A stretch of 64,000 nt of DNA from Gemmatimonadaceae bacterium (GTDB lineage Bacteria > Gemmatimonadota > Gemmatimonadetes > Gemmatimonadales > Gemmatimonadaceae): contig JBBEBQ010000014.1 of assembly GCA_040882285.1 (NCBI GenBank), positions 1-64,000 of the forward strand, read 5' to 3'. The translations under genes and the position numbers were made by a program. The notes beneath the pieces were generated by a model. That model had not been told where the DNA came from, searched no databases, and was given only the letters and a program-made list of their open reading frames with translations. Positions 1 to 64,000 of the stretch are shown here, in pieces. Each line of letters opens with the position of its first letter. The first letter of the stretch is position 1.

Positions 1-145
1 ATCAGCCCGATCGCTTTCGAGCTGGCGGCAGTAGCTTAACTCACTGTCCACTAAAGAGGTGGCCTGAAGATTTAAGACAGGTGGGATAGGTGGAAACTGG
101 CGCTCCACGAGGCGATACTCTCGCCGACCAGGAGGCTGTTTCCAG

Positions 146-445
146 ATGCGACGACCCCGACGAAACCACTCACCCGCGTTCAAGGCCAAGGTGGCCCTGG
201 CCGCAATCGAAGGCAACGCGACGCTCACCGAGCTCGCCCAGCGCTTCGACGTCCACGCCAACCAGATCGCCGAATGGCGCCGCCAGCTGGTGGCGCACGC
301 GGCCGAGGCGTTCCATGACGGCACGCTGCGTGAGGCGCCGATCGACGTGAAGGCGCTCCACGCCAAGATCGGCCAGCAGGCGCTGGAGCTGGATTTTTTG
401 GCCAACGCGCTCGGACGAAGCCCCGGTCCGAGCGGAAAGCGATGA
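146..445 (+). CDS. IS3-family transposase OrfA (HTH protein)
   Basis: This 99-residue protein has the HTH_Tnp_1 pattern: a basic start (MRRPRRNHSPAFKAKVALAA), then a helix-turn-helix around residues 26-50 (TLTELAQRFDVHANQIAEWRRQL), then a short leucine-containing tail that would mediate multimer formation. OrfA of IS3 elements binds the terminal repeats. An AGGAGG ribosome site lies about 11 bases before the ATG. The stop overlaps the orfB start as ATGA, so orfB is probably made by translational coupling. I see no A-rich slippery site at the overlap that would support the frameshift used by many IS3 members. Confidence 0.88.
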   Translation: MRRPRRNHSPAFKAKVALAAIEGNATLTELAQRFDVHANQIAEWRRQLVAHAAEAFHDGTLREAPIDVKALHAKIGQQALELDFLANALGRSPGPSGKR

Positions 446-1299
446 TCGACCGGACGCACCGGCTCTCGGTCACGCGGCAAGCGCGGTTGCTCGCGCTGTC
501 CCGGGCGTCGGTCTATTACACGCCGCGCCCGGCGCCGGCCGAAGATCTCGTGCTCATGCGCCGCATGGACGAACTGCACCTCGAGCTGCCGTTCGCCGGT
601 AGTCGCATGCTGCGCGATCTGCTCCAGGGCGAGTCGGTCGCGATCGGCCGCGAGCACGTGCGCACGCTCATGCGACGCATGGGGATATCCGCGATCTACC
701 GCCGGCCGCGGACCACGAGGCGGCACCGCTCGCACCCCGTGTTCCCGTATCTCCTGCGGAAGCTCACGATCACGCGGCCGAATCACGTCTGGGCGGCCGA
801 CATCACCTATATCCCGATGGCGCGCGGCTTTGTCTATCTCGTTGCGATCATGGACTGGGCGACACGGAAGGTCCTGGCGTGGCGTATCTCGCTGATGCTC
901 ACGAGCGATTTCTGCGTGGCCGCGCTCGAGGAGGCGCTGCAGCGCTTCGGGACCCCGGAGATCTTCAACACCGACCAGGGCGCGCAATTCACGAGCGCCG
1001 ACTTCCTCAACGTCCTCCGCGCGCACCAGATTCAGATCAGCATGGACGGCCAGGGCTGCTGGCGCGACAACGTCTTCATCGAACGGCTCTGGCGCTCGGT
1101 CAAGTACGAAGAGGTCTATCTCCACGCGTACGAGACGGTCTCCGATGTCCGGGCCGGGCTCTCGCGCTACTTTACCTTCTTCAACCAACGACGACCGCAT
1201 GGCGCTCTGCGTCGTGCCACCCCGAACTCTGTGTACTACAAGTCATTACCGGCAACTGCACCACTCACCCGCGCCATTCCACTTATCTCAGCTGCCTAA
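442..1299 (+). CDS. IS3-family transposase OrfB (DDE integrase)
   Basis: This 285-residue protein is the catalytic subunit. An N-terminal HTH_21-like segment (residues about 40-95) precedes an rve integrase core. The DD(35)E triad is visible: Asp120 in WAADITY, Asp178 in FNTDQGAQFTS and Glu214 in NVFIERLWRSVKYEEV, with 35 residues between the second Asp and the Glu. The C-terminal signature FFNQRRPHGAL is present. Length is normal and the frame is unbroken, so the element may be active. Translation starts in the overlap with orfA. Confidence 0.93.
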   Translation: MIDRTHRLSVTRQARLLALSRASVYYTPRPAPAEDLVLMRRMDELHLELPFAGSRMLRDLLQGESVAIGREHVRTLMRRMGISAIYRRPRTTRRHRSHPVFPYLLRKLTITRPNHVWAADITYIPMARGFVYLVAIMDWATRKVLAWRISLMLTSDFCVAALEEALQRFGTPEIFNTDQGAQFTSADFLNVLRAHQIQISMDGQGCWRDNVFIERLWRSVKYEEVYLHAYETVSDVRAGLSRYFTFFNQRRPHGALRRATPNSVYYKSLPATAPLTRAIPLISAA

Positions 1300-1453
1300 C
1301 CTGTCTTAATCCGTTAGGCCACCTCTCTAAACCCGGCGCAGCTCACATAGTCCCTTTCGCCCCGCGAAGGCCGATCCACTCTCAGGCCAAGCCAGGCGCA
1401 AGGAAGCGCGCGTGCATATCATGCGGCCTGACCCTCTTTCCGGATACACGTGT

Positions 1454-1771
1454 ATGGCTTCGCTTGCCGCTCCTCCGAAGGCCTATTCTGCGTTCATCAC
1501 TCGCTTCCCGAAACTGGCCGAGGCATGGCAGTTGTTGCGGCAGGCGGGTGAGAGTGGCCCGCTCGACCAACGGTCGGTGCATCTGGTCAAGCTGGCGGTC
1601 GCCATCGGATCGATGCGGGAGGGCGCCGTGCACTCCGCGGTCCGCAAGGCGCGCTCGGCAGGTGCAACGCGCGAAGAGATCGATCAGGTCGTCGCGCTGG
1701 CCGCTAGCACCATCGGACTGCCGTCGGCGGTTGCCGTGTCTACCTGGGTGCAGGACCGCTTCGGGGACTGA
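1454..1771 (+). CDS. carboxymuconolactone decarboxylase (AhpD-like) family protein
   Basis: The 105-residue protein (from ATG 1454; an upstream ATG at 1412 would add 14 residues that look non-native) has the all-helical CMD fold pattern: a long amphipathic helix LDQRSVHLVKLAVAIGSMREGAVHSAVRKARSAG followed by ATREEIDQVVALAAS. The EGxxxxHxxxA spacing of the AhpD motif is kept, but the redox CxxC cysteines are absent (residues read GAVHSAV). A peroxidase-type disulfide chemistry is therefore not supported. Function is unknown. It lies between the IS element and mobA with 94 bp to the latter. Confidence 0.7.
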   Translation: MASLAAPPKAYSAFITRFPKLAEAWQLLRQAGESGPLDQRSVHLVKLAVAIGSMREGAVHSAVRKARSAGATREEIDQVVALAASTIGLPSAVAVSTWVQDRFGD

Positions 1772-1865
1772 CCGTGCAGCCGGCGTACGCGCGAATCGTC
1801 GGATTCTACCGCACCACTCGACGAAAGGACGAGGTTCGTGACGACCGCGCGCGCTGGATCGGAGA

Positions 1866-2510
1866 TTGAACCGCGGACTCACAGGCGCCATTCTCACTGG
1901 CGGCAGCGCTACGCGATTGGACGGTGCCGCCAAGGGGCTTCTTGAGGTTGGCGGCCACCGGATTATCGATCGCGTCGCGGCGACGGTCGCACCGCTCGTC
2001 GACGAGACGGTGATCGTTTCGCGAACGGACGGTCCAGCGTGGATAACCGGCACGCGCGTGATCACGGATGTGCTGACGGGCGGCGGCAGTGCGGCGGGAG
2101 TGCATGCGGCGCTCCGCGCGGTGCAAGGACCGGTGTTGGTGGTCGCGTGGGATATGCCGTTTCTTAGTTCCGGACTCCTCTCCCTCATAGTCGGGAAGTC
2201 GAGAAGAGGGGAGGACGGACCGACGAGCGAGTTTGATATCGTCGTTCCAGCCGGGGCGGGGGTCGGGGAACTGGAACCGCTGTGCGCCTGGTACGCGCCG
2301 TCATGCGCCGCCGCCATCGAACGCGAGTGGGACTCCGGCGACAGGAGCCTGCACGGACTCTGCGGCCGCCTGCGCACGCTCGTGGTGCCGCGCGAGGAGA
2401 TACTCGCGTGCGGTGCGCCCGAGCGGCTGTTCTTCAACGTGAACTCGTCCGCGGATCTCAGTACGGCGCGTGCGATGGCAGACGATGACGGCGCACGGCG
2501 CACCTCATAG
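1866..2510 (+). CDS. mobA: molybdenum cofactor guanylyltransferase MobA
   Basis: This 214-residue protein is an NTP-transferase-fold enzyme that would attach GMP to molybdopterin to give MGD in the cytoplasm. The N-terminal loop AILTGGSATRLDGAAKGLL matches the LAGGxSxRMGxxK nucleotide-binding signature, with Lys23 in the expected place. DMPF (about residue 99) matches the metal-binding DxP motif, and the C-terminal FFNVNSSADL matches the NVNTPEDL motif of MobA. The start is TTG at 1866; no better in-frame ATG precedes the signature. No other molybdenum cofactor genes are in the window. A nucleotidyltransferase for another substrate is possible but less likely. Confidence 0.82.
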   Translation: MNRGLTGAILTGGSATRLDGAAKGLLEVGGHRIIDRVAATVAPLVDETVIVSRTDGPAWITGTRVITDVLTGGGSAAGVHAALRAVQGPVLVVAWDMPFLSSGLLSLIVGKSRRGEDGPTSEFDIVVPAGAGVGELEPLCAWYAPSCAAAIEREWDSGDRSLHGLCGRLRTLVVPREEILACGAPERLFFNVNSSADLSTARAMADDDGARRTS

Positions 2511-2528
2511 TGGAGTTGACCCGGTTCG

Positions 2529-2580
2529 GTGGACACTTCACCCTTTGGGGGAGGAGGAGTCCAGATGCCAAAGCGTGTCC
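2529..2580 (+). mobile_element. possible remnant of an IS3-type left end
   Basis: The stretch reads GTGGACACTTCACCCTTTG, then GGAGGAGGAGTCCAGATGC. This resembles the left end of many IS3 elements plus the ribosome site and first codons of orfA; the intact IS at 52-1329 has a similar AGGAGG...TCCAGATGCG arrangement. After about ten codons the similarity to any transposase is lost and no right end is visible. It sits beside the broken gene fragments at 2632-3441, so it may mark an old insertion or deletion. The call rests on general resemblance only. Confidence 0.3.
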
Positions 2581-2631
2581 CGGGTAATCCTCCCACCCGC
2601 CCCCCGCACCCTGGCGAGGGTCGCTTCGAGA

Positions 2632-2862
2632 CTATCGGAGTAGAGGATGACCAACGGTCCGCCGGCGACCGCCGGCTACTCGGGAATGTGCTGCAAGTAC
2701 GAGCTCGACAAAGCCTTGGTCAAGCGCCCACCCCTCCGCAGCCTTCATGAGTGCGCGGCCAACCCCTGAGCCACGCATATCTTCATCGACGTACCAACTC
2801 TCGACGTACGGCGTGTCTCCGGTACACCCCTCTGCGTAGTTCCGGACGGACAGCTTAACCAT
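2632..2862 (-). pseudogene. GNAT acetyltransferase fragment (AAC(6')-like core)
   Basis: The 76-residue frame contains the acetyl-CoA-binding core of a GNAT enzyme: YVESWYVDEDMRGSGVGRAL matches motif A (RGxGVG) and AAEGWALDQGFVEL follows it. The piece before motif A, YAEGCTGD, resembles aminoglycoside 6'-acetyltransferase-like proteins. The usual first 50-60 residues and the C-terminal strand and helix are missing, and after VEL the frame runs into unrelated residues. Its ATG overlaps the stop of the HigA-like gene. I read it as a remnant, possibly the other end of the GNAT start found at 3370-3441. Confidence 0.6.
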
Positions 2863-3217
2863 GGGCTATGGCGACTTCCACATGTGCTCTCTTCGTGGGC
2901 TTCACTCTTATCTCTACCGTCCGGCCAAGTAATACCAGCCATTTGACCAGGCGATCGTAGGTCAGGCTCTTCAATCTCCCGTGCCGGAGAGCCGAGATGA
3001 CAGGTTGGTGAGTTTCTAGTTCTTCAGCGGCTTCAGACTGAGTCCAACCATTCTCTTCAATGATTGCGTTGATTTCAGCAGCAAGCTTTGCCTTTGCTAA
3101 ACGCTCGTCAGGATTATCGAGACCGAGGTCAGCGAAGACGTTGCCGCTCCTAACCTCGAATTCAGTGACCTCGAGCTTCGTTCGCGTGCCGCGCCGAAGT
3201 TTGCCATGCGGCGTCAT
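2855..3217 (-). CDS. HigA-like XRE antitoxin, toxin partner broken
   Basis: The 120-residue protein has a helix-turn-helix at about residues 55-85 (GWTQSEAAEELETHQPVISALRHGRL) after a typical FADLGLDNPDERLAKAKLAAEIN lead-in, and ends in LLGRTVEIRVKP. This is the pattern of antitoxins paired with HigB/Gp49-like toxins, which bind the toxin and repress their own promoter. The start ATG at 3217 has an AGGAAGGG ribosome site. It begins 11 bp after the stop of the remnant toxin frame (3229), the normal toxin-then-antitoxin order. The toxin is not intact, so the antitoxin may be an orphan repressor. It lies in the third, decayed cassette of the integron. Confidence 0.78.
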   Translation of the reverse strand: MTPHGKLRRGTRTKLEVTEFEVRSGNVFADLGLDNPDERLAKAKLAAEINAIIEENGWTQSEAAEELETHQPVISALRHGRLKSLTYDRLVKWLVLLGRTVEIRVKPTKRAHVEVAIAHG

Positions 3218-3228
3218 GGTGTCCCTTC

Positions 3229-3441
3229 CTACTGAAGAGTCTTGAAGTGTGCGCGAGCCTGCCGAAGACGTTCGCGTATCCTGTCCAAGTCTTCCTTCCG
3301 TTCTGCGCTGCGTCGAGGGCGAACCCAACCTCGTCTTTCACATCCTCGGGCATCGCTGAACGCTGCGACGGGGAGCGCCGCCAGAGCCGGCAAATCACCG
3401 GCGCGTGCTTCCCGAATCTCGAACGCCCGATCGAGGACCAT
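3229..3441 (-). pseudogene. fused remnant: GNAT N-terminus joined to a deleted HigB toxin
   Basis: From the ATG at 3441 (GAAGGAG ribosome site 9 bp upstream) the frame starts like a GNAT enzyme (FEIREARAGDLPALAAL). Over the same bases a second frame then shows the HigB signature MPEDVKDEVGFALDAAQNGRK. Near GRK the first frame resumes and ends with EDLDRIRERLRQARAHFKTLQ, the usual HigB C-terminus. The catalytic middle of HigB (about 50 residues) is missing. No single frame gives a working toxin. The HigA-like antitoxin follows. This is gene debris formed by deletion and fusion. Confidence 0.6.
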
Positions 3442-3486
3442 GGGTGCATGCTCCTTCACTGATACTGCAGAACGACGCCCGTGGCT

Positions 3487-3562
3487 GGCTAACGTTCAGC
3501 TTAACCGGCCGGCTTTGGAGCGCAAGCGGAAAAGCCGGTCCGCGTTGAAGCTGTTGTTAGGT
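3487..3562 (-). other. attC recombination site 1 (76 bp)
   Basis: Read on the minus strand, the site opens with the R'' core ACCTAAC, whose TAA is the stop of the CDF gene, and closes with CGTTAGCC. The inner boxes CAGCTTCAAC...CCGG and CCGG.TTAAGCTG are complementary with unpaired extra bases on one side, which is the diagnostic asymmetry of integron attC sites. The closing core GTTAGCC deviates at one position from GTTRRRY. The site separates the CDF cassette from the decayed cassette at 2855-3441. Confidence 0.8.
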
Positions 3563-4171
3563 GGCTTTTTGAAGTTCTGCATGCGCTGATGACAGGACTC
3601 GGCTAGCTGACCGCAGGAGAAATACGACAAGGAGAAAAGCAACCAACAGGTCCGGCCAATTCGATCCTGTTGCCCAAACCCCTGCTGCCGCGACGAAGAC
3701 GGAAATGTTTGCAACAATGTCATTACGAGAACATTCCCATACCGAGGACATGTTTATGTCTTCGGCCTTGTGTTGCCATAGCAGAGCAAGGCATACGCCA
3801 TTTGCCGCCAGTGCGAGCAGACTGAAAATGCCCATTATTTCGAACAACGGGACGGTGGGGTTTATGAGCTTGTATCCGATTTGCGCTAGCACGGCGAGCG
3901 CGGCCAAGAGAATCAGAACCCCTTTGAACAAGGCAACGCGAGCCTTCATACGAAGGCCAAGATGGACTGCCCAAAGGCTAAGTCCGTACGTCAAGGCGTC
4001 CCCAAGATTATCCAGACTGTCAGCCAGAAGCGCCGAAGAACCAGCGTAAAGTGCTGCTGCCACGATGACGAGGAACATCACCGCATTGATCGCGAGCACG
4101 ATTTTCAGTGTGCCACTCTGCCGCACCCGCAGCAGCTCAAGTTCGGAACTTTGATCGCAGCAATCTCTCAT
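3557..4171 (-). CDS. cation diffusion facilitator family transporter (integron cassette gene)
   Basis: This 204-residue membrane protein has about six hydrophobic segments and the CDF landmarks LLADSLDNLGDALTYGLSL (metal-site Asp residues in helix 2) and SVWECSRNDIVANISVFVAA (helix 5). It ends after helix 6 and lacks the cytoplasmic metal-binding domain of larger CDF exporters. A short Cys-rich start (MRDCC) could bind metal. CDF proteins export divalent metals such as Zn, Co or Cd in exchange for protons. The ATG lies 6 bp after the attC core GTTAGGT and the stop is inside the next attC core, a tight gene cassette. The metal cannot be read from sequence. Confidence 0.86.
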   Translation of the reverse strand: MRDCCDQSSELELLRVRQSGTLKIVLAINAVMFLVIVAAALYAGSSALLADSLDNLGDALTYGLSLWAVHLGLRMKARVALFKGVLILLAALAVLAQIGYKLINPTVPLFEIMGIFSLLALAANGVCLALLWQHKAEDINMSSVWECSRNDIVANISVFVAAAGVWATGSNWPDLLVAFLLVVFLLRSASRVLSSAHAELQKAT

Positions 4172-4176
4172 AAGCC

Positions 4177-4269
4177 ACCTAACGACCAGGCTTCAGCGGC
4201 CAGCGGCCTCGCCGAAGCTGAAGAAGAGAAGATGACCGGCCGATGGTCCGCTGCAAGCCGTTGTTAGAT
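4177..4269 (-). other. attC recombination site 2 (93 bp)
   Basis: On the minus strand the site runs from R'' ATCTAAC (containing the nitrilase TAA stop) to R' GTTAGGT, both exact matches to RYYYAAC and GTTRRRY. The internal boxes GGCTTGCAGCGGACC and GGCCGCTGAAGCC are complementary apart from extra unpaired bases in the first, as in true attC sites. The variable middle is about 40 bp. The site joins the nitrilase cassette to the CDF cassette; the CDF start codon follows almost at once. Confidence 0.88.
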
Positions 4270-5244
4270 GTTCTCCGCGAGGGGATTATCCACATCCTCA
4301 ACTACCTGGATGAACGGAGTTGGGCGCCGATGGAACCGAAGCTCGAAAACATCGGGGCGAGCGTAATGCCCGGCGGTGTCGAGCTGCCACCTCGGGCCTA
4401 CAAGCTGGTGCGGCTCTACATCGGCGTAGAGAATCCCCTCTTCTTCTTTCAGCGGGCCAGCGACGATCTTGCCATCCGGGTCGACAATGACGCTCAGCCC
4501 CGGATTCAGCCAACCATTCGCCCCATCAAGGTATTCTGCTTTGAAGGACAGGCGGTCCGGGATGTCATCGACGTGGAATGGCTGGCAAACTCCGAGCACA
4601 AAGCACCGGCTTTCCTTGGCGATATGGCGCATCGAGGAAAGCCACGGTTCGCCACGATCCCACGTGGGCGCCACATGTATCTGCGCTCCCCAGGCGCCAA
4701 GGACATAGCGTGCGAGCGGCATGTAATTCTCCCAACAGATCAATCCACCGAGTTTTCCAAACGGAAGGTCATAGACCGCAAGATCACTTCCGTCACCTTG
4801 TGCCCATACCAGCCGCTCACCGGCAGTCGGAATGAACTTCCGATGCCGACCGAGGACTGCGCCATCCGGCCCCAGATAGAGCAGTGTGTTGTAGAGCGTC
4901 GAGTCGCTCCCTTCCGTATTTCGCTCATTGATGCCGATAGCCACAGCGATTCCGCAATTCGCTGCAGCTTGGCCGAGGCGTTTTGTAGCAGGTCCCCCGA
5001 TCGTGATAGAGTTGCGATGAAGTTCGCTATAAAGCTCCCGAAGCGGATGTGTGTCTTTGGCGGGTATAAACCAAGCCCATAACGGATAGGCCGGGATAAA
5101 CGCCTCAGGGAAGACGGCGAGACTGGCGCCCCCCGCTGCAGCTTCCTCAATCAAGCGGCAGCCCTTCTCCACCGTGGCATCCAAATCCAGAAATACCGAT
5201 GTGGCTTGGATAGCGGCAATTCGGAATGCTGTTGAGCTACTCAA
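4264..5244 (-). CDS. nitrilase / carbon-nitrogen hydrolase (integron cassette gene)
   Basis: This 326-residue protein has the complete nitrilase triad: Glu47 in VFPEAFIPAYPLW, Lys136 in GRHRKFIPT and Cys170 in GGLICWENYMPLARY. The WENYMPLAR context and full length point to a true nitrilase (nitrile to carboxylate and ammonia) rather than an amidase, but the substrate cannot be told. The start is a TTG at 5244, because no in-frame ATG exists after the upstream stop; GGGAG lies at a good distance. It is the first cassette after the attI-like site and its stop codon forms part of attC site 2. Confidence 0.87.
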   Translation of the reverse strand: MSSSTAFRIAAIQATSVFLDLDATVEKGCRLIEEAAAGGASLAVFPEAFIPAYPLWAWFIPAKDTHPLRELYSELHRNSITIGGPATKRLGQAAANCGIAVAIGINERNTEGSDSTLYNTLLYLGPDGAVLGRHRKFIPTAGERLVWAQGDGSDLAVYDLPFGKLGGLICWENYMPLARYVLGAWGAQIHVAPTWDRGEPWLSSMRHIAKESRCFVLGVCQPFHVDDIPDRLSFKAEYLDGANGWLNPGLSVIVDPDGKIVAGPLKEEEGILYADVEPHQLVGPRWQLDTAGHYARPDVFELRFHRRPTPFIQVVEDVDNPLAENI

Positions 5245-5268
5245 TCGCTGCTCCCATGTTCGAAAGAC

Positions 5269-5275
5269 ATCTAAC
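5269..5275 (-). other. attI-like recombination core at the head of the cassette array
   Basis: The minus strand reads GTTAGAT, an exact GTTRRRY core, 25 bp before the nitrilase start. No partner RYYYAAC box with complementary inner boxes is visible on the intI side, so this is better read as the attI end of the array than as another attC. It lies 235 bp beyond the 3' end of the intI remnant. Confidence 0.55.
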
Positions 5276-5509
5276 TATTGATTATCTGGACTACATATCC
5301 TGCGGAGAATCACAAATCCCTGCAAGCGCCCTGCTGCATTCCGTACGGCGCCATAGATCGCGACGGACTTAAGCCGCAAGCAGGTAAGCTCTTGCGGCGG
5401 AAACGTGTCAACGGGAGCGGCGAAAGGCTGCAAAAAGCTCGCAGGCTATTTCTGTCGGCAGCGCTTGGAGGACGATAGGCGCGCGTACGCCACCCCTCGG
5501 GATGCTTGG
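5276..5509 (-). promoter_or_regulatory. intI-to-attI spacer, possible cassette promoter
   Basis: This 234-bp gap between the intI remnant and the cassettes holds no gene. On the minus strand, reading toward the cassettes, TTGACA occurs at 5411-5406. The sequence 17-18 bp further on (CTTACC/TTACCT) is a poor -10 box. A cassette promoter is expected here in a reversed integron, so this is the best candidate, but the evidence is weak. Confidence 0.3.
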
Positions 5510-6390
5510 TCAGAGCTGGTCAGCCGGGCTCCGAACACCCATGCCGCCACGGTTCAGGACGTGGGTATAGATCATAGTCGTTCGGACATCGGAGTGGCCG
5601 AGCAATTCCTGGATCGTTCGGATATCCGACCCGGACTCGAGCAGATGCGTAGCGAACGAGTGACGAAACGAATGGCAGGTCCCACGCCTGGTCAGACCGC
5701 TGGCACGTACGGCCGCGGTGACCGCCCGCTGCACGGCGGTCTCGTGATAATGGTGTCGGCGCTGGACGCCGGTGGCTGCATCGCGATAGGGACGCGCAGC
5801 AGGGAATACCCATTGCCACGCCACCTCTCTGCTAGCATTGGGAAACTTGCGGTCCAAGGCGTCCGGGAGGGCGGCTCCCGATAAGCGACGCGCGAGATCG
5901 CGCTGGAACTGTGACCGCACCCGTTCGAGATGCGCCAGGAGAGCTTTCGTTGCTACGCGAGGTAGGGGGACTCGTCTGTCCTTGTTGCCTTTTCCGGAGC
6001 GAACCGTGATCTCGGCTCTCTCGAAATCCAGGTCTTTGACCCGCAGCGCTACGCATTCAGAAACGCGTAGCCCACTGCCGTACATCAATACTGCACAGAG
6101 CCGGGGAACGCCCCGCATCTGAGCCAGCACCGCCCGAATCTCTGAAGCAGACAGCACCACGGGAAGACGACGTGTAGACTTCCCGCCTCACCCATCGCAG
6201 AAGGGTGCCGCCGCTCATGATACAGGACGAAGCGCCGCACCCATTCGCAGTACGCGCGCTCGGTCCGCGGGCTATACCGCCGCGTCCGCATCCGGTTCCG
6301 CATCCGTTCGAGGAGCCGGTGTGCACGGTCCGGCTCGCTCTGACGCTGAAGGTGAGAGGCGGGAACACGCGGATGGGATGTTACCTTCAT
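5510..6390 (-). pseudogene. intI: integron integrase IntI with internal deletion and frameshift
   Basis: The C-terminal part (6160-5510) carries the tyrosine recombinase boxes ([38 protein letters not shown]) and the IntI-specific insert [21 protein letters not shown], which separates IntI from Xer. The N-terminal part lies in another frame ([36 protein letters not shown]). Between MGEAG and [14 protein letters not shown] about 50 residues of the SAM-like domain (compare IntI1) are missing and the frame changes. All catalytic residues remain, but no continuous protein can be made. The gene reads in the same direction as the cassettes, which lie on its 3' side. Confidence 0.85.
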
Positions 6391-6456
6391 GGGCACGAAG
6401 CTATTTCGCATGCGCCCGTGCCCGCGACACACCACGGCCCACACGCCATCTAAACA

Positions 6457-6888
6457 ATGCCAGCCACCAACAGAACACTTACAATCATCAAACCCGACGC
6501 CTTCGGCGCGGGTAAAGCCGGCAAGATCATCGCCCACATCGAGGCCGCGGGCTTCAAAATCGTCGCCGCCCGCGTTATGCGCCTGACCGAGACGACCGCA
6601 GGCGAGTTCTACGCGGTCCACCGCGAGCGCCCGTTCTACGGCTCGCTCGTCAAATTCATGACCTCCGGCACCTGCATGCCCATGGTCCTCGAGAAGGCCA
6701 ACGCCGTCGCCGAGCTGCGCAAGGCGATCGGCGCCACGGACCCGGCCGAAGCCGAGGCCGGCACGGTCCGCAAGCTGTTCGCCGAGTCCAAGGAGCGGAA
6801 CGCCATCCACGCCTCGGATTCAGACGAAAACGCCGAGCGCGAAGCCCGCTTTTTCTTCGCCGAAAGCGAGTTGCTCGCAGCCCGCTAA
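6457..6888 (+). CDS. ndk: nucleoside diphosphate kinase
   Basis: This 143-residue enzyme transfers the gamma phosphate from ATP to other nucleoside diphosphates through a phosphohistidine. Family landmarks are all present: the TIIKPDAF start, [18 protein letters not shown], and the active-site segment [22 protein letters not shown] with His118. Length is standard. It is the first gene after the integron island and starts 66 bp from the divergent intI start. YceD follows after 20 bp, so ndk may head the ribosomal-protein and fatty-acid operon. Confidence 0.97.
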
Positions 6889-6908
6889 AGCCTTATGTTT
6901 CAAGGCTT

Positions 6909-7433
6909 ATGCTGTCGTTCGACATCCGGTCACTTGCAGCGCACGCGGCACAGGTCGCGGGCACTCTGGACCCCGACGATCCGATCTGGGAGGAGGGCGA
7001 CCAGCGACCCGCCGGACCGGTCCGTGTGGAAGGCAGGCTTTCGCCCGCCGGGCACTCGCGCTTTTATCTGAGCGGACGCATGAGCGGGAAGGTCGCGCTG
7101 GAATGCAGGCGGTGCCTGACGGACGTCACCGAAGAGGTTAGCGACGAGCTGCACGCTGTCTTCGCGCCGACCGGCGACACTGAAGTGGATGACCCGGACG
7201 TGTTCGAGTTCGATCCGCAGGCGCGTGATCTGGATCTGCGTGCGGCAGTGCGCGAGAGCTGGCTGCTCGCCGTACCGGCGTTCGCGGAGTGCAGGGAAGA
7301 CTGTAAAGGTCTGTGCCCCACGTGCGGCGCCGACCTGAACGAAGGCGAGTGCGGTTGCGAGCCCGCGCGCGACTCGCGCTGGGACGCACTGAGAAAACCG
7401 GCGGGCCGAATGGCCGCGCCCGGCGACAACTGA
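6909..7433 (+). CDS. yceD: YceD family (DUF177) metal-binding protein
   Basis: This 174-residue protein has a CRRC pair (CRRCLTDVTEEV) and a C-terminal Cys cluster CREDCKGLCPTCGADLNEGECGC, as in the DUF177 family. YceD is almost always encoded just before rpmF and plsX, as here, and is required for 23S rRNA accumulation in plants and some bacteria. The Cys cluster suggests a zinc ribbon. The exact molecular activity is not settled. Confidence 0.88.
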   Translation: MLSFDIRSLAAHAAQVAGTLDPDDPIWEEGDQRPAGPVRVEGRLSPAGHSRFYLSGRMSGKVALECRRCLTDVTEEVSDELHAVFAPTGDTEVDDPDVFEFDPQARDLDLRAAVRESWLLAVPAFAECREDCKGLCPTCGADLNEGECGCEPARDSRWDALRKPAGRMAAPGDN

Positions 7434-7486
7434 CCGACATACCAAGCTCGGAAGCCCCCGCTTCCGACTCACACCGAGCATAAGAA

Positions 7487-7669
7487 ATGGCCGTCCCGAA
7501 AAGACGTACCTCCAAGCGGAAGAAGCGCGCGCGCAACACGCACAAGAAGGCGAAGCCCGTGGCGATACAGTCGTGTCCGCGCTGCCAGGCAATGAAGCGC
7601 CCGCACCACGTGTGCGAGGAGTGCGGCTACTACGACGGCGAGCAGCGGGTAGCGGCTAAGGAAGCCTGA
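7487..7669 (+). CDS. rpmF: 50S ribosomal protein L32
   Basis: This 60-residue basic protein begins MAVPKRRTSKRKKRARNTHKK, the diagnostic L32 N-terminus. It keeps the zinc-ribbon cysteines CPRCQAMKRPHHVCEECGYY (CxxC...CxxC form, the zinc-binding paralogue type). It sits between yceD and plsX, the conserved order. PlsX starts one base after its stop. Confidence 0.97.
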   Translation: MAVPKRRTSKRKKRARNTHKKAKPVAIQSCPRCQAMKRPHHVCEECGYYDGEQRVAAKEA

Positions 7670-7670
7670 G

Positions 7671-8708
7671 TTGGCCCGCATCGCGTTGGACGCCATGGGC
7701 GGGGACTTCGCTCCCCGTGCACCGTTGGCCGGCGCGCTCCAGGCCCTGCGCGAAACCGATTCCGATCTCTCCATACAATTAGTAGGCAAGACCGGCGTCG
7801 TAGCCGCCGAGCTCGATTCGCTCCTCAAGGGCGACCACTCGGCGGACGCGAAACATCGCCACCGCATAGAGATCGTCGAAGCGCCCGAAGTCATCGAGAT
7901 GTCGGACAAGCCGAGCGCGGTCGTCCGCGGTAAGCCCAACAACTCGATGTCGGTCGGACTCAAGCTGCAGCTCGAATCCCGGTCCGACGCGTTCGTGTCG
8001 GCGGGGAACACCGGCGCGCAGATGGCCGCGTCCGCGATGCTGCTCAAGCTGCATCCGGGGCTCACTCGTCCGGCCATAGCCACGGCATTTCCGACGCGCC
8101 GCCAGCCCGTGGTCGTGCTCGACGCGGGCGCGAACGTGGACTGCTCTGTCCGCGAGCTGCTGCAGTTCGCCTGGCTCGGCGCCGTGTACGCGGAGTGCGT
8201 GCTCGGCAGGAGCAATCCGGCCGTGGGGCTGCTGAGCATCGGCGAGGAAGCGGAGAAGGGAAACGCCGTCGTGAAAGAAGCGAACGCCGCATTCGCGACC
8301 GCGGGCTTCAACTTCGTCGGCAACGTCGAGGGCCGGGACATTCCGGCGGGCGAGTGCGCGCGGGGTCCGATCGACGTCGTGGTGTGCGACGGCTTCGTCG
8401 GCAACGTCGTGCTCAAGTTCTACGAGGGCGTGATGCCGATGGTGCTCGAGGTCCTGCAGCAGCAGGGGATCGACCGGAGCCAGCTCAAGGACGTGATCCG
8501 CACCTTCGACGCCTCCGAGTACGGCGGCGCCCCGCTGCTCGGCGTCCGCGGCATCAGCATGATCTGCCACGGCAACTCCACGCCGCGCGCGATCGCGAAC
8601 GCGCTCAAGGCTGCCGCCCGTGCGGCCGACTCGGGAATGAACGCGCTGATCGGCGAGCGGCTGACGAGCATGGCGAACGCCGCGCTGGCGGCGGGGTCGG
8701 TGGCGTGA
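7671..8708 (+). CDS. plsX: phosphate acyltransferase PlsX
   Basis: This 345-residue protein converts acyl-ACP to acyl-phosphate, the first step of the PlsX/PlsY route to phosphatidic acid; plsY is at 54759-55403. The start MARIALDAMGGDFAP is the family signature and fixes a TTG start at 7671. NNSMSVGLKL, SAGNTGAQMA and the C-terminal GAPLLGVRGISMICHGNS are all present. It overlaps fabH by four bases (GTGA), so the two are probably coupled. Confidence 0.96.
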   Translation: MARIALDAMGGDFAPRAPLAGALQALRETDSDLSIQLVGKTGVVAAELDSLLKGDHSADAKHRHRIEIVEAPEVIEMSDKPSAVVRGKPNNSMSVGLKLQLESRSDAFVSAGNTGAQMAASAMLLKLHPGLTRPAIATAFPTRRQPVVVLDAGANVDCSVRELLQFAWLGAVYAECVLGRSNPAVGLLSIGEEAEKGNAVVKEANAAFATAGFNFVGNVEGRDIPAGECARGPIDVVVCDGFVGNVVLKFYEGVMPMVLEVLQQQGIDRSQLKDVIRTFDASEYGGAPLLGVRGISMICHGNSTPRAIANALKAAARAADSGMNALIGERLTSMANAALAAGSVA

Positions 8709-9694
8709 AGCGGCCTATCGCCGCGATCGCGGGCACGGGCCGCGGGATCCCGTCTACGGTCGTCACGAACTACGACTTCCCGGCGATGGGCATCGACACC
8801 ACGCACGAATGGATCGTCGAGCGCACCGGGATAGTCGAGCGGCACCTGGCCAAGGAGGGCGAGACTACCTGCTCGATGGCGACGGACGCGGGGCGCATCG
8901 CGATGGAGAGGGCGGGCGTCCACCCGGGGGAGCTCGACACGATCATACTCGCCACCGCCACGCCCGATCGTCTGCTCCCGTCCACCGCGGTGGACGTGCA
9001 GGCATCGCTGGGCGCGTCGCGCGCGTCGGCGTTCGATCTGTCGGCCGCGTGCTCGGGGTGGCTGTACGGCATGACCGTGGCCGAAGGAATGATCATGTCC
9101 GGCGTGGTCGAGACCGCGCTCGTGATCGGCGCGGAGAAGATGAGCTCGATCGTGGACTGGCAGGACCGCTCCACGTGCGTGCTGTTCGGCGACGGTGCCG
9201 GGGCCGTGGTGCTCAAGCGCGCGAAGACCGGCAAGGGAATTCTGTCGGCGTACTTGCGCAGCGACGGAACGCTCGCGGAGCTGCTGTACCGGCCCGAAGG
9301 CGGCGCAACCGTCCCGATAACCGCGGACGTGCTCGAGCGCCGCAGCCACCTGGTGAAGATGGCCGGACGGGAGGTGTTCAAGCACGCCGTGCGCTCGATG
9401 TCCGACGCGGCCGATCGCGCGCTCGACGGCGCCCGTCTCACCGGCGCCGACATCGACCTGCTCATCCCGCACCAGGCCAACACGCGGATCATCGAGGCGA
9501 CGGCCAAGCACGCCGGTATCTCGATGGACAAGGTGTACGTCAACGTGGACCGGTACGGCAACACTTCGTCCGCGTCGATCCCGATCGCGATAGACGAGGC
9601 GATCGAGACCGGGCGGATCAAGGAAGGATCCACGGTGCTGCTGGTGGCGTTCGGCGCGGGCTTCACCTGGGCGTCGATGGTGGTGAGGTTTTGA
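8705..9694 (+). CDS. fabH: 3-oxoacyl-ACP synthase III
   Basis: This 329-residue condensing enzyme starts fatty acid synthesis from acetyl-CoA and malonyl-ACP. The start is GTG at 8705, overlapping the plsX stop (VKRPIAAIAGTGRGIPSTVV). The catalytic triad is visible: Cys116 in DLSAACSGWLYGM, His in LLIPHQANTRII (about residue 258) and Asn in VDRYGNTSSAS (about 288). The IERTGI-type motif is present as VERTGIVERH. After the stop comes a heptad-repeat element that runs up to the fabD start. Confidence 0.96.
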   Translation: MKRPIAAIAGTGRGIPSTVVTNYDFPAMGIDTTHEWIVERTGIVERHLAKEGETTCSMATDAGRIAMERAGVHPGELDTIILATATPDRLLPSTAVDVQASLGASRASAFDLSAACSGWLYGMTVAEGMIMSGVVETALVIGAEKMSSIVDWQDRSTCVLFGDGAGAVVLKRAKTGKGILSAYLRSDGTLAELLYRPEGGATVPITADVLERRSHLVKMAGREVFKHAVRSMSDAADRALDGARLTGADIDLLIPHQANTRIIEATAKHAGISMDKVYVNVDRYGNTSSASIPIAIDEAIETGRIKEGSTVLLVAFGAGFTWASMVVRF

Positions 9695-9700
9695 GAACAG

Positions 9701-9787
9701 CTATTGGCTATTGGCTATTGGCTGTTGGCAACCGCCGCGGGCGCATCGTGCAGTTGGCCAAGAGCCAATAGCCAACAGCCAACAGCT
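9701..9787. repeat. heptad inverted-repeat element between fabH and fabD
   Basis: The left arm has three exact CTATTGG units and one CTGTTGG (9701-9728). The right arm (9756-9787) has GGCCAAG, AGCCAAT, AGCCAAC, AGCCAAC and AGCT, the reverse complement of the left units. Both arms keep a strict 7-bp period and could form a long hairpin. The element begins six bases after the fabH stop and its last base touches the fabD ATG, leaving no ordinary Shine-Dalgarno sequence for fabD. Confidence 0.9.
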
Positions 9788-10720
9788 ATGTCGTTCATTC
9801 TCGTCTTCCCCGGTCAGGGCTCGCAGAAGCCCGGCATGGCCAAGGACCTCGCCGACGCGTTCCCGCGCGCGAAAGAGATGCTGCAGGAGATCGACGACGT
9901 GCTGGGCGCCCCGCTCAGCCGGCTGATGTTCGATGGGCCGGCCGACGAGCTGATGGCCACCCACAACGCGCAGCCCGCGCTGCTCGCCCACGGAGCCGTT
10001 GCGTGGGAGCTGGTGAAGGAGCGCATCGGCGCGGCGAGCGCCGCCGCCGGCCATTCGCTGGGCGAGCACACGGCGTATCACGCCGCCGAGTCGACCACGC
10101 TCGCCGACGCGGTTCGCATAGTGCGCACGCGAGGCGATCTCATGCACGAAGCCTGTGTCGCGCGCCCCGGTGCCATGGCAGCGATCCTCGGCGAGCTGTC
10201 CTCCTCGATCGCGGACATCTGCCTGCGCGCCTCCGAAGCGGGAGAGGTCGTGCCAGCCAACTACAACGCCGATTTTCAGGTCGTCGTGTCCGGCGAGATC
10301 GCCGGAGTCGAGCGGGCGATGGAGCTCGCCAAGCAGTCCGGCGCCAAGCGCGCGGTACGGCTGACCGTTGCGGGAGCATTTCACTCGCCGCTGATGAAGC
10401 CAGCGGAGAACGGGCTCCGGGAGGCGATCGAGTCGGCGACCTTCTCCGACCCCGCGTTTCCGGTCTACTCCAACGTCACCGCCGATGCGTGCACGACCGC
10501 TGCCTGCGGGCGCGAGATGCTGGTCAGACAGCTCACGGCGCCGGTGCGCTGGACGGACCAGGTACGGAACATGGCAGCCGCGTACCCGGACGCGACCTGG
10601 ATCGAGCTGGGCCCGGGCAACGTGCTGAGCAGCCTCATCTCGCGCGCGGTCGACGGAGCGCGCACCGCCACGTGCGGCACGCCGGCGGACATCGACAAAC
10701 TCTTCGCCACCATCCAGTGA
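9788..10720 (+). CDS. fabD: malonyl-CoA:ACP transacylase
   Basis: This 310-residue enzyme loads malonyl groups onto ACP. FVFPGQG-type start (ILVFPGQGSQKPGMA), the nucleophile motif AAGHSLGEHTAYHAA (Ser about 92) and the catalytic His in VAGAFHSPLM are present. The ATG at 9788 matches the family start exactly; an upstream in-frame extension would run through the repeat element and is rejected. The stop overlaps the fabG start (TGATG). Confidence 0.96.
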   Translation: MSFILVFPGQGSQKPGMAKDLADAFPRAKEMLQEIDDVLGAPLSRLMFDGPADELMATHNAQPALLAHGAVAWELVKERIGAASAAAGHSLGEHTAYHAAESTTLADAVRIVRTRGDLMHEACVARPGAMAAILGELSSSIADICLRASEAGEVVPANYNADFQVVVSGEIAGVERAMELAKQSGAKRAVRLTVAGAFHSPLMKPAENGLREAIESATFSDPAFPVYSNVTADACTTAACGREMLVRQLTAPVRWTDQVRNMAAAYPDATWIELGPGNVLSSLISRAVDGARTATCGTPADIDKLFATIQ

Positions 10721-11457
10721 TGCAGCTAGATCTTTCCAACAGAGTCGCGCTGGTGACCGGCAGCACCCGCGGAATCGGCCGCGACATCGCGCAGACGCTC
10801 GCTGAGTGCGGCGCCAGGGTCGCCGTCACCGGACGCGATCTCGCGCGGGCGGAAGAGGTGGCCGGAGCGATCGGTCCCGGAGCGGGCGGATTCGCCGCCG
10901 ACATGGCGGACAGTGCGGGGGTGGCCAGGCTCGTGGCGGACGTCGAGGAGCGGATCGGACCGATCGACATCCTGGTCAACAACGCCGGCCTCACGCGGGA
11001 CAACATCGTCGTGCGGTTGAAGGACGAAGACTGGGACGAGGTGCTGAACGCGAACCTGCGCGGCGCGTTCGTCGCTACGCGCGCCGCCTCGCGCGGCATG
11101 ATGAAGCGCCGCTGGGGCCGGATCATCAACATCTCCAGCGTCGTGGGTCTGATGGGGAACAAGGGCCAGGCGAACTACGCCGCGAGCAAAGCCGGGCTGA
11201 TCGCGCTGACCAAGTCCGTCGCCAAGGAGCTGGGCTCGCGCAACGTCCTGGTGAACGCCATCGCGCCCGGCTTCATCGAGACCGAGATGACCGAATCGAT
11301 GACCGCCGACGCCCGCTCGGGGCTCACCGCCATGATCCCGCTGGAGCGGCTGGGCAAGCCGCGGGACGTGTCCGCGATGGTCGCGTTCCTCGCGTCGGAG
11401 CACGCGTCCTACATCACCGGGCAGGTGTTCGTCGTAGACGGTGGAATGGTCATGTAA
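10720..11457 (+). CDS. fabG: 3-oxoacyl-ACP reductase
   Basis: This 245-residue short-chain dehydrogenase reduces 3-oxoacyl-ACP with NADPH. The Rossmann motif TGSTRGIG (residues about 12-19), NNAG, the catalytic Ser in NISSVVG and YAASKAG (Tyr-x-x-x-Lys) are all present, as is the C-terminal ITGQVFVVDGGMVM. It lies between fabD and acpP, which fixes the assignment among SDR enzymes. Confidence 0.96.
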   Translation: MQLDLSNRVALVTGSTRGIGRDIAQTLAECGARVAVTGRDLARAEEVAGAIGPGAGGFAADMADSAGVARLVADVEERIGPIDILVNNAGLTRDNIVVRLKDEDWDEVLNANLRGAFVATRAASRGMMKRRWGRIINISSVVGLMGNKGQANYAASKAGLIALTKSVAKELGSRNVLVNAIAPGFIETEMTESMTADARSGLTAMIPLERLGKPRDVSAMVAFLASEHASYITGQVFVVDGGMVM

Positions 11458-11525
11458 TGCACCTGCCGGTATGTATATTTCGCAGTCAGAATCACTCCGA
11501 ACCACCGGCTGCACGCGCTGTTGCA

Positions 11526-11553
11526 AGTCACTAGTCACTAGTCACTAGTCACC
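11526..11553. repeat. heptad tandem repeat upstream of acpP
   Basis: Four 7-bp units in a row: AGTCACT three times and AGTCACC once, exactly 28 bp. It lies 17 bp before the acpP ATG, and the AGAGAGGAA ribosome site follows it. The same unit occurs at 18233-18360 and 50639-50686. No inverted partner arm is present here. Confidence 0.92.
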
Positions 11554-11570
11554 ATAGAGAGGAACCACCG

Positions 11571-11810
11571 ATGGCCGATAACTCGAACAAGGTCAAGGAC
11601 ATCATCGAGAAGGAGCTCGGAGTCGAGCGCGAGAAGCTGACGAACGAAGCGAGCTTCATCGAAGACCTTGGCGCCGACAGCCTGGACATCGTCGAGCTGG
11701 TGATGGAGTTCGAGAAGGAGTTCAACATCGACATCCCCGACGAGGACGCCGAGAAGCTCCGCACGGTCGGTGACGCGCTCGCCTATCTGAACGAGAAAAT
11801 CCCCGCGTAA
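11571..11810 (+). CDS. acpP: acyl carrier protein
   Basis: This 79-residue acidic protein carries acyl chains on phosphopantetheine. The attachment site is Ser37 in [21 protein letters not shown], the classic motif. An AGAGAGGAACCACCG leader supplies the ribosome site. Its TAA overlaps the fabF ATG by one base. Confidence 0.97.
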
Positions 11811-13057
11811 TGAGACGTCGTGTCGTCGTTACCGGTCTCGGGGCGCTCACGCCCGTCGGCAACGACGTACCGTCGATGTGGCAGGCGCTCGTCGACGGCG
11901 CCTCGGGAACCGCGCCGATCACCAAGTTCGACGCGTCCAGCTTCCCGGTCCGGTTCGCCGCCGAGCTGAAAGGCTTCGATCCGGCGCAGTACATGGATCG
12001 CAAGGAGATCAAGCGCGCGGACCCGTACACGCAGTACGCGGTGTCGGCGTCCAAGCAGGCGATGCAGGACGCGGGGCTCGAGGGCGGCGTCAACGGCTAC
12101 GACCCCGACCGCATCGGCGTCATCCTCGGCAGCGGTACCGGCGGACTCAAGAGCTTCGAGGAGCAGCACGACGTCTACCGCGAGCGCGGGCCGAGCAAGA
12201 TCAGCCCGTTCTTCATCCCGATGTTCATCACGGACATCGCGGCCGGCATCGTCTCCATGCAGTTCAACGCCAAGGGGCCAAACTACGCCACCGTATCGGC
12301 TTGCGCGACCGCGGCTCATGCAATAGGTGATGCGTTCCGGACCATCCAGTACGGCGACGCCGACGTGATGATCTGCGGCGGATCGGAAGCGGCGGTGACG
12401 CCGATGGCCATCGCCGGCTTCGCGAACATGAAGGCGCTGTCGGAGCGCAACGAGTCACCGGAGACCGCCTCGCGTCCGTTCGACATGACGCGCGACGGAT
12501 TCGTGATGGGCGAAGGCGCCGGTGTGGTCATACTGGAGGAGCTGGAGCATGCGCTCAAGCGGGGCGCGCGAATCTACGCCGAGGTGGCGGGCTACGGCGC
12601 CACGGGCGACGCGTATCACCTCACCGCGCCCGCGCCCGACGGCGAGGGCGCCCAGCGGGCGATGAAGCGCGCGCTGAGCGACGGCGGGCTCATTCCGGCC
12701 GACGTGCAGTACATCAACGCGCACGGCACTTCGACTCCGGCCAACGACCTCAACGAGACCCGCGCGATCAAGGCGGTCTTCGGGGAGCACGCCGCGGGGA
12801 TCAACGTCAGCTCCACCAAGTCGTCCACCGGCCACATGCTCGGCGCCGCCGGCGCGATCGAGTTCATCGTCAGCACGCTCGCGGTCCGGGAAGGCATCAT
12901 CCCGCCGACCATCAACTACGAGACGCCCGATCCGGAGTGCGATCTGAACTACACTCCCAACTCCCCGGTGCGCCGCGAGGTGAGCGTCGCGATCAGCAAC
13001 AGTTTCGGATTCGGCGGGCACAACGTGTCGCTCGCCGTCCGCAAGTTCACGGGCTGA
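11810..13057 (+). CDS. fabF: 3-oxoacyl-ACP synthase II
   Basis: This 415-residue elongating condensing enzyme has the Cys-His-His triad: Cys165 in VSACATAAHAIGDA, His in NAHGTSTPANDLNE (about 305) and His in KSSTGHMLGAAGA (about 343). The start [17 protein letters not shown] and the glycine-rich end NSFGFGGHNVSLAVR are typical. It completes the fabH-fabD-fabG-acpP-fabF set. mqnE begins five bases after its stop, which links fatty acid and menaquinone genes in one transcript. Confidence 0.97.
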   Translation: MRRRVVVTGLGALTPVGNDVPSMWQALVDGASGTAPITKFDASSFPVRFAAELKGFDPAQYMDRKEIKRADPYTQYAVSASKQAMQDAGLEGGVNGYDPDRIGVILGSGTGGLKSFEEQHDVYRERGPSKISPFFIPMFITDIAAGIVSMQFNAKGPNYATVSACATAAHAIGDAFRTIQYGDADVMICGGSEAAVTPMAIAGFANMKALSERNESPETASRPFDMTRDGFVMGEGAGVVILEELEHALKRGARIYAEVAGYGATGDAYHLTAPAPDGEGAQRAMKRALSDGGLIPADVQYINAHGTSTPANDLNETRAIKAVFGEHAAGINVSSTKSSTGHMLGAAGAIEFIVSTLAVREGIIPPTINYETPDPECDLNYTPNSPVRREVSVAISNSFGFGGHNVSLAVRKFTG

Positions 13058-13062
13058 CAAAG

Positions 13063-14235
13063 GTGGCCGACCCCATCGCCTGTCCCGACCCGGCGCGGGT
13101 AGCGGACCCTGCGCTCCGGCGCGTCGCCGAGAAGCACGCGGCGGGGGAGCGCCTGAGCGGCGACGACGCGCTGGTGATGTTCCGCTCGCCCGACCTGCTG
13201 TCGCTCGGCAGGCTCGCCGATCACGCCAACCGCTCGCGGCACGGGGACGTGGTGACCTTCGCCGCGAACCAGCACATCAATCCAACCAACATCTGCATCC
13301 TGCGGAAGACGTGCGCGTTCTGCTCGTTCGCGCGGCTCCCCAAGGAACACGGCTCGTACCACTACACGTTGGACGAGGTCTGGGCGGAAGCGGCCGCGGC
13401 GGACACCGGACTGACGCGCGAGTTCCACATCGTGGGCGGCCTCGACATGAAGGCGGGGCTGCAGTACTACAGCGAGATCTTTCGCGGGCTCAAGCAGCGG
13501 TACCCGCGCGTGCACATCAAGGCGCTAACGGCGGTGGAGATCGCGCACATCTCGCGGATAGAAAAGATGTCCGTGCGGGACGTTTTGGTTGCGCTCCGGG
13601 AAGCGGGCCTCGATACCTTGCCCGGTGGGGGGGCCGAGGTGTTCGGCAAGGCGGTGCGCATGACCATCGCGGAGAAGAAGCTCGCGGGCTCCGACTGGAT
13701 CAACGTTCACCGCACGGCGCACCACCTCGGAATCCGCAGCAACTGCACGATGCTGTACGGCCACGTCGAGTCGCTCGAAGACCGGGTGGAGCATCTCACC
13801 ATGCTCCGCGACCTGCAGGACGAGACGGGCGGCTTTCTCGCTTACATCCCGCTCGCCTTCCACCCCGACCACAACCAGCTCGGCAGGGAGCTGGGGCGCG
13901 AAGGCACCGCGACCACCGGCTTCGACGACCTCCGCAACCTCGCGGTCGGCCGGCTCTTCCTTGACAACATCGACCACGTCAAGACGCACTGGATCATGGT
14001 CACGCCGGCGCTGTCGCAGACCTCGCTCTCGTTCGGCGTCAACGACCTCGAAGGCACGGTCGTGCGGGAGAAGGTCTATCACGAGGCGGGCGCGGAGACG
14101 GCGCAGTCGATGTCGCTGGACGAGATCCTGCGGCTGATCCGCGCGGCGGGGAAGGTTCCCGCCGAGCGCGACTCGCTGTACCGCGTCCTCCGCACGTTCG
14201 AGCCCGAGCCCGCCGGCGTGCCGGTGGCCGCGTGA
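13063..14235 (+). CDS. mqnE: aminofutalosine synthase MqnE (radical SAM)
   Basis: This 390-residue radical SAM enzyme would join the MqnA product with SAM to make aminofutalosine in the futalosine menaquinone pathway. Full-length match features: FAANQHINPTNIC, GLDTLPGGGAEVF, NVHRTAHHLGIRSNCTMLYGH and IPLAFHPDHNQL. The start is GTG at 13063, since further upstream the frame runs back into fabF. The cluster cysteines read C-ILRKT-C-AF-C, a C-x5-C-x2-C spacing rather than the textbook C-x3-C-x2-C. The stop overlaps the mqnA GTG. Confidence 0.92.
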   Translation: MADPIACPDPARVADPALRRVAEKHAAGERLSGDDALVMFRSPDLLSLGRLADHANRSRHGDVVTFAANQHINPTNICILRKTCAFCSFARLPKEHGSYHYTLDEVWAEAAAADTGLTREFHIVGGLDMKAGLQYYSEIFRGLKQRYPRVHIKALTAVEIAHISRIEKMSVRDVLVALREAGLDTLPGGGAEVFGKAVRMTIAEKKLAGSDWINVHRTAHHLGIRSNCTMLYGHVESLEDRVEHLTMLRDLQDETGGFLAYIPLAFHPDHNQLGRELGREGTATTGFDDLRNLAVGRLFLDNIDHVKTHWIMVTPALSQTSLSFGVNDLEGTVVREKVYHEAGAETAQSMSLDEILRLIRAAGKVPAERDSLYRVLRTFEPEPAGVPVAA

Positions 14236-15071
14236 TCACCCTCGGCAGGATCCCGTACATCAACTGCTACCCGGTCTACGGCGCGGTCGATCGCGGCGTC
14301 GTCCAGCTCGATGCCGAGCTGGTCACCGGAGTGCCGAGCGATCTGAACGCGAAGATGGCGGCGGGCGAGCTCGACATCAGCGTCGTCTCCGCGGTCGAGT
14401 ACGCGCGCGACTCCAACCGGTATCTGCTCCTCCCCGACCTGGCCATCTCGTGCGACGGGCCGGTTCAGAGCGTCGCGCTCTACTCCCGGCTCCCGGCGTC
14501 CGAGCTGACCGGACGCGACGTGCTGGTCAGCCGGAGCTCGATGACCAGCGTCGCTTTGCTCGAGCTGCTCTTCGAGAACTTCTGGCATGCCCGGCCGCGG
14601 TTCGTCCCCGGCGACGCGGAGCTGAGCGACGTGGAGGGGTTCGGCGCGGAAGATCACATCGCGCGGCTGGTTATCGGAGACGCGGCTCTGCTGCTCGGCG
14701 CGGGCGCCGGACCGCGCGTGCCGCGGTACGAGCACGCCTACGATCTGGGCGCGGCATGGAAGAGCTGGACCGGGCAGCCGTTCGTCTTCGCCGTGTGGGT
14801 GGCGCAGCGCACGACTCCGGTCAAGGATGCGCTCGCCGCGCACGCCGGACTCATTTTGGCCCGCGACTGGGGACTGGCCAACCTGCCGGCGCTCGCGACG
14901 CAGGCTTCCGCGGCGACGGGTGTCCCGGAGAGACGCTGCCTCGATTATCTGTCGGGGCTCGACTACGGCCTGTCGTATCCCCACCTCGCCGGGCTCACCG
15001 AGTTCTTTCGCCGGCTCGTCGACAAGGGCCGCGTACCGAACGGAACACTCACTTTTCTACCAGCCGCATGA
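14232..15071 (+). CDS. mqnA: chorismate dehydratase MqnA
   Basis: This 279-residue periplasmic-binding-protein-fold enzyme removes water from chorismate, the first step of the futalosine route. Family features: the start ITLGRIPYINCYPVYGAV, the VPSDLNAKMAAGELDISVVSAVEYA block, and SRSSMTSVALLELL. GTG start at 14232 overlaps the mqnE stop, and the stop overlaps the mqnC ATG. The order E-A-C within one operon strongly supports the assignment. Confidence 0.94.
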   Translation: MITLGRIPYINCYPVYGAVDRGVVQLDAELVTGVPSDLNAKMAAGELDISVVSAVEYARDSNRYLLLPDLAISCDGPVQSVALYSRLPASELTGRDVLVSRSSMTSVALLELLFENFWHARPRFVPGDAELSDVEGFGAEDHIARLVIGDAALLLGAGAGPRVPRYEHAYDLGAAWKSWTGQPFVFAVWVAQRTTPVKDALAAHAGLILARDWGLANLPALATQASAATGVPERRCLDYLSGLDYGLSYPHLAGLTEFFRRLVDKGRVPNGTLTFLPAA

Positions 15072-16108
15072 GCGTCACGCGCGACATTCTCGACTTCTAC
15101 ACGCACGCGCCGCTGCTCGAGCTCGGCGCGGAGGCCGATCGCATCCGGGCGGAGAAGCATTCGGGCGACGTCGTTACCTACATCATCGACCGGAACATCA
15201 ACTACACGAACGTGTGCGTGGCCGACTGCGGCTTCTGCGCGTTCTACCGCCGGCCGAAGGACAACGAGGGCTACACTCTCTCGTTCGAGCAGATCGGGGC
15301 CAAGATCGAGGAGGCCAAGTCGCTCGGCGCCGTGCAGATCCTGATTCAGGGCGGGCACAACCCGTACATCCCGTTCGACTGGTACCTCGACCTCATGCGC
15401 TACATCAAGCGCAACCACCCGATCCACATCCACGGCTTCAGCCCCAGCGAGGTGGATTTCTTCGCCAAGCTGTTCCGCATGGAAGCGCGTGAGGTGATCC
15501 GCGAGCTGGTGCGGGCCGGGCTCGACTCGATTCCCGGCGGCGGCGGCGAGATCCTGGTGCAGCGCGTGCGCGACATGGTCGCTAAGAAGAAAGCGGGCGC
15601 GGACCGCTGGCTGGAGATCATGGAGACGGCGCATCAGGAAGGGCTCAGGACGTCGGTGACGATGATGTACGGGATCGGCGAGACTCTGGCGGAGAGGCTC
15701 GAGCATCTCGAGCGCGTGCGGGAGGTGCAGTCGCGCACCGGCGGATTCACGGCGTTCATCTGCTGGCCGCTGCAGCCGGAGAACACCCCGCAGATGTCGC
15801 ACATGCGGAAGACCGACGCGGTGGATTATCTCCGCACCGTCGCGATCTCGCGCATCGTCCTGGACAACGTCCCCAACCTCCAGTCGAGCTGGGTCACCAT
15901 GGGAATGAAGATCGGCCAGATCGCGCTGCGGTTCGGCTGCAACGACTTCGGATCGCTGATGATCGAGGAGAACGTCGTGTCGGCCGCGAACACTACCCAC
16001 CGGACGACGACGCAGGAGATGGAGCGGCTCATTCTCGACGCCGGCTTCACCCCGCGCCGCCGGCGGCAGGACTACTCCGTGATCGAGGAAGCCGCGCATG
16101 CCGCGTGA
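15068..16108 (+). CDS. mqnC: cyclic dehypoxanthinyl futalosine synthase MqnC (radical SAM)
   Basis: This 346-residue radical SAM enzyme cyclises dehypoxanthine futalosine. The cluster motif is canonical here: NINYTNVCVADCGFCAFYR (C-x3-C-x2-C). LIQGGHNPYIPFDWY, GLDSIPGGGGEILVQRVR and FICWPLQPENTP are typical of the family. ATG at 15068 overlaps the mqnA stop. The hypoxanthine-removing step (MqnB) and MqnD are not in the window. Confidence 0.95.
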   Translation: MSVTRDILDFYTHAPLLELGAEADRIRAEKHSGDVVTYIIDRNINYTNVCVADCGFCAFYRRPKDNEGYTLSFEQIGAKIEEAKSLGAVQILIQGGHNPYIPFDWYLDLMRYIKRNHPIHIHGFSPSEVDFFAKLFRMEAREVIRELVRAGLDSIPGGGGEILVQRVRDMVAKKKAGADRWLEIMETAHQEGLRTSVTMMYGIGETLAERLEHLERVREVQSRTGGFTAFICWPLQPENTPQMSHMRKTDAVDYLRTVAISRIVLDNVPNLQSSWVTMGMKIGQIALRFGCNDFGSLMIEENVVSAANTTHRTTTQEMERLILDAGFTPRRRRQDYSVIEEAAHAA

Positions 16109-16691
16109 CAGCCAGCCACAGCAGAAGCCACAGCAGAAGCCACAGCAGAAGCCACAGCAGAAGCCACAGCAGAAGAGCCGGCATTCCGGCGTGGAGGCGT
16201 ATCATCCGCTGTTCGCCCGCACCGGGATCGGCTACGACTCGCACCGGTTCGTGCCGGGCAAGTTTCTCGTGCTCGGCGGCATTTCGATCCCGTCGTCGGT
16301 ATCGCTGATCGGACATTCGGATGCCGACGCTGTCGCGCACGCACTGATCGACGCCATCCTTGGCGGTGCGGCCGCGGGAGACATCGGCGAGATTTTCCCC
16401 GACACGGACGACGAGAACGCGGGACGGGACTCGATTCAGATGCTCAAGGAAGCGATCGAGCTGGTGCGCGAACGGGGGTTCATCGTGCACCAGGCGGACA
16501 TCAGCGTGATCGCGGAGACGCCCGCGATCGCGCCGCACCGGGACGCGATGCGCTCGAGGCTGGCCGAGGCTATGGGAATCTCGCCGGAGGCCGTCAGCAT
16601 CAAGGGGAAGACCAACGAGGGGATGGGATGGATAGGCCGCGGCGAAGGACTTGCATGTATCGCCGTGGCCTCTCTCGTACCCGTCCCCTAG
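16098..16691 (+). CDS. ispF: 2-C-methyl-D-erythritol 2,4-cyclodiphosphate synthase with repeat tail
   Basis: This 197-residue protein makes MEcPP in the non-mevalonate isoprenoid pathway, which supplies the quinone side chain. Metal ligands are in GIGYDSHRF and LIGHSDADAVAHALIDAILG; DIGEIFPDTD and KGKTNEGMGWIG complete the family set. Residues 7-26 are five PQQK repeats made by a 12-bp tandem repeat, absent from ordinary IspF. The ATG at 16098 lies inside mqnC; an internal start after the repeats would be possible, but no ATG occurs before the catalytic DSH motif. Confidence 0.93.
   Translation: MPRDSQPQQKPQQKPQQKPQQKPQQKSRHSGVEAYHPLFARTGIGYDSHRFVPGKFLVLGGISIPSSVSLIGHSDADAVAHALIDAILGGAAAGDIGEIFPDTDDENAGRDSIQMLKEAIELVRERGFIVHQADISVIAETPAIAPHRDAMRSRLAEAMGISPEAVSIKGKTNEGMGWIGRGEGLACIAVASLVPVP
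16116..16175 (+). repeat. 12-bp tandem repeat encoding (PQQK)5
   Basis: Five exact copies of CCACAGCAGAAG in a row within the 5' end of ispF. Because the unit is 12 bp, copy-number change by slippage keeps the frame, so the linker length could vary between strains. Confidence 0.95.
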
Positions 16692-16697
16692 GAACCC

Positions 16698-17300
16698 TTG
16701 CTCGAGAACTTCATAGAGCGGCTGAGCGGTGTGCCGCTCTTCGTGCTGTACCCGATGCTCGGTCTCCTGGCCGCCGTCGAGAACATCTTCCCGCCGCTCC
16801 CCACCGACGCGGTCGTGGCGTTCGGCAGCTTCCTCGCCGCGCGCGGGCAGGGAAATCCGTGGGCCACGTTTCTCATAACCTGGCTGTCGAACGTGGCCGG
16901 CGCGGCGGGCATGTACTGGGCGGGGAGACGGTACGGCCGCTCGGTACTGACGCGCGGCTATGCCAAATGGATCGGACCGGAAGCTGAGGTCCGTCTCGAG
17001 CGGTCGTACAGGCGGTACGGGATTCCATCGCTGTTCGTGAGCCGGTTCCTTCCCGCAGTGCGAGCGGTCGTTCCGATCTTCGCCGGCGCCGCCAAGCTAC
17101 CGTTCATCCCGGTCATCACCATCATGGCGCTGGCGTCGGGGATATGGTATGCCTTCCTCACGATCATCGCTTTCCGCGCGGGATCCAATTGGGAGACACT
17201 CCAGAGCACGATCGCGAATTACAGCCGGGCGATCACGATCCTCGCGGTGGTGATGGTGCTGGCCGCCGCCGCGATCTGGTGGAAAAAACGGCGAAGGTAG
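16698..17300 (+). CDS. DedA family membrane protein
   Basis: This 200-residue inner-membrane protein has four or five hydrophobic segments and the DedA landmarks ENIFPPLPTDAVVAFGSFLA, GRRYGRS and FVSRFLPAVRAVVPIFAGAAKL (the re-entrant Arg motif). DedA/Tvp38 proteins move or scramble lipids such as undecaprenyl phosphate and phosphatidylethanolamine. The start is taken as TTG 16698; the next methionines lie inside the first hydrophobic segment. Its end overlaps the start of the Xer gene by 22 bp. Confidence 0.85.
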   Translation: MLENFIERLSGVPLFVLYPMLGLLAAVENIFPPLPTDAVVAFGSFLAARGQGNPWATFLITWLSNVAGAAGMYWAGRRYGRSVLTRGYAKWIGPEAEVRLERSYRRYGIPSLFVSRFLPAVRAVVPIFAGAAKLPFIPVITIMALASGIWYAFLTIIAFRAGSNWETLQSTIANYSRAITILAVVMVLAAAAIWWKKRRR

Positions 17301-18232
17301 GAGCAGCGAACAGCGCGGGGGAGCAGCTGCCCGACGCGACGGCCCGCGAGTTCCTGCTCGAGCCGTTCCAGGACTTTCTCGCCGTGGAGCAGGGGCTCTC
17401 GCCGCGCACGCGGGAAGCGTACGCGCTGGACCTGGCGCGGTTCGCCATGTACGGGAAGCTCAAGGGATCGGCCGGGCCCGCGCACGTCGCTCCGCGGCTG
17501 CTCCGCGAGTACATGTACTACCTCAAGGACATCGGCCTCTCGCCCGCGTCCATTCGCCGCAACGTCTCGGCGCTGCGCACGTACTTCAAGTTCCTCGTGG
17601 GAGAAGGTCACGTGCAGCGCGACCCGAGCGACCGGCTCGAGACGCCGAAGCGGTGGCGCACACTGCCCGAGGTGCTGACGGTCGCGGACGTGGATCGCAT
17701 CCTCTCGGCGCCATCGCTGGACGAGCCGCTCGCGTTTCGCGACCGCGCCATGCTGGAGCTGGCATACAGCGCGGGGCTGCGCGTGTCCGAGTGGATCTCC
17801 ATCGGCGTGAAGGACGTGTTGTTCGAGGACGGGCTGGTGCGCGTGTTCGGCAAGGGCAGCAAGGAGCGGCTCGTGCCCATCGGACGCAAGGCGATCGGCG
17901 CGCTCGCGATCTACATGCGCGAGCTGCGGCCGAAGCTCGAGCGCGGGGAGGGGAAGGGGGCGCTGTTTCTGAATTCCCGGGGCAAGCCGCTGTCGCGCAT
18001 GGGCGCGTGGAAGATCCTGCGCAAGTACGTGGATCAGGCCGGGATCAAGAAGCGCGTCACCCCGCACACGCTGCGACACTCGTTCGCCACGCACCTTCTG
18101 GAAGGCGGCGCCGACTTGCGCGCGGTGCAGGAGATGCTCGGCCACGCGGACATCTCGACCACGCAGATTTATACGCACGTGGACAGGGAGTATCTTCGCA
18201 CGGTGCACCGGGAGTTTCACCCGCGGAAGTGA
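17279..18232 (+). CDS. xerD: tyrosine recombinase XerC/XerD type
   Basis: This 317-residue protein has an N-terminal SAM-like domain (FLAVEQGLSPRTREAYALDL) and a catalytic domain with all residues: Arg in SAGLRVSEW, Lys in [38 protein letters not shown] (His and Tyr). These enzymes resolve chromosome dimers at dif. The length and lack of the IntI insert separate it from the integron integrase at 5510. A GTG at 17279 gives a normal length; longer readings run into DedA. XerC cannot be excluded. Confidence 0.87.
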   Translation: MEKTAKVGAANSAGEQLPDATAREFLLEPFQDFLAVEQGLSPRTREAYALDLARFAMYGKLKGSAGPAHVAPRLLREYMYYLKDIGLSPASIRRNVSALRTYFKFLVGEGHVQRDPSDRLETPKRWRTLPEVLTVADVDRILSAPSLDEPLAFRDRAMLELAYSAGLRVSEWISIGVKDVLFEDGLVRVFGKGSKERLVPIGRKAIGALAIYMRELRPKLERGEGKGALFLNSRGKPLSRMGAWKILRKYVDQAGIKKRVTPHTLRHSFATHLLEGGADLRAVQEMLGHADISTTQIYTHVDREYLRTVHREFHPRK

Positions 18233-18360
18233 AGTGACTAGTGACTAGTGACTAGTGACTAGTAAGTGCTACGTCGTTCTACGTATCCCGCGCGACTCCT
18301 CGGACACGGCATCGTTCGCTAGGTTCTCTTGCAGTTACCAGTCACTAGTCACTAGTCACC
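18233..18360. repeat. heptad inverted-repeat element between xer and trpG
   Basis: Left arm: four exact AGTGACT units (18233-18260), beginning at the base after the Xer stop. Right arm: AGTTACC, AGTCACT, AGTCACT, AGTCACC (18333-18360), ending at the base before the trpG ATG. The arms are reverse complements and enclose about 72 bp. The element fills the entire intergenic space and leaves trpG without a Shine-Dalgarno sequence. Confidence 0.93.
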
Positions 18361-18936
18361 ATGCTTTTAGTAATCGACAACTACGACTCCTTCACCTACA
18401 ATCTCGTGCAATACCTCGGCGAGCTCGGAGAAGAGCTCGTTGTGCGCAGGAACGACGAGATCGAAGTGGAAGAGATCGGCGAGCTGAAGCCGCACGCGAT
18501 GGTCATCTCGCCCGGTCCGGGCGTCCCCGCCGACGCGGGCGTGACGATCCCGGCGATCAGGCGCTGGGGACCGGAGATTCCGACGCTCGGCGTCTGCCTC
18601 GGACACCAGGCCATCGGCGAGGCGTTCGGCGGCGAGGTCGTGCGGGCGCGCGTGGTCATGCACGGCAAGACGTCGCGGATCCGGCACTCCGGCACGGAGC
18701 TGTTCGAGGGCCTGCCCGACCCGATGGAAGTGATGCGCTATCACTCCCTGGTCGTCGAGCCGGATAGCTTACCGGACGATCTGGAGGTAGTCGCTACGGC
18801 AATCGACAATCCGGCGGAGATTCACGCCATCCGACACAAGACTTTTCCAATCTGGGGAGTGCAATTCCATCCGGAGTCCATCATGACGCCGGAGGGGAAG
18901 GCGCTGCTCGCCAATTTCCTGAGGATCGCCGGATGA
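18361..18936 (+). CDS. trpG: anthranilate / aminodeoxychorismate synthase glutamine amidotransferase (TrpG/PabA)
   Basis: This 191-residue class I glutamine amidotransferase gives ammonia to a chorismate-using synthase. It has LVIDNYDSFTYNLVQYLGELG at the start, SPGPGVP, the nucleophile Cys79 in LGVCLGHQAIGEAFGG, and WGVQFHPESI with the catalytic His and Glu. The partner TrpE or PabB is not in this window, so tryptophan or folate use cannot be decided. The stop overlaps the next ATG. Confidence 0.9.
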   Translation: MLLVIDNYDSFTYNLVQYLGELGEELVVRRNDEIEVEEIGELKPHAMVISPGPGVPADAGVTIPAIRRWGPEIPTLGVCLGHQAIGEAFGGEVVRARVVMHGKTSRIRHSGTELFEGLPDPMEVMRYHSLVVEPDSLPDDLEVVATAIDNPAEIHAIRHKTFPIWGVQFHPESIMTPEGKALLANFLRIAG

Positions 18937-20432
18937 GAGTCACAGTGAGTCTGTGCGCATTCCTGCTCGCGGCGGGCTCCGGCTCCGCCCAGATCGTGCT
19001 GGTCGACCAGGGGCCGGGCGAGGCGGGTCGCATCCTCGAGGCGGCTCTCGCGGCGCCGCACACCGTCATGTACTCGCAGGAGCCGGTCGCACTGCCACGC
19101 GACAGCGTGCTCCATCAGACGGTGATCATCCTCGCTCCCCGTGTCACCGTCGCGAGCACCGTGCATGGCGACGTGATCGTGGTCGGCGGCGACCTGTTCA
19201 TGCACCCCGGCGGCAACATACAGGGCAGAGCGATCGCGATCGGAGGAGGCGCGTACAACTCCACGCTCGCGACCGTCCGCGACGGGCGGCTGAGCTTCCG
19301 CGACGAGACATATGATCTGGACTCCGACGCGAGCACCGGCGCCTTCCGGCTTTCATACCGGTCGCTGAGAATCGAGTCCGGGGATCCGCTGCTCACGTGG
19401 CCGCTGAAGGTCGGCGTCAGAATCCCGAGCTACAACCGCGTAGACGGAGTGGTGCTGCCGTGGGGGCCCATCGTATCGCTCGGCAACGGCCGCTTCATCA
19501 TCAATCCCACCGTCACGTATCGCTCGCACCTGGGTAATCTCGATCCGGGCATCGATATCGACGCCGATTTCGGCCGGCTCGACGTGAACGTCGACGCGCG
19601 CCGGAGCACGTTCACCAACGATCGCTGGATCAGGGGCGATCTGCTCAACTCACTCACGACGCTGGCGTTCGGCACCGACACACGGAACTATTTCCGCGCC
19701 GACCGGATCGAGGCGAAGGGAAGCGTCGACTTCGCCTTCGGCGGCTTCACGTTCGCGCCGTTTCTCGGCGGACTGTTCGAGAACGCGTGGTCCACCGGAA
19801 CTTCCCTGGGGCCCGACACGAGCGTGTTCAGCTTCTTCGGCAGGGACGACGAGGGCATATATCGCCCGAACCCCGCGATCCTACCGGGGCACATCACCTC
19901 GCTGCTGACCGGCTTCGACGGAGGCTGGAGCTCCGGCGACTTCACGTCGCGGCTGAGCGCGCGCGTGGAGTACGTGCTGGACGCGATGCCGTCGTCGATG
20001 GCGGACGATTTCCGCTTCACCCAGACCACCCTGGACGGACGCGCCGCGTTCCAGACGTTCGGTCCGCAGCGACTCGAGCTCAAGTCGTACGCGATCTTCA
20101 CGAGCGGCGACACCCCTCCGCCGCAGCGCTACTCGTACATCGGCGGCTCCGGCACAATCCCCACCCTCGACCTCCTCGAGATGGGCGGCGACCAGCTCTT
20201 CTTTTTCGACGCCGCTTACGTCATTCCGATCCAGCGGTTCTCGTTTCCGCTGGTCGGCTCGCCCCAGGTCACGCTGAGATTCATCAGCGGGAGCGCGGGG
20301 GTCAGCGAGCTGCCCGACTTCGTGCAGAACGTGGGGCTACGGGTTGGATTCCCGTTGGCGGGGGTGGAGTGGCTGGTCGACCCGGCCAGTGGAGATTCGA
20401 AGGTCACGTTCGGATTCTCCTGGGGACAGTAA
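18933..20432 (+). CDS. outer-membrane beta-barrel protein with N-terminal beta-helix segment
   Basis: This 499-residue protein has a Sec signal peptide (MRVTVSLCAFLLAAGSGSAQ). A short region of hexapeptide-like beta repeats follows (VHGDVIVVGGDLFMHPGGNIQGRAIAIGGG, residues about 75-105). The rest is a long run of alternating hydrophobic and polar strands ending in LRVGFPLAGVEWLVDPASGDSKVTFGFSWGQ. This C-terminal half resembles surface-antigen (D15/BamA-like) barrels. No catalytic motif is visible. It overlaps trpG by four bases, although no functional link is evident. Function is unknown. Confidence 0.65.
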   Translation: MRVTVSLCAFLLAAGSGSAQIVLVDQGPGEAGRILEAALAAPHTVMYSQEPVALPRDSVLHQTVIILAPRVTVASTVHGDVIVVGGDLFMHPGGNIQGRAIAIGGGAYNSTLATVRDGRLSFRDETYDLDSDASTGAFRLSYRSLRIESGDPLLTWPLKVGVRIPSYNRVDGVVLPWGPIVSLGNGRFIINPTVTYRSHLGNLDPGIDIDADFGRLDVNVDARRSTFTNDRWIRGDLLNSLTTLAFGTDTRNYFRADRIEAKGSVDFAFGGFTFAPFLGGLFENAWSTGTSLGPDTSVFSFFGRDDEGIYRPNPAILPGHITSLLTGFDGGWSSGDFTSRLSARVEYVLDAMPSSMADDFRFTQTTLDGRAAFQTFGPQRLELKSYAIFTSGDTPPPQRYSYIGGSGTIPTLDLLEMGGDQLFFFDAAYVIPIQRFSFPLVGSPQVTLRFISGSAGVSELPDFVQNVGLRVGFPLAGVEWLVDPASGDSKVTFGFSWGQ

Positions 20433-20460
20433 CCGCTTCAGGGGCGTCAGCGGACAACAG

Positions 20461-20606
20461 GGTTGGGTTACTGGTCGTTGGTTTTGGTGCTGGTTAACTG
20501 ATTGGTTACTGGTGGTCGGTTGATGGCTGTTCCGTTGTTACCGCCCACAATCGACCCGCAACCGGCAGTTAACCACCACCAACACCAATAACCTGTAACC
20601 CGAACC
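20461..20606. repeat. heptad inverted-repeat element upstream of kdsB
   Basis: The 262-bp gap before kdsB holds a GT-rich left arm in which GG recurs mostly every seven bases (GGTTACT, GGTCGTT, then GGTTACT, GGTGGTC, GGTTGAT, GGCTGTT). An AC-rich right arm (20567-20606) reads like its reverse complement (AACCACC, ACCAACA, CCAATAA, CCTGTAA). The copies are degenerate compared with the other elements. It could act as a terminator for the barrel gene. No open frame fits the gap. Confidence 0.65.
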
Positions 20607-20694
20607 TGTTTTTCAGCGGCCTATCGTATCAACCCCTCGCGCTTGCGATTATATTGCGGAGCGTGACTAAATCAGCCCTCCGGTCAGCTCACGC

Positions 20695-21450
20695 ATGAGG
20701 ACGCTGGTAGTAATCCCCGCCCGCCTCGGCGCCACGCGCCTCCCCCAAAAACCCCTCAGAGATCTGGCAGGCCAGCCCCTCATCGTTCGCGTCTGGGAGC
20801 GCGTGGACGAGATGGAGCTCGGTGATGCTTGCGTCGTGGCCACCGACGACGAATCGGTGCGGCTGGCAGCCGCCGAAGCGGGAGCGGAAGTAGTCATGAC
20901 TTCCGCGACGTGCGAGACCGGGACGGACAGGGTCGCCGAGGTCGCCCGGATGCCCGAGTTCGCGGAGTTTGACGTGTTCGTCAACGTGCAGGGCGACGAG
21001 CCGTTCATGAGCGGCGACGCGGTGATCGCGGCCAGGGAGATGGTCACTGCGCGATCGTTCGACGTCGGGACCGCGGCGGCTCGGGCCGAAGCCTGGGTGC
21101 TGGACGATCCCGGCATAGTGAAAGTCGTTCTGGGCGACGATGGGCGCGCGCTGTACTTCTCGCGGGCGCCCATTCCGTACCTGCGGGACCGGCGCGACAA
21201 GGCGGAGCTGGAAGGCATGATCCTCCAGCACCGCGGAGTGTACGTCTACAGCAGGGCCGCGCTCGAGCGCTGGGTCGCGCTGCCGGCGCACCCGCTCGAG
21301 AAAATCGAGCGCCTCGAGCAGCTACGACCGCTGGCGGCGGGGATAACTTTCGGGGTGGCGATTACCGACGGTCCGGTATACGCGGGTATCGACACCGAAG
21401 AAGACCTGGCGGACGCGAACGCGCGCTGGGCAGAGATCTCAGCGAGATAA
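20695..21450 (+). CDS. kdsB: 3-deoxy-manno-octulosonate cytidylyltransferase
   Basis: This 251-residue enzyme activates Kdo as CMP-Kdo for LPS inner-core assembly. The start MRTLVVIPARLGATRLPQKPL holds the nucleotide loop; DDES, TCETGTDRVAE, NVQGDEPFM and YFSRAPIPY are family motifs. It heads the Kdo and LPS transport operon and is followed three bases later by pyrG, which supplies the CTP that KdsB uses. Confidence 0.96.
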   Translation: MRTLVVIPARLGATRLPQKPLRDLAGQPLIVRVWERVDEMELGDACVVATDDESVRLAAAEAGAEVVMTSATCETGTDRVAEVARMPEFAEFDVFVNVQGDEPFMSGDAVIAAREMVTARSFDVGTAAARAEAWVLDDPGIVKVVLGDDGRALYFSRAPIPYLRDRRDKAELEGMILQHRGVYVYSRAALERWVALPAHPLEKIERLEQLRPLAAGITFGVAITDGPVYAGIDTEEDLADANARWAEISAR

Positions 21451-23163
<1,713 letters not shown>

Positions 23164-23165
23164 GG

Positions 23166-23999
23166 ATGGCGGTCGTCGCGCCCGTGACGGCGCGCATCGA
23201 GCTGTTCCCGGCCGACAGACTCTTCCTCATCGCGGGCCCGTGCGTGCTCGAGGGGGATGATCTCAATCTCCGCGTCGCGGAGCGGCTCGCGCGGCTCGCC
23301 GAGCGGGTCCCCGGCGGGGTGATCTTCAAGGCGAGCTTCGACAAGGCCAACCGGTCGAACGTCGACGCCGCGCGCGGTCCCGGGCTGGACGAGGGGCTCT
23401 CGGCCCTGCTGCGCATCAAGCGCGAGACGGGCTTGCGCGTGCTGACCGACGTGCATCTGCCCGACCAGTGCGCGCCAGCGGCGGAAGTCGCGGACGCTCT
23501 GCAGATCCCGGCGTTCCTCTGCCGGCAGACTGACCTGCTCGTCGCGGCGGGACGCACCGGACGCGCGGTCAACGTGAAGAAGGGGCAGTGGATGCAGCCC
23601 GAGGCAATGGCGGGCGCCGTCGCGAAGGTGCGCTCGGCGCAGGGGAACGGCGAGGTCGCCGTGACCGAGCGCGGGACGTTCTTCGGCTACGGCGATCTCG
23701 TGGTCGACATGCGCGGCTTCGCCCGGCTGCGCGCGGCATGCAAGGCGCCCGCCATCTTCGACGCGACCCACAGCGTGCAGCGGCCGGGGCAGGGCGCGCG
23801 CGGCAGCAGCGGCGGCGCGCGCGAGTTCATTCCGGTTCTCGCGCGGGCGGCTGTATCGGCCGGCGCGGACGGGCTGTTTCTCGAGACGCACCCCGATCCG
23901 GATTCCGCGCCGAGCGACGGTCCGAACATGATCCCTCTGCCGCAGCTCGATCACCTGATCGCGCAGGCGGTGGACCTGTGGACCCGCGCGCGAGTCTGA
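23166..23999 (+). CDS. kdsA: 3-deoxy-8-phosphooctulonate synthase
   Basis: This 277-residue TIM-barrel enzyme condenses PEP with arabinose 5-phosphate to make Kdo-8-phosphate. Motifs include LFLIAGPCVLEG, FKASFDKANRSNVDAARGPGLDEGL, TDVHLPDQC, PAFLCRQTDLL, NVKKGQWMQP, FGYGDLVVDMR and DATHSVQRPGQG. The ATG at 23166 lies three bases after the pyrG stop, close to the expected N-terminus. Substrate comes from KdsD and product goes to KdsC, both encoded next. Confidence 0.96.
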   Translation: MAVVAPVTARIELFPADRLFLIAGPCVLEGDDLNLRVAERLARLAERVPGGVIFKASFDKANRSNVDAARGPGLDEGLSALLRIKRETGLRVLTDVHLPDQCAPAAEVADALQIPAFLCRQTDLLVAAGRTGRAVNVKKGQWMQPEAMAGAVAKVRSAQGNGEVAVTERGTFFGYGDLVVDMRGFARLRAACKAPAIFDATHSVQRPGQGARGSSGGAREFIPVLARAAVSAGADGLFLETHPDPDSAPSDGPNMIPLPQLDHLIAQAVDLWTRARV

Positions 24000-24000
24000 C

Positions 24001-24570
24001 ATGGCCCTCTCGCGCAAGCGCGCCACCCAGATAAAGCTCGTGGCGTTCGACGTCGACGGGGTGCTCACCGAAGGCGGGATCTTCCTCGGCGTCGCGGGCA
24101 ACGAGCGCATCGAGTTCAAGCGCTACGACATCCAGGACGGGCTCGGAATCCACCTGCTCAAGACGACCGGGATCAAGGTCGCGATCGTCACCGGCCGTGA
24201 GTCGGAAAGCGTCCGGCTCCGGGCCGCGGAGCTGGGGATCGAGGACTGCGTGCAGGACAGGGAGGCGCGGAAGCTCCCGGCGTTCAAGCAGCTGCTGCGG
24301 CGGCACGACATCGCGATCGAGGATGCCGCGTTCGTCGGCGACGACGTGCCGGACCTGGGGATCCTGCGCATCGTCGGCCTCCCCGTCGCGGTGGGCAACG
24401 CCGTCAAGGAAGTGAAGGACGAGTGCGACGTCGTGCTGAAGCGGGCCGGCGGACACGGCGCAGTGCGCGAGTTCGTCGAGCTGCTGCTGCGGGCCCGCCG
24501 CGAGTGGACGCCGGCCGTGGAGCGGTACGTGGAACAGCGGTCGCGCGCGTACCTGGCGGACGAGCTGTGA
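24001..24570 (+). CDS. kdsC: Kdo-8-phosphate phosphatase (HAD family)
   Basis: This 189-residue HAD phosphatase removes the phosphate from Kdo-8-P. The catalytic Asp pair is in LVAFDVDGVLTEGGIF; IVTGRESESVRLRAAELGI and FVGDDVPDLGILRIVGLPVAVGNA supply the other HAD motifs. There is no cap domain, typical of KdsC, which works as a tetramer. It lies one base after kdsA and its stop overlaps the kdsD GTG. Confidence 0.94.
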   Translation: MALSRKRATQIKLVAFDVDGVLTEGGIFLGVAGNERIEFKRYDIQDGLGIHLLKTTGIKVAIVTGRESESVRLRAAELGIEDCVQDREARKLPAFKQLLRRHDIAIEDAAFVGDDVPDLGILRIVGLPVAVGNAVKEVKDECDVVLKRAGGHGAVREFVELLLRARREWTPAVERYVEQRSRAYLADEL

Positions 24571-25544
24571 CGGGCCGGTCGTCCGACGAGGAGATTCTCG
24601 AGCGCGGCCGGCGCGTGCTCCGCATGGAGGCCGACGCGGTCGCTCGCACGGAGCGCCGGCTGGACGACAGCTTCGCGCGCGCCGTTCGCCTGCTGGCGGG
24701 CTGCCAGGGCAGGGTGATCGTCTCGGGCGTGGGCAAGTCGGGGCTGATCGGGCGGAAGATCGCCGCGACGCTCACCTCCACCGGAACGCCCGCGACGTTC
24801 CTGCACCCCGCCGAGAGCGTGCACGGGGATCTGGGAATAGTCGGAAGCTCCGACGTCGGCATCCTCATCTCGCGCAGCGGCGAGTCGAGCGATCTCGTGA
24901 CGCTGGTCGATCATCTGAAGCGGTTCGGCGTTCCGACCATCGCCATCACCGGGTCGGCGGGCTCGGCGCTGGCCCGGCACGCCGAGGTCGCGCTGGACGC
25001 GACGGTCGAGAAGGAAGCATGTCCGCACGACCTGGCGCCCACCACCAGCACGACCGCGGCGCTGGCCCTGGGCGACGCCCTGGCAATCGCGCTGCTGGAG
25101 GAGAAGGGGTTCGCCCCGGAGGACTTCGCCCGGCTGCACCCCGGCGGCTCGCTGGGACGGCGCCTGCTGACGCGGGTGTCCGACGTCATGGTCGCATCAC
25201 CCCTTCCGGTCGTGCCCTCCACCGCGACGCTCCGCGCGGTGATCGTCCTGATCGCCGAGCAGCGCGGCATCGCGATCGTCTCGGATGACCGAAAAAAGGT
25301 TCGCGGGGTTTATACGGCTGGCGATCTCACCCGGCTGATGGAGCGGGAGGAGAACGTCTTCCCGATAGTGATCGGTACCGTGATGAACACGAACCCGAAA
25401 ACAGCGCGCGCGGATGAGCTCGGCAGCGGAGTCGTCTTCCGGATGGAGAAGGACGGGATCATGTCCATGCCCGTGCTCGATGACAACGACGAGCTCGTGG
25501 GCGTCGTGCACCTGCACGACCTGATGCGCGCCGGTGTCGTATGA
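24567..25544 (+). CDS. kdsD: arabinose-5-phosphate isomerase (KpsF/GutQ/KdsD)
   Basis: This 325-residue protein converts ribulose 5-phosphate to arabinose 5-phosphate for KdsA. The SIS domain covers about residues 40-175 (VSGVGKSGLIGRKIAATLTSTGTP, FLHPAESVHGDLG, SRSGESSDL, HPGGSLGRRLL). Two CBS domains follow (VMVASPLPVV... and VMNTNPKT...FRMEKDGIMSMPVLDDNDELVGVVHLHDLMRAG). GTG at 24567 overlaps the kdsC stop, and its stop overlaps the lptC ATG. Confidence 0.95.
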   Translation: MTGRSSDEEILERGRRVLRMEADAVARTERRLDDSFARAVRLLAGCQGRVIVSGVGKSGLIGRKIAATLTSTGTPATFLHPAESVHGDLGIVGSSDVGILISRSGESSDLVTLVDHLKRFGVPTIAITGSAGSALARHAEVALDATVEKEACPHDLAPTTSTTAALALGDALAIALLEEKGFAPEDFARLHPGGSLGRRLLTRVSDVMVASPLPVVPSTATLRAVIVLIAEQRGIAIVSDDRKKVRGVYTAGDLTRLMEREENVFPIVIGTVMNTNPKTARADELGSGVVFRMEKDGIMSMPVLDDNDELVGVVHLHDLMRAGVV

Positions 25545-26143
25545 GACTCCTCGCGCTGTCCCTGCTCCTGGCTCTCGCGAGCGCCTGCGACGACAAGCGT
25601 GAGCCGCCGGTGCTGACGCGGTCGGCGATGGCCGATTCCGCGGACCAGGTGATGTTCGGCGCGAGCTTCAACATGACCGACCGCGGCGTCATCCGCGCGG
25701 AGCTGCAGGCGGACACGGCGTACTTCTTCGACGACAACACCCGCATCGAGCTGGACGACGTGAACACGACGTTCTACACGGTGGCCGGGATGAAGGACGC
25801 GGTGCTCACTTCGGACCGTGGCCGGTACAGCACCCGGCTCGGCAACATGACCGCGTACGGGAATGTGGTCGTCAACACCGAGGACGGCCGGCGCATCGTG
25901 ACTCCCGAGCTGCACTACAACCAGTCGGCCAACCAGTTCACGAGCGACAGCCAGTTCGTGATGACCGAGCCGGGGCGGCGGATAGCGGGCGTCGGCTTCC
26001 GCTCCGACCCGGGACTCAAGAACGTCCAGGTGCTCAGCGGTGCTAGCGGATTCATGACGGGGCAGGGCGGAGCGACCTCGCCCGGCGCCTCACCGGCGGC
26101 GCCTCCCCCGCCGGGGGCGGCGCTGCGCCCGGACAGCAACTGA
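25541..26143 (+). CDS. lptC: LptC-like LPS export protein
   Basis: This 200-residue protein begins with a signal sequence that ends in LALASACDDK, a lipobox-like cut before Cys16. The body is a beta-jellyroll of the OstA/LptC type (VMFGASFNMTDRGVIRAELQADTAYFFDDNT..., LTSDRGRYSTRLGNMTAYGNVVV). A Pro/Gly-rich tail ends the protein. LptC holds LptA at the inner membrane in the Lpt bridge; here it may be a lipoprotein rather than a bitopic protein. Position between kdsD and lptA supports the call. Confidence 0.84.
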   Translation: MRLLALSLLLALASACDDKREPPVLTRSAMADSADQVMFGASFNMTDRGVIRAELQADTAYFFDDNTRIELDDVNTTFYTVAGMKDAVLTSDRGRYSTRLGNMTAYGNVVVNTEDGRRIVTPELHYNQSANQFTSDSQFVMTEPGRRIAGVGFRSDPGLKNVQVLSGASGFMTGQGGATSPGASPAAPPPPGAALRPDSN

Positions 26144-27495
26144 TGCGGCGCCTGCTGCTAGCCGCGGGCGCGCTGGCCGCTTCCGCGGGATACGCCGGAG
26201 CCCAGGCGCTCCCCAAATGCGATTACATCTTCGAGAACACGCCCGCGACGACCGCGAACCTGGTGGAGCAGCCGTCGGGCCAATCGCTGATGATTCTCGG
26301 GCGCGGGGTCGTCGTGTCCTGCGCGGGACAGGACAACCGCATCTCCTCGGACAGTGCCCAGTTCAACGAGGCGACCGGAGTCCTGCTGCTGATAGAGAAC
26401 GTGCGCTACACCGAGCCGCAGATCGGCATCACGGCGCAGCGCATGACGTACTTCCGCGGGGAGGACCGGCTGAACGCCGTGGGGAACGTCGTCGCGACGA
26501 TGAGCAGCGGCTCGGTGATGCGCGCGCCCGAGGCGGACTACTACCGCGCCGTCGTCGGCCGTCCGATCGCGCGCACGGTGGCCACCGGGAGACCGCAGCT
26601 CTCCCTCGTCGACCCCGAAGCGGGAGCCGGCGTCGAGCCCGTGGTAGTACTCGCCGACCGGATAGTTCTGGTGGGCGACAGTCTCGTGTACGCGTCGCGG
26701 CGCGTGGACATCACGCGCACGTCCGTGCGCGCGAACGGGGACTCGGCGTTCGTCGACAGCGAGCGCGAGTTCGTGCGGCTCATGCTGTCCCCGGTCGTCA
26801 CCGGGCGCGGGGAGCGGCCGTTCACGCTCCGCGGCGGAGTCATCGACCTCTTCTCCCGCGAGCGCCAGCTCGAGCGCGTGCTGGCGACTCCGTCCGGACA
26901 CGTGCTCAGCGGCGATCTCGAGCTGCTCGCGGACTCGATCGATCTGCGGCTGCTGAACGAGCAGCTGCAGGAGGCTTACGCGTGGGGTCCCGGACGCGCG
27001 CGTGCCACCAGCCCCGAGCGTGACATCACCGCCGATTCGATCTACGTCTCCACGCCCAACCAGCGCCTGCGCGAGATGCACGCGGTGGGCGACGCGTTCG
27101 CCAACAGCATCCCCGACACGGCAACGGTCATTTCCAACGAGCGCGACTGGATCAGCGGCGACACCATCGTCGCCCGGTTCGATTCGGCCGCCGCCGGCGA
27201 CACGAGCCGCATGGTTCCGCGCGAGCTGATCGCGACCGGGAACGCGCGGTCGTTCTACCAGTTCGGCAATCCGGAAGGCGTCCGCGAGCGGCCGACGATG
27301 AACTACGTCCGCGGGCGGATCATCACCATCGCGTTCGCCGACGGCGAGGTGAGCACGGTTACCGTGACCGACCAGGCCTCAGGCGTCTACCTGGAAGCGG
27401 AGTCGCTGACCGCGATTCCACCCGCGAGTCAGCCCGGAACGCCGCAGGCCGCGCCGGCTCGACCGGCGCCAGCGCGGCCGGGGAATCCGCGCTGA
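26143..27495 (+). CDS. lptA: LptA/OstA-family periplasmic protein, enlarged
   Basis: This 450-residue protein has a Sec signal ([22 protein letters not shown]) and repeated OstA-type strands: [67 protein letters not shown]. Classical LptA is about 180 residues, so this has more than two jellyroll segments and could span a longer part of the periplasmic bridge. A Pro/Ala tail closes it. It starts on the last base of lptC and ends on the first base of lptB. Confidence 0.82.
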
Positions 27496-28712
27496 TGCGT
27501 CCCACCTATCCGCCCCGCGTCGAGGAGCTCATCGCCCGCATGTCCACGCGCGAGCGGTCCACCGCGCTGGCGCTGCAGGCGTTGTTCGCGCGGGCGGACG
27601 AGCAGGGTCGGGCGGGCGTGCACGACGTGGCGCTCGCGTTCCGCGACGAGTATCTGCGCACTCTCCGTGACGAAGGAAAGAACGCCGATCGCGAGGCCGG
27701 CCGGCTGAGCCTCGACGAGGTGGACACCTACGTGGCCGAGCACGCGCTGCCGCGGCTCACCGAGGACGGTGTCATCCGCCAGCTCGGCAGGAGCCTGAAG
27801 GATGCGGATGCGGCCGTGATCGTGGAGGAGGGGCTCTGGCGCGAAGTGGCGCCGGTGCGCATGGAAGTGGCGCGCATCGTTTCCGAGGCGTGCGATCAAA
27901 CCGAGTTCGAGCTGCACCACTCTGGGGTCATCCCGATCCCGCGCGCGAGCGTGCTCGAGGCCGAAGGGCTCGTGAAGACGTACCGCCGCCGTAAGGTCGT
28001 GAACGACGTCGGGCTCCGGCTCAAGCAGGGCGAGATCGTCGGGCTGCTCGGGCCGAACGGGGCGGGGAAGACCACGACGTTCTACATGATCGTCGGCCTC
28101 ATCCAGCCGCTCGCCGGCCGCATCATCCTGGACGGCGAGGACATCACCGACATGCCGATGTACCAGCGCGCGAGGCGGGGGATCGGCTACCTCTCGCAGG
28201 AGCCGTCCATCTTCCGCAAGCTGTCGGTGGAGGACAACATCCTCGCGATACTCGAGACGCTGCCGCTGACGCCCGACCAGCGCCGGGACCGGCTCGAGAC
28301 GCTCCTCGACGAGCTCGGGATCAAGCGCCTGCGGAAGAACAAGGCGTATTCACTCTCCGGCGGCGAGCGCCGCCGGCTGGAGATCACGCGCGCGCTCGTC
28401 ACCGATCCGAAATTCATGATGCTGGACGAGCCGTTCGCGGGCGTCGACCCGATCGCCGTGCACGACATCCAGACCATCGTCGCGGGACTCAGGCACCGCG
28501 GCATCGGCGTGCTCATCAGCGACCACAACGTGGAGCAGACACTCGACATAGTCGACCGCGCGTACATCATGTTCGACGGACAAGTCAAGGTGTCGGGCAC
28601 GGTTCGTGACCTGGTATTCGACGACACAGTGGCCGAGATTTACCTCGGACCCACATTGACTACGCGGCTGCGCTCGCGGTTCGCGGAAGACGAGATCGGC
28701 GGAGTGGCGTGA
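27495..28712 (+). CDS. lptB: LPS export ABC transporter ATPase LptB with N-terminal extension
   Basis: This 405-residue protein powers LPS transport. The ATPase covers about residues 155-400: Walker [39 protein letters not shown], signature [11 protein letters not shown], Walker [14 protein letters not shown] and the switch His in [10 protein letters not shown]. Residues 1-150 form an extra, mostly helical, charged domain ([20 protein letters not shown]...) not present in standard 240-residue LptB. The start overlaps the lptA stop, which supports the long form. The LptF/LptG permeases are not in this window. Confidence 0.92.
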
Positions 28713-30172
28713 AGCAAGGACTGTCGCAGGGCACACAGCTCAAGCAGGAGATGAAGATCAATCCGCGCCTGTACCAGGCGATGGATCTCCTGTACATGCC
28801 GCTGCTCGACCTCCAGCAGCACCTCAAGCAGGAGCTGCTGAACAATCCCTTCCTGGAGCTGATCGAGCCGGAAGAGGAGGACGACGAGGAGACCCAGCAG
28901 CCCGAGGAGCAGGTCGAGCAGACTCCACCCGAGGAGAAGGTCGAGGGGATCGACTGGGAGGAGATCCTGCTGGACGGCTTCGACGCCGGCGGACGGCGCG
29001 AGGAGCACGAGGAGAAGGAGTACTACGAGCCGGTCACGGTCGACAGCCGCGACCTGAGCGACCACCTGCGCGACCAGATCACGCTGCTCGATCTCACCCC
29101 GCGCCAGGTGCTGCTCGCCGACGAGTTCATCGGCAACATCAACGACGACGGCTACCTCGCTTCGTCGGTGGACGAGATAGTGCTGGCGCTCAACGAGGTC
29201 CTGGAGCGCGCCGCCGAGGTGGAGGACCGGGACATCGAGGATCTCCCGCTCTACATGATCGAGGAAGGCGAGGAGATGCTCGGCATCGTCCATGCGCTCG
29301 ATCCTCCCGGCGTGGGAGCGCGGGACCTGCGCGAGTGTCTCATGCTGCAGCTGCGCGAGGCCGGGCTCGAGCAGTCCGTGCCCCACCGCCTCGTCCGCGA
29401 CTGCTTCGAGGAGCTGATCAATCACCGCTGGAGCGAGATCTCCAAGCGCTTCGGCATCAGCCCGTCAGACGTGCAGAAGGCGGCCGACGAGATCCAGAAG
29501 CTCGACCCGAAGCCGGGGCTGCGCTTCAGCAGCGGGGACGACAACTACATCATCCCCGACCTCGTGGTCGACAAGATCGACGGCAAGTACCACGTCTTCC
29601 TGAACGACGCGAACCTGCCGCGGCTCAAGCTGAGCAAGACGTACCAGGAGATAGCGCGTGACAAGAAGAAGTTCGACGGCGAGAACAAGGAGTTCATCTC
29701 CAGCAAGCTCAACTCGGCGAACTGGATGATCCAGGCGATCGAGCAGCGGCGGCAGACGATGCTCAAGGTGATGAACTACATAGTCGAGCGGCAGCGCGAG
29801 TTCTTCGAGAAGGGCGTGCAGTTCCTCAAGCCGCTGACGCTACGCGAGGTCGCCGAGGTGATCAGCATGCACGAGTCCACTGTGAGCCGCGTGACCAACG
29901 AGAAGTACGTGCAGACGCCGCGCGGGGTGCTGCCGCTCAAGTACTTCTTCTCGTCCGGGCTCGCCACCGCGGACGGCGAGGACGTGTCCGCCCGCGGGAT
30001 CAAGGCGCAGCTGCAGAAGCTCGTCGAGCAGGAGGACCCGAAGCATCCGCTCACCGACCAGGCGATCGTCAACATCCTGAAGGAGAGCGGCGTGCAGATC
30101 GCGCGGCGCACAGTTGCGAAGTACCGCGACCAGCTCGGCGTGCTGTCCGCGCGGATGCGCAAGCGGGTATGA
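28709..30172 (+). CDS. rpoN: RNA polymerase sigma-54 factor
   Basis: This 487-residue factor directs transcription from -24/-12 promoters with AAA+ activators. Region I is Gln/Leu-rich ([44 protein letters not shown]), an acidic region II follows, and the C-terminal RpoN box reads [14 protein letters not shown]. The [34 protein letters not shown] is intact. It follows lptB with a four-base overlap, as in many LPS-bearing bacteria. No sigma-54 activator is encoded in this window. Confidence 0.97.
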
Positions 30173-31182
30173 GCGTGGCTTCCGGCGTGGTTCGGCGCGA
30201 CACTCCGACGGTCGACCGGCGGGCGCGCCCGGTGGACGTGAGCGTGCTGGTGCCGGCGCGGAACGAAGCCGAGAACCTGCCGCTGTTCGTCGAGCAGGCA
30301 GCCGCGATGGCGGCGGCTTCGGGCGGGGTGCGGTACGAGTTCGTGATCGTCGACGACGGCTCGACCGACGGGAGCTGGGACGTGCTGCGGCTGCTGCTGA
30401 GCGACTATCCGTTGCTCAAGGCCGTCCGGCACCGCATCGGCCGCGGCATCGCCGACGCCCTGCGCACCGGCTACCTGCACTCGTCGGGAAGAGTGCTCGT
30501 CTTCTATCCGGCGGATCTGCAGTACAAGCCGGAAGACATTCCCCGCCTGGTCGAGCCGATCCTCTCCGAGCAGGCGGACATGGTGACGGGCTACAAGGAA
30601 GGGAAGTACGAGAAGGCGTTCGTCTCGAGCGTGTACAACAAGCTGAGTCGATCGCTGTTCAACGTTCCGGTGCGCGACCTCAACTCGGTGAAGGCGTATC
30701 GCCGGGAGATCATGGACACGCTGCCCCCGCGCCCGGACTGGCACCGGTACATGGTCGTGATGGCCGCCGCGCAGGGCTACACGGTCAGCGAAGTGCCGGT
30801 GCCGCTGTACCAGCGCCACGCGGGCAAGTCGAAGTTCGGGATCGGCCGGATCCCGATCGGCGTGCTCGACATGCTGGCGGTGTGGTTCGAGCTCCGCTTC
30901 GCGCGCAAGCCGCTGCTGCTGTTCGGCATGCTCGGTGCCGTGCTCTTTCTCACCGGGCTCGTCGTCGGCATCGGCGCGATATTGTGGCGCGTGATCGGCG
31001 GCGTGGGCTTCCGGCCGCTGATCGATCTCGTCGCGGTGTGTTTGACGGTCGGGTCCGTTGCCATCGCGACGGGGCTGATCGGCGAGCTGATGGCCGCGCA
31101 GCGCGCCGAGCTGCAGGAGCTGCGACGAAGAGTCGAGGAGCTGTCCGCGCGGTCGGGGTCGCAGCCGACGGAGATTCCGTAG
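30169..31182 (+). CDS. family 2 glycosyltransferase (DPMS-like) with C-terminal membrane anchors
   Basis: This 337-residue protein has a GT2 domain (VLVPARNEAENLPLFVEQ, VIVDDGSTDGSWDVL, FYPADLQYKPEDIPRLV) and, after about residue 235, two hydrophobic segments (LLLFGMLGAVLFLTGLVVGIGAIL and LVAVCLTVGSVAIATGLIG). A coiled-coil-like Glu/Arg tail ends it. Such enzymes move a sugar onto a polyprenyl phosphate at the membrane. It overlaps rpoN by four bases. The acceptor and sugar are unknown. Confidence 0.85.
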   Translation: MSVASGVVRRDTPTVDRRARPVDVSVLVPARNEAENLPLFVEQAAAMAAASGGVRYEFVIVDDGSTDGSWDVLRLLLSDYPLLKAVRHRIGRGIADALRTGYLHSSGRVLVFYPADLQYKPEDIPRLVEPILSEQADMVTGYKEGKYEKAFVSSVYNKLSRSLFNVPVRDLNSVKAYRREIMDTLPPRPDWHRYMVVMAAAQGYTVSEVPVPLYQRHAGKSKFGIGRIPIGVLDMLAVWFELRFARKPLLLFGMLGAVLFLTGLVVGIGAILWRVIGGVGFRPLIDLVAVCLTVGSVAIATGLIGELMAAQRAELQELRRRVEELSARSGSQPTEIP

Positions 31183-31203
31183 TGCAGGGAATGGCGGTGA
31201 GTA

Positions 31204-31346
31204 GCGTTGTGCGTTACCCGTTAATCCGTAGGGCGTTTTTCCGTTACAGCAGGATCGCTAGGAAGGCATATGGTGGTTTTCCGCACTTCCGCCGTCACGC
31301 CCTGACGCAGAACGGAACAACCGTGAACGCACAACGCGTCCGAACC
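31204..31346. repeat. heptad inverted-repeat element before the GT4 gene
   Basis: The 184-bp gap contains GCGTTGT, GCGTTAC, CCGTTAA in 7-bp phase (31204-31224) and the inverted partner GAACGCA, CAACGCG, TCCGAAC (31325-31345). The 12-bp core GCGTTGTGCGTT (31204-31215) has an exact reverse complement at 31326-31337. The right arm ends about 20 bp before the GT4 start. Confidence 0.8.
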
Positions 31347-31366
31347 TTTTCCCTCACCGCCGGCAG

Positions 31367-32533
31367 ATGAACGTTCTGTTTCTATCGCACGCATTCCCGC
31401 GGTATATCGGAGACCCAGCCGGCTCCTTCGTGCTGCGCCTGGCCAAGGCGTTGGAGAAGGTGGACGTCAAGGTTCACGTCGTCGCCCCATCGAGCGACAG
31501 CGCGGACACCACCGACGTGGTCGATGGGATCACCGTCGAGCGTTTCCGCTACGCGCCGCGCAGGTACGAGAAGCTGGCGTATACCGGCAACATGGCGACC
31601 GAATTCCAGCGCTCCTGGAGCGCCAAGGTCACGATGCTCGGTTTCCTCGGCGCCGACTTCGCCAAGTCGGTCATGGCGCGGCGGAGAGTGACACCCGACC
31701 TCATTCACGCGCACTGGTGGTTTCCCGGTGGGCTCGTGGGCACGTGGCTCGGCGGCCTGTCGCATCTCCCGCTGGTCACGACCCTGCACGGCACCGACGT
31801 ACGGCTGGCGAAGGGCGTCGCCGTGGCCCGGCCGCTCTTCCGGCACGTCATCACGCACTCGGCCAAAGTCACGACCGTGTCGCACTGGCTGGCCGGTGAG
31901 CTGGATCTGCTCGTTCCCAACCGGTCGCCGGTCGTAGCGCCGATGCCGGTCGCCACCGAGCTGTTCGAGCCCGACGGCACCGCCGCGAGGGACGGCATTC
32001 TGTTCGTGGGCCGGCTGAACGCGCAGAAAGGGCTCGACCAGCTCATCCGCGCGCTCCCCGGGATGAAGACGAAAGCGGCGCTCGACGTCGTCGGCGACGG
32101 ACCCGCGCGCGAATCGCTCGGCGCGCTCGCCGCGGAGCTGGGCGTGGCGGATCGCGTGCGCTGGCACGGGCAGGTCAGGCAAGGCGAGCTGCCGAAGTTC
32201 TATCAGCGCGCGTGCGTGCTCGCGGTCCCGGCGATCGACGAAGGGCTCGGGCTCGTCGCGGTCGAGGCCGCGCTGTGCGAGACGCCGGTCGTCGGCTTCC
32301 GCTCCGGCGGAACGCCCGACGTCGTGCGCGACGGCAGCACGGGAATCCTGGTGGAGCCGAACAACCTTCCCGCGTTGTCGGCGGCGCTCGACGACCTGCT
32401 GAACAACCCGGCGCGCGCGGCGTCCATGGGACAGTCGGGGCGGCTGTACGCGCTGGCCAACTTCGCTCCCGAATCGGCGGCGCAGAAATACCTCTCGATC
32501 TACCAGCAGGCGATTGACGGCTACGGGTCGTAA
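31367..32533 (+). CDS. family 4 glycosyltransferase (group 1)
   Basis: This 388-residue GT-B enzyme starts NVLFLSHAFPRYIGDPAGSFVLRLAKAL, with an acceptor-side N-domain. The nucleotide-sugar domain has VGRLNAQKGLDQLIRALP and the E-x7-E motif EGLGLVAVEAALCETPVVGFRSGGTPDVV. Such enzymes extend cell-surface glycans. The start ATG follows a GCCGGCAG stretch. It is followed by a flippase-like membrane protein with a 20-bp overlap. The sugar donor is not known. Confidence 0.88.
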   Translation: MNVLFLSHAFPRYIGDPAGSFVLRLAKALEKVDVKVHVVAPSSDSADTTDVVDGITVERFRYAPRRYEKLAYTGNMATEFQRSWSAKVTMLGFLGADFAKSVMARRRVTPDLIHAHWWFPGGLVGTWLGGLSHLPLVTTLHGTDVRLAKGVAVARPLFRHVITHSAKVTTVSHWLAGELDLLVPNRSPVVAPMPVATELFEPDGTAARDGILFVGRLNAQKGLDQLIRALPGMKTKAALDVVGDGPARESLGALAAELGVADRVRWHGQVRQGELPKFYQRACVLAVPAIDEGLGLVAVEAALCETPVVGFRSGGTPDVVRDGSTGILVEPNNLPALSAALDDLLNNPARAASMGQSGRLYALANFAPESAAQKYLSIYQQAIDGYGS

Positions 32534-33437
32534 GGCCTGGACGGTAGCACAATGGCTGTTCGCGGCCGCGCTCGTCTGGTACGCGGTCCGATCGCTGAGC
32601 GGTCAGTGGGATGAAGTCGCGTCGGGGCTGCAGGGTCTCCGCCCCGATTGGCTCCTCGTAGGGGCAGCCAGCGGCGTGACGCTCGTCGCGTACGCGCTGC
32701 TCATCGAGGCATGGCGGAGACTGATCGCGGGCGCGGGTGAGGTGCTCGCGTGGCTCGACGCTTCCGTCATCTGGCTCGCGGGCAACCTCGGCAAGTACGT
32801 CCCCGGAAAAGTGTGGTCGATCGTCGCGATGAGCGGGATGGCAGCCGAGCGGGGAGTCAGTCCCGCCGTGGCGGCCGGCTCGTCGATCGTGATGCAGATC
32901 GTCACGATCGCGGCCGGCGCGGCCGTGGTCGTCGCGAGCGGCGGGGCAATCCCCGGCGGACCGCTCGCGGCCATTCTACTCGTCGCGGTGATCGTCGCCG
33001 CGCTGCTCGCATTGCCCGCGGTCATCCCGCGCCTGCTGAAGCTCGCCGGCCGCCGCGCCGACAACGTGACGGTGCCGTCGAGGAGAACGTTGTGGGTCAC
33101 GATCGTGATCGCGTCCGTCTCGTGGGTGCTGCTGTCGCTGGGATTCATGCTGTTCGTCCGCGCGATTCTCCCCGACTCGGGGGGGACGGCGCTGGCGTAC
33201 GTGAGCGCGTACACCGCGTCGTACATCGTGGGCTTTCTCGCGCCGTTTGCGCTGGGGGGAATCGGAGTGCGCGAGCCGGCGCTGGTGATCGCGATGACGG
33301 AGCTCGGGCTGGCGACGACCGCGGACGCGGCGGTGATCGCGGTGGCGTCGCGCCTATGGCTCACGGTTGTGGAGCTCATTCCGGGGCTTACGGCGCTTGG
33401 GTCGCATATGGCGAGACGGAATCGAAATCGTCATTGA
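32514..33437 (+). CDS. lysylphosphatidylglycerol synthase TM-region family protein (UPF0104)
   Basis: This 307-residue protein has about eight hydrophobic segments and the family motifs WLAGNLGKYVPGKVWSIVAM, APFALGGIGVREPALV and RLWLTVVELIPGL. Members include YbhN and flippase-like partners of glycosyltransferases; they may move lipid-linked intermediates across the membrane. The start is TTG 32514, overlapping the GT4 gene, so the pair is probably co-translated. The aminoacyl-transferase domain of MprF is absent. Confidence 0.85.
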   Translation: MTATGRKAWTVAQWLFAAALVWYAVRSLSGQWDEVASGLQGLRPDWLLVGAASGVTLVAYALLIEAWRRLIAGAGEVLAWLDASVIWLAGNLGKYVPGKVWSIVAMSGMAAERGVSPAVAAGSSIVMQIVTIAAGAAVVVASGGAIPGGPLAAILLVAVIVAALLALPAVIPRLLKLAGRRADNVTVPSRRTLWVTIVIASVSWVLLSLGFMLFVRAILPDSGGTALAYVSAYTASYIVGFLAPFALGGIGVREPALVIAMTELGLATTADAAVIAVASRLWLTVVELIPGLTALGSHMARRNRNRH

Positions 33438-33487
33438 CAGGACACCGACCCGGCCCGAGATAGGATCAAAACAGATGGAGTTGGTCT

Positions 33488-34393
33488 ATGGACGCCGGGC
33501 CTAGGAATTTCCGCTTCGAGAATGGCTTTGCTCTGCTTCCCGCGTTCATGTTGGCTCTCGGCTGCGGCCAGCAAGACGCTCTCTCCACATCCCTCAGAGA
33601 GCCGCCACGCGCGAGCCGGGTGGTGACGCCAAGCTCATCGTCTGGATGCGGAGTGTCCATTACGCTGGTCACGACCGACTACGATTCCGAATTAGAACCT
33701 TATGGCATCGCCGAGTCGACAGATACAGCGACCGTCTGTGAGACGTGGACCGGCAATGATTACGTGGTCTACGCCAAAATCGTCGGCAGTTCCGACAATG
33801 TTCCGGATTATGTAGAGGACGTGCACGGAGCCGACTATCAGAGTGGTGCCATAACCCCTTTCTCGGCGAGCGATGCTCCTGTCGGCCCCACGACTTCAGC
33901 TGCTCCCACGGCGTTCGATCTTATGCGGGCCGACGAGGCCCAGCGCCAGGCGTCATACGACGATCCCTACTACGGTGTTCGCGCCGTTGACAGTTGCGCT
34001 GACGGCGCTGCGATATGCGAGCCAGCCATGCAACTCCTTGCCGGGCCTAACGGTGCCGGGCAACCAGTGAAGCGTCGGGGAATCCGAAAGCTGGTGGAAG
34101 GCGCTCAGGAGTTGCCGCGCGGTACCGATCTAATCCGACGGTTCAAGCGCGAAAAGGGAGACGTACAGCAGGAATTTTTGATCCATCCGGTCACCGAGCT
34201 TCTAGTTGGGGAGGAACACGTCACTCCGGATTCCAGAATCTCTTCGCGACATACGTGGAAGCGAGTATCGAAGGGATGGGTGAGGGATCGCACAGAAATC
34301 GCAAGTACCGAATGGATCGGTGGAAAGAAAGTATCCGGCCGGACAACGCTCACTTTTTTGAACGTCCAGACTAACGCGTGGGAGGAACAATGA
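33488..34393 (+). CDS. lipoprotein of unknown function
   Basis: This 301-residue protein has an atypical long signal sequence ending in the lipobox MLALGCGQQD (Cys about 26). The rest shows no family I recognise: an early SSSSGCGVSITLVTTDYDSE segment, four more Cys residues, and a C-terminal part rich in charged residues and strands (GVRDR..., KVSGRTTLTFLNV). GGAG lies seven bases before the ATG. Codon third positions are less GC-rich than in neighbours. It overlaps the hydrolase gene as ATGA, so the two form one operon. Confidence 0.7.
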   Translation: MDAGPRNFRFENGFALLPAFMLALGCGQQDALSTSLREPPRASRVVTPSSSSGCGVSITLVTTDYDSELEPYGIAESTDTATVCETWTGNDYVVYAKIVGSSDNVPDYVEDVHGADYQSGAITPFSASDAPVGPTTSAAPTAFDLMRADEAQRQASYDDPYYGVRAVDSCADGAAICEPAMQLLAGPNGAGQPVKRRGIRKLVEGAQELPRGTDLIRRFKREKGDVQQEFLIHPVTELLVGEEHVTPDSRISSRHTWKRVSKGWVRDRTEIASTEWIGGKKVSGRTTLTFLNVQTNAWEEQ

Positions 34394-35802
34394 GCTACCA
34401 ACGGATACGATGCGCGCTTGCCGGCTGGTTGCGGTCATTCGCAATGGCGGCGTCTATTGCAGCCGGATCCACGATGCTGGCCGGCCAACCAGCCCAGGCG
34501 CAACTCGCGTATGACAGGACGGTTTTCCTCCACGGTGGGAACGGCACGCCAAATACGTGGCTTGCAGGATCGACGCCGACGCGTCTCGCCGCGACAATTG
34601 TCCTCGGGACCAACTCCTATCGGGTGCCTGACTTACTGGGCAAGTTCTCGGTCGCGAGCCAGTCTGCAAGGCTTCGCGATTCTTTGAACGTTTACCAAGG
34701 CCTGAACGTGCTAATCGCTCACAGCATGGGTGGACTCGTCGCGCGCACAGCATACATCAATAATTCTGCAAACATCGCCGGTATAGTAACAGTGGCCTCT
34801 CCGCATCAAGGGATGCCGCTTGCCAACAACTTCGTGCTAATCAAAGCATTTGCTCTGGATGCGCAGCGTCGTGTGCAGGATGCTTGGTTTGCAATAGGTC
34901 AGATGACGGGCTACATCAGCTACATAATCGCCGGCAGTCGGTTGCCGCTCGACCAAATCACGCAATTCATCGAAGGTGCAGAGTCCGATGCGCTGTATGA
35001 TCTCAAGGTAGGCTCAACGACGATCCTCAACCTTAACGGCTACACAAGCGACCAGCCGTCTCGAGCAAACGTGTACGGCACGATTCCTCACCAAAACGCC
35101 GTGTTTCGCATGGGCCTGTCGTCTCAAGGGAGCGACGCTGAGTTCGCTCAGTTCGTGAAGGACCGTAACACCCTGGTGACCGTGTTCCAAACGTGCAAAT
35201 TCATTGGATACATAACGATCATCGGGCACGTAGCTGGTAGGCAGTGCTCCTACGCTCGCAAGATGCTTCGCCGGGTTGACGATCGCTGGGGGCGTTACGC
35301 GACCATGATCGAAACGCAAGGCACGAACTACCAACGACCCTTCGACGGCCTGGTACCGAATGAGCGCAGCGTCTATCCCGGGCTCTCATTCTCCGATCGT
35401 AGGCTGAACTTCCAGGCTAATATGGCAAATCACAGCAACATCACCTATTCATCTGTCGGCGTTCAGCAGATTGCCAACGCAATGGCGGCGATCGGGATGC
35501 AGGTCGTGCAACCGCCGCCAAGCACTCTCTCCATTTCGATCGCAGGCCCCACTCAGATTCAGCCAGGCGCGACGTGCACCTGGGATGCACCAACAAGCGG
35601 AGGGAGCCCTCCGTATAGCTACCAATGGACAAATGCCGGGCAACCAGCAGGAAACGACTACTACTACACCGGCTCGAAGGACTGGGGGGACTCTAATTCA
35701 TGGTTCATCGTTGCAGTATCCGTCACGGATGCGGCCGGGGCGATCCGCGACGCAGAGGTCACAGTATACGAGACCTCCTCCGCGGGAATATGCGCGTTCT
35801 AA
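34390..35802 (+). CDS. secreted alpha/beta hydrolase with C-terminal Ig-like domain
   Basis: This 470-residue protein has an export signal (RSFAMAASIAAGSTMLAGQPAQAQ). A lipase-type fold follows: oxyanion region FLHGGNGTPNTW, nucleophile elbow LIAHSMGGLVARTA (Ser about 111), then TVASPHQGMPL, as in PGAP1-like esterases. Catalytic Asp and His are probably in DGLVPNERS and MANHSNI. From about residue 375 an Ig/PKD-like domain appears (ISIAGPTQIQPGATCTWDAPTSGGSPPYSYQW). GGAGGAACA precedes the ATG. The substrate, lipid or ester, is unknown. Confidence 0.8.
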   Translation: MSYQRIRCALAGWLRSFAMAASIAAGSTMLAGQPAQAQLAYDRTVFLHGGNGTPNTWLAGSTPTRLAATIVLGTNSYRVPDLLGKFSVASQSARLRDSLNVYQGLNVLIAHSMGGLVARTAYINNSANIAGIVTVASPHQGMPLANNFVLIKAFALDAQRRVQDAWFAIGQMTGYISYIIAGSRLPLDQITQFIEGAESDALYDLKVGSTTILNLNGYTSDQPSRANVYGTIPHQNAVFRMGLSSQGSDAEFAQFVKDRNTLVTVFQTCKFIGYITIIGHVAGRQCSYARKMLRRVDDRWGRYATMIETQGTNYQRPFDGLVPNERSVYPGLSFSDRRLNFQANMANHSNITYSSVGVQQIANAMAAIGMQVVQPPPSTLSISIAGPTQIQPGATCTWDAPTSGGSPPYSYQWTNAGQPAGNDYYYTGSKDWGDSNSWFIVAVSVTDAAGAIRDAEVTVYETSSAGICAF

Positions 35803-36179
35803 GTATGGGCCGCAGCCAAGGCGTGCGCCAAGTTGCCACAGTTTTTCTTTTCTGCACGTCATTACTCATCGGAGGCGCCTGCGGCAGAAGATCACCCACC
35901 GACCCTGTGATTGACGATGTGCGAGTCGCAATTGCACGGGATCGTGTGTCTGTAGGAGATACGGTGAGCGTATATGCTGGTGCTTACACAGCCTATGGAT
36001 ACGCAATCGGCTGGAGCGGCGAGGTTACGTGGACAGTTTCCGATCCCACAATCGTGCGACTGGAATCAACCGCAAATGCGGATAAGAAGCTTGCACGTGG
36101 CCTGCAGGCAGGAACTGTAACCATCCAAGCAACGATCGCCGGTAAGAGCGGCCAGTCTCCTCTGAACGTGGCGCCTTAG
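35790..36179 (+). CDS. small lipoprotein with Big_2-like domain
   Basis: This 129-residue protein has a signal ending in the lipobox LLIGGACGRR. The mature part reads as one bacterial Ig-like (Big_2) domain: VAIARDRVSVGDTVSVYAGAY...VTWTVSDPTIVRLESTANA...ARGLQAGTVTIQATIAG. ATG 35790 overlaps the end of the hydrolase gene; ATG 35805 is an alternative just before the basic part. Such lipoproteins are common in Gemmatimonadota. No enzymatic residues are seen; it may bind at the cell surface with the hydrolase. Confidence 0.72.
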   Translation: MRVLSMGRSQGVRQVATVFLFCTSLLIGGACGRRSPTDPVIDDVRVAIARDRVSVGDTVSVYAGAYTAYGYAIGWSGEVTWTVSDPTIVRLESTANADKKLARGLQAGTVTIQATIAGKSGQSPLNVAP

Positions 36180-36191
36180 TTACCGCCTGGG

Positions 36192-37352
36192 ATGCGGACG
36201 TTATCGGCAGTCACGTGTGCAGCCGCGATCGTCGCGAGCGGCTGTAACGGCCCTACGGGCTCGAATCGAAATGGAGTTGAAGACCGATGGTTTCAAGCGC
36301 AGGCGGGGTACGGGCAGGCGCGACCAGCCGTGCTCGAAGAGCTCGTTTTCTTCGCCACCGGCGCCGGTGACGTAGTCGCGCGCGATCGCGGCTCCGGATC
36401 TGTCAAATGGAACGCGCGGGTCGCGAATTCGCAGGTTATGGGCTACAACTTCGCGGTCACCGAAGGCGTGGTCGCCGTCGCCGTTGCGTATGAGACTGTC
36501 GGACTCGACGGGCGTACCGGTGCGATTCTCTGGCGTTACCAAGCGCCGCTTGATTCGCTGGGGCCTCAGCCGCCTGCCCCGGGGTATGTCCGCGGAGCTC
36601 GTATTGCCGCAGCTTCCGGAGTCGTTTTCGTCCCTGCTTGGGGCGCCAGCGTAGCCGCGCTCGACGCGCGGACCGGCGCTACGCGTTGGACTTGGCGATC
36701 TCCGTCCGGGCAATTCCGAACCGGCGCTGTGGGCGTCCGCATCAGCGAAGACACCGCTTTCGTCGGCGGTTGGGACTTCCTCGACACCAATGGATCCCGT
36801 TCGGTGCCATGGCTGATGGCCCTCGAAGCAAGCTCAGGCCGGCTGCTGTGGCGCACTCTGCTGGTGGATTATCCATCCGGTGGAGTGTCGATGAACGGCG
36901 CGCCCGCGCTCACATCGCGTCACGTGATCGCCACGGCGCTCGGCGGCGATACTTGGGGACTCGAAAGAAGCAGCGGTCGAATAGCATGGTATCGCCCTCC
37001 GCAGAGCAAGCTCGCCACAGTCGCGCAGGCGGAGGCTTGGGGGGAAGTCGCCTACATTGACGGTGGAGACGAGTTTCTCCATGCGCTGAATGGATCCGAC
37101 GGACAGGAGCTGTGGCGCAGCCCGTTCCAGGGCGGGAGCGTTGTAGATCTCCTCGTCACCGAACGTAACGCATACGTGGCGAACGGCCCGACCCTTACCG
37201 TGTTTAGGCGTCAGTCCGGGCAGCAGGTGGCGCAAGCTGACGCTCCGAGCCGTAGCTCGGTGATCGAGACCTTCGGTTCCGCGCCGACCGCGGATCGAGG
37301 CCAGGTTTTCGTGACGGTCAGCGGTGGCGCGTGGAGCTTCGACGAGCCCTGA
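36192..37352 (+). CDS. PQQ-like beta-propeller lipoprotein
   Basis: This 386-residue protein has a signal with lipobox AIVASGCNGP (Cys about 18) and about six blades of the PQQ/BamB type, each with an aspartate-rich turn and a G-x-x-x-W ending: FATGAGDVVARDRGSGSVKWNARV, VGLDGRTGAILWRYQ, AALDARTGATRWTW, HALNGSDGQELWR. Propellers of this kind are scaffolds. No dehydrogenase motif is seen. It is the last gene of the four-gene secreted-protein operon. A 326-bp gap follows. Confidence 0.8.
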   Translation: MRTLSAVTCAAAIVASGCNGPTGSNRNGVEDRWFQAQAGYGQARPAVLEELVFFATGAGDVVARDRGSGSVKWNARVANSQVMGYNFAVTEGVVAVAVAYETVGLDGRTGAILWRYQAPLDSLGPQPPAPGYVRGARIAAASGVVFVPAWGASVAALDARTGATRWTWRSPSGQFRTGAVGVRISEDTAFVGGWDFLDTNGSRSVPWLMALEASSGRLLWRTLLVDYPSGGVSMNGAPALTSRHVIATALGGDTWGLERSSGRIAWYRPPQSKLATVAQAEAWGEVAYIDGGDEFLHALNGSDGQELWRSPFQGGSVVDLLVTERNAYVANGPTLTVFRRQSGQQVAQADAPSRSSVIETFGSAPTADRGQVFVTVSGGAWSFDEP

Positions 37353-37678
37353 TGTAGCCCCTCGCTCGCGCGACTGCTTCCGCGAAGAGCTCACCGGGAT
37401 CCGGGTAGTGAGCCGCGGGCGATCAGCAATCAGCGGGTAGCACAAGGACATTGGCGCGCCACGACGATTGCTCGCAATCGTCGATTCGGACGTCCGATCA
37501 CTCGGAGCAAACCGCTCACGCACTGGACCGTGCCGGCAATATCCCTGAAGCAACAATGCCGGCGAATCTGTCCGGTCCGTCCAAATCGTCGAAGCCAGCG
37601 GCCGATGTCTGATTGCCCACCGCTAACTGCCCGGATTCCGCTGAGAGCACCCCAGTAGCCAGCTATATTCCCCGAAGA
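37353..37678. other. 326-bp non-coding gap with hairpin and possible heptad arms
   Basis: No convincing gene is present. At 37462-37483 there is a perfect 10-bp inverted repeat, CGACGATTGC and GCAATCGTCG around two bases. Two further segments, GATCAGCAATCAGCGGGTAG near 37420 and CTGATTGCCCACCGCTAACTG near 37609-37629, are imperfect reverse complements with a loose 7-bp phase. They could be a decayed member of the heptad family. A promoter for the next operon is expected near the end, but I see no clear boxes. Confidence 0.5.
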
Positions 37679-38305
37679 ATGCCCCCTAAAATCCAGCCCG
37701 CATCACCAGAGCTGCAGGAGTTCTACCGGGCGCGCAGCGGATGGAGGAGCGCGGGCGAGGAATCCACCCGCTTCCGCCGAGCCGCCGCGCTCGCGCGCGT
37801 GCCCAACGGTGCCGCCGTGCTCGACATCGGCGCGCGCGAGGGCGGGCTGCGCGAGTATCTGCCGGACGGAGTGAAGTACCAGGGCATCGACATCACGCCG
37901 GAGTTCGCGTCGGAATCAGTGATGACCCGCGACATCTCCGAGGGCATCCCGTTCCCCGACGCGAGCTACGACTTCGTCTTCTGCATAGAGGTGCTGGAGC
38001 ACGTGCCCAATCCGTTCGCCGCGTTCGGTGAGATCAACCGCGTGCTCCGCGACGGGGGAGTGCTGATCGTGTCCGTGCCCAACCCCTACCATCTGAAAGA
38101 GATCGTCTGGAACGTGTTCCGGACGCCCGACCGGCAGGGCCACATCTACTCGTGGACGCGCCAGGCGATGACCAGGCTCGGAGAGATGAACGGCTTCCGG
38201 ATCGACGCGTACGGCGGAACGTACCTGCACCCGCCGGTGCCCGCGCCGCCGCTGCTCGCGCGCTCGATCATATACAGATTCATCAAGGAATCCGCCCAAC
38301 CGTGA
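37679..38305 (+). CDS. class I SAM-dependent methyltransferase
   Basis: This 208-residue protein has the Rossmann-type motif I AAVLDIGAREGGLREYL, followed by YQGIDITPEF, IPFPDASYDFVFCIEVLEHVPNPFAAFGEINRVLRDGGVLIVSVPNPYHL, the Methyltransf_11 pattern. The substrate is unknown; its place before glycan-related membrane genes suggests a cell-envelope lipid or sugar. The start ATG 37679 avoids the unrelated residues of a longer frame. The stop overlaps the next GTG. Confidence 0.85.
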   Translation: MPPKIQPASPELQEFYRARSGWRSAGEESTRFRRAAALARVPNGAAVLDIGAREGGLREYLPDGVKYQGIDITPEFASESVMTRDISEGIPFPDASYDFVFCIEVLEHVPNPFAAFGEINRVLRDGGVLIVSVPNPYHLKEIVWNVFRTPDRQGHIYSWTRQAMTRLGEMNGFRIDAYGGTYLHPPVPAPPLLARSIIYRFIKESAQP

Positions 38306-40683
38306 GCACCGACGACAAGTCGTTGAATCCGTCCAACAGGCTCGGACTCCTCTGGGCGAGCCTCGTGTACGCTGCCGCGACGCTCGCGCTCGGCTACCAG
38401 GCGCTCGCCGGGAAGTTCCTCGCCGGCCCGCACAGCGACGAATACATCGCCGGCTATGCGTTTCGCGAGTTCGGCGCGGCCACGCTCCGCGAGAGCGGAT
38501 CGTTCCCGCTGTGGAACCCGTACCTGTTCGGCGGCATGCCGTTCGTCGCCGCCATGCACGGCGACATCTTCTACCCGACGTTCCTGCTGCGGATGCTCGT
38601 GCCCACGGACGTCGCGATGACGTGGACGTTCCTCATTCACATTTTCCTCGCGGGATTGTTCGCGTACATGTTCCTCCGCGCGCTCGGCTTCGGCTTCGCC
38701 GGAGCGCTGCTCGGGGGACTGGCGTACATGCTCGGCGGCCAGCTCGCGTCGCTGGTCTCACCCGGGCACGACGGCAAGCTGTACGTCAGCGCGCTCTTTC
38801 CGCTCGCGCTGTTCGCGCTCACCCGCGGCATCCGCGACGCGCGAGCGTGGGCCTGGGGACTGCTCGCGATCGTCGTCGGGCTGGCGGTGCTGAGCCCGCA
38901 CCCGCAGCTCCTACAGTACATGCTGCTCGCGTGCGGCGCGTACGCGCTGTATCTCGCCGTGCGCGGCGTTCGGGCCGGCGACATCCCCGGCGTAGCAGCC
39001 GTCCGCCGGCTCGCCCTCGCGCTCGGCGGCGTCGTCATCGGCGGGCTCATCGGCGCGATCCAGTATCTCCCGGTGCGCGAGTACGTGCAGTTCTCCCCGC
39101 GCGCGGGGGGAATCCGCGACTACGCGATCGCGACGTCGTACGCGTGGCCGCTCGAAGAGATCCTCGAGGTGTACCTGCCCGAGTTCGCCGGAATCCTCGA
39201 CAACTACTGGGGGGTGAACGGGATTCACTTCCACAGCGAGTACATCGGCGTCGGCGTGCTGATCCTCGCCTTCGCGGCGTTCGGCGGAATGCGGCAGAGC
39301 GCGCGCAAATCGGAGATCTGGTTCTTTACGGGGATGCTGGTGATCGCGCTGCTCTGGGCCCTCGGCGGCGACACTCCGTTCTACCGCATCCCGTACGCGC
39401 TGGTCCCGGGAACGAAGTTCTTCCGCGCGCCGGAGACGGTGTTCTTCGTCGGCACTCTGGCGATCGGGTATCTCGTGGCCGTCGGAGCGGAGCGATTCCT
39501 GAGAAGGGAAGTGCAGCCCCGCTACCTCGCCCTGTGGGCCGGCTTCGGGATCGTCATCGCGCTCGCGGCGCTCGCTGGAATCCTCGATGGAATCGCCGAG
39601 ACAATCGCGCGCCCCGAGCTGATCCAGCTGGTGGACGCGAACTCGGGCGCGGTGAAGGTCGGCGCGCTCCGCTCGCTGTTCTTCGTGCTCGCGACCGCGG
39701 GAGTGCTGTACGCGCTGCTGCAGCGGCGCATCTCACCCGCGATCGCCGCCTGGGCGCTCGCCGCCGTCGTGGCCACCGACCTGTGGAGCGTGCTGCGGCA
39801 TTACTGGATCTTCTCGCCGCCCGCCGCGATCACGTACGCGTCCGACCCGACAATCGAGTACGTGAAGAGCCAGCCCGAGCCGTCGCGCGTCCTGCCGCTG
39901 TGGATCGATCGGTCCACGGGAGCGCGCGACCCGAACCTGAACGGCGACGGGCTGATGAGCCACCGCGTCCGGAATGTGCTCGGCTACCACGGCAACGAGC
40001 TAGCGCGCTACGACCAGCTCTTTGGAAAGGAGCGCGGGGGTGACCAGATCGGGAATCCCAACTTCTGGGAGTTGGCCAACGCGCGCTTCATTCTCACGAA
40101 CGTGGACTCGCTGCCGCTCGAGGGCGCGACGCGCGTCGTCGGGCCGGCGCGCACGGCGGCGGGGACCACCGTCTATCTGTACGACCTGCCGGGCGAGCAA
40201 CCGTTTGCCTGGGTGGCGCCTCTCATAGTGAAGGCGGCCGATCCCGAAGTCCTCGCGACCGTGCTCGATCCGCGCTTCCCGGTGCGGAGCGCCGCGCTGT
40301 TCGAGCCGGACGCGCCGGTGCAGGCCGTCGCCAACGTCCAATCCCTTCCGGAGGAATCGAGCATCCGGGTAACCACCACGAGCTACGCGCCCGGTGACAT
40401 CTCGCTCACGCTGAGCGAGCCCGCGCCCGCCGGATCCGCTCTGGTAGTGGCCGAGAACTACTATCCCGTGTGGCAGGCAGAGGTCGACGGCAAGCGCGCG
40501 AACGTCGGCAGGGTGAATTACACGCTTACCGGCATCGAGCTGCCGGCGGGCGCGCGGTCTGTTCGTCTGCGCTTCGTGAGTCCGGCGTACGACGCAGGCA
40601 AGAAGACCACGATCGTCGCGCTGATACTTGCTTTCGCCACACTGGCAGCGGGAATCGTATTCGACCGGAGAAAGCGTGCCTGA
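38302..40683 (+). CDS. YfhO-family multi-pass membrane protein
   Basis: This 793-residue protein has about 12 hydrophobic segments in its first 520 residues (FLIHIFLAGLFAYMFLRALGF, LLAIVVGLAVLSPHPQLLQYMLLACGAYALYL) and a soluble C-terminal region with a last helix TTIVALILAFATLAAGIVF. NPYLFGGMPF near residue 70 and FYPTFLL are GT-C-like features shared by YfhO proteins, which take part in lipoteichoic acid or glycolipid glycosylation in Firmicutes. The start is GTG 38302. It overlaps the downstream polyprenyl-phosphate mannosyltransferase-like gene, a likely sugar-donor source. Confidence 0.8.
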   Translation: MSTDDKSLNPSNRLGLLWASLVYAAATLALGYQALAGKFLAGPHSDEYIAGYAFREFGAATLRESGSFPLWNPYLFGGMPFVAAMHGDIFYPTFLLRMLVPTDVAMTWTFLIHIFLAGLFAYMFLRALGFGFAGALLGGLAYMLGGQLASLVSPGHDGKLYVSALFPLALFALTRGIRDARAWAWGLLAIVVGLAVLSPHPQLLQYMLLACGAYALYLAVRGVRAGDIPGVAAVRRLALALGGVVIGGLIGAIQYLPVREYVQFSPRAGGIRDYAIATSYAWPLEEILEVYLPEFAGILDNYWGVNGIHFHSEYIGVGVLILAFAAFGGMRQSARKSEIWFFTGMLVIALLWALGGDTPFYRIPYALVPGTKFFRAPETVFFVGTLAIGYLVAVGAERFLRREVQPRYLALWAGFGIVIALAALAGILDGIAETIARPELIQLVDANSGAVKVGALRSLFFVLATAGVLYALLQRRISPAIAAWALAAVVATDLWSVLRHYWIFSPPAAITYASDPTIEYVKSQPEPSRVLPLWIDRSTGARDPNLNGDGLMSHRVRNVLGYHGNELARYDQLFGKERGGDQIGNPNFWELANARFILTNVDSLPLEGATRVVGPARTAAGTTVYLYDLPGEQPFAWVAPLIVKAADPEVLATVLDPRFPVRSAALFEPDAPVQAVANVQSLPEESSIRVTTTSYAPGDISLTLSEPAPAGSALVVAENYYPVWQAEVDGKRANVGRVNYTLTGIELPAGARSVRLRFVSPAYDAGKKTTIVALILAFATLAAGIVFDRRKRA

Positions 40684-41452
40684 GAGAGCGCTCGTAGTGA
40701 TCCCGACGTACAACGAGCGCGACAACATCTCCCGGATAATCGACGCGGTGCTCGCGACAGACGCCTCGCTCGACATCCTGGTGGTAGACGACGGCTCGCC
40801 CGATGGGACCGGCGGGACGGTGGCAGCCATCGCATCGGTGAACGATCGGGTCCATGTCATCCGGAGGAGCGGAAAGCTGGGGCTCGGCACCGCCTACATC
40901 GCGGGCTTCAAGTGGGCGCTCGAGCGGAATTACGCGCATGTCTTCCAGATGGACGCGGATTTCTCCCATGACCCCGCCTACATCCCCGAGTTTTTCAAAG
41001 CCATCGGGTCGAACGACGTCGTGGTCGGCTCCCGGTATCGGGACGGACGGGCGAATGTGGTGAACTGGCCGGTGTCCCGCCTCCTGCTGAGCTATTTCGC
41101 GAATGTTTACGCCCGGCGCGTAACCGGACTGCCGGTGTGGGACTCGACGGCAGGGTTCAAGTGCTGGCGCCGGAAAGTACTTGAAACGATCCAGCTAAAT
41201 GACGTCAAGTCAAACGGTTACGCTTTTCAAATAGAGATGATATTCCGCGCGTGGAAGCACGGCTTCCGAATCGCGGAGATCCCGATCGTCTTCGTGGACA
41301 GGCTCGAGGGAGAGTCGAAGATGTCCAAGAAGATCGTGCGGGAGGGCATCTGGATGGTCTGGCGCCTCAGGTGGTGGGCGATGCTCAATCGAATCCCGCG
41401 AGTGGCGAGCGATGGATCGCGCCGCGCGACCGATGCGGACAAGGCGGCATGA
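40676..41452 (+). CDS. polyprenol phosphate glycosyltransferase (DPM1-like GT2)
   Basis: This 258-residue protein is a soluble or peripheral GT2 enzyme close to dolichol-phosphate mannose synthase: ALVVIPTYNERDNISRII, LVVDDGSPDGTGGTV, FQMDADFSHDPAYIPEFF, VVGSRYRDG, TGLPVWDSTAGFKCWRR and FVDRLEGESKMSKKIV. It would make polyprenyl-phosphate mannose or a similar donor used by GT-C enzymes such as the upstream YfhO protein. GTG 40676 overlaps that gene by eight bases, and its stop overlaps dapF. Confidence 0.9.
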   Translation: MPERALVVIPTYNERDNISRIIDAVLATDASLDILVVDDGSPDGTGGTVAAIASVNDRVHVIRRSGKLGLGTAYIAGFKWALERNYAHVFQMDADFSHDPAYIPEFFKAIGSNDVVVGSRYRDGRANVVNWPVSRLLLSYFANVYARRVTGLPVWDSTAGFKCWRRKVLETIQLNDVKSNGYAFQIEMIFRAWKHGFRIAEIPIVFVDRLEGESKMSKKIVREGIWMVWRLRWWAMLNRIPRVASDGSRRATDADKAA

Positions 41453-42276
41453 GCCAGCCCGGCGCGGCGGGCCGCGCCTTCTACAAGATGAGCGGGTCAG
41501 GCAACGATTTCGTCTTCTTTGATTGCCGGGCCGAGCCAGCCGGGGACCTCGAGACCGCCGGCAGGATCGCCGAGCTGTGCGCCCGTGGGACGGGAGTAGG
41601 CGCCGACGGAGTCGTTTTTATCCTGTCCTCGCCGACGCATGCCTATCGCATGCGGTACTACAACGCCGACGGCTCGCTGGGCGAGCTGTGCGGCAACGCG
41701 AGCCTGTGCAGCGTCCGCCTGGCCGCGGGGCTCGGCATCGCCCCACGAGGCGACTTCCAGATCGACAGCGACGCGGGAACGCTGACCGCCCGCATGCGAG
41801 ACGACCTGCCTGAGATCGACCTCGAGCCCGTCACCGATGTGCAGCCGGATTTTTCGGCGATCCGGAAGGGCGGGGGAGAATCGGAGCTCGGCTTCGCACT
41901 CGCGGGCGTGCCCCACATCGTGATCGGCTGCTCCGACGTCGATTCCGCTGACGTTCTGGGTCGAGGCGCCGAGCTGCGGTCCCACCCCTCGCTGGCTCAC
42001 GGGGCAAATGTGGACTTTTTGTCCAAAGGCCCCTCCGGCTGGTCCATGCGCACCTACGAGCGAGGTGTCGAGGGCGAGACCCTGGCCTGCGGCACGGGCG
42101 CAGTCGCATCGGCGATCCTGCTCAATGAATGGGGCAAGTCAGGCGATCGGGTGGCGCTCAGGACCCGGTCCGGCCGCACCCTGGAGGTCACGGTCAGGCG
42201 CAGGGGCGGCGCGTGGTATCCATCGCTCCGCGGCGAGGGGCGGATCGTTTTCGAGGGCCGGCTGCGGGAAGTTTGA
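41449..42276 (+). CDS. dapF: diaminopimelate epimerase
   Basis: This 275-residue enzyme turns LL-diaminopimelate into the meso form for lysine and peptidoglycan. The two catalytic Cys are in the motifs ELCGNASLCS (Cys81) and ETLACGTGAVAS (about 219). The start KMSGSGNDFVFFD is typical. The first motif differs from the usual CGNGxRC: the Gly-Ala-Arg part reads ASL. ATG 41449 overlaps the upstream gene by four bases. Confidence 0.9.
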   Translation: MSQPGAAGRAFYKMSGSGNDFVFFDCRAEPAGDLETAGRIAELCARGTGVGADGVVFILSSPTHAYRMRYYNADGSLGELCGNASLCSVRLAAGLGIAPRGDFQIDSDAGTLTARMRDDLPEIDLEPVTDVQPDFSAIRKGGGESELGFALAGVPHIVIGCSDVDSADVLGRGAELRSHPSLAHGANVDFLSKGPSGWSMRTYERGVEGETLACGTGAVASAILLNEWGKSGDRVALRTRSGRTLEVTVRRRGGAWYPSLRGEGRIVFEGRLREV

Positions 42277-42534
42277 CCGTTTACGCGCCCCGTGGCGTGG
42301 TACAGGCGTAATTGTGCCGTTTCCGGGATGTTGAAGCCTCTGCCTTAAAGCGAGTGTGCGTAAACCGCTCGCAGGGAAGCACTTACAAATCGCCGATCCA
42401 GCGTTGTACCCGTTCTCCACATTATTGCACACTGTCTGGTTTACATAATATATCTTATACGCATAGCCCTTGCTCAGAGAGGGTTCGCAGACGCGAGCGC
42501 GGACCCTCTGCCTCGCAGCCGGGTATCGGCCCTC
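42277..42534 (+). promoter_or_regulatory. AT-rich intergenic region, probable promoter
   Basis: This 258-bp gap ends the dapF operon and precedes a lipoprotein gene. It holds the most AT-rich stretch near here, TTACATAATATATCTTATAC at 42441-42460, about 75 bp before the next ATG, with several -10-like hexamers (CATAAT, TATACG). I cannot pick a single well-spaced -35 box. No gene fits. Confidence 0.4.
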
Positions 42535-42969
42535 ATGCGGCTCTCGGGGCGGCTTGGCGGACTTCTCCTCGCGGCGTTCCTGCCGGTAGGATGCGAAGCC
42601 CCAACGGGGCTGGATGAGCTCAGCCCCAGAGAGTCGCTAATCGAAACCCATCGGGCGATCGTCGACGGCGTGGTTCGTGGCAGCTTTGGGCAGCCGCTCG
42701 AGGACGTCGACGTTGTCCTGAAGATCGCCGGAAGCTCGCTCCCGGCTCCGGCCACCCGGACCGACGCGTCCGGACGGTTCTATCTGGTTCTAGCCATCTA
42801 CAACGGCACCGGCGGCGCCGACTCGGCCGCCGCCACCCTCTATGCCTACGCCAGGCCTCCCTCATACTCGACGTACGCCGCCGGGCATGCAGACCTCATG
42901 GTGAGGTTTCTCCCTGCCTCGCAGGATCCACCGCGGACGAGCGTGGAGATTCGGCTGAGTATCTTCTAG
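42535..42969 (+). CDS. small lipoprotein, possible carboxypeptidase-regulatory-like fold
   Basis: This 144-residue protein has a signal peptide with lipobox FLPVGCEAP (Cys about 20). The mature part resembles a transthyretin-like repeat: VDGVVRGSFGQPLEDVDVVLKIAG...TRTDASGRFYLVLAI. No catalytic residue is seen. It would sit on the outer or inner membrane. It faces the TPR gene on the other strand, 15 bp away, with no evident terminator hairpin between them. Confidence 0.68.
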   Translation: MRLSGRLGGLLLAAFLPVGCEAPTGLDELSPRESLIETHRAIVDGVVRGSFGQPLEDVDVVLKIAGSSLPAPATRTDASGRFYLVLAIYNGTGGADSAAATLYAYARPPSYSTYAAGHADLMVRFLPASQDPPRTSVEIRLSIF

Positions 42970-42984
42970 CGTCGCTCCCCGGCT

Positions 42985-43641
42985 TTAGCTCGCCGGCTTG
43001 GCCGTCAGCTCGCCCAGCCTGACCCGGGCCTCCGACACCATCGATCCTTCGGGCTCCGCGGCAAGCTCCGCCCAGATGGCCCGCGCCGCCTCCGGCTTGC
43101 CACCAGCCATGAGCGCCCTGGCAGCCGATGCCCGGAACGCGGAAGCGTCGTTCGGAAATCGCGTAACCCCTGCTGCCGCTTGGTATTCCCGGGCTGCCTG
43201 GTCAAACTGCTTGAGCCCCTCATGGCCGACCGCGCGCAGCACGTGAATCGACGCCGCCAGCTCCTTCGGCCTCGATCCGGCCGCTTTGTCGAGCTCGGCG
43301 ATTCCTTCCCGATATTTCCCTTCGTCGTACAGGATCTGCGCGAGCGCCAGCGCCGCCTGGGTGGCTCCCGCGGTGCCCTCGTACCGCGTCGCGACGTTCC
43401 GCAGGTCGGTCATGGCAAGAGGCGCGTTCCCCGACATCATTGCCTGCCGCGCCTGGAAGTACGCGGACTCGGCCCGAGCGGCCTTGATCTGGGTGGAGCG
43501 GCGGTAGAACCATGCCCCGCCGAAAAGCAGGGCGATCGCCACCACGCCGATTATCACCCGCTGCTTGTGGAGCATGAGCCATTCGGCGGCGGTCTCGGAT
43601 CTATCGGGCTGAAATGCTGGATTGGCTGGACGCGTCGGCAT
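42985..43641 (-). CDS. TPR-repeat membrane-anchored protein (YfgM-like)
   Basis: This 218-residue protein has a short cytoplasmic start, one membrane segment (RVIIGVVAIALLFGGAWFY, about residues 28-47) and then TPR-type helix pairs (ESAYFQARQAMMSGNAPLAMTDLRNVATRY, ALAQILYDEGKYREGIAELDKAA, HEGLKQFDQAAREYQAAA). The plan matches YfgM, a SecYEG-linked chaperone partner, but Tetratricopeptide_21 proteins are diverse. ATG 43641 is preferred over an upstream in-frame start at 43674, because the intervening bases show a 7-bp periodic repeat. Confidence 0.75.
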   Translation of the reverse strand: MPTRPANPAFQPDRSETAAEWLMLHKQRVIIGVVAIALLFGGAWFYRRSTQIKAARAESAYFQARQAMMSGNAPLAMTDLRNVATRYEGTAGATQAALALAQILYDEGKYREGIAELDKAAGSRPKELAASIHVLRAVGHEGLKQFDQAAREYQAAAGVTRFPNDASAFRASAARALMAGGKPEAARAIWAELAAEPEGSMVSEARVRLGELTAKPAS

Positions 43642-43792
43642 TGGAGATTGTTGAGAGTTGATTGCCTGCCACAAAAATAGCCGCGCGCCGCGCGTCGCGC
43701 GTCGCGATGAAACGACGGGCTCAAAGAACCGTATTCCATCTGAGCGCCGCTCCGCCGTAGCGTGCGCCTTCTCTCTCCACTATCATCGCCCG

Positions 43793-44269
43793 ATGCAAGC
43801 ACCGCCGCGCATTTCCTTCCGCCACCGCCCGCTCCCGCGCCCTGCCCTGCTTGCCGCGGCAGCCGGGCTCCTGTTGTTATCCAGCTGTGGCGAGTCGAGC
43901 GTCACCGATCCTTATCAAGACGCCGCGGGCGTCTTCCTGCTGCAATCGATCGCCGGTGAGCAACTGCCGGCGGTGATTACGTCGTCGCCGACCGAGGGCG
44001 TGGTACGCGTGACGACCGGAAGTCTCTTTCTATCGGCCGACCGTCGGTTTCAGGAGACATTGACTGTCACCCTCGAACCGCCCGGCGGCGCGGCTCCGCA
44101 GAACGGCGCGGCCGTCGCGACAGGCACCTACACGGTAGTGGGCGACTCGGTGGAGTTCTCCATCGACGCGCGCGGATCCACGCCGGCGGGCACGATGCAG
44201 GCGACGCTTCGTGGCGATACGCTCTCGTACAGCATACTCGGTCGTGTGGTCGTGTACGTGAAGCTGTAG
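43793..44269 (+). CDS. small lipoprotein of unknown function
   Basis: This 158-residue protein has a basic start, a hydrophobic core AALLAAAAGLLLL and the lipobox LLSSCGES (Cys about 32). The mature domain is all-beta with a repeated pattern (SLFLSADRRFQETLTVTLEPPG, ATGTYTVVGDSVEFSIDARG, TLRGDTLSYSILGRVVVYVK), as in lipocalin-like DUF proteins often seen in Gemmatimonadota. It is convergent with the kinase gene, whose end lies 6 bp away. Confidence 0.65.
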   Translation: MQAPPRISFRHRPLPRPALLAAAAGLLLLSSCGESSVTDPYQDAAGVFLLQSIAGEQLPAVITSSPTEGVVRVTTGSLFLSADRRFQETLTVTLEPPGGAAPQNGAAVATGTYTVVGDSVEFSIDARGSTPAGTMQATLRGDTLSYSILGRVVVYVKL

Positions 44270-44275
44270 CAGCTC

Positions 44276-45553
44276 CTACCCGCCCCCACCGGTGGCGCTC
44301 GGCAGGGACATGGTAAAGGTCGACCCCACTCCCTCACGGCTCTCCACCGTGAGGTCGCCAAGCATCGCTCGCGCGAGGTCGCGGCTGATCGCGAGTCCCA
44401 GACCTGTGCCTTCCATCGGGCTCGCGAGGCTCCGGCCGACCTGCGTGAACGGCGCGAAAATGGACTCGTGCTGGCCCTTGGGAATGCCTATCCCGGTATC
44501 GCTGACGCTAAGCCACACATTGTCGGTCCCGGTGCCGCAGACGATCGTGATTTCTCCGCCCTCGTCGGTGAACTTCACCGCGTTCGAGAGCAGGTTGAGC
44601 AGGATCTGCTCGACCTTCGCGCGATCGGCTCGCGCCATGAGCGCCGGTGAGCAGCGCGTCACAGTGAGACGCTGCCGCTTCCTGCCGGCCTGCGGCTGGA
44701 TCATCGTAGCGACGTCGTTGACCAGATCCTGGAGTACGATCGGCCCCGTCACGTAGGCGACCTTGCCCGCCTCGATTCTGCTGAAGTTCAGGATGTCGTT
44801 GATGATGCCGAGGAGATGCCGCTGGCTCCGCTGGATCCGGCTGAGCTGATCGTGCTGCGCTTCCGTGAGCGGCCCGCTCACACCCGCCTGCATCAGCTCC
44901 GTGTAGCCGGCAATGGCGTTGAGCGGCGTGCGAAGCTCGTGCGACATGGCGGCAAGGAAGTCGCTCTTGGACCTGTTGCCCGCCTCCGCTTCCGCGGTCC
45001 GCCGCTCGAGCTCCGCGGTCTGAGCGCGCAGCTGGTCGGTCAGCGAGCGCAGCTCGTGCGCGCGCTCCTCGGCGGCGGCTCTGGCTCCATCCTCCGCGGC
45101 GATGCGTTGCGCATCCATCAGCGCGCGCTCGTCCGCCGCGCGTCGCTGAGTCAGATCGCGCGTGACCTTGGCGAACCCGGCGATCCCGCCGCTCTGACGA
45201 TGGATGGGCGTGAGCACCACGTTCGCCCAGAAGCGCGTGCCGTCCTTGCGCACGCGCCAGCCTTCGTCTTCCGCCTTGCCCGTTTCGGCCGCGACTTCCA
45301 GCAACCGCGCGGGCTTGCCCACCGTGAGGTCTTCCTCGGTGTAAAAGGCCGAGAAGTGACGCCCGGTTATTTCCCCCGCCGTGTAGCCCTTGAGACGCGC
45401 CGCGCCCGAATTCCAGGTGAGGACGTTTCCTTTCGGATCGAGCGCGAATATCGCGTAGTCCTGCACGCTGTCGACCAGGAGACGAAGAAGATTCGCCTCG
45501 GTGCCGGCCTTCGAGTCGGCGGAAAAAGCCATGGGCGCAGTCGCGGCCTTCAC
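44276..45553 (-). CDS. PAS-domain sensor histidine kinase
   Basis: This 425-residue kinase has a PAS domain at about 28-135 (DSVQDYAIFALDPKGNVLTWNSGAARLKGYTAGEITG), a coiled coil at 140-195, then HisKA with the phospho-His in FLAAMSHELRTPLNAIAGY, and HATPase_c with ILLNLLSNAVKFTDEGGEI, DTGIGIP and GTGLGLAISRDL. There is no membrane segment, so it senses a cytoplasmic signal; FALDPKGNVLTW resembles PAS_9. No response regulator is adjacent. The promoter is divergent from the truncated GNAT gene. Confidence 0.93.
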   Translation of the reverse strand: MKAATAPMAFSADSKAGTEANLLRLLVDSVQDYAIFALDPKGNVLTWNSGAARLKGYTAGEITGRHFSAFYTEEDLTVGKPARLLEVAAETGKAEDEGWRVRKDGTRFWANVVLTPIHRQSGGIAGFAKVTRDLTQRRAADERALMDAQRIAAEDGARAAAEERAHELRSLTDQLRAQTAELERRTAEAEAGNRSKSDFLAAMSHELRTPLNAIAGYTELMQAGVSGPLTEAQHDQLSRIQRSQRHLLGIINDILNFSRIEAGKVAYVTGPIVLQDLVNDVATMIQPQAGRKRQRLTVTRCSPALMARADRAKVEQILLNLLSNAVKFTDEGGEITIVCGTGTDNVWLSVSDTGIGIPKGQHESIFAPFTQVGRSLASPMEGTGLGLAISRDLARAMLGDLTVESREGVGSTFTMSLPSATGGGG

Positions 45554-45706
45554 GGCCGCGGCCCCTCCGTCGCGCTTTCACCGGGCAAAATCATACGTAG
45601 AGGATGGCTAATCATCGCCCACGAAGATGCCAAGGGGGTGGTGACAGCTGTCACCCCGCAGGCACCGCGGGGTGGACAGTACGCGCTGGCGCGGCGATGC
45701 TTTGGT

Positions 45707-45979
45707 ATGCCTCTGACGCGCCAGGCAGTGGCGGCGGACATCGACGAGATGCACCGCGTCCGCATGGCGGTACGCGAGAACAGGCTCGTGTCGATGGTAC
45801 TGTCGCCCTCGCGCTACCTCGAGTTCCTCGAGTCGCGCGGCCGTGGGTGGGTGATCGAAGCAGATGGAGCGATCGTCGCCTTCGCCGTAGCGGATTCGCT
45901 GGATGGAAGTCTGTGGGCGCTGTTCGTCGATGCGAAAGCAGCCGCGCGTGCTCGCGGACTCGCGGGCGGGAGCGCTTGA
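45707..45979 (+). pseudogene. truncated GNAT acetyltransferase
   Basis: The 90-residue product matches the first part of a GNAT enzyme: HRVRMAVRENRLVSMVLSPSRYLEFLESRGRGWVIEADGAIVAFAVADSLDGSLWALFVDAKAAARARGL. The acetyl-CoA loop (RGxGIG) is degenerate (ARARGLAGGSA) and the C-terminal half is missing. The stop overlaps the next ATG as TGATG. It is either a decayed gene or a short stand-alone domain; the broken loop favours decay. Confidence 0.65.
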
Positions 45980-46719
45980 TGCCGCTGCAGTGGCGCGTGT
46001 TCGAGCCGTTCTCTCCGCTGCACGGACTGATCATCCTGCTCTTCGGCGGAGCGACGGCGTTGCTGATCTTCAGCGCGCGCGGAATGGCGCCGACCGGCCG
46101 CACGCGGCTCGATCGGAACCTCGGTCTGTTCATGATCGCGCTGTGGCTTGTGAGCAACGGCTGGTGGCTCCTTCCGCCCCGCTTCGACGCGGCGCGCGCC
46201 CTCCCGCTTCACGTGTGCGACGTCACCTCCCTGCTCGCGGGAATCGTCCTGCTGCTTCCGCGCAGGCCGCTGCGCGCGCTGCTGTATTTCTGGGGAATCG
46301 GCATGAGCCTGCAGGCGATCGTCACGCCGGAGATCGCGTTCGAGCCCGACACGGTCTGGTTCTGGATATTCTGGGTGAGCCATGCCGGCATCATCGCCAT
46401 CGCGATCTACGACATCGTGGCACGCGGCTACCGTCCGACGTGGCCGGACTTCAGGCTCTCGGTGCTGGCAGGGCTCGTCTATCTCGCCGTCGTCCTGGCA
46501 ATCAACATCTCGCTGGGCTTCAACTACGGCTACGTGGGCAACGCCCAGCCGGGCGAAGCGTCGATAATCGACTTTCTCGGTCCCTGGCCCCAGCGCGTCG
46601 TTCTGATGGTCGCTCTGGTGATCGGATTCATGGCCCTGTTGATGGCCCCATGGCATTTCGCCAGGAAATTCGCAAAAAGAAGTGACGAATTGGCGGCACC
46701 TGCGTCAATTAAACCGTAG
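45979..46719 (+). CDS. TIGR02206 family integral membrane protein
   Basis: This 246-residue protein has about seven hydrophobic segments. It begins MPLQWRVFEPFSPLHGLIILLFGG and has LPLHVCDVTSLLAGIVLL, YFWGIGMSLQAIVTPEI, and FNYGYVGNAQPGEASIIDFLGPWP, all characteristic of the YwaF/TIGR02206 family. The family has no assigned function. It directly follows the truncated GNAT. Confidence 0.82.
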   Translation: MPLQWRVFEPFSPLHGLIILLFGGATALLIFSARGMAPTGRTRLDRNLGLFMIALWLVSNGWWLLPPRFDAARALPLHVCDVTSLLAGIVLLLPRRPLRALLYFWGIGMSLQAIVTPEIAFEPDTVWFWIFWVSHAGIIAIAIYDIVARGYRPTWPDFRLSVLAGLVYLAVVLAINISLGFNYGYVGNAQPGEASIIDFLGPWPQRVVLMVALVIGFMALLMAPWHFARKFAKRSDELAAPASIKP

Positions 46720-46751
46720 CGGGCGGCCGCTCACGTCAGCACAGGATCGCA

Positions 46752-46988
46752 GTGGTCAAGTTCCCGGATTTCTTTTCCAGCCCGGAGCCGCGCGACGAGC
46801 GCGAGGCTGATGCCGCATCCCGGACCCAGGCCAGCGCGGCCGACGCTCTCGACACGATGCTTCATCCGCGTCCGTACCAGGCGGATCTCGATCCCGCGTT
46901 GCCGCCGCAGATCCTCCGCGGAGGTCGCGGGACGAACTTCCATCCGCAGGCCGTCGAGTCGCTGCTGCAGCTGCGGGGCCTTCGCTGA
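46752..46988 (+). CDS. possible small hypothetical protein
   Basis: The 78-residue frame starts with GTG (VVKFPDFFSSPEPRDEREADAAS) and contains a Pro/Asp/Leu-rich middle. It has no membrane segment, no signal and no recognisable family. An AGGA five bases upstream and GC-rich codon third positions allow translation, but the complementary strand has an open frame of similar quality, so coding direction is uncertain. Confidence 0.3.
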   Translation: MVKFPDFFSSPEPRDEREADAASRTQASAADALDTMLHPRPYQADLDPALPPQILRGGRGTNFHPQAVESLLQLRGLR

Positions 46989-46989
46989 G

Positions 46990-47134
46990 AAGGCAGGCCT
47001 CTCCGTAGCGCCTCGTAGAACGCCGCCACTCCCGGAAACGGCAGCCGGGTCCGCGCGTTGCCGCGCATGGCCGCGGCGCCCCGGCGCACATTTTCCGCGG
47101 CCTCCCCCAGAACATCCGCCAGCCATGTGCGCAT
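46990..47134 (-). pseudogene. App1-family (phosphatidate phosphatase-like) fragment
   Basis: The frame reads LADVLGEAAENVRRGAAAMRGNARTRLPFPGVAAFYEALRRG. The segment GNARTRLPFPGVAAFYEAL is like the part after the catalytic DxDxT loop in App1-type phosphatases. The loop itself and the downstream YVSSSPWN region are absent, and the frame soon becomes non-coding in character. It appears to be a short relic. Confidence 0.4.
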
Positions 47135-47205
47135 TAGATCCGCGGCTCTCGGAGTATTTCTTGCGGTAGCGGCGCCGACAGTCTTGTCATATCGAAAGGA
47201 GAGTC

Positions 47206-48318
47206 ATGATGCCGTCCGACGAAACGCAGCTATTGAGCCAGCTCACCACCCGACGCGCGTTCATGGCGAAGGCAGGTGCGCTCTCGCTCGTGATTCCGGG
47301 AGTGGGCGGCGCGCTGGTGGCGTGCGCGGACAAGCCCGGGCCGGAAGGCGGCGACGACGCGCAACGGGGGCAGTCGCGCGATGCGGGCGACATGCCCGGC
47401 CAAAATGCAGACAGCCGACTCGACACCGCCCTGCCCCGGGATGCGCGCTCGTCAGGTACGGGCGCCGCGACGATCGTGGGATTCCACCGGTACAGCCCGG
47501 AGCTGCCTCCGCTGCCGGCCGGCGGGCGCGTGCAGCTGCACTGGCGGGCGCGGGAGACGAACATCCGTATCTCCGACAGCACGACGGTGGCGGCGTGGAC
47601 TTTCGAGGACGAGCTGCCGGGCCCGATCGTGCACTGCCGTGTGGGCGACACAGTGGAGTTCACGCTGACCAACGACGTGGACGTGCCGCACTCGATGGAC
47701 TTTCACGCGGCCCAGATCGATCCGAAGATCGCCTTCCGGTCGGTCACCAAGGGACAGTCGGTGACGTACACGTTCAGGCCGAGATTTGCCGGAGCCTTCA
47801 TGTACCACTGCGGTACCGCCCCCGTGCTGATGCACATCGGCGCGGGGATGCACGGCGCGATAATCGTCCAGCCGCGCGAAGGACTCCCCGCCGCCCGGGA
47901 GTTCGTGCTCGTTCAGCAGGAGTTCTACCTCAAGGAAGAGGCGGCCGGAGTACGGTCCTTCGACTATCAGAAGATGCTCGTCGGGCTGCCCGATTTCGTG
48001 ACGTTCAACGGTCGGCCCAACCAATACGTCGACGCCCCGATCAGGGTGAAGGTCGGAGAGCGCGTCCGTTTCTGGGTGGTGAACGCCGGCCCCACGCATC
48101 CATGCAACTTCCACGTCGTGGGCGAGCAGTTCGACACGATGTACCTCGGCGCTCCTCCGGGCTCGCCCATCCGCGGTGTGCAGACATTTGCCGTGGCACC
48201 CGGCGGCGGCATGTGCTTCGAGCTCCTGTGCGACGTGGCGGGCGAGTTCCCCTTCGTGAACCATGGCTTCGGCCACGGACAGAAAGGCGGGATCGGGTTC
48301 CTGGTCGTCGAGTCGTAG
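47206..48318 (+). CDS. nirK: copper-containing nitrite reductase-like two-cupredoxin protein (NirK type)
   Basis: This 370-residue protein has a Tat-like signal (TTRRAFMAKAG, Arg16-Arg17) followed by a lipobox-like LVACADK (Cys40), so it may be an exported lipoprotein. Both cupredoxin domains carry NirK ligands in order: His162, Asp165 and His167 in PHSMDFHAA, His201-Cys202 in MYHCG, His210 and Met215 in MHIGAGMHG, His303 in NFHVVG and His353 in VNHGFGHG. These give type 1 and type 2 copper sites plus the catalytic Asp and His. The likely role is reduction of nitrite to NO. ATG 47209 is an equally good start. Confidence 0.86.
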   Translation: MMPSDETQLLSQLTTRRAFMAKAGALSLVIPGVGGALVACADKPGPEGGDDAQRGQSRDAGDMPGQNADSRLDTALPRDARSSGTGAATIVGFHRYSPELPPLPAGGRVQLHWRARETNIRISDSTTVAAWTFEDELPGPIVHCRVGDTVEFTLTNDVDVPHSMDFHAAQIDPKIAFRSVTKGQSVTYTFRPRFAGAFMYHCGTAPVLMHIGAGMHGAIIVQPREGLPAAREFVLVQQEFYLKEEAAGVRSFDYQKMLVGLPDFVTFNGRPNQYVDAPIRVKVGERVRFWVVNAGPTHPCNFHVVGEQFDTMYLGAPPGSPIRGVQTFAVAPGGGMCFELLCDVAGEFPFVNHGFGHGQKGGIGFLVVES

Positions 48319-48322
48319 CCGT

Positions 48323-48778
48323 TCAGTCCGTCGTCGGCAGCTTGCGCTCGGGCGCGGCCTGCGCGTTGAGCCGCCGCCGGCGCTCGGCGGCGTTGAACGT
48401 GCGCCACATGTTGTACACGAAGCCATAGGCGCCGAGCGCCCACAGCGCTCCACCGGTCGCGGTGACGGGGACCGCCTTCGCGCCGATGTGCGGGGACAGC
48501 ATAAACCCGGCGACGAGAGCGGCGAGCCCGAGGTTGGCCAGCCAGATGTGCGCGACCGCGAACGCCTTGCTGTGGATCGGGTGGCCGAAGAACCGCGGCA
48601 GCATCTGATACCCGACGCCGAAGATCATCATCACGACGAAGCCCACCAGATTCATGTGGGTGTGCGCGGGTCGGTACATCACCCACGCCGGATGAATCGC
48701 CATCGCGAGACCGAGCGTGATCCCGGCGATGAACCAGAGCAGACTCGCCCGGATGAATGCCTTGGCGAACCAGTCCAT
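48323..48778 (-). CDS. heme-copper-oxidase-like small membrane protein
   Basis: This 151-residue protein has four hydrophobic segments and two conserved His pairs: IHPAWVMYRPAHTHMNLVGFVVMMIFGVGYQMLPRFFG. The RPAHTHMNLVGF pattern is seen in truncated cytochrome-oxidase subunit I-like proteins near nitrite or nitric oxide reductases. It could bind heme. Convergent with nirK, 4 bp between stops. ATG 48778 with GGAG ten bases upstream is preferred to a longer start that runs into the tRNA gene. Function is uncertain. Confidence 0.7.
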   Translation of the reverse strand: MDWFAKAFIRASLLWFIAGITLGLAMAIHPAWVMYRPAHTHMNLVGFVVMMIFGVGYQMLPRFFGHPIHSKAFAVAHIWLANLGLAALVAGFMLSPHIGAKAVPVTATGGALWALGAYGFVYNMWRTFNAAERRRRLNAQAAPERKLPTTD

Positions 48779-48833
48779 GCTGTGCAGCTCCGGAGAAAGC
48801 GTGATCTCGCGCGACGCACGAAGGCCGAAGCAG

Positions 48834-48907
48834 CGCCCCCGGGGTGACTCGAACACCCGGCCAACAGTTTAGGAAACTGCTGCTCTATCCAACTGAGCTA
48901 CGGGGGC
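48834..48907 (-). tRNA. tRNA-Arg (anticodon CCT)
   Basis: On the minus strand a full cloverleaf can be drawn: acceptor GCCCCCG/CGGGGGC (7 bp), D arm GCTCAGTTGGATAGAGC, anticodon stem GCAGT/ACTGT with loop TTCCTAA giving anticodon CCT (reads AGG), and T arm GGGTG/CACCC with loop TTCGAGT. The discriminator base is G and CCA is not encoded. AGG is rare in such GC-rich genomes. Confidence 0.95.
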
Positions 48908-48914
48908 CGGCTAC

Positions 48915-48950
48915 GGAAACGGCTCGGGAATCCAGACCCGAGCCGCTTCC
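48915..48950 (-). terminator. GC-rich hairpin between the BON gene and tRNA-Arg
   Basis: On the minus strand AAGCGGCTCGGG and CCCGAGCCGTTT form a 12-bp stem with one G-T pair and an 8-base loop. Only a short T run follows. It lies just after the BON/SRPBCC gene and just before the tRNA, so it may end the former transcript or protect the tRNA precursor. TATATTTA at about 48950-48957 on the same strand, just before the hairpin, could also serve as a -10 box. Confidence 0.5.
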
Positions 48951-48973
48951 TAAATATACCGGTTTTTCCCCGC

Positions 48974-50215
48974 TTATGGGACGACGCTTCCCGCCTCCGC
49001 CCGCGGCTCGTCGCCGTCCGGCGGAGAAACCCGGCCGGGGATGACCTCGCGCTCGAGCGGAGGCATGTCCGCCAGCGGCGCCGCCGCGTCGCGCGCCGGA
49101 ATGCCGGTCTCCAACGCCGTCTTCATGCGGGCGAGATCGTCGATCATCCGCTGTCTCGGGTTGGAGCCGAGCAGCGACAGGACCGCGTGGCCCAGCGCGC
49201 CGGCGAGCGGATTGTACGACATCTTCAGGTCGATCCTGGTCCCGCCGTCACCCGTCGGCGCGAAGCGCACGATGCCGGCGTGGCCGATCGCGGATCCTTC
49301 CTGCGTCCGCCACGCGATGACCTCGTTCGGTACGCGCTGCGTCTCCTCGGCGACCCACTCGACCGATACTCCGGCCGGTCCCTCTATGACCCACTTCGAC
49401 CGGCCATCGCCGAGCGCCTGGACCTCGCGCACGTGCGCCATGAAGGCGGGGAAATTCTCGTAGTTGGACCAGAACTGAAACGCGCGCTCGATGGGCACCG
49501 CGACGTTGATGGTGCGCTGCACATCCACGGCGCGGCGCTTGGCGCCGACGCCGGTCAGCCTCTTGGACTCCAGGTTGGTGGCCGCGCGCGCGAGCAGGCC
49601 CGCGCCGGCGACGGTCAGCGCCGCTCCGACAGGGTCCTTTCTGCGCGCCCCGTATACCGTCAGCGCGCCGCCAGCGAGCGCGGAGAGCAGCCGGGCGGCC
49701 GGAGTCCAGTTCTTCTGCAGCAGCTCGAACCGCGCCCCTTCCCGGGATTTCCCGCCCTGCAGCGAGGGCACGTTCCCCGGAGCCTCGAACACCTCCAGAT
49801 CATGCGCGACCGACTCCACGCCGCGCGTGCCCTCGATGGCGCTCAGCACGTCGTCCAGCTCCGCTTCCAGTATCTGGCCGGTGAGGAACACGCGCCCGTC
49901 CTCGACCTCCACCGTCACGGCCCGCGGATGTGAGCAACAGCGGCCCATGCTCGAGCGCGCGCGCGCCTCGATCACCGCGTCCGACGCTCGATCGCCTTTC
50001 ACCAGCGATCCGGCTTCGGCGACGAGTCCCGACGCGCGGTGCTTGAGGTCCCGCGAAGTCGTGCCGATACCGTCGCTAACGCGGTGCGCCGCGTGTACGG
50101 CCTGATCGCGGATGAGATGCCGCCGCCTGCGACCGCGCGCCGGATCGACCAGGTACATCACCGCGAGCCCCGCTCCGAGCCCGCCCAGAAACGTCAAGTT
50201 GTCGTTTTTCTCCAC
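48974..50215 (-). CDS. BON-domain and SRPBCC-domain protein with membrane segments
   Basis: This 413-residue protein begins with a short hydrophobic glycine-rich stretch and a basic patch (YLVDPARGRRRRH). A BON domain follows (VTVEVEDGRVFLTGQILEAELDDVLSAIEGTRGVESVAHDLEVF, about residues 98-145), then a hydrophobic pair (LSALAGGALTVYGARR, VGAALTVAGAGLLARA). A coenzyme Q-binding/START-like SRPBCC domain comes next (RTINVAVPIERAFQFWSNYENFPAFMAHVREV...). Proteins of this plan are envelope-stress associated. No enzyme motif is seen. Confidence 0.82.
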   Translation of the reverse strand: MEKNDNLTFLGGLGAGLAVMYLVDPARGRRRRHLIRDQAVHAAHRVSDGIGTTSRDLKHRASGLVAEAGSLVKGDRASDAVIEARARSSMGRCCSHPRAVTVEVEDGRVFLTGQILEAELDDVLSAIEGTRGVESVAHDLEVFEAPGNVPSLQGGKSREGARFELLQKNWTPAARLLSALAGGALTVYGARRKDPVGAALTVAGAGLLARAATNLESKRLTGVGAKRRAVDVQRTINVAVPIERAFQFWSNYENFPAFMAHVREVQALGDGRSKWVIEGPAGVSVEWVAEETQRVPNEVIAWRTQEGSAIGHAGIVRFAPTGDGGTRIDLKMSYNPLAGALGHAVLSLLGSNPRQRMIDDLARMKTALETGIPARDAAAPLADMPPLEREVIPGRVSPPDGDEPRAEAGSVVP

Positions 50216-50280
50216 TGCAACCTCGCTGCATTGATGACGCCGGAATAGACGCGCAAACGAGGTGCCAGAAGCGGAGAAAA

Positions 50281-50312
50281 CAGCTGGCAGCTGGCAGCTA
50301 GCAGCTAGCAGC
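50281..50312. repeat. heptad tandem repeat after the acylphosphatase gene
   Basis: CAGCTGG, CAGCTGG, CAGCTAG, CAGCTAG and CAGCG follow each other with an exact 7-bp period (50281-50313). It lies between the start of the BON gene and the stop of the acylphosphatase gene, 10 bp after that stop. The units are near-palindromic (CAGCTG, AGCT), so the array can also fold on itself. No separate inverted arm is seen. Confidence 0.88.
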
Positions 50313-50321
50313 GAACAACAA

Positions 50322-50594
50322 CTACCGCACTTCGAATCCCTCCGGAATTTCTTCCTCGGCGATCGCGGCGAGCTCGGTCACGGATTTGACGATCGCGCCC
50401 GCGGGGCCCTGCGCCATGGCGGCCTCGAGCTGCTTCAGCGCGTCCGGTTCGCCCTTGGCCGCGATCTCGACGGTTCCCGCCCGCGTGTTCACCGCCCAGC
50501 CGTCGATCCCGAGTCTGCGGGCCTGCTGGCGGGCGAACCAGCGAAAGCCGACGCCCTGTACGCGCCCCGCTATTTCCAGGTGAATCGTTGCCAA
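50322..50594 (-). CDS. acyP: acylphosphatase
   Basis: This 90-residue enzyme hydrolyses acyl phosphates. The phosphate-binding loop with catalytic Arg is GRVQGVGFRWFARQQA, and the catalytic Asn is in GWAVNTRAGTVEIAAKG. Length is standard. It follows the hypothetical gene at 50684 across a heptad element and precedes another heptad array. Acetyl phosphate or carbamoyl phosphate may be the substrate; the physiological role is unclear in most bacteria. Confidence 0.94.
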   Translation of the reverse strand: MATIHLEIAGRVQGVGFRWFARQQARRLGIDGWAVNTRAGTVEIAAKGEPDALKQLEAAMAQGPAGAIVKSVTELAAIAEEEIPEGFEVR

Positions 50595-50638
50595 TTGAGT
50601 GTTCCGCGACGGAGCGTGGGAGAGCAGTTCGTACTTCG

Positions 50639-50686
50639 TAGTTCCTAGTCACTAGTCACTAGTGACTAGGAACTAGTAACTAGTCA
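50639..50686. repeat. heptad element with perfect 18-bp inverted repeat
   Basis: TAGTTCCTAGTCACTAGT at 50639-50656 is exactly the reverse complement of 50658-50675, with one base between them. The sequence is built of AGTCACT/AGTGACT-type heptads and continues with AACTAGTAACTAGTCACC up to the stop codon of the minus-strand gene at 50684, whose TGA is part of the repeat. The same unit occurs at 11526 and 18233. Confidence 0.93.
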
Positions 50687-51238
50687 CCGCCTCACCCCGA
50701 GCAACGCCGCCAGCACCGCCGTCAGCGCCGCCTCCTCGGTCATCCCCGGCGTTCCGTTTACGCGCACGTCGCCTGAGCGGATTCGCCGCGCGATCCCCTC
50801 GAGTATCGTCGCTACGATCTCCGGCGGTCGCTGCCGCGCGGAACCGTGTTCCGCGGTGTCCCGCTCCCAGTCGAGATCGCCCCAGGCATCCTGCGCGGCG
50901 ACGATGTTCGGGTCGCCCGTGAGAGTCGCGGCCTTCGTCCGGTCGTACTGCTCCCACTCCTCGAGAATCCACGCGCCGGTCCGTTCCTGCTCGGTGGCAT
51001 CCGGAGTCACTTCGGTCGCGGCAAACGGCGACTTCCACTCGATGGACTCGAGGACCGGTTCGCGCGGTGCGTCGTAGGTCAGCGGCTGGGAGGCCGGCTC
51101 GCGCTGCTCGGCGTGGAAGTCGTACAGATAGCGCGTGATCGGCGGCAGCTCTTCGCGCCAAGGATCGCCCGGACGCCGCACGTACGGCGGTGCCGGTCGC
51201 TTGGTTCTCGTTGGGTCGCGCTCCGAGTCTTCCGTCAT
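50684..51238 (-). CDS. hypothetical protein, charged, no recognised domain
   Basis: This 184-residue protein is soluble and highly charged (MTEDSERDPTRTKRPAPPYVRRPGDPWREELPPITRYLYDFHAEQ). It has a Trp/Glu-rich centre (GAWILEEWEQYDRTKAA, DAWGDLDWERDTAEHG) and an amphipathic C-terminal helix pair (PEIVATILEGIARRIRSGDVRV, EEAALTAVLAALLGVRR). I recognise no family. It may be an adaptor; such proteins occur upstream of pcm in related genomes, but that is recollection and unchecked. Confidence 0.6.
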   Translation of the reverse strand: MTEDSERDPTRTKRPAPPYVRRPGDPWREELPPITRYLYDFHAEQREPASQPLTYDAPREPVLESIEWKSPFAATEVTPDATEQERTGAWILEEWEQYDRTKAATLTGDPNIVAAQDAWGDLDWERDTAEHGSARQRPPEIVATILEGIARRIRSGDVRVNGTPGMTEEAALTAVLAALLGVRR

Positions 51239-51301
51239 CGCGCTCGCGGGTGATTGAAGCCCCTACAACCTATCGGGATGGCTCTTCTCTGCCAACACCG
51301 A

Positions 51302-51982
51302 TCATTCCTCCCAGCTGTGCTTGCCGACCAATGGAACGAACCGAACCGGCCCGATCTCGGTGCGCTCGAGCCGGTCGCCGCGCTTCACCATCAGATAGAG
51401 GATCTGCTCTTCGCGGTCGCCGAGCGGAATTAGCAAGCGGCCCCCTTCGGCCAGCTGCTCCAGATACGCCTGCGGAACTTCCGGCGCGGCGGCGCTCACG
51501 AGAATGGCGTCGTACGGCGCATACTGTCTCCAGCCGAGCGTGCCGTCGCCGAGGAGGAGCGATACGTTCCGCGCGCCCACCTGCTGGATGATCGCGCGCG
51601 CGCTCTCGAGCAGCGGCGCGACGCGCTCGATCGAGAATACCTGCGCCGCGAGATGCGACAGAAGGATCGTCTGATAGCCCGAGCCCGTCCCGATCTCGAG
51701 GACTTTCTCCGTCCCGGTGAGGTTCAGCAGCTCGAGATAGCGCGCGTGTATCGACGGCTGCGAGATCGTCTGGCCGTTCCCGATCGGCAGCGCGGAATCC
51801 TCATACGCGCGGTGGCGCACGGCCCGCGGCACGAAGAGATGGCGCGGAGTCTCGTCGATCGCCTTGAGCACGGCGAGGTCGCGGATGCCCTGGTCCTGCA
51901 GCTGCTCGACGAGCCGCCGGCGCGGCCCCCGAAACTCCGGCTCTACGGTTCCCGCCACCAGCTCTCCCGATCGCTCAGACAT
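51302..51982 (-). CDS. pcm: protein-L-isoaspartate O-methyltransferase
   Basis: This 226-residue SAM enzyme repairs isoaspartyl residues. Motifs: the N-terminal RHLFVPRAVRHRAYEDSALPIGNGQTISQPSIHARYLELL, motif I VLEIGTGSGYQTILLSHLA, and the late GGRLLIPLGDREEQILYLMVKRGD. ATG 51982 overlaps surE by 40 bp. The surE-pcm pairing is a conserved stress-related operon, as in gamma-proteobacteria before rpoS. Confidence 0.95.
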   Translation of the reverse strand: MSERSGELVAGTVEPEFRGPRRRLVEQLQDQGIRDLAVLKAIDETPRHLFVPRAVRHRAYEDSALPIGNGQTISQPSIHARYLELLNLTGTEKVLEIGTGSGYQTILLSHLAAQVFSIERVAPLLESARAIIQQVGARNVSLLLGDGTLGWRQYAPYDAILVSAAAPEVPQAYLEQLAEGGRLLIPLGDREEQILYLMVKRGDRLERTEIGPVRFVPLVGKHSWEE

Positions 51983-52704
51983 TTGTCGTGCGTGAGGTCG
52001 AGCGAGAGCGGCGTGATCGAGATGTAGCCGTCCGCGACCGCGCGGAAATCGGAGTCTTCTTCCCCGGACCACTCGATCGAGCCGCCGCCGATCCAGAAAA
52101 TGTCCCGCCCCCAGGGATCCTTCATCGGCATGAGCGAGTTCGAGTACACGCGCCGGCCGAGCCGGGTGAGACGAACGCCCTTGATCTCCCCGCCGCCGAT
52201 CGGAGGCATGTTGATGTTGAACAGAGTGTGGCTCGGGTACGACGGCAGGCTGGTGAGATGCCGGAGCAGCAGCGACAGCGGCTCGATCTGATCGTCCAGC
52301 ATCGAGGTGTCGGCGCGCAGGTCTCCGCCCGCGAACGAGATCGCGAAGGATGGAATTCCGAGCGACAGCCCTTCCATCGCGGCCGCGACGGTTCCGGAAT
52401 ACAACACGTCCTCGCCCATGTTCTGACCGTGATTGATCCCGCTGATTACGAAGTCGGGGCGCTCGGGGAGCAGGGCTTCCACCGCGAGCATGACGCAGTC
52501 GGTAGGCGTTCCGTCAACCTGCCACGTCCGCTCGTCTATCCGCCGCGGGCGCACGGGATGGTGCAGCGTCAGCGAATGGCTGGCCGCGCTCTGCTCGCGG
52601 TCCGGCGCGACGACGGTCACCTCACCCAGCGGCTCCACCGCCTTGACCAGGCACTTGAGGCCGTGGGCGAAGACGCCGTCGTCATTCGAGAGCAGTATGC
52701 GCAC
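51943..52704 (-). CDS. surE: 5'/3'-nucleotidase SurE
   Basis: This 253-residue metal-dependent phosphatase starts with the signature RILLSNDDGVFAHGLKCL. The Ser/Asn metal sites are in REQSAASHSLTLHHPV and GINHGQNMGEDVLYSGTVAAAMEG, and the C-terminal DGYISITPLSLDLT is typical. GTG 52704 is used because the frame further upstream overlaps the glycosyltransferase gene. It removes phosphate from 5' or 3' nucleoside monophosphates. Confidence 0.95.
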   Translation of the reverse strand: MRILLSNDDGVFAHGLKCLVKAVEPLGEVTVVAPDREQSAASHSLTLHHPVRPRRIDERTWQVDGTPTDCVMLAVEALLPERPDFVISGINHGQNMGEDVLYSGTVAAAMEGLSLGIPSFAISFAGGDLRADTSMLDDQIEPLSLLLRHLTSLPSYPSHTLFNINMPPIGGGEIKGVRLTRLGRRVYSNSLMPMKDPWGRDIFWIGGGSIEWSGEEDSDFRAVADGYISITPLSLDLTHDKCLSDRESWWREP

Positions 52705-53378
52705 TAGCGGAAGATTCCCGCTTTGTGCCGCCAGAGCACGCGGACGATGCGCCATGCATCGACCGCGGCGCGGAAGTGGCTGGGTGCGCCGTACACGGTG
52801 GAAATGGGGATCTCCGCGAACCGGTAACCCTGCCGCGCCGCCCGGAACAGGAAATCCTGCTCGTAGTCGTACCGGTCGCCGACGGCGTGCACGTTCTTCA
52901 GCACCTCGGTGCGGATCGCGCGGTAGCCCGACTGGCTGTCGCTGATTTCGACCTTGGATATCGCGCGCGTCGTGGCGGACGAAAGGATGTTCGCTATGCG
53001 GCGGTGCCACGGCACCGCCTTGCCGCTGATCTGCCGCGCGCCGATTACGATGTCCGCGTTCTCCAGCGCCTTCAGCATGGCGGGCGCGAACGCCGGATCG
53101 TGCTGGCCGTCCGCGTCGATGGTCAGCACGGCGTCGTAGCCGCCTTCGATGGCGAAGGCGAAGCCCGCGCGCAGCACCGTCCCCTTTCCGCGATTGACGT
53201 CGAACTCGATCATCTCGTCGCACACCGACCGCAGCACCGAGCGCGTCTCGTCCGTCGAGCCGTCGTCTATCCCGAGAATGGTCGCGTCCGGCAGGGCATT
53301 CTTGAGTCCGAGGACGACCTTGGCGGGCAGCTCGCCCGCGTTGTAGGCCGGAATGATGGCCAGAACTTTGTTGATCAT
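52704..53378 (-). CDS. family 2 glycosyltransferase
   Basis: This 224-residue protein has VLAIIPAYNAGELPAKVVLGL, ILGIDDGSTDETRSVL, LTIDADGQHDPAFAPAML and SGYRAIRTEVL, the pattern of GT2 enzymes similar to UDP-glucose:polyprenyl phosphate transferases, without membrane segments. The substrate is unknown. It overlaps both surE and the MerR gene by one to four bases, so it is part of the same minus-strand operon. Confidence 0.88.
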   Translation of the reverse strand: MINKVLAIIPAYNAGELPAKVVLGLKNALPDATILGIDDGSTDETRSVLRSVCDEMIEFDVNRGKGTVLRAGFAFAIEGGYDAVLTIDADGQHDPAFAPAMLKALENADIVIGARQISGKAVPWHRRIANILSSATTRAISKVEISDSQSGYRAIRTEVLKNVHAVGDRYDYEQDFLFRAARQGYRFAEIPISTVYGAPSHFRAAVDAWRIVRVLWRHKAGIFR

Positions 53379-53758
53379 TTAGTTGGCTGGGTTCCGTCGA
53401 GCAGTGCGAGAATCTCCTTGAGGTCCTGCTCCATCGAGCCCACCGTTTGCGAATCCAGCGCCGCGCGCGCGACGGCGCGCAGCTCGCCCGCCTTGCGGTG
53501 GTCCTCGATCTTCTGGCGCGCCCCGTCGATCGTGTACTTCTCCGAGTACAGCAGGTGCTTCACCAGCATGATCAGCTCGACTTCCTTGCGCTGGTACACG
53601 CGGTTCCCCGAGCGGTTCTTGGCCGGGCTCAGGAACTTGAACTGGCTCTCCCAATACCGGAGCACGTGCGGCTTGAGGCCGGTGAGCCCGCACACGTCCC
53701 CGATCGAAAAGAACTCGCGAATCTGGCTGCCGCCGTTTCCCTTGCGCTGGGGCGCCAT
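53375..53758 (-). CDS. MerR family transcriptional regulator
   Basis: This 127-residue protein has an N-terminal winged HTH (FFSIGDVCGLTGLKPHVLRYWESQFKFLSPAKNRSGNRVYQRKEVELIMLV), followed by a dimerisation coiled coil. The C-terminal part lacks metal-binding Cys, so it is of the general HspR/MlrA-like subtype that senses something else or nothing. Start is ATG 53758, overlapping the gpsA stop. It may regulate this operon. Confidence 0.9.
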   Translation of the reverse strand: MAPQRKGNGGSQIREFFSIGDVCGLTGLKPHVLRYWESQFKFLSPAKNRSGNRVYQRKEVELIMLVKHLLYSEKYTIDGARQKIEDHRKAGELRAVARAALDSQTVGSMEQDLKEILALLDGTQPTK

Positions 53759-54756
53759 CAATCACCCTCCGACCGCAGCTCGCGCGACATGAGCGCGCGC
53801 ATGGCATCCCGCGCCGGCTCGCCCTCGAACAGCACGCGGTACACGGCGTCCACAATCGGCATGTCCACTCCCTCCCGCGCGGCCAGGGCGCGCGCGCTGC
53901 GAGTCGTTACAACTCCCTCGGCCACCGTCTCTCTCCCCGCGAGCGCCGCGTCCAGCGACGCGCCCTTCCCCACCGCGACCCCGACCGCGCGGTTCCGGCT
54001 GAGGCCGCCGGTGCACGTCAGCACCAGATCGCCGAGGCCGGCCAACCCCGCGAACGTCGCCTGTCTTCCGCCGAGCGCGACTCCGAGCCGCGTCATCTCG
54101 GCGAGCCCGCGCGTGATCAGCGCGGCGCGCGCGTTGTGTCCGAGCCCGAGGCCGTCGGCGATTCCCGTGGCAACGGCCATCACGTTCTTGAGCGCCCCGC
54201 CGAGCTCCACCCCGATCACGTCGTCGTGCGTGTACGGCCGGAGATTCGAGCCGCTGAATATGCGCTGTGCCACCAGCGCCGTCGCCTCGTCCTCCGAGGC
54301 GGCGACGATCGCCGTCGGCTGTCCCGCCGCGACCTCGGCGGCGAAGGTCGGTCCTGAAAGCGCCACCAGCGGAGGCGAGCCGAGCTCTTCTTCCGCTACG
54401 TCGCTCATCAGCGCGAGCGTGTCCTCCTCGACGCCCTTGCTGGCCACTACGACCACCGTATCCCGCCCGATCGCCGGGCGCACCGACCGCGCCACGGCTC
54501 GGAGCGCGTGCGACGGCGTCACGAAGATCGCGACCCGCGCGTCGCGCGCCGCTTCACACACGTCCCCGAACGCCCGGACCGACTCGTGAATCGAGTGGCT
54601 CGCGAGAAACCGGTTGCGGTGGGATCTGTTGACGCTGTCGACGACGTCCTCTTCCCGCGCCCACAGCGCGACCTGGTTGCCGGAGCGCGCGAGCAGATCC
54701 GCCAGCGCCGTGCCCCACGCGCCGGCACCTATGACCACACATCGCTCGGGATGCAA
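53758..54756 (-). CDS. gpsA: glycerol-3-phosphate dehydrogenase [NAD(P)+]
   Basis: This 332-residue enzyme makes glycerol 3-phosphate for phospholipids. The Rossmann motif is VVIGAGAWGTALADLLA; the substrate lysine is in GGALKNVMAVATGIADGLGLG, with ALSGPTFAAEVAAGQPTA and GLAGLGDLVLTCTGGLSRNRAVG also present. The start is a TTG at 54756 with GGAG ten bases before; an upstream reading runs through plsY. It follows plsY by 2 bp, which links the two steps of the acyl-phosphate pathway. Confidence 0.95.
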   Translation of the reverse strand: MHPERCVVIGAGAWGTALADLLARSGNQVALWAREEDVVDSVNRSHRNRFLASHSIHESVRAFGDVCEAARDARVAIFVTPSHALRAVARSVRPAIGRDTVVVVASKGVEEDTLALMSDVAEEELGSPPLVALSGPTFAAEVAAGQPTAIVAASEDEATALVAQRIFSGSNLRPYTHDDVIGVELGGALKNVMAVATGIADGLGLGHNARAALITRGLAEMTRLGVALGGRQATFAGLAGLGDLVLTCTGGLSRNRAVGVAVGKGASLDAALAGRETVAEGVVTTRSARALAAREGVDMPIVDAVYRVLFEGEPARDAMRALMSRELRSEGD

Positions 54757-54758
54757 CG

Positions 54759-55403
54759 TCAGCTCCGGAAGCGCGCGGGATGCGTCGCGCCGGCGCCGCG
54801 CTTGCCGCGGCGGAAGCGGTGCTCCTCGCCGCGCCGGAGCCGGGCGATGTTCTGCCGGTGCGTCCATACGACGAAGAGGGCCACGATCACGGCCACGACG
54901 AACAGCGCGGACCGCGCGGGAGTGCCGGTCGCGAGCAGCGCGAAGGGAAAGAGAACGGCCGTCACGATCGAAGCCAGGCTCACGTACCCGGTCGGCAGGA
55001 ACGCGAGGACCCATACCGCGAGCCCGACGGCCGTCGCGAGCGGCGCGAGCGCGAGAAAAACCCCGCCGGCCGTCGCCACGCCCTTGCCGCCTTTATGGAA
55101 AGCGAGATACACTGGCCGGACGTGGCCCGCGATGGCTGCTACTCCGATCGCGATCGCCCACAGATCGAGCCGCGCCGCGACGACCAGCGGCACGAGCAGG
55201 AACACCGGGAGAAATCCCTTGAGCGTGTCGAGGAGATAGACCACCACGCCGGTGGTCGTGCCGAGCACGCGCACGGCGTTGGTCGCGCCGAGGTTGCCGG
55301 ACCCGTGTTGGCGCAGATCCACTCCGCGCGCGCGTCCCGCGAGGTACGCGAAGGGGACGGAGCCCAGGAGGTACGCGAGCACGACCGCCGCGACCGGGTG
55401 CAT
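54759..55403 (-). CDS. plsY: acyl-phosphate:glycerol-3-phosphate acyltransferase PlsY
   Basis: This 214-residue inner-membrane enzyme uses the acyl-phosphate from PlsX (7671-8708). Motif 1 YLLGSVPFAYL, motif HGSGNLGATNAVRVLGTTTG, motif FHKGGKGVATAGGVFLAL and about five membrane segments are present. An Arg-rich C-terminal tail is present. It lies one base after der and two before gpsA. Confidence 0.94.
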   Translation of the reverse strand: MHPVAAVVLAYLLGSVPFAYLAGRARGVDLRQHGSGNLGATNAVRVLGTTTGVVVYLLDTLKGFLPVFLLVPLVVAARLDLWAIAIGVAAIAGHVRPVYLAFHKGGKGVATAGGVFLALAPLATAVGLAVWVLAFLPTGYVSLASIVTAVLFPFALLATGTPARSALFVVAVIVALFVVWTHRQNIARLRRGEEHRFRRGKRGAGATHPARFRS

Positions 55404-55404
55404 C

Positions 55405-56712
55405 TCAGCCCGACTTGCGCCGCATCACCACTCTCAGCGGATTGCCGGTGAACCCCCACGCCTCGCGAAAACCGTTGTGCAGGTACCTGATGTAATGCTC
55501 CTGCACTTTTTCCGGGTTGTTTCCGAACACGGCGATCATCGGCGGCGCCGTCTCCACCTGCGTCGCGTAATTGAGCTTGATCTCGTGCCCCGCCGCCTGC
55601 GGCGGCTGCCTCCGCGCGACCAGCTCCCCCAGCGTGTTGTTCACCTGCGACGTGGAGATCCGCTTCTGCCGCTCGGCGTCCACCTGCAGGATCAGATCGA
55701 ACAGCTTCTGCACGCGCTGGCCCGTCAGCGCCGACGTGAAGAGGAACGGCACGAACTTGAGGAACGGCGCTTTCTCGCCGGCTTCCTTCTGGAACTTCGC
55801 CGCGCTCTTGTCGTCCTTCACGGCGAGATCCCACTTGTTGACCACGACGATCAGCCCGCGCCCGGCCTCCCACGCGAGGTTCGCGATCTTGAGATCCTGG
55901 TTGTGCAAGCCCTCGACGGCGTCGATGAGCAGCACGCAGACCGTGGCGCTCTCGATCGCGCGCCGCGTCCGCAGCGTCGAGTAGAACTCGATCCCTTCGC
56001 TGACCTTCGCTTGCCGGCGGAGACCCGCCGTGTCCACGAACACCATGGGACGGCCGTGGTACGTGACGGGGGTGTCGATGGCGTCGCGCGTGGTGCCGGC
56101 GTCGTCGGCCACCACCAGCCGCTCCTCGCCGAGCAGCTTGTTGACGAGTGAAGACTTGCCGACGTTCGGCCGGCCCACCACGGCAACGCGCAGCTCGTCG
56201 GGCGGCTCTTCCGTGACTTCGGGGATCTTCTCGACGATGGCGTCGAGCAGCTCGCCCGAGTTCTTGCCGTTGGCCGCCGATACCGGCAGCGGGTCGCCCG
56301 CGCCCAGCTCGTAGAACTCGTAGAAGTCCGTGCTGGCGGGATTGTCCACCTTGTTGGCGACGAGCAGCCACGGCTTCTGCGAGTCGCGCAGCAGGTCCAC
56401 GACCTTCCGGTCGCTCGGGTGCAGCCCCGCCTTCGCGTCCACGACGAGGAGCATCAGGTCGGCCTCGCTGATGGCCTCGCCCACCTGCCGCCGGATCTCG
56501 ACGTCCATCGGCATGCGCGGATCGTCCGCCAGCCCGCCCGTGTCCACGAGCCAGAACTGGCGCCCGCTCCAGTCGGCCCTGCCGAAATGCCGGTCGCGCG
56601 TCGTGCCGGCCTCGTCGCTCACAATCGCGGAGTTGTCACCGATGATGCGGTTGAACAACGCCGACTTGCCGACGTTCGGCCGGCCTACGATCGCTACGAC
56701 GGGAATGTTCAC
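55405..56712 (-). CDS. der: ribosome biogenesis GTPase Der (EngA)
   Basis: This 435-residue protein has two GTPase domains in tandem, each with its own G motifs: GRPNVGKSALFNR, DTGGLADDP, NKVDN; and GRPNVGKSSLVNK, DTAGLRR, NKWDL. A C-terminal KH-like domain follows. Der is needed for 50S assembly. The stop is near plsY, and its ATG overlaps the DUF512 stop. Confidence 0.97.
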   Translation of the reverse strand: MNIPVVAIVGRPNVGKSALFNRIIGDNSAIVSDEAGTTRDRHFGRADWSGRQFWLVDTGGLADDPRMPMDVEIRRQVGEAISEADLMLLVVDAKAGLHPSDRKVVDLLRDSQKPWLLVANKVDNPASTDFYEFYELGAGDPLPVSAANGKNSGELLDAIVEKIPEVTEEPPDELRVAVVGRPNVGKSSLVNKLLGEERLVVADDAGTTRDAIDTPVTYHGRPMVFVDTAGLRRQAKVSEGIEFYSTLRTRRAIESATVCVLLIDAVEGLHNQDLKIANLAWEAGRGLIVVVNKWDLAVKDDKSAAKFQKEAGEKAPFLKFVPFLFTSALTGQRVQKLFDLILQVDAERQKRISTSQVNNTLGELVARRQPPQAAGHEIKLNYATQVETAPPMIAVFGNNPEKVQEHYIRYLHNGFREAWGFTGNPLRVVMRRKSG

Positions 56713-58010
56713 GCTGCCAGCGCCGCTTCGAGCGGCGCGCGCTCGAGCACGTCCACGAAATCATACGACGGCAGCACGGGCATCGGCATGGCGGCGCGCA
56801 GCGCATCCAGTGAGTCGTCGTCGAGGAACAGGCCGTCGTCGTTGATCGTCTCCGCCGGAATCAGCGCGAGGTCGAGATCCGCGCGCGACGAGAGTGCGGC
56901 GCGCAGGTCCGCGCCCACGAGCAGCCCCGCCGTGCCGATCGCGGGTCCGAACAGCGTGTTGACCAACGGTATCAGCTCGAACGACGCGCCCGTGACGCGG
57001 CGCAGCTCGGCGAGCAGCTCCGGCATCAACGGCTCCATGGACTTGCCGGTCACCACGCCGATGCGCATCCCGTCGAGCCGGTCGAGCCGGTCGAGCCGGC
57101 CGAGTCCTTCGCGCACCTGCTTCCGCAGCGCGGTCACCGCGCCCACGCCGTTCTCGATCTGCGCGAACTCGCCGTAGAACTCCTCTCCCGGCAGCTCGCG
57201 TCCGGCGAGCAGATACAGCTCGTCGGAGCCGGCGATCCAGGTCTCGCCGCGCTCGCGCTGGGCGCGCTCGCCCCACGTCTCCACCTGCTCGAGGATGCGC
57301 GTCGCGTTCCTCGCGTCCATCGTCTCGCCGGTGTACAGGTGGGAGAACTGCGTCAAACCCACCGGCACCACCGCGCACGAGAGCACCGCGTCGCCGAGAT
57401 TCCAGAGGTCGCTAATCGATTCCTCCAGCACCGCGCCGTCGTTTAATCCCGGGACGATCACCATCTGGGAGTGAAAGCGGATTCCGCCCGCGGCGAGCGC
57501 AGTGAGCTGCTCGACGACGTTCGGCACCCGCGGGTTGTTCAGCAGGACTTTGCGCGCCTCCCAGTTGGTCGCGTGCACGGAGACGTACAGCGGCGAGAGC
57601 CTGTACTCGAGAATCCGGTCGATGTCGCGCTGCTTGAGGTTCGAGAGGGTGGCAAAATTGCCGTACGCGAACGACAGCCGATAGTCGTCGTCGCGGACGT
57701 ACAGCGAGCGTCGGAGCCCGGTGGGCAGCCCTTCGATGAAACAGAACTCGCAGCGGTTGGCGCAGCGGCGGATGTTCGGCGGCTCGAGCACCACGCCCAG
57801 CGACTCCGCGTCGGGCCGCTCGATCTCGAGAAGGAGCTCGTCTCCACCCGGCAGCGCGGCCTCGATCAGCAGCTCGTCCTCGGCGGTGAGGAACTCCCAA
57901 TCGAGGAAGTCGGCGAGCTTGCGTCCGTTGACGGTCTTGAGCGCCGTGCCCGGAACGATTCCAACCTGCTCGGCGATGCTGTCCGGAACGACGCGGGCGA
58001 CTTTTATCAT
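56709..58010 (-). CDS. DUF512 protein: PDZ domain plus radical-SAM-like domain
   Basis: This 433-residue protein has an N-terminal PDZ-like domain (ARVVPDSIAEQVGIVPGTALKTVNGRKLADFLDWEF), a Cys cluster CANRCEFCFIEGLPTGLRRSLYVRDDDYRLSF (C-x3-C-x2-C, radical SAM type), then SVHATNWEARKVLLNN and the DUF512 domain with IAGSDELYLLAGRELP. Such proteins neighbour Der in many phyla; their reaction is unknown. A 9-bp repeat encodes GRLDRLDRLDG. AT-rich, gene-free sequence lies upstream to the kinase. Confidence 0.88.
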   Translation of the reverse strand: MIKVARVVPDSIAEQVGIVPGTALKTVNGRKLADFLDWEFLTAEDELLIEAALPGGDELLLEIERPDAESLGVVLEPPNIRRCANRCEFCFIEGLPTGLRRSLYVRDDDYRLSFAYGNFATLSNLKQRDIDRILEYRLSPLYVSVHATNWEARKVLLNNPRVPNVVEQLTALAAGGIRFHSQMVIVPGLNDGAVLEESISDLWNLGDAVLSCAVVPVGLTQFSHLYTGETMDARNATRILEQVETWGERAQRERGETWIAGSDELYLLAGRELPGEEFYGEFAQIENGVGAVTALRKQVREGLGRLDRLDRLDGMRIGVVTGKSMEPLMPELLAELRRVTGASFELIPLVNTLFGPAIGTAGLLVGADLRAALSSRADLDLALIPAETINDDGLFLDDDSLDALRAAMPMPVLPSYDFVDVLERAPLEAALAA

Positions 58011-58153
58011 AGCTCAAGTAATTTATCCGTTCGTGGCCAGAAAACAAGCACACTCAACGGGTTACGACATACCACGAAAGTCGAGCAGTAAATAAAACCC
58101 GGGAATGGAGCGGGGCCGATGCCACTTGTGCTTGATTGCGTACAGAGGAACAG
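58011..58153. promoter_or_regulatory. divergent promoter region between DUF512 and kinase genes
   Basis: This 143-bp gap is AT-richer than the flanks (AGTAATTTATCC, GTAAATAAAACCC) and separates divergently transcribed genes. TAAATAAAA near 58089 could be part of a plus-strand promoter for the kinase. I see no clear -35/-10 pair. Confidence 0.35.
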
Positions 58154-60577
58154 ATGCGCCCCTCTTCCCACGTAGCGATGAACCGGAATCCCCCGCTGGT
58201 CAAGGAAATCGAGACGTACGCCCAGGACATCGTCGAGACGGTGCGGGAGCCGCTGCTCATGCTCGACAATGCCCTCCGCGTCCGCAGCGCGAACCGTGCC
58301 TTCTACCAGACGTTCCGCGTCTCCCGCGAGGAGACCGAGGACCGGCTCATCTACGAGCTGGGGAACGGGCAGTGGGACATTCCGGCCCTGCGCACCCTGC
58401 TCGAGGACGTGATCCCGACCAGCTCGGTGTTCAACGACTTCGAGCTGGAGCACACCTTCCCGATCATCGGGCGGCGGATCATGCTGCTCAACGGCCGGAA
58501 GCTGCGGGCGGGCAGCCACGCCGAGCTGCTGGTGCTCGCGATGGAGGACGTGACCGAGCGCCGGCGCGTGGAAGCGGATCTAAAGGCGATCGAGACGTAC
58601 GCGCAGAACATCGTCGACACCGTGCGCGAGCCCCTGCTCATTCTCGACACCACGCTGCGCGTGCGGTCCGGCAACCGCGCGTTCTACCAGACATTTCAAG
58701 TCTCGCTGGAGGAGACTGAGAACCGCCTGATCTACGAGCTGGGCAACGGTCAGTGGGACATCCCCGCCCTGCGGACGCTGCTGGAAGACATCGTGCCGAT
58801 GAGCTCCGTGTTCAACGACTTCGAGCTCGCCCACGACTTCCCGGTGATCGGCTGGCGGGTGATGCTGCTCAACGCGCGAAAGCTGCAGGCCGGCCATCAC
58901 GGCGAGCTGCTGGTGCTGGCGATGGAAGACGTCACCGAGCGCCGGCGCGCGGAAGAGGAAGTCGCCAAGGCGAAGGAAGCGTCGGAGACGGCCAACAAGA
59001 CCAAGAGCCTCTTCCTCGCCAACATGAGCCACGAGCTGCGCACTCCGCTCAACGCCATTCTTGGCTACTCGGAGATGCTCCAGGAAGAAGCGATCGAGCG
59101 GGAGCTCCTGGAGTTCGGCGGCGATCTCGAGAAGATCAACAGCGCGGGCAAGCACCTGCTCACCCTCATCAACGACATTCTGGATCTTTCCAAGATCGAA
59201 GCCGGCAAGATGGAGCTGTTCCTGGAGAGCTTCGAGATCGCCGGAATGGTGAATGAAGTGGCCTGCACGTTTCAGCCGATGGTCGAGACGAACGCCAACA
59301 CGCTGCACGTCGAGCTGGCGCCCGACCTCGGCGCGATGCACGCCGACCAGATCAAGGTTCGCCAGGCGCTGTTCAATCTCCTGTCCAACGCCGTCAAGTT
59401 CACGCAGAACGGCAGCATCACGCTCGAGGCCGGCCGGGAGCCGATGGATGGTGAAGACTGGGTCGTATTCCGCATCACGGACACCGGCATCGGCCTGAGC
59501 GCCGACCAGATCGTCAAGCTCTTCCAGGACTTCACCCAGGCGGACGCGTCCACCACGCGGAAGTTCGGCGGTACCGGGCTGGGTCTCGCGCTCACCCGGA
59601 GATTCTGTCAGATGATGGGCGGCGACGTCACGGTGCACAGCACGCCGGGCGAGGGGTGCGTGTTCACCATCAAGCTTCCGGCGCACGTGTCGGACCCGCT
59701 TCCCGAGCTCGCGAGCGTGAAAGGCGACGTAGTCGCCGGCGCCGCAGGCAGCCGAGTGGACGAAAGCGGGGTTACGCTCACACCCGGCGCGACGTGCATT
59801 CTCGTGATCGACGACGACCCGACTCAGCGGGAGCTGATGAATCGGTTCCTGACCGGCGAAGGCTTCAATGTGCGCGCCGCTGGTAGCGGAGAGGAAGGGC
59901 TTCGGCTCGCGCGCCAGTTCAAGCCGGTCGCGATCACGCTCGACGTGATGATGCCCGGCATGGACGGCTGGAGCGTCTTGTCCTCGCTCAAGTCCGACCT
60001 CGCACTGCGGGACATCCCCGTGATCATGGTGACCATGGTGGACGATCCCGACCGTGGCTTCACCCTCGGCGCGGCCGACTACGCCACCAAGCCGATCGAT
60101 CGCAGCCGCCTGGCGCAGATCCTCCGGAAGTACACGTGCGACAGCCCGCCCTGCCCCGTGCTCCTGGTGGAGGACGATCCGTCCACGCGCGCGCTCACGC
60201 GGAAGATGCTGGAGAAGGAAGGCTGGAAGGTCAGCGAGGCCGAGAACGGCCGCGACGCGCTGGAGAGCATGGAGCGGGAGCGCCCGCGCCTCATCCTGCT
60301 GGACCTGATGATGCCGGAGATGGACGGCTTCGAGTTCGCCGAGCGCGTTCGCCGGCATCCGGAGTGGCGCTTAATTCCGATCGTGGTCCTGACCGCGATG
60401 GATCTCACGACCGACGACCGGCAGCGGCTGAACAGCTACGTGGAGTCGATCATCCGGAAGGGCGGCGACTCGCGCGAATCCCTGCTCAATCAGGTGCGCG
60501 ATTTGCTGGACGATCACAGGTCGCCCCTCGCCGCGACCCAGGCGATGTATGATGACGCCGTGGGGGTGCCGGCGTGA
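58154..60577 (+). CDS. hybrid sensor histidine kinase: PAS-PAS-HisKA-HATPase-REC-REC
   Basis: This 807-residue cytoplasmic protein has two nearly identical PAS domains (I19-E140, then I146-E267; about 100 of 122 residues are identical). HisKA follows (SLFLANMSHELRTPLNAILGY), then HATPase_c (ALFNLLSNAVKFTQNG, DTGIGLS, GTGLGLALTRRF). Two receiver domains come last (ILVIDDDPTQRE...LDVMMPGMDGW; VLLVEDDPSTRA...LDLMMPEMDGF). ATG 58154 with GAGG is preferred to a TTG at 58136. It overlaps the response regulator gene, and a stand-alone HisKA protein follows. Confidence 0.95.
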   Translation: MRPSSHVAMNRNPPLVKEIETYAQDIVETVREPLLMLDNALRVRSANRAFYQTFRVSREETEDRLIYELGNGQWDIPALRTLLEDVIPTSSVFNDFELEHTFPIIGRRIMLLNGRKLRAGSHAELLVLAMEDVTERRRVEADLKAIETYAQNIVDTVREPLLILDTTLRVRSGNRAFYQTFQVSLEETENRLIYELGNGQWDIPALRTLLEDIVPMSSVFNDFELAHDFPVIGWRVMLLNARKLQAGHHGELLVLAMEDVTERRRAEEEVAKAKEASETANKTKSLFLANMSHELRTPLNAILGYSEMLQEEAIERELLEFGGDLEKINSAGKHLLTLINDILDLSKIEAGKMELFLESFEIAGMVNEVACTFQPMVETNANTLHVELAPDLGAMHADQIKVRQALFNLLSNAVKFTQNGSITLEAGREPMDGEDWVVFRITDTGIGLSADQIVKLFQDFTQADASTTRKFGGTGLGLALTRRFCQMMGGDVTVHSTPGEGCVFTIKLPAHVSDPLPELASVKGDVVAGAAGSRVDESGVTLTPGATCILVIDDDPTQRELMNRFLTGEGFNVRAAGSGEEGLRLARQFKPVAITLDVMMPGMDGWSVLSSLKSDLALRDIPVIMVTMVDDPDRGFTLGAADYATKPIDRSRLAQILRKYTCDSPPCPVLLVEDDPSTRALTRKMLEKEGWKVSEAENGRDALESMERERPRLILLDLMMPEMDGFEFAERVRRHPEWRLIPIVVLTAMDLTTDDRQRLNSYVESIIRKGGDSRESLLNQVRDLLDDHRSPLAATQAMYDDAVGVPA

Positions 60578-60999
60578 GCGGCGACGGGGGTACGCGCTTG
60601 GCGAAGATCCTGCTCGTGGAAGACAATGAGATGAACCGCGACATGCTCTCGCGCAGGCTGGAGCGAAAGGGCTACCAGGTAGTGCTCGCGTGCGACGGCC
60701 AGGCGGGCGTGGACATGGCCGCGTCGGAGACGCCCGACCTCATCCTGATGGACATGAGCCTTCCCGTGCTCGACGGCTGGGAGGCGACACGCCGGATCAA
60801 GACCGCGCCGGCCACCTGTCACGTTCCGGTGATCGCGCTGACGGCGCACGCCATGTCCGGCGACCGCGACAAGGCGATCGAGGCCGGCTGCGAAGATTAC
60901 GACACGAAGCCAATCGACCTCCCGCGCTTGCTCGGCAAGATCGAATCGCTGCTCGGTCTGGCGGCGACGCAGAAAGGTGGCGCCGCAACACGGACGTAA
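60574..60999 (+). CDS. single-domain response regulator (CheY/DivK-like)
   Basis: This 141-residue protein is one receiver domain: ILLVEDNEMNRDMLSRRLERKGYQVV, phospho-Asp in DLILMDMSLPVLDGW, and the Lys in DYDTKPIDLPRLL. There is no output domain, so it passes signals to partners. GTG 60574 overlaps the hybrid kinase by four bases; the next gene starts on its final base. Confidence 0.94.
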   Translation: MSGDGGTRLAKILLVEDNEMNRDMLSRRLERKGYQVVLACDGQAGVDMAASETPDLILMDMSLPVLDGWEATRRIKTAPATCHVPVIALTAHAMSGDRDKAIEAGCEDYDTKPIDLPRLLGKIESLLGLAATQKGGAATRT

Positions 61000-61253
61000 T
61001 GAGCGAAGACGACTGCCCGCCGGAGGATCTGCGCTATCTGGTACCCGCGGCGCTGCTGCACGATCTCCGCACGCCGCTCAGCCAGATGCTCGGCTACTCC
61101 GAGATACTGCTGGAAGAATCGGAGGCGGCGGGCAACGAGCACTTCGTGCAGGACCTGAAGAAGATTCGCGCTGCGGGCTGGAAGCTGCTCGCGCTGATGG
61201 ACGCGAACTTTCAGCCGTTGAGGGTGGTCGTGGTGGAAAGCAAGGACGCATAG
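60999..61253 (+). CDS. stand-alone HisKA-domain protein
   Basis: This 84-residue protein consists of one dimerisation and phospho-acceptor domain: ALLHDLRTPLSQMLGYSEILLEE with His21, then LKKIRAAGWKLLALMDANFQPL. It has no ATPase domain. In a kinase the H-box HDLRTPL precedes HATPase; here it stops. It could act as a phosphotransfer protein between the hybrid kinase receivers and the response regulator, or as a decoy dimer partner. It is translationally coupled to the regulator gene. Confidence 0.75.
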   Translation: MSEDDCPPEDLRYLVPAALLHDLRTPLSQMLGYSEILLEESEAAGNEHFVQDLKKIRAAGWKLLALMDANFQPLRVVVVESKDA

Positions 61254-61295
61254 CGGCCCGCTGGTCCCAGGTCGCCGCGCCTGAATCGTCCGGTG

Positions 61296-61589
61296 CTATT
61301 TGGGGTGCCGAGCAATCGTGATGATGCGGATTGTCGCGCGTCCCGGGCCGTAGTACCAGAACACGCGCCGTGCGGCTGGGGTGTCCTGCTCGACATAGGC
61401 TTCAGAAACATCCTCTCCGTTCGGCCCCGACAGCGATTTGAACTTGTGCGTTCGAAGCCCGGGGTGACGGGGGTTCGATTCGATCAGGCCGAGGGTCTTC
61501 AGGACGTTTCTGTGCTTCGGCTTGTCTTTCTTCTCGAGCGCCTGCAGAACGTCACGCGCCTCGGGAGTGAAGCTCAGCTTGAAGGCCAC
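61296..61589 (-). CDS. RelE/ParE-fold protein, no adjacent antitoxin
   Basis: This 97-residue basic protein reads FTPEARDVLQALEKKDKPKHRNVLKTLGLIESNPRHPGLRTHKFKSLSGPNGEDVSEAYVEQDTPAARRVFWYYGPGRATIRIITIARHP, the general RelE/ParE fold pattern. An antitoxin gene would be expected next to it, but only 58 bp separate its start from the end of uvrC. Either it is an orphan or a non-toxic relative. The plus-strand HisKA gene ends 42 bp from its stop. Confidence 0.68.
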   Translation of the reverse strand: MAFKLSFTPEARDVLQALEKKDKPKHRNVLKTLGLIESNPRHPGLRTHKFKSLSGPNGEDVSEAYVEQDTPAARRVFWYYGPGRATIRIITIARHPK

Positions 61590-61624
61590 CCGTCAGGATT
61601 TGTCGCCGCCGGCAAATCCCATTT

Positions 61625-61647
61625 GTGGGTATGTGGGCAATACCCAC
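61625..61647 (-). terminator. hairpin after uvrC
   Basis: GTGGGTAT (61625-61632) and ATACCCAC (61640-61647) form a perfect 8-bp stem with a 7-base loop, starting at the base after the uvrC stop. No T run follows, so it is either a weak terminator or a 3' mRNA-stabilising hairpin. Confidence 0.6.
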
Positions 61648-63474
61648 CTACGAGGTCGTTTCGGTGGAGCCTCCCAGTTGGGCGAGCAGCTTTCCCGCGG
61701 TGGCGACCGTCCAGCCCGGAAGCTGCGCTATCTGCTCGGGCGTGGCCTGGCGGACACCTTCGAGGCTGCCGAACGATTGGATCAGCTGTCGCCTCTTCAT
61801 CGGCCCGACGCCGGGGATCTGGAGGAGTTCCGAAGTCACGGTGCGCATCGAGCGTCGTTTCCGGTTGTAGGTCACGGCGAACCGGTGCGCCTCGTCGCGC
61901 GCCTGTTGCAGCAAGCGTAAGGCGGGCGATCGCCGGGAGATCCGCACCGGATCGGTCCTCCCCCACACGTACACCTCTTCCTCCTTCTTCGCGAGGCTGA
62001 TCAGCGGCCTGTCGCCGAGCCCGAGCGACTCCATCGCCTCGTGCGCCGCGGACAGCTGCCCGCGGCCGCCGTCGATCACCACCAGCTCCGGGCTCGGCTT
62101 CTCGTCGGCCATCCTGCGGTTGAAGTAGCGCGTGACCACCTCGCGCATCGACGCGAAGTCGTCGCTTCCCTCCACCGTCTTCACGCGGAACTTGCGGTAC
62201 TCGCCGCGCTTCGGCCGCCCGTTCTCGAACCAGACCGCTGAGCCGACAGTGTCGGTCCCCTGCGTGGTCGAGATGTCGAAGCACACCAGCGTGCGCGGCA
62301 GGCGCTCCAGTCCCAGCTCGCGCTGGAGATCGTACACCGGCTCGCCCGCGCGCTCCTCCGACTCCAGCGACGACAGCTTCAGCTCCTCCAGCAGGTGCCG
62401 CGCGTTCTGCTCGGCGAGATCGACCAGCTCGCGCCGGGGCCCGCGCTGCGGCACGCTCATCTTCGCGTCCGGCACCGACTGCTGCAGCAGCTCGCGGTCG
62501 TCGAAGTCGAAAGGCAGCAGCAGCTCGCGCGCGCGCTCCGGCATCGCGGGATAGCTGCCCGCGAGATACGCCGAGAGCACCGTAGGATCCGGCTCGCCCT
62601 CGATGTTCTCCAGATACCGGTGCTCGCGCGCGAGCAGCTTCCCTTCCCTGATGCGCAGCATCGTCACGCAGGCGTCGTCCCCGTCGCGCGCGTAGCCCAC
62701 TACGTCACGATCCCCGCCTTCCACGCGCAGCACGACCGTGGGCTCCTCCATTCGCTCGAGATGGTGCAACACGTCGCGCAGCTCGGCGGCGCGCTCGAAG
62801 TCCATCCTCTCCGCCGCCTCGTCCATCCGCGCGCGCACGCGCCGCACGACCTCGCTCGCGCGCCCGCCGAGGAAGAGCAGCACCTCGTCGATCATCTGCC
62901 GGTACTCCTGCTGCGACTGGGCGAGGATGCAGGGGGCCTTGCACCGCTTGATGTAGTAGTCGAGACACGGCCGCTCGGGCATCTCCGCCGGCATGTCGTA
63001 GCTGCACGACCGCACGGTGAAGATCCGCTTGACCACGTTCAGCGCGCGCCGCATGGCGCCGACGTCGGTGTACGGCCCGAAGTACTTCGCGCCGTCGTTG
63101 GTGACCCGCCGCGTGACAAACACGCGCGGGAACGGCTCCTGCGACGTCACCTTGATGTACGGGTACGACTTGTCGTCCTTCAGCGCGATGTTGAACCGCG
63201 GGCGGTGCTCCTTGATCAGGTTCGCCTCGAGGATCAGCGCGTGCGCCTCGCTCGGCACCACGATCGTGTCGACGTCTGCGATCTGCCGCACGAGATACGT
63301 CGTCTTGAGGCTCGTGCCCGGATCGTTGGCGAAGTAGCTGCGCACGCGCGAACGGAGCTTCGCCGCCTTGCCGACGTACAGAATGGTCCCGTCCCGCCCC
63401 TTCCACAGGTACACGCCCGGGGATTCGGGGAGATGCGGGACTTTCGATGCGACGAGGTCGGGGAGGGGTTGCAC
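61648..63474 (-). CDS. uvrC: excinuclease ABC subunit C
   Basis: This 608-residue nuclease makes both cuts in nucleotide excision repair. The GIY-YIG domain is at the start (SPGVYLWKGRDGTILYVGKAAKLRSRVRSYF). A short Cys cluster (CSYDMPAEMPERPCLDYYIKRCKAPC), the UVR motif, the RNase H-like C-terminal domain (CFDISTTQGTDTVGSAVWFENGRPKRGEYRKF, VIDGGRGQLSAA) and the final HhH motif (LLQIPGVGPMKRRQLIQSFGSLEGV) follow. Length is standard. Confidence 0.97.
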   Translation of the reverse strand: MQPLPDLVASKVPHLPESPGVYLWKGRDGTILYVGKAAKLRSRVRSYFANDPGTSLKTTYLVRQIADVDTIVVPSEAHALILEANLIKEHRPRFNIALKDDKSYPYIKVTSQEPFPRVFVTRRVTNDGAKYFGPYTDVGAMRRALNVVKRIFTVRSCSYDMPAEMPERPCLDYYIKRCKAPCILAQSQQEYRQMIDEVLLFLGGRASEVVRRVRARMDEAAERMDFERAAELRDVLHHLERMEEPTVVLRVEGGDRDVVGYARDGDDACVTMLRIREGKLLAREHRYLENIEGEPDPTVLSAYLAGSYPAMPERARELLLPFDFDDRELLQQSVPDAKMSVPQRGPRRELVDLAEQNARHLLEELKLSSLESEERAGEPVYDLQRELGLERLPRTLVCFDISTTQGTDTVGSAVWFENGRPKRGEYRKFRVKTVEGSDDFASMREVVTRYFNRRMADEKPSPELVVIDGGRGQLSAAHEAMESLGLGDRPLISLAKKEEEVYVWGRTDPVRISRRSPALRLLQQARDEAHRFAVTYNRKRRSMRTVTSELLQIPGVGPMKRRQLIQSFGSLEGVRQATPEQIAQLPGWTVATAGKLLAQLGGSTETTS

Positions 63475-63659
63475 GTCTAATTATACCCCCGCCATCGGCT
63501 GCTTTCCCACCTGGATGCGACGAACGCCGCACACTCGGTAGTTGGTCAATCCCGGTGACGTTCACCTGCGATTGCGGATTGAGGACTTTGCGGCCTCAGG
63601 ACGCTCCCGCGCCGAATATCTTGTGATTAACTTCGCGCTTACCCTCGCGCGAGATTTCC
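63475..63659. other. 185-bp intergenic region upstream of uvrC and the DUF5674 gene
   Basis: This gap lies between divergent genes. No gene fits. It holds TTGTGATTAACTT near 63620-63632 and GTGGGAAAGCAGCCGATGG on the minus strand near 63493-63511, but no convincing promoter boxes or repeats. Promoters for both genes should be here. Confidence 0.35.
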
Positions 63660-64000
63660 ATGGAAATGCCGCCGCCCCGCATTGTGAGAACGCCGCTGAC
63701 ACGGGCGGAGGTCACATCGATCGCCGTCGAGCAGTTCGGCGACATGGTGAAAGCCGTGGTCGACGTCGAACGGCGTATCATGGCTCTGGGCGGCGAGCTG
63801 CACTCGGATGAAGAGGCGCTGTTGTTGGACGACGGATCTTCCCAAAAACACCTCTGGGGAATCAACCTCTATCCCGGGTCGAGCGACGAGGACTGGATCG
63901 AGTACGATTCCATGATCAACGTCAGACCATCCCAGGGCAATCGCTCGCGCGGAGTGGAAGACGCGGAACTACGCCACGCTATCAGGCGAATCGTGACCGA
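63660..64000 (+). CDS. DUF5674 family protein (partial at window end)
   Basis: The first 113 residues match the DUF5674 pattern: RTPLTRAEVTSIAVEQFGDMVKAVVDVERRIMALGGELHSDEEALLLDDGSSQKHLWGINLYPGSSDEDWIEYDSMINVRPSQGNRSRGVEDAELRHAIRRIVT. Conserved SRGVED and WGINLYP are clear. Function is unknown; the family often lies beside toxin-antitoxin or mobile genes. The gene continues past the window. ATG 63660 or 63666 are possible starts. Confidence 0.8.
   Translation, partial: MEMPPPRIVRTPLTRAEVTSIAVEQFGDMVKAVVDVERRIMALGGELHSDEEALLLDDGSSQKHLWGINLYPGSSDEDWIEYDSMINVRPSQGNRSRGVEDAELRHAIRRIVT

Follow-up and report, generated by a model that had tools for sequence, protein, structure and literature searches.

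Inverted arrays of seven-base units at inherited intergenic slots in Gemmatimonadaceae

In a Gemmatimonadaceae genome and its congeners, the gap between an xer-type recombinase gene and trpG carries two arms of tandem seven-base units pointing towards each other, and the same layout is dispersed over many other gaps between genes. The account that we find rather probable is that an element made of a pair of heptad arrays was inserted, that its slot is inherited, that its arms were then replaced in place as a word spread between arrays, and that the element would serve as a hairpin in RNA.

Results

Two inverted arms span the gap between xer and trpG

In the window (the whole stretch of 64,000 nucleotides analysed), an xer-type tyrosine recombinase gene lies on the forward strand at 17297-18232; its start is not exactly settled, and its stop codon TGA occupies 18230-18232. 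It has a Phage_integrase Pfam match (1.6e-50) and an orthologue that is 93% identical in contig CALMKE010000067.1 (L071). On the same strand follows trpG, a class-I glutamine amidotransferase gene (18361-18936, ATG at 18361; Pfam GATase, 1.2e-60).

The left arm (18233-18263, forward strand) consists of four AGTGACT units plus AGT, 4.4 copies at 100% match according to TRF, and begins at the base after the xer TGA. The right arm (18333-18360), inverted with respect to the left one, reads AGTTACC, AGTCACT, AGTCACT and AGTCACC and its last base directly precedes the trpG ATG. A first-pass annotation of this DNA had reported both contacts, and both are confirmed, with exact AGTCACT in only two of the four right-arm units. 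The same annotation had the heptads filling the whole gap; both flanks are indeed flush to codons, but the central 69 bp (18264-18332) are a non-heptad core. The inverted pair spans the gap from edge to edge, and the arrays themselves do not fill it. The core has diverged among congeners except for a slot-specific conserved motif, GCTACGTNNNNNTACGTATCC (18268-18288), which resembles an inverted repeat.

The heptad arms at this junction are not a product of chance. With up to two mismatches, the two-unit pattern AGTGACTAGTGACT matches the 64-kb window 23 times against 0.11 expected, and genome-wide it has 210 exact matches against 3 for a reversed control pattern. Folded as RNA, the gap reaches -63.2 kcal/mol (z -6.3); its loop is long, and there is no T run ahead of the trpG ATG. 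An Rfam search of the window matched only a tRNA.

The window holds further arrays. A second element of the class (9695-9787), with GCTATTG/GCTGTTG arms, lies almost directly against a TGA stop on one side and an ATG on the other; it is the same in the congener G003 and a short remnant in G001. Upstream of a small acyl-carrier-protein-like gene stands a single-arm array of 3.9 AGTCACT units (11526-11553), unchanged in G001, degenerate in G003 and absent from G002. An inverted element of the GGTTACT type, degenerate and with a T run behind it, lies in the gap at 20433-20694; G001 has no such element. Tandem repeats also occupy the gaps at 50216-50321 (CAGCTGG/CAGCTAG) and 50595-50683 (a mixed array of TTCGTAC, TAGTCAC, TAGTGAC and TAGTAAC).

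Repeats of other kinds were seen as well. At 16114-16175, near the start of the frame 16098-16691, a perfect 12-bp repeat, AGCCACAGCAGA, in 5.2 copies encodes QKPQ repeats; it is a single copy in G001 and absent from G002 and G003. A 381-bp tandem duplication (80% match in TRF) lies at 58208-58959, its unit apparently coding.

A dispersed class with several words on a common core

The source genome (G000) was sampled over 864 kb, namely contigs C5 and C10 (400 kb each) and the 64-kb window. This sample contains 114 intergenic and 14 genic arrays of period 7; periods 4, 5, 8, 10, 11 and 13 give 0-2 intergenic arrays each. Arrays are borne by 83 of the 457 gaps of at least 20 bp. Several unrelated heptad words coexist within the genome, AGTGACT, GGCTNTT, GCTGCGT and AGCAGCT being dominant. 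In 40 of 45 slots with two arrays the order is inward, with a GTGACTA-type array on the left and a TAGTCAC-type array on the right. We listed 86 inverted pairs, with arms mostly of about 30 bp; a few carry different words on the two arms.

Elements with different words have features in common. Their outer ends show preferred bases (AGCTNTT or GTGAYT), and GGCTNTT- and GTGAYT-armed elements share two core motifs: AACNGC adjoins one arm, and TTCCGC stands about 4 nt away from the opposite arm. Both motifs occur in 6 of 39 GGCTNTT-armed and 4 of 20 GTGAYT-armed spacers, against 0.02 and 0.01 in shuffled spacers; both counts were made on a single collection of 86 pairs, whose spacers had been read before the motifs were picked. 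In GGCTNTT, the variable base is not mirrored between the two arms of an element: in G000 and G003 we counted 66 matches, compared with 80 +/- 5 when arms were swapped between elements. This argues against one arm being copied directly from the other, and perfect palindromes are perhaps avoided.

All genomes compared are fragmented draft assemblies. Contigs C3, C5, C11, C21 and C27 of G000 begin or end in or near AGTGACT arrays, so the longest arrays have probably been broken or shortened in assembly.

Arrays lie close behind stop codons

Arrays stand at a median of 4 bp from the stop codon (63 of 90 within 12 bp), compared with a median of 38.5 bp from the start codon (22 of 84 within 12 bp; p = 5e-9), in gene calls by a simple dicodon caller whose stops are exact and whose start-codon offsets are approximate. 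Of 20 array slots at convergent junctions, 14 have 15 bp or less left over; among array-free gaps, 21 of 75 are that small (p = 0.001). Arrays are also present between convergent and between divergent genes.

The gap of an array-free congener was set against the flanks left over in G000. The two are usually close (126/124, 9/0, 161/184, 11/10, 1/4, 8/0, 146/167 and 0/13 bp), and a few pairs fit less well (16/49, 180/10 bp). Because the gaps of array-free relatives are usually about the size of the leftover flanks, the flush fit points to insertion into a short gap. Insertion of the whole element is the usual case, with a preference for sites just behind stop codons.

The first-pass annotation had considered that so exact a fit is not expected from random insertion. 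Proximity to stops is indeed found genome-wide; insertion into a short gap accounts for the fit. Its further suggestion, that the unit may have grown from the stop-codon region, is not supported in view of four different heptads at one junction, the empty sites and the flush arrays that have no TGA. The 3' end of xer does read AAGTGA, similar to the AGTGACT unit, and most AGTGACT arrays that touch a stop contain the stop codon (TGA or TAG) in register; the xer TGA itself is out of register with its array, and arrays of the GGCTNTT type, without any TGA, are equally flush to stops. The annotation had also named a mobile-element target duplication as evidence against its idea; inspection by eye of a few empty sites showed no obvious one.

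The same junction carries four words in four congeners

An inverted heptad pair is found between xer and trpG in all four congeneric genomes, built of AGTGACT in G000, CGTGATT/AGTGATT in G001, TCAGTGA in G002 and TCAGGTA in G003. The left arm has 4, about 4, about 6 and 12 units, respectively, between a constant xer stop and trpG start. Variable copy number between constant codons is what the first-pass annotation had named as support for its idea, and the fixed orthologous sequence that it had set against its idea was not found. In G001 and G002 a few non-heptad bases separate an arm from a codon. TCAGGTA arms also occupy the junction in L071. Among 20 genomes of other Gemmatimonadaceae genera, mostly represented by 20 kb each, most have few or no arrays and a short array-free xer-trpG gap; the exceptions are G012, with GCTATCA arms in the slot, and L076, with degenerate arms.

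Between the arms, GCTACGTNNNNNTACGTATCC is the sole stretch clearly conserved across the congeners. Each of G000-G003 has a single copy of its shorter form, TACGTNNNNNTACGTATCC, invariably located in this slot; G012 has none. The motif is possibly a control element of trpG, a candidate promoter or operator. Since it stayed in the core as the words came to differ, the arms of this slot were changed in place.

Slots are inherited and words change together

Array slots of G000 tend to be occupied in its relatives (about 23 to 27 orthologous array slots per species). Slots with arrays in both genomes, in G000 only, in the relative only and in neither number 16/5/2/77 for G001 (Fisher p = 2e-12), 10/11/2/57 for G002 (p = 1e-5) and 23/1/3/111 for G003 (p = 7e-22); 23 of the 24 comparable G000 slots are thus filled in G003 too. 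Congeners differ in their arm words, and a change in one arm is nearly always accompanied by a change in the other.

Unit counts in the samples follow the species: 158 GTGACT and 30 GTGATT in G000, 13 and 66 in G001, 46 TCAGGTA in G003 and 20 TCAGTGA in G002. In four two-arm AGTGACT slots, a small set, 30 GTGAC units of G000 correspond to 30 GTGAT and 6 GTGAC units in G001, its closest relative, with both arms affected. Outside arrays, over 112 kb aligned at 92% identity between the same genomes, GTGACT kept its C at 18 of 19 sites and became GTGATT at none of the 19. Mosaic arrays in G001 hold both words. The single-arm array at 11526-11553, in contrast to the four two-arm slots above, has the same word in G001.

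The orthologous spacer is still recognisable at slots 78 and 80, scoring above every other spacer with at most one exception, as in-place change would have it. It can no longer be recognised as the same at slots 31, 43, 47 and 511, which leaves room for replacement by re-insertion at these.

Folding persists across words

Gaps with arrays have a median fold z of -4.2, compared with -1.8 in control gaps, array-free gaps also folding better than their shuffles. Orthologous elements with different words mostly fold strongly, and the xer-trpG slot does so with its four words in the four congeners (z -5.8, -4.0, -6.0 and -11.8). Downstream of the hairpin, the outer flank has a T content of 0.33 on both strands, against a background of 0.18. 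TTTT follows the hairpin in 6 of 45 cases on the stop-facing side and 5 of 45 on the control side; with so few T runs, the elements are probably not canonical intrinsic terminators.

Discussion

We propose the following course of events. The element consists of two inward-pointing arms of about 4.4 seven-base units each, with the same polarity, around a core, and was inserted into short intergenic gaps, with a preference for places just behind stop codons. Its slots are inherited, and the words of both arms differ, nearly always together, between congeners. Each species may have a few current heptad words; slippage and exchange between dispersed arrays, either by gene conversion or through new copies from the prevailing family, would spread the prevailing one. 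In the role that we prefer, put forward with less assurance, the RNA hairpin may act as a two-way terminator, or as a barrier at 3' ends, between adjacent genes. A role of the hairpin in RNA could explain why folding is kept and sequence is not. At xer-trpG, the arms may bracket the trpG control site and so separate trpG control from xer transcription. A more far-reaching version, to which we give a rather low probability, is an active process in the genus that would rewrite heptad arms in place, genome-wide, from the current species-specific word, by means of a template or an enzyme, keeping position and structure and replacing both arms at many loci.

Of the other explanations, the most substantial, if still unlikely, is a MITE-like mobile element moved by a transposase, for which gene ends would be hot spots; loss of older copies and arrival of fresh ones would then make the heptad differ between species. 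Cleanly filled and empty sites, a core common to different loci, the preferred bases at outer ends and the non-orthologous spacers at slots 31, 47 and 511 all agree with it. It is harder to reconcile with a slot-unique motif kept between changed arms at xer-trpG in four species, with the spacers still recognisable at slots 78 and 80, with the mosaic arrays of G001 and with the fact that no target duplication stood out in the handful of empty sites inspected by eye. Two specific machineries were searched for. Y1_Tnp (PF01797), the mark of RAYT, had no match in G000-G003 in a search that was positive in 5 of 14 control genomes, which rules out RAYT-driven REP; RVT_1 was absent from G000, G001 and G002 (two matches in G003), and a reverse-transcriptase template is rejected for these three genomes. 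The heptads might instead be sites for a DNA- or RNA-binding regulator of trpG translation or transcription, their words drifting with its specificity. This was proposed for the TAACTGA heptads of Beggiatoaceae (PMC4679880), and the direct array that closely precedes the acyl-carrier-protein-like gene and is the same in G001 would suit it; the predominance of arrays behind stop codons, convergent junctions included, and the presence of several unrelated words in one genome make it quite unlikely here.

The remaining explanations concern how the words arise. Template switching across the hairpin is a known process (PMC8794818) and could keep the arms identical without exchange between loci, both arms carrying the same word; yet the variable base of GGCTNTT fails the mirror test, which speaks against arm-to-arm switching as the main homogeniser, and a C to T change that recurs at four loci calls for one shared cause; we give this little credence. 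Growth out of the stop-codon region, the origin suggested in the first-pass annotation, might have proceeded locally through polymerase slippage; it would fit the variable copy number between constant codons and the unit-like end of xer. The empty sites contradict it, as do the different words at the same junction, the equally flush arrays without TGA, the inverted second arm and the common cores, and we regard it as very improbable. Hardly any weight falls on context-dependent mutation, such as deamination of methylated C, which would turn GTGAC into GTGAT. The change is indeed C to T in the unit strand, but GTGACT outside arrays did not become T, by which methylation and deamination are ruled out, and such mutation cannot produce TCAGGTA.

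Insertion followed by replacement in place, as proposed above, can be set beside several known systems. To our knowledge, heptad repeats of bacteria have been on record for decades, and no mechanism has been given for them. The STRR repeats of cyanobacteria (cited in PMC4692102) resemble those of G000 in that several tandem heptanucleotides are dispersed in one genome; we know of no inverted pairing or word switching at orthologous slots among them. Intrinsic terminators share the stable intergenic hairpin behind stops and the T-enriched downstream flank, whereas the heptad elements have long heptad arms and few true T runs and occur also between divergent genes.

The closest precedent is the GGGNATC type, GGGAATC in Xanthomonas and GGGGA(C/T)T in Nostoc, which is intergenic and mostly of about four units, with 70-75 convergent inverted pairs per Xanthomonas genome (PMC4692102). 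There the G-richer strand lies close behind stops, sometimes overlapping them, and in a sister species 83% of cases keep their gene context, with variation in both length and sequence (PMC4692102). Unit length, intergenic location, convergent pairing, stop proximity and kept gene context are thus alike. One G-quadruplex-forming word dominates in that type (PMC4692102), whereas G000 has several coexisting words, a common core and a word that changes between congeners at one slot; its dominant words AGTGACT, GGCTNTT and GCTGCGT have no GGG run. The TAACTGA heptads of Beggiatoaceae, Cyanobacteria and Bacteroidetes are likewise dispersed and intergenic, vary in 7-nt indel steps and often adjoin codons, but in the best-studied genome they are almost only direct repeats (one indirect), mostly just upstream of starts (PMC4679880). 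The G000 elements have a different unit, are mostly inverted pairs behind stops, and stand at a median of 38.5 bp on the start side. REP/BIME sequences with RAYT are dispersed extragenic inverted repeats, species-specific, in which the palindrome is kept as the sequence changes (PMC2817692). The heptad elements resemble them in all these respects, but have no GT(A/G)G head (their outer ends being AGCTNTT or GTGAYT), have tandem heptads as arms and lack a Y1 transposase. Relative to the literature cited here, several words per genome on a common core and word switching at inherited slots are new.

That the architecture recurs here in the absence of G-runs suggests that what counts is the inversion of the arms and their position behind stops, not quadruplexes. 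Hairpins in the same gap with different words on both arms point to a process that renews repeats together across a genome, and orthologous slots with different words in four congeners offer a testable case of concerted evolution among very short dispersed repeats in bacteria. The word-switched slots are also natural experiments on how hairpins act at gene ends.

The layout of the heptad elements recurs in another phylum: a Latescibacterota contig (L127) carries at 9238-9330 an inverted GGGGATC pair, followed by six T (to 9336), beside the end of a reverse-strand frame.
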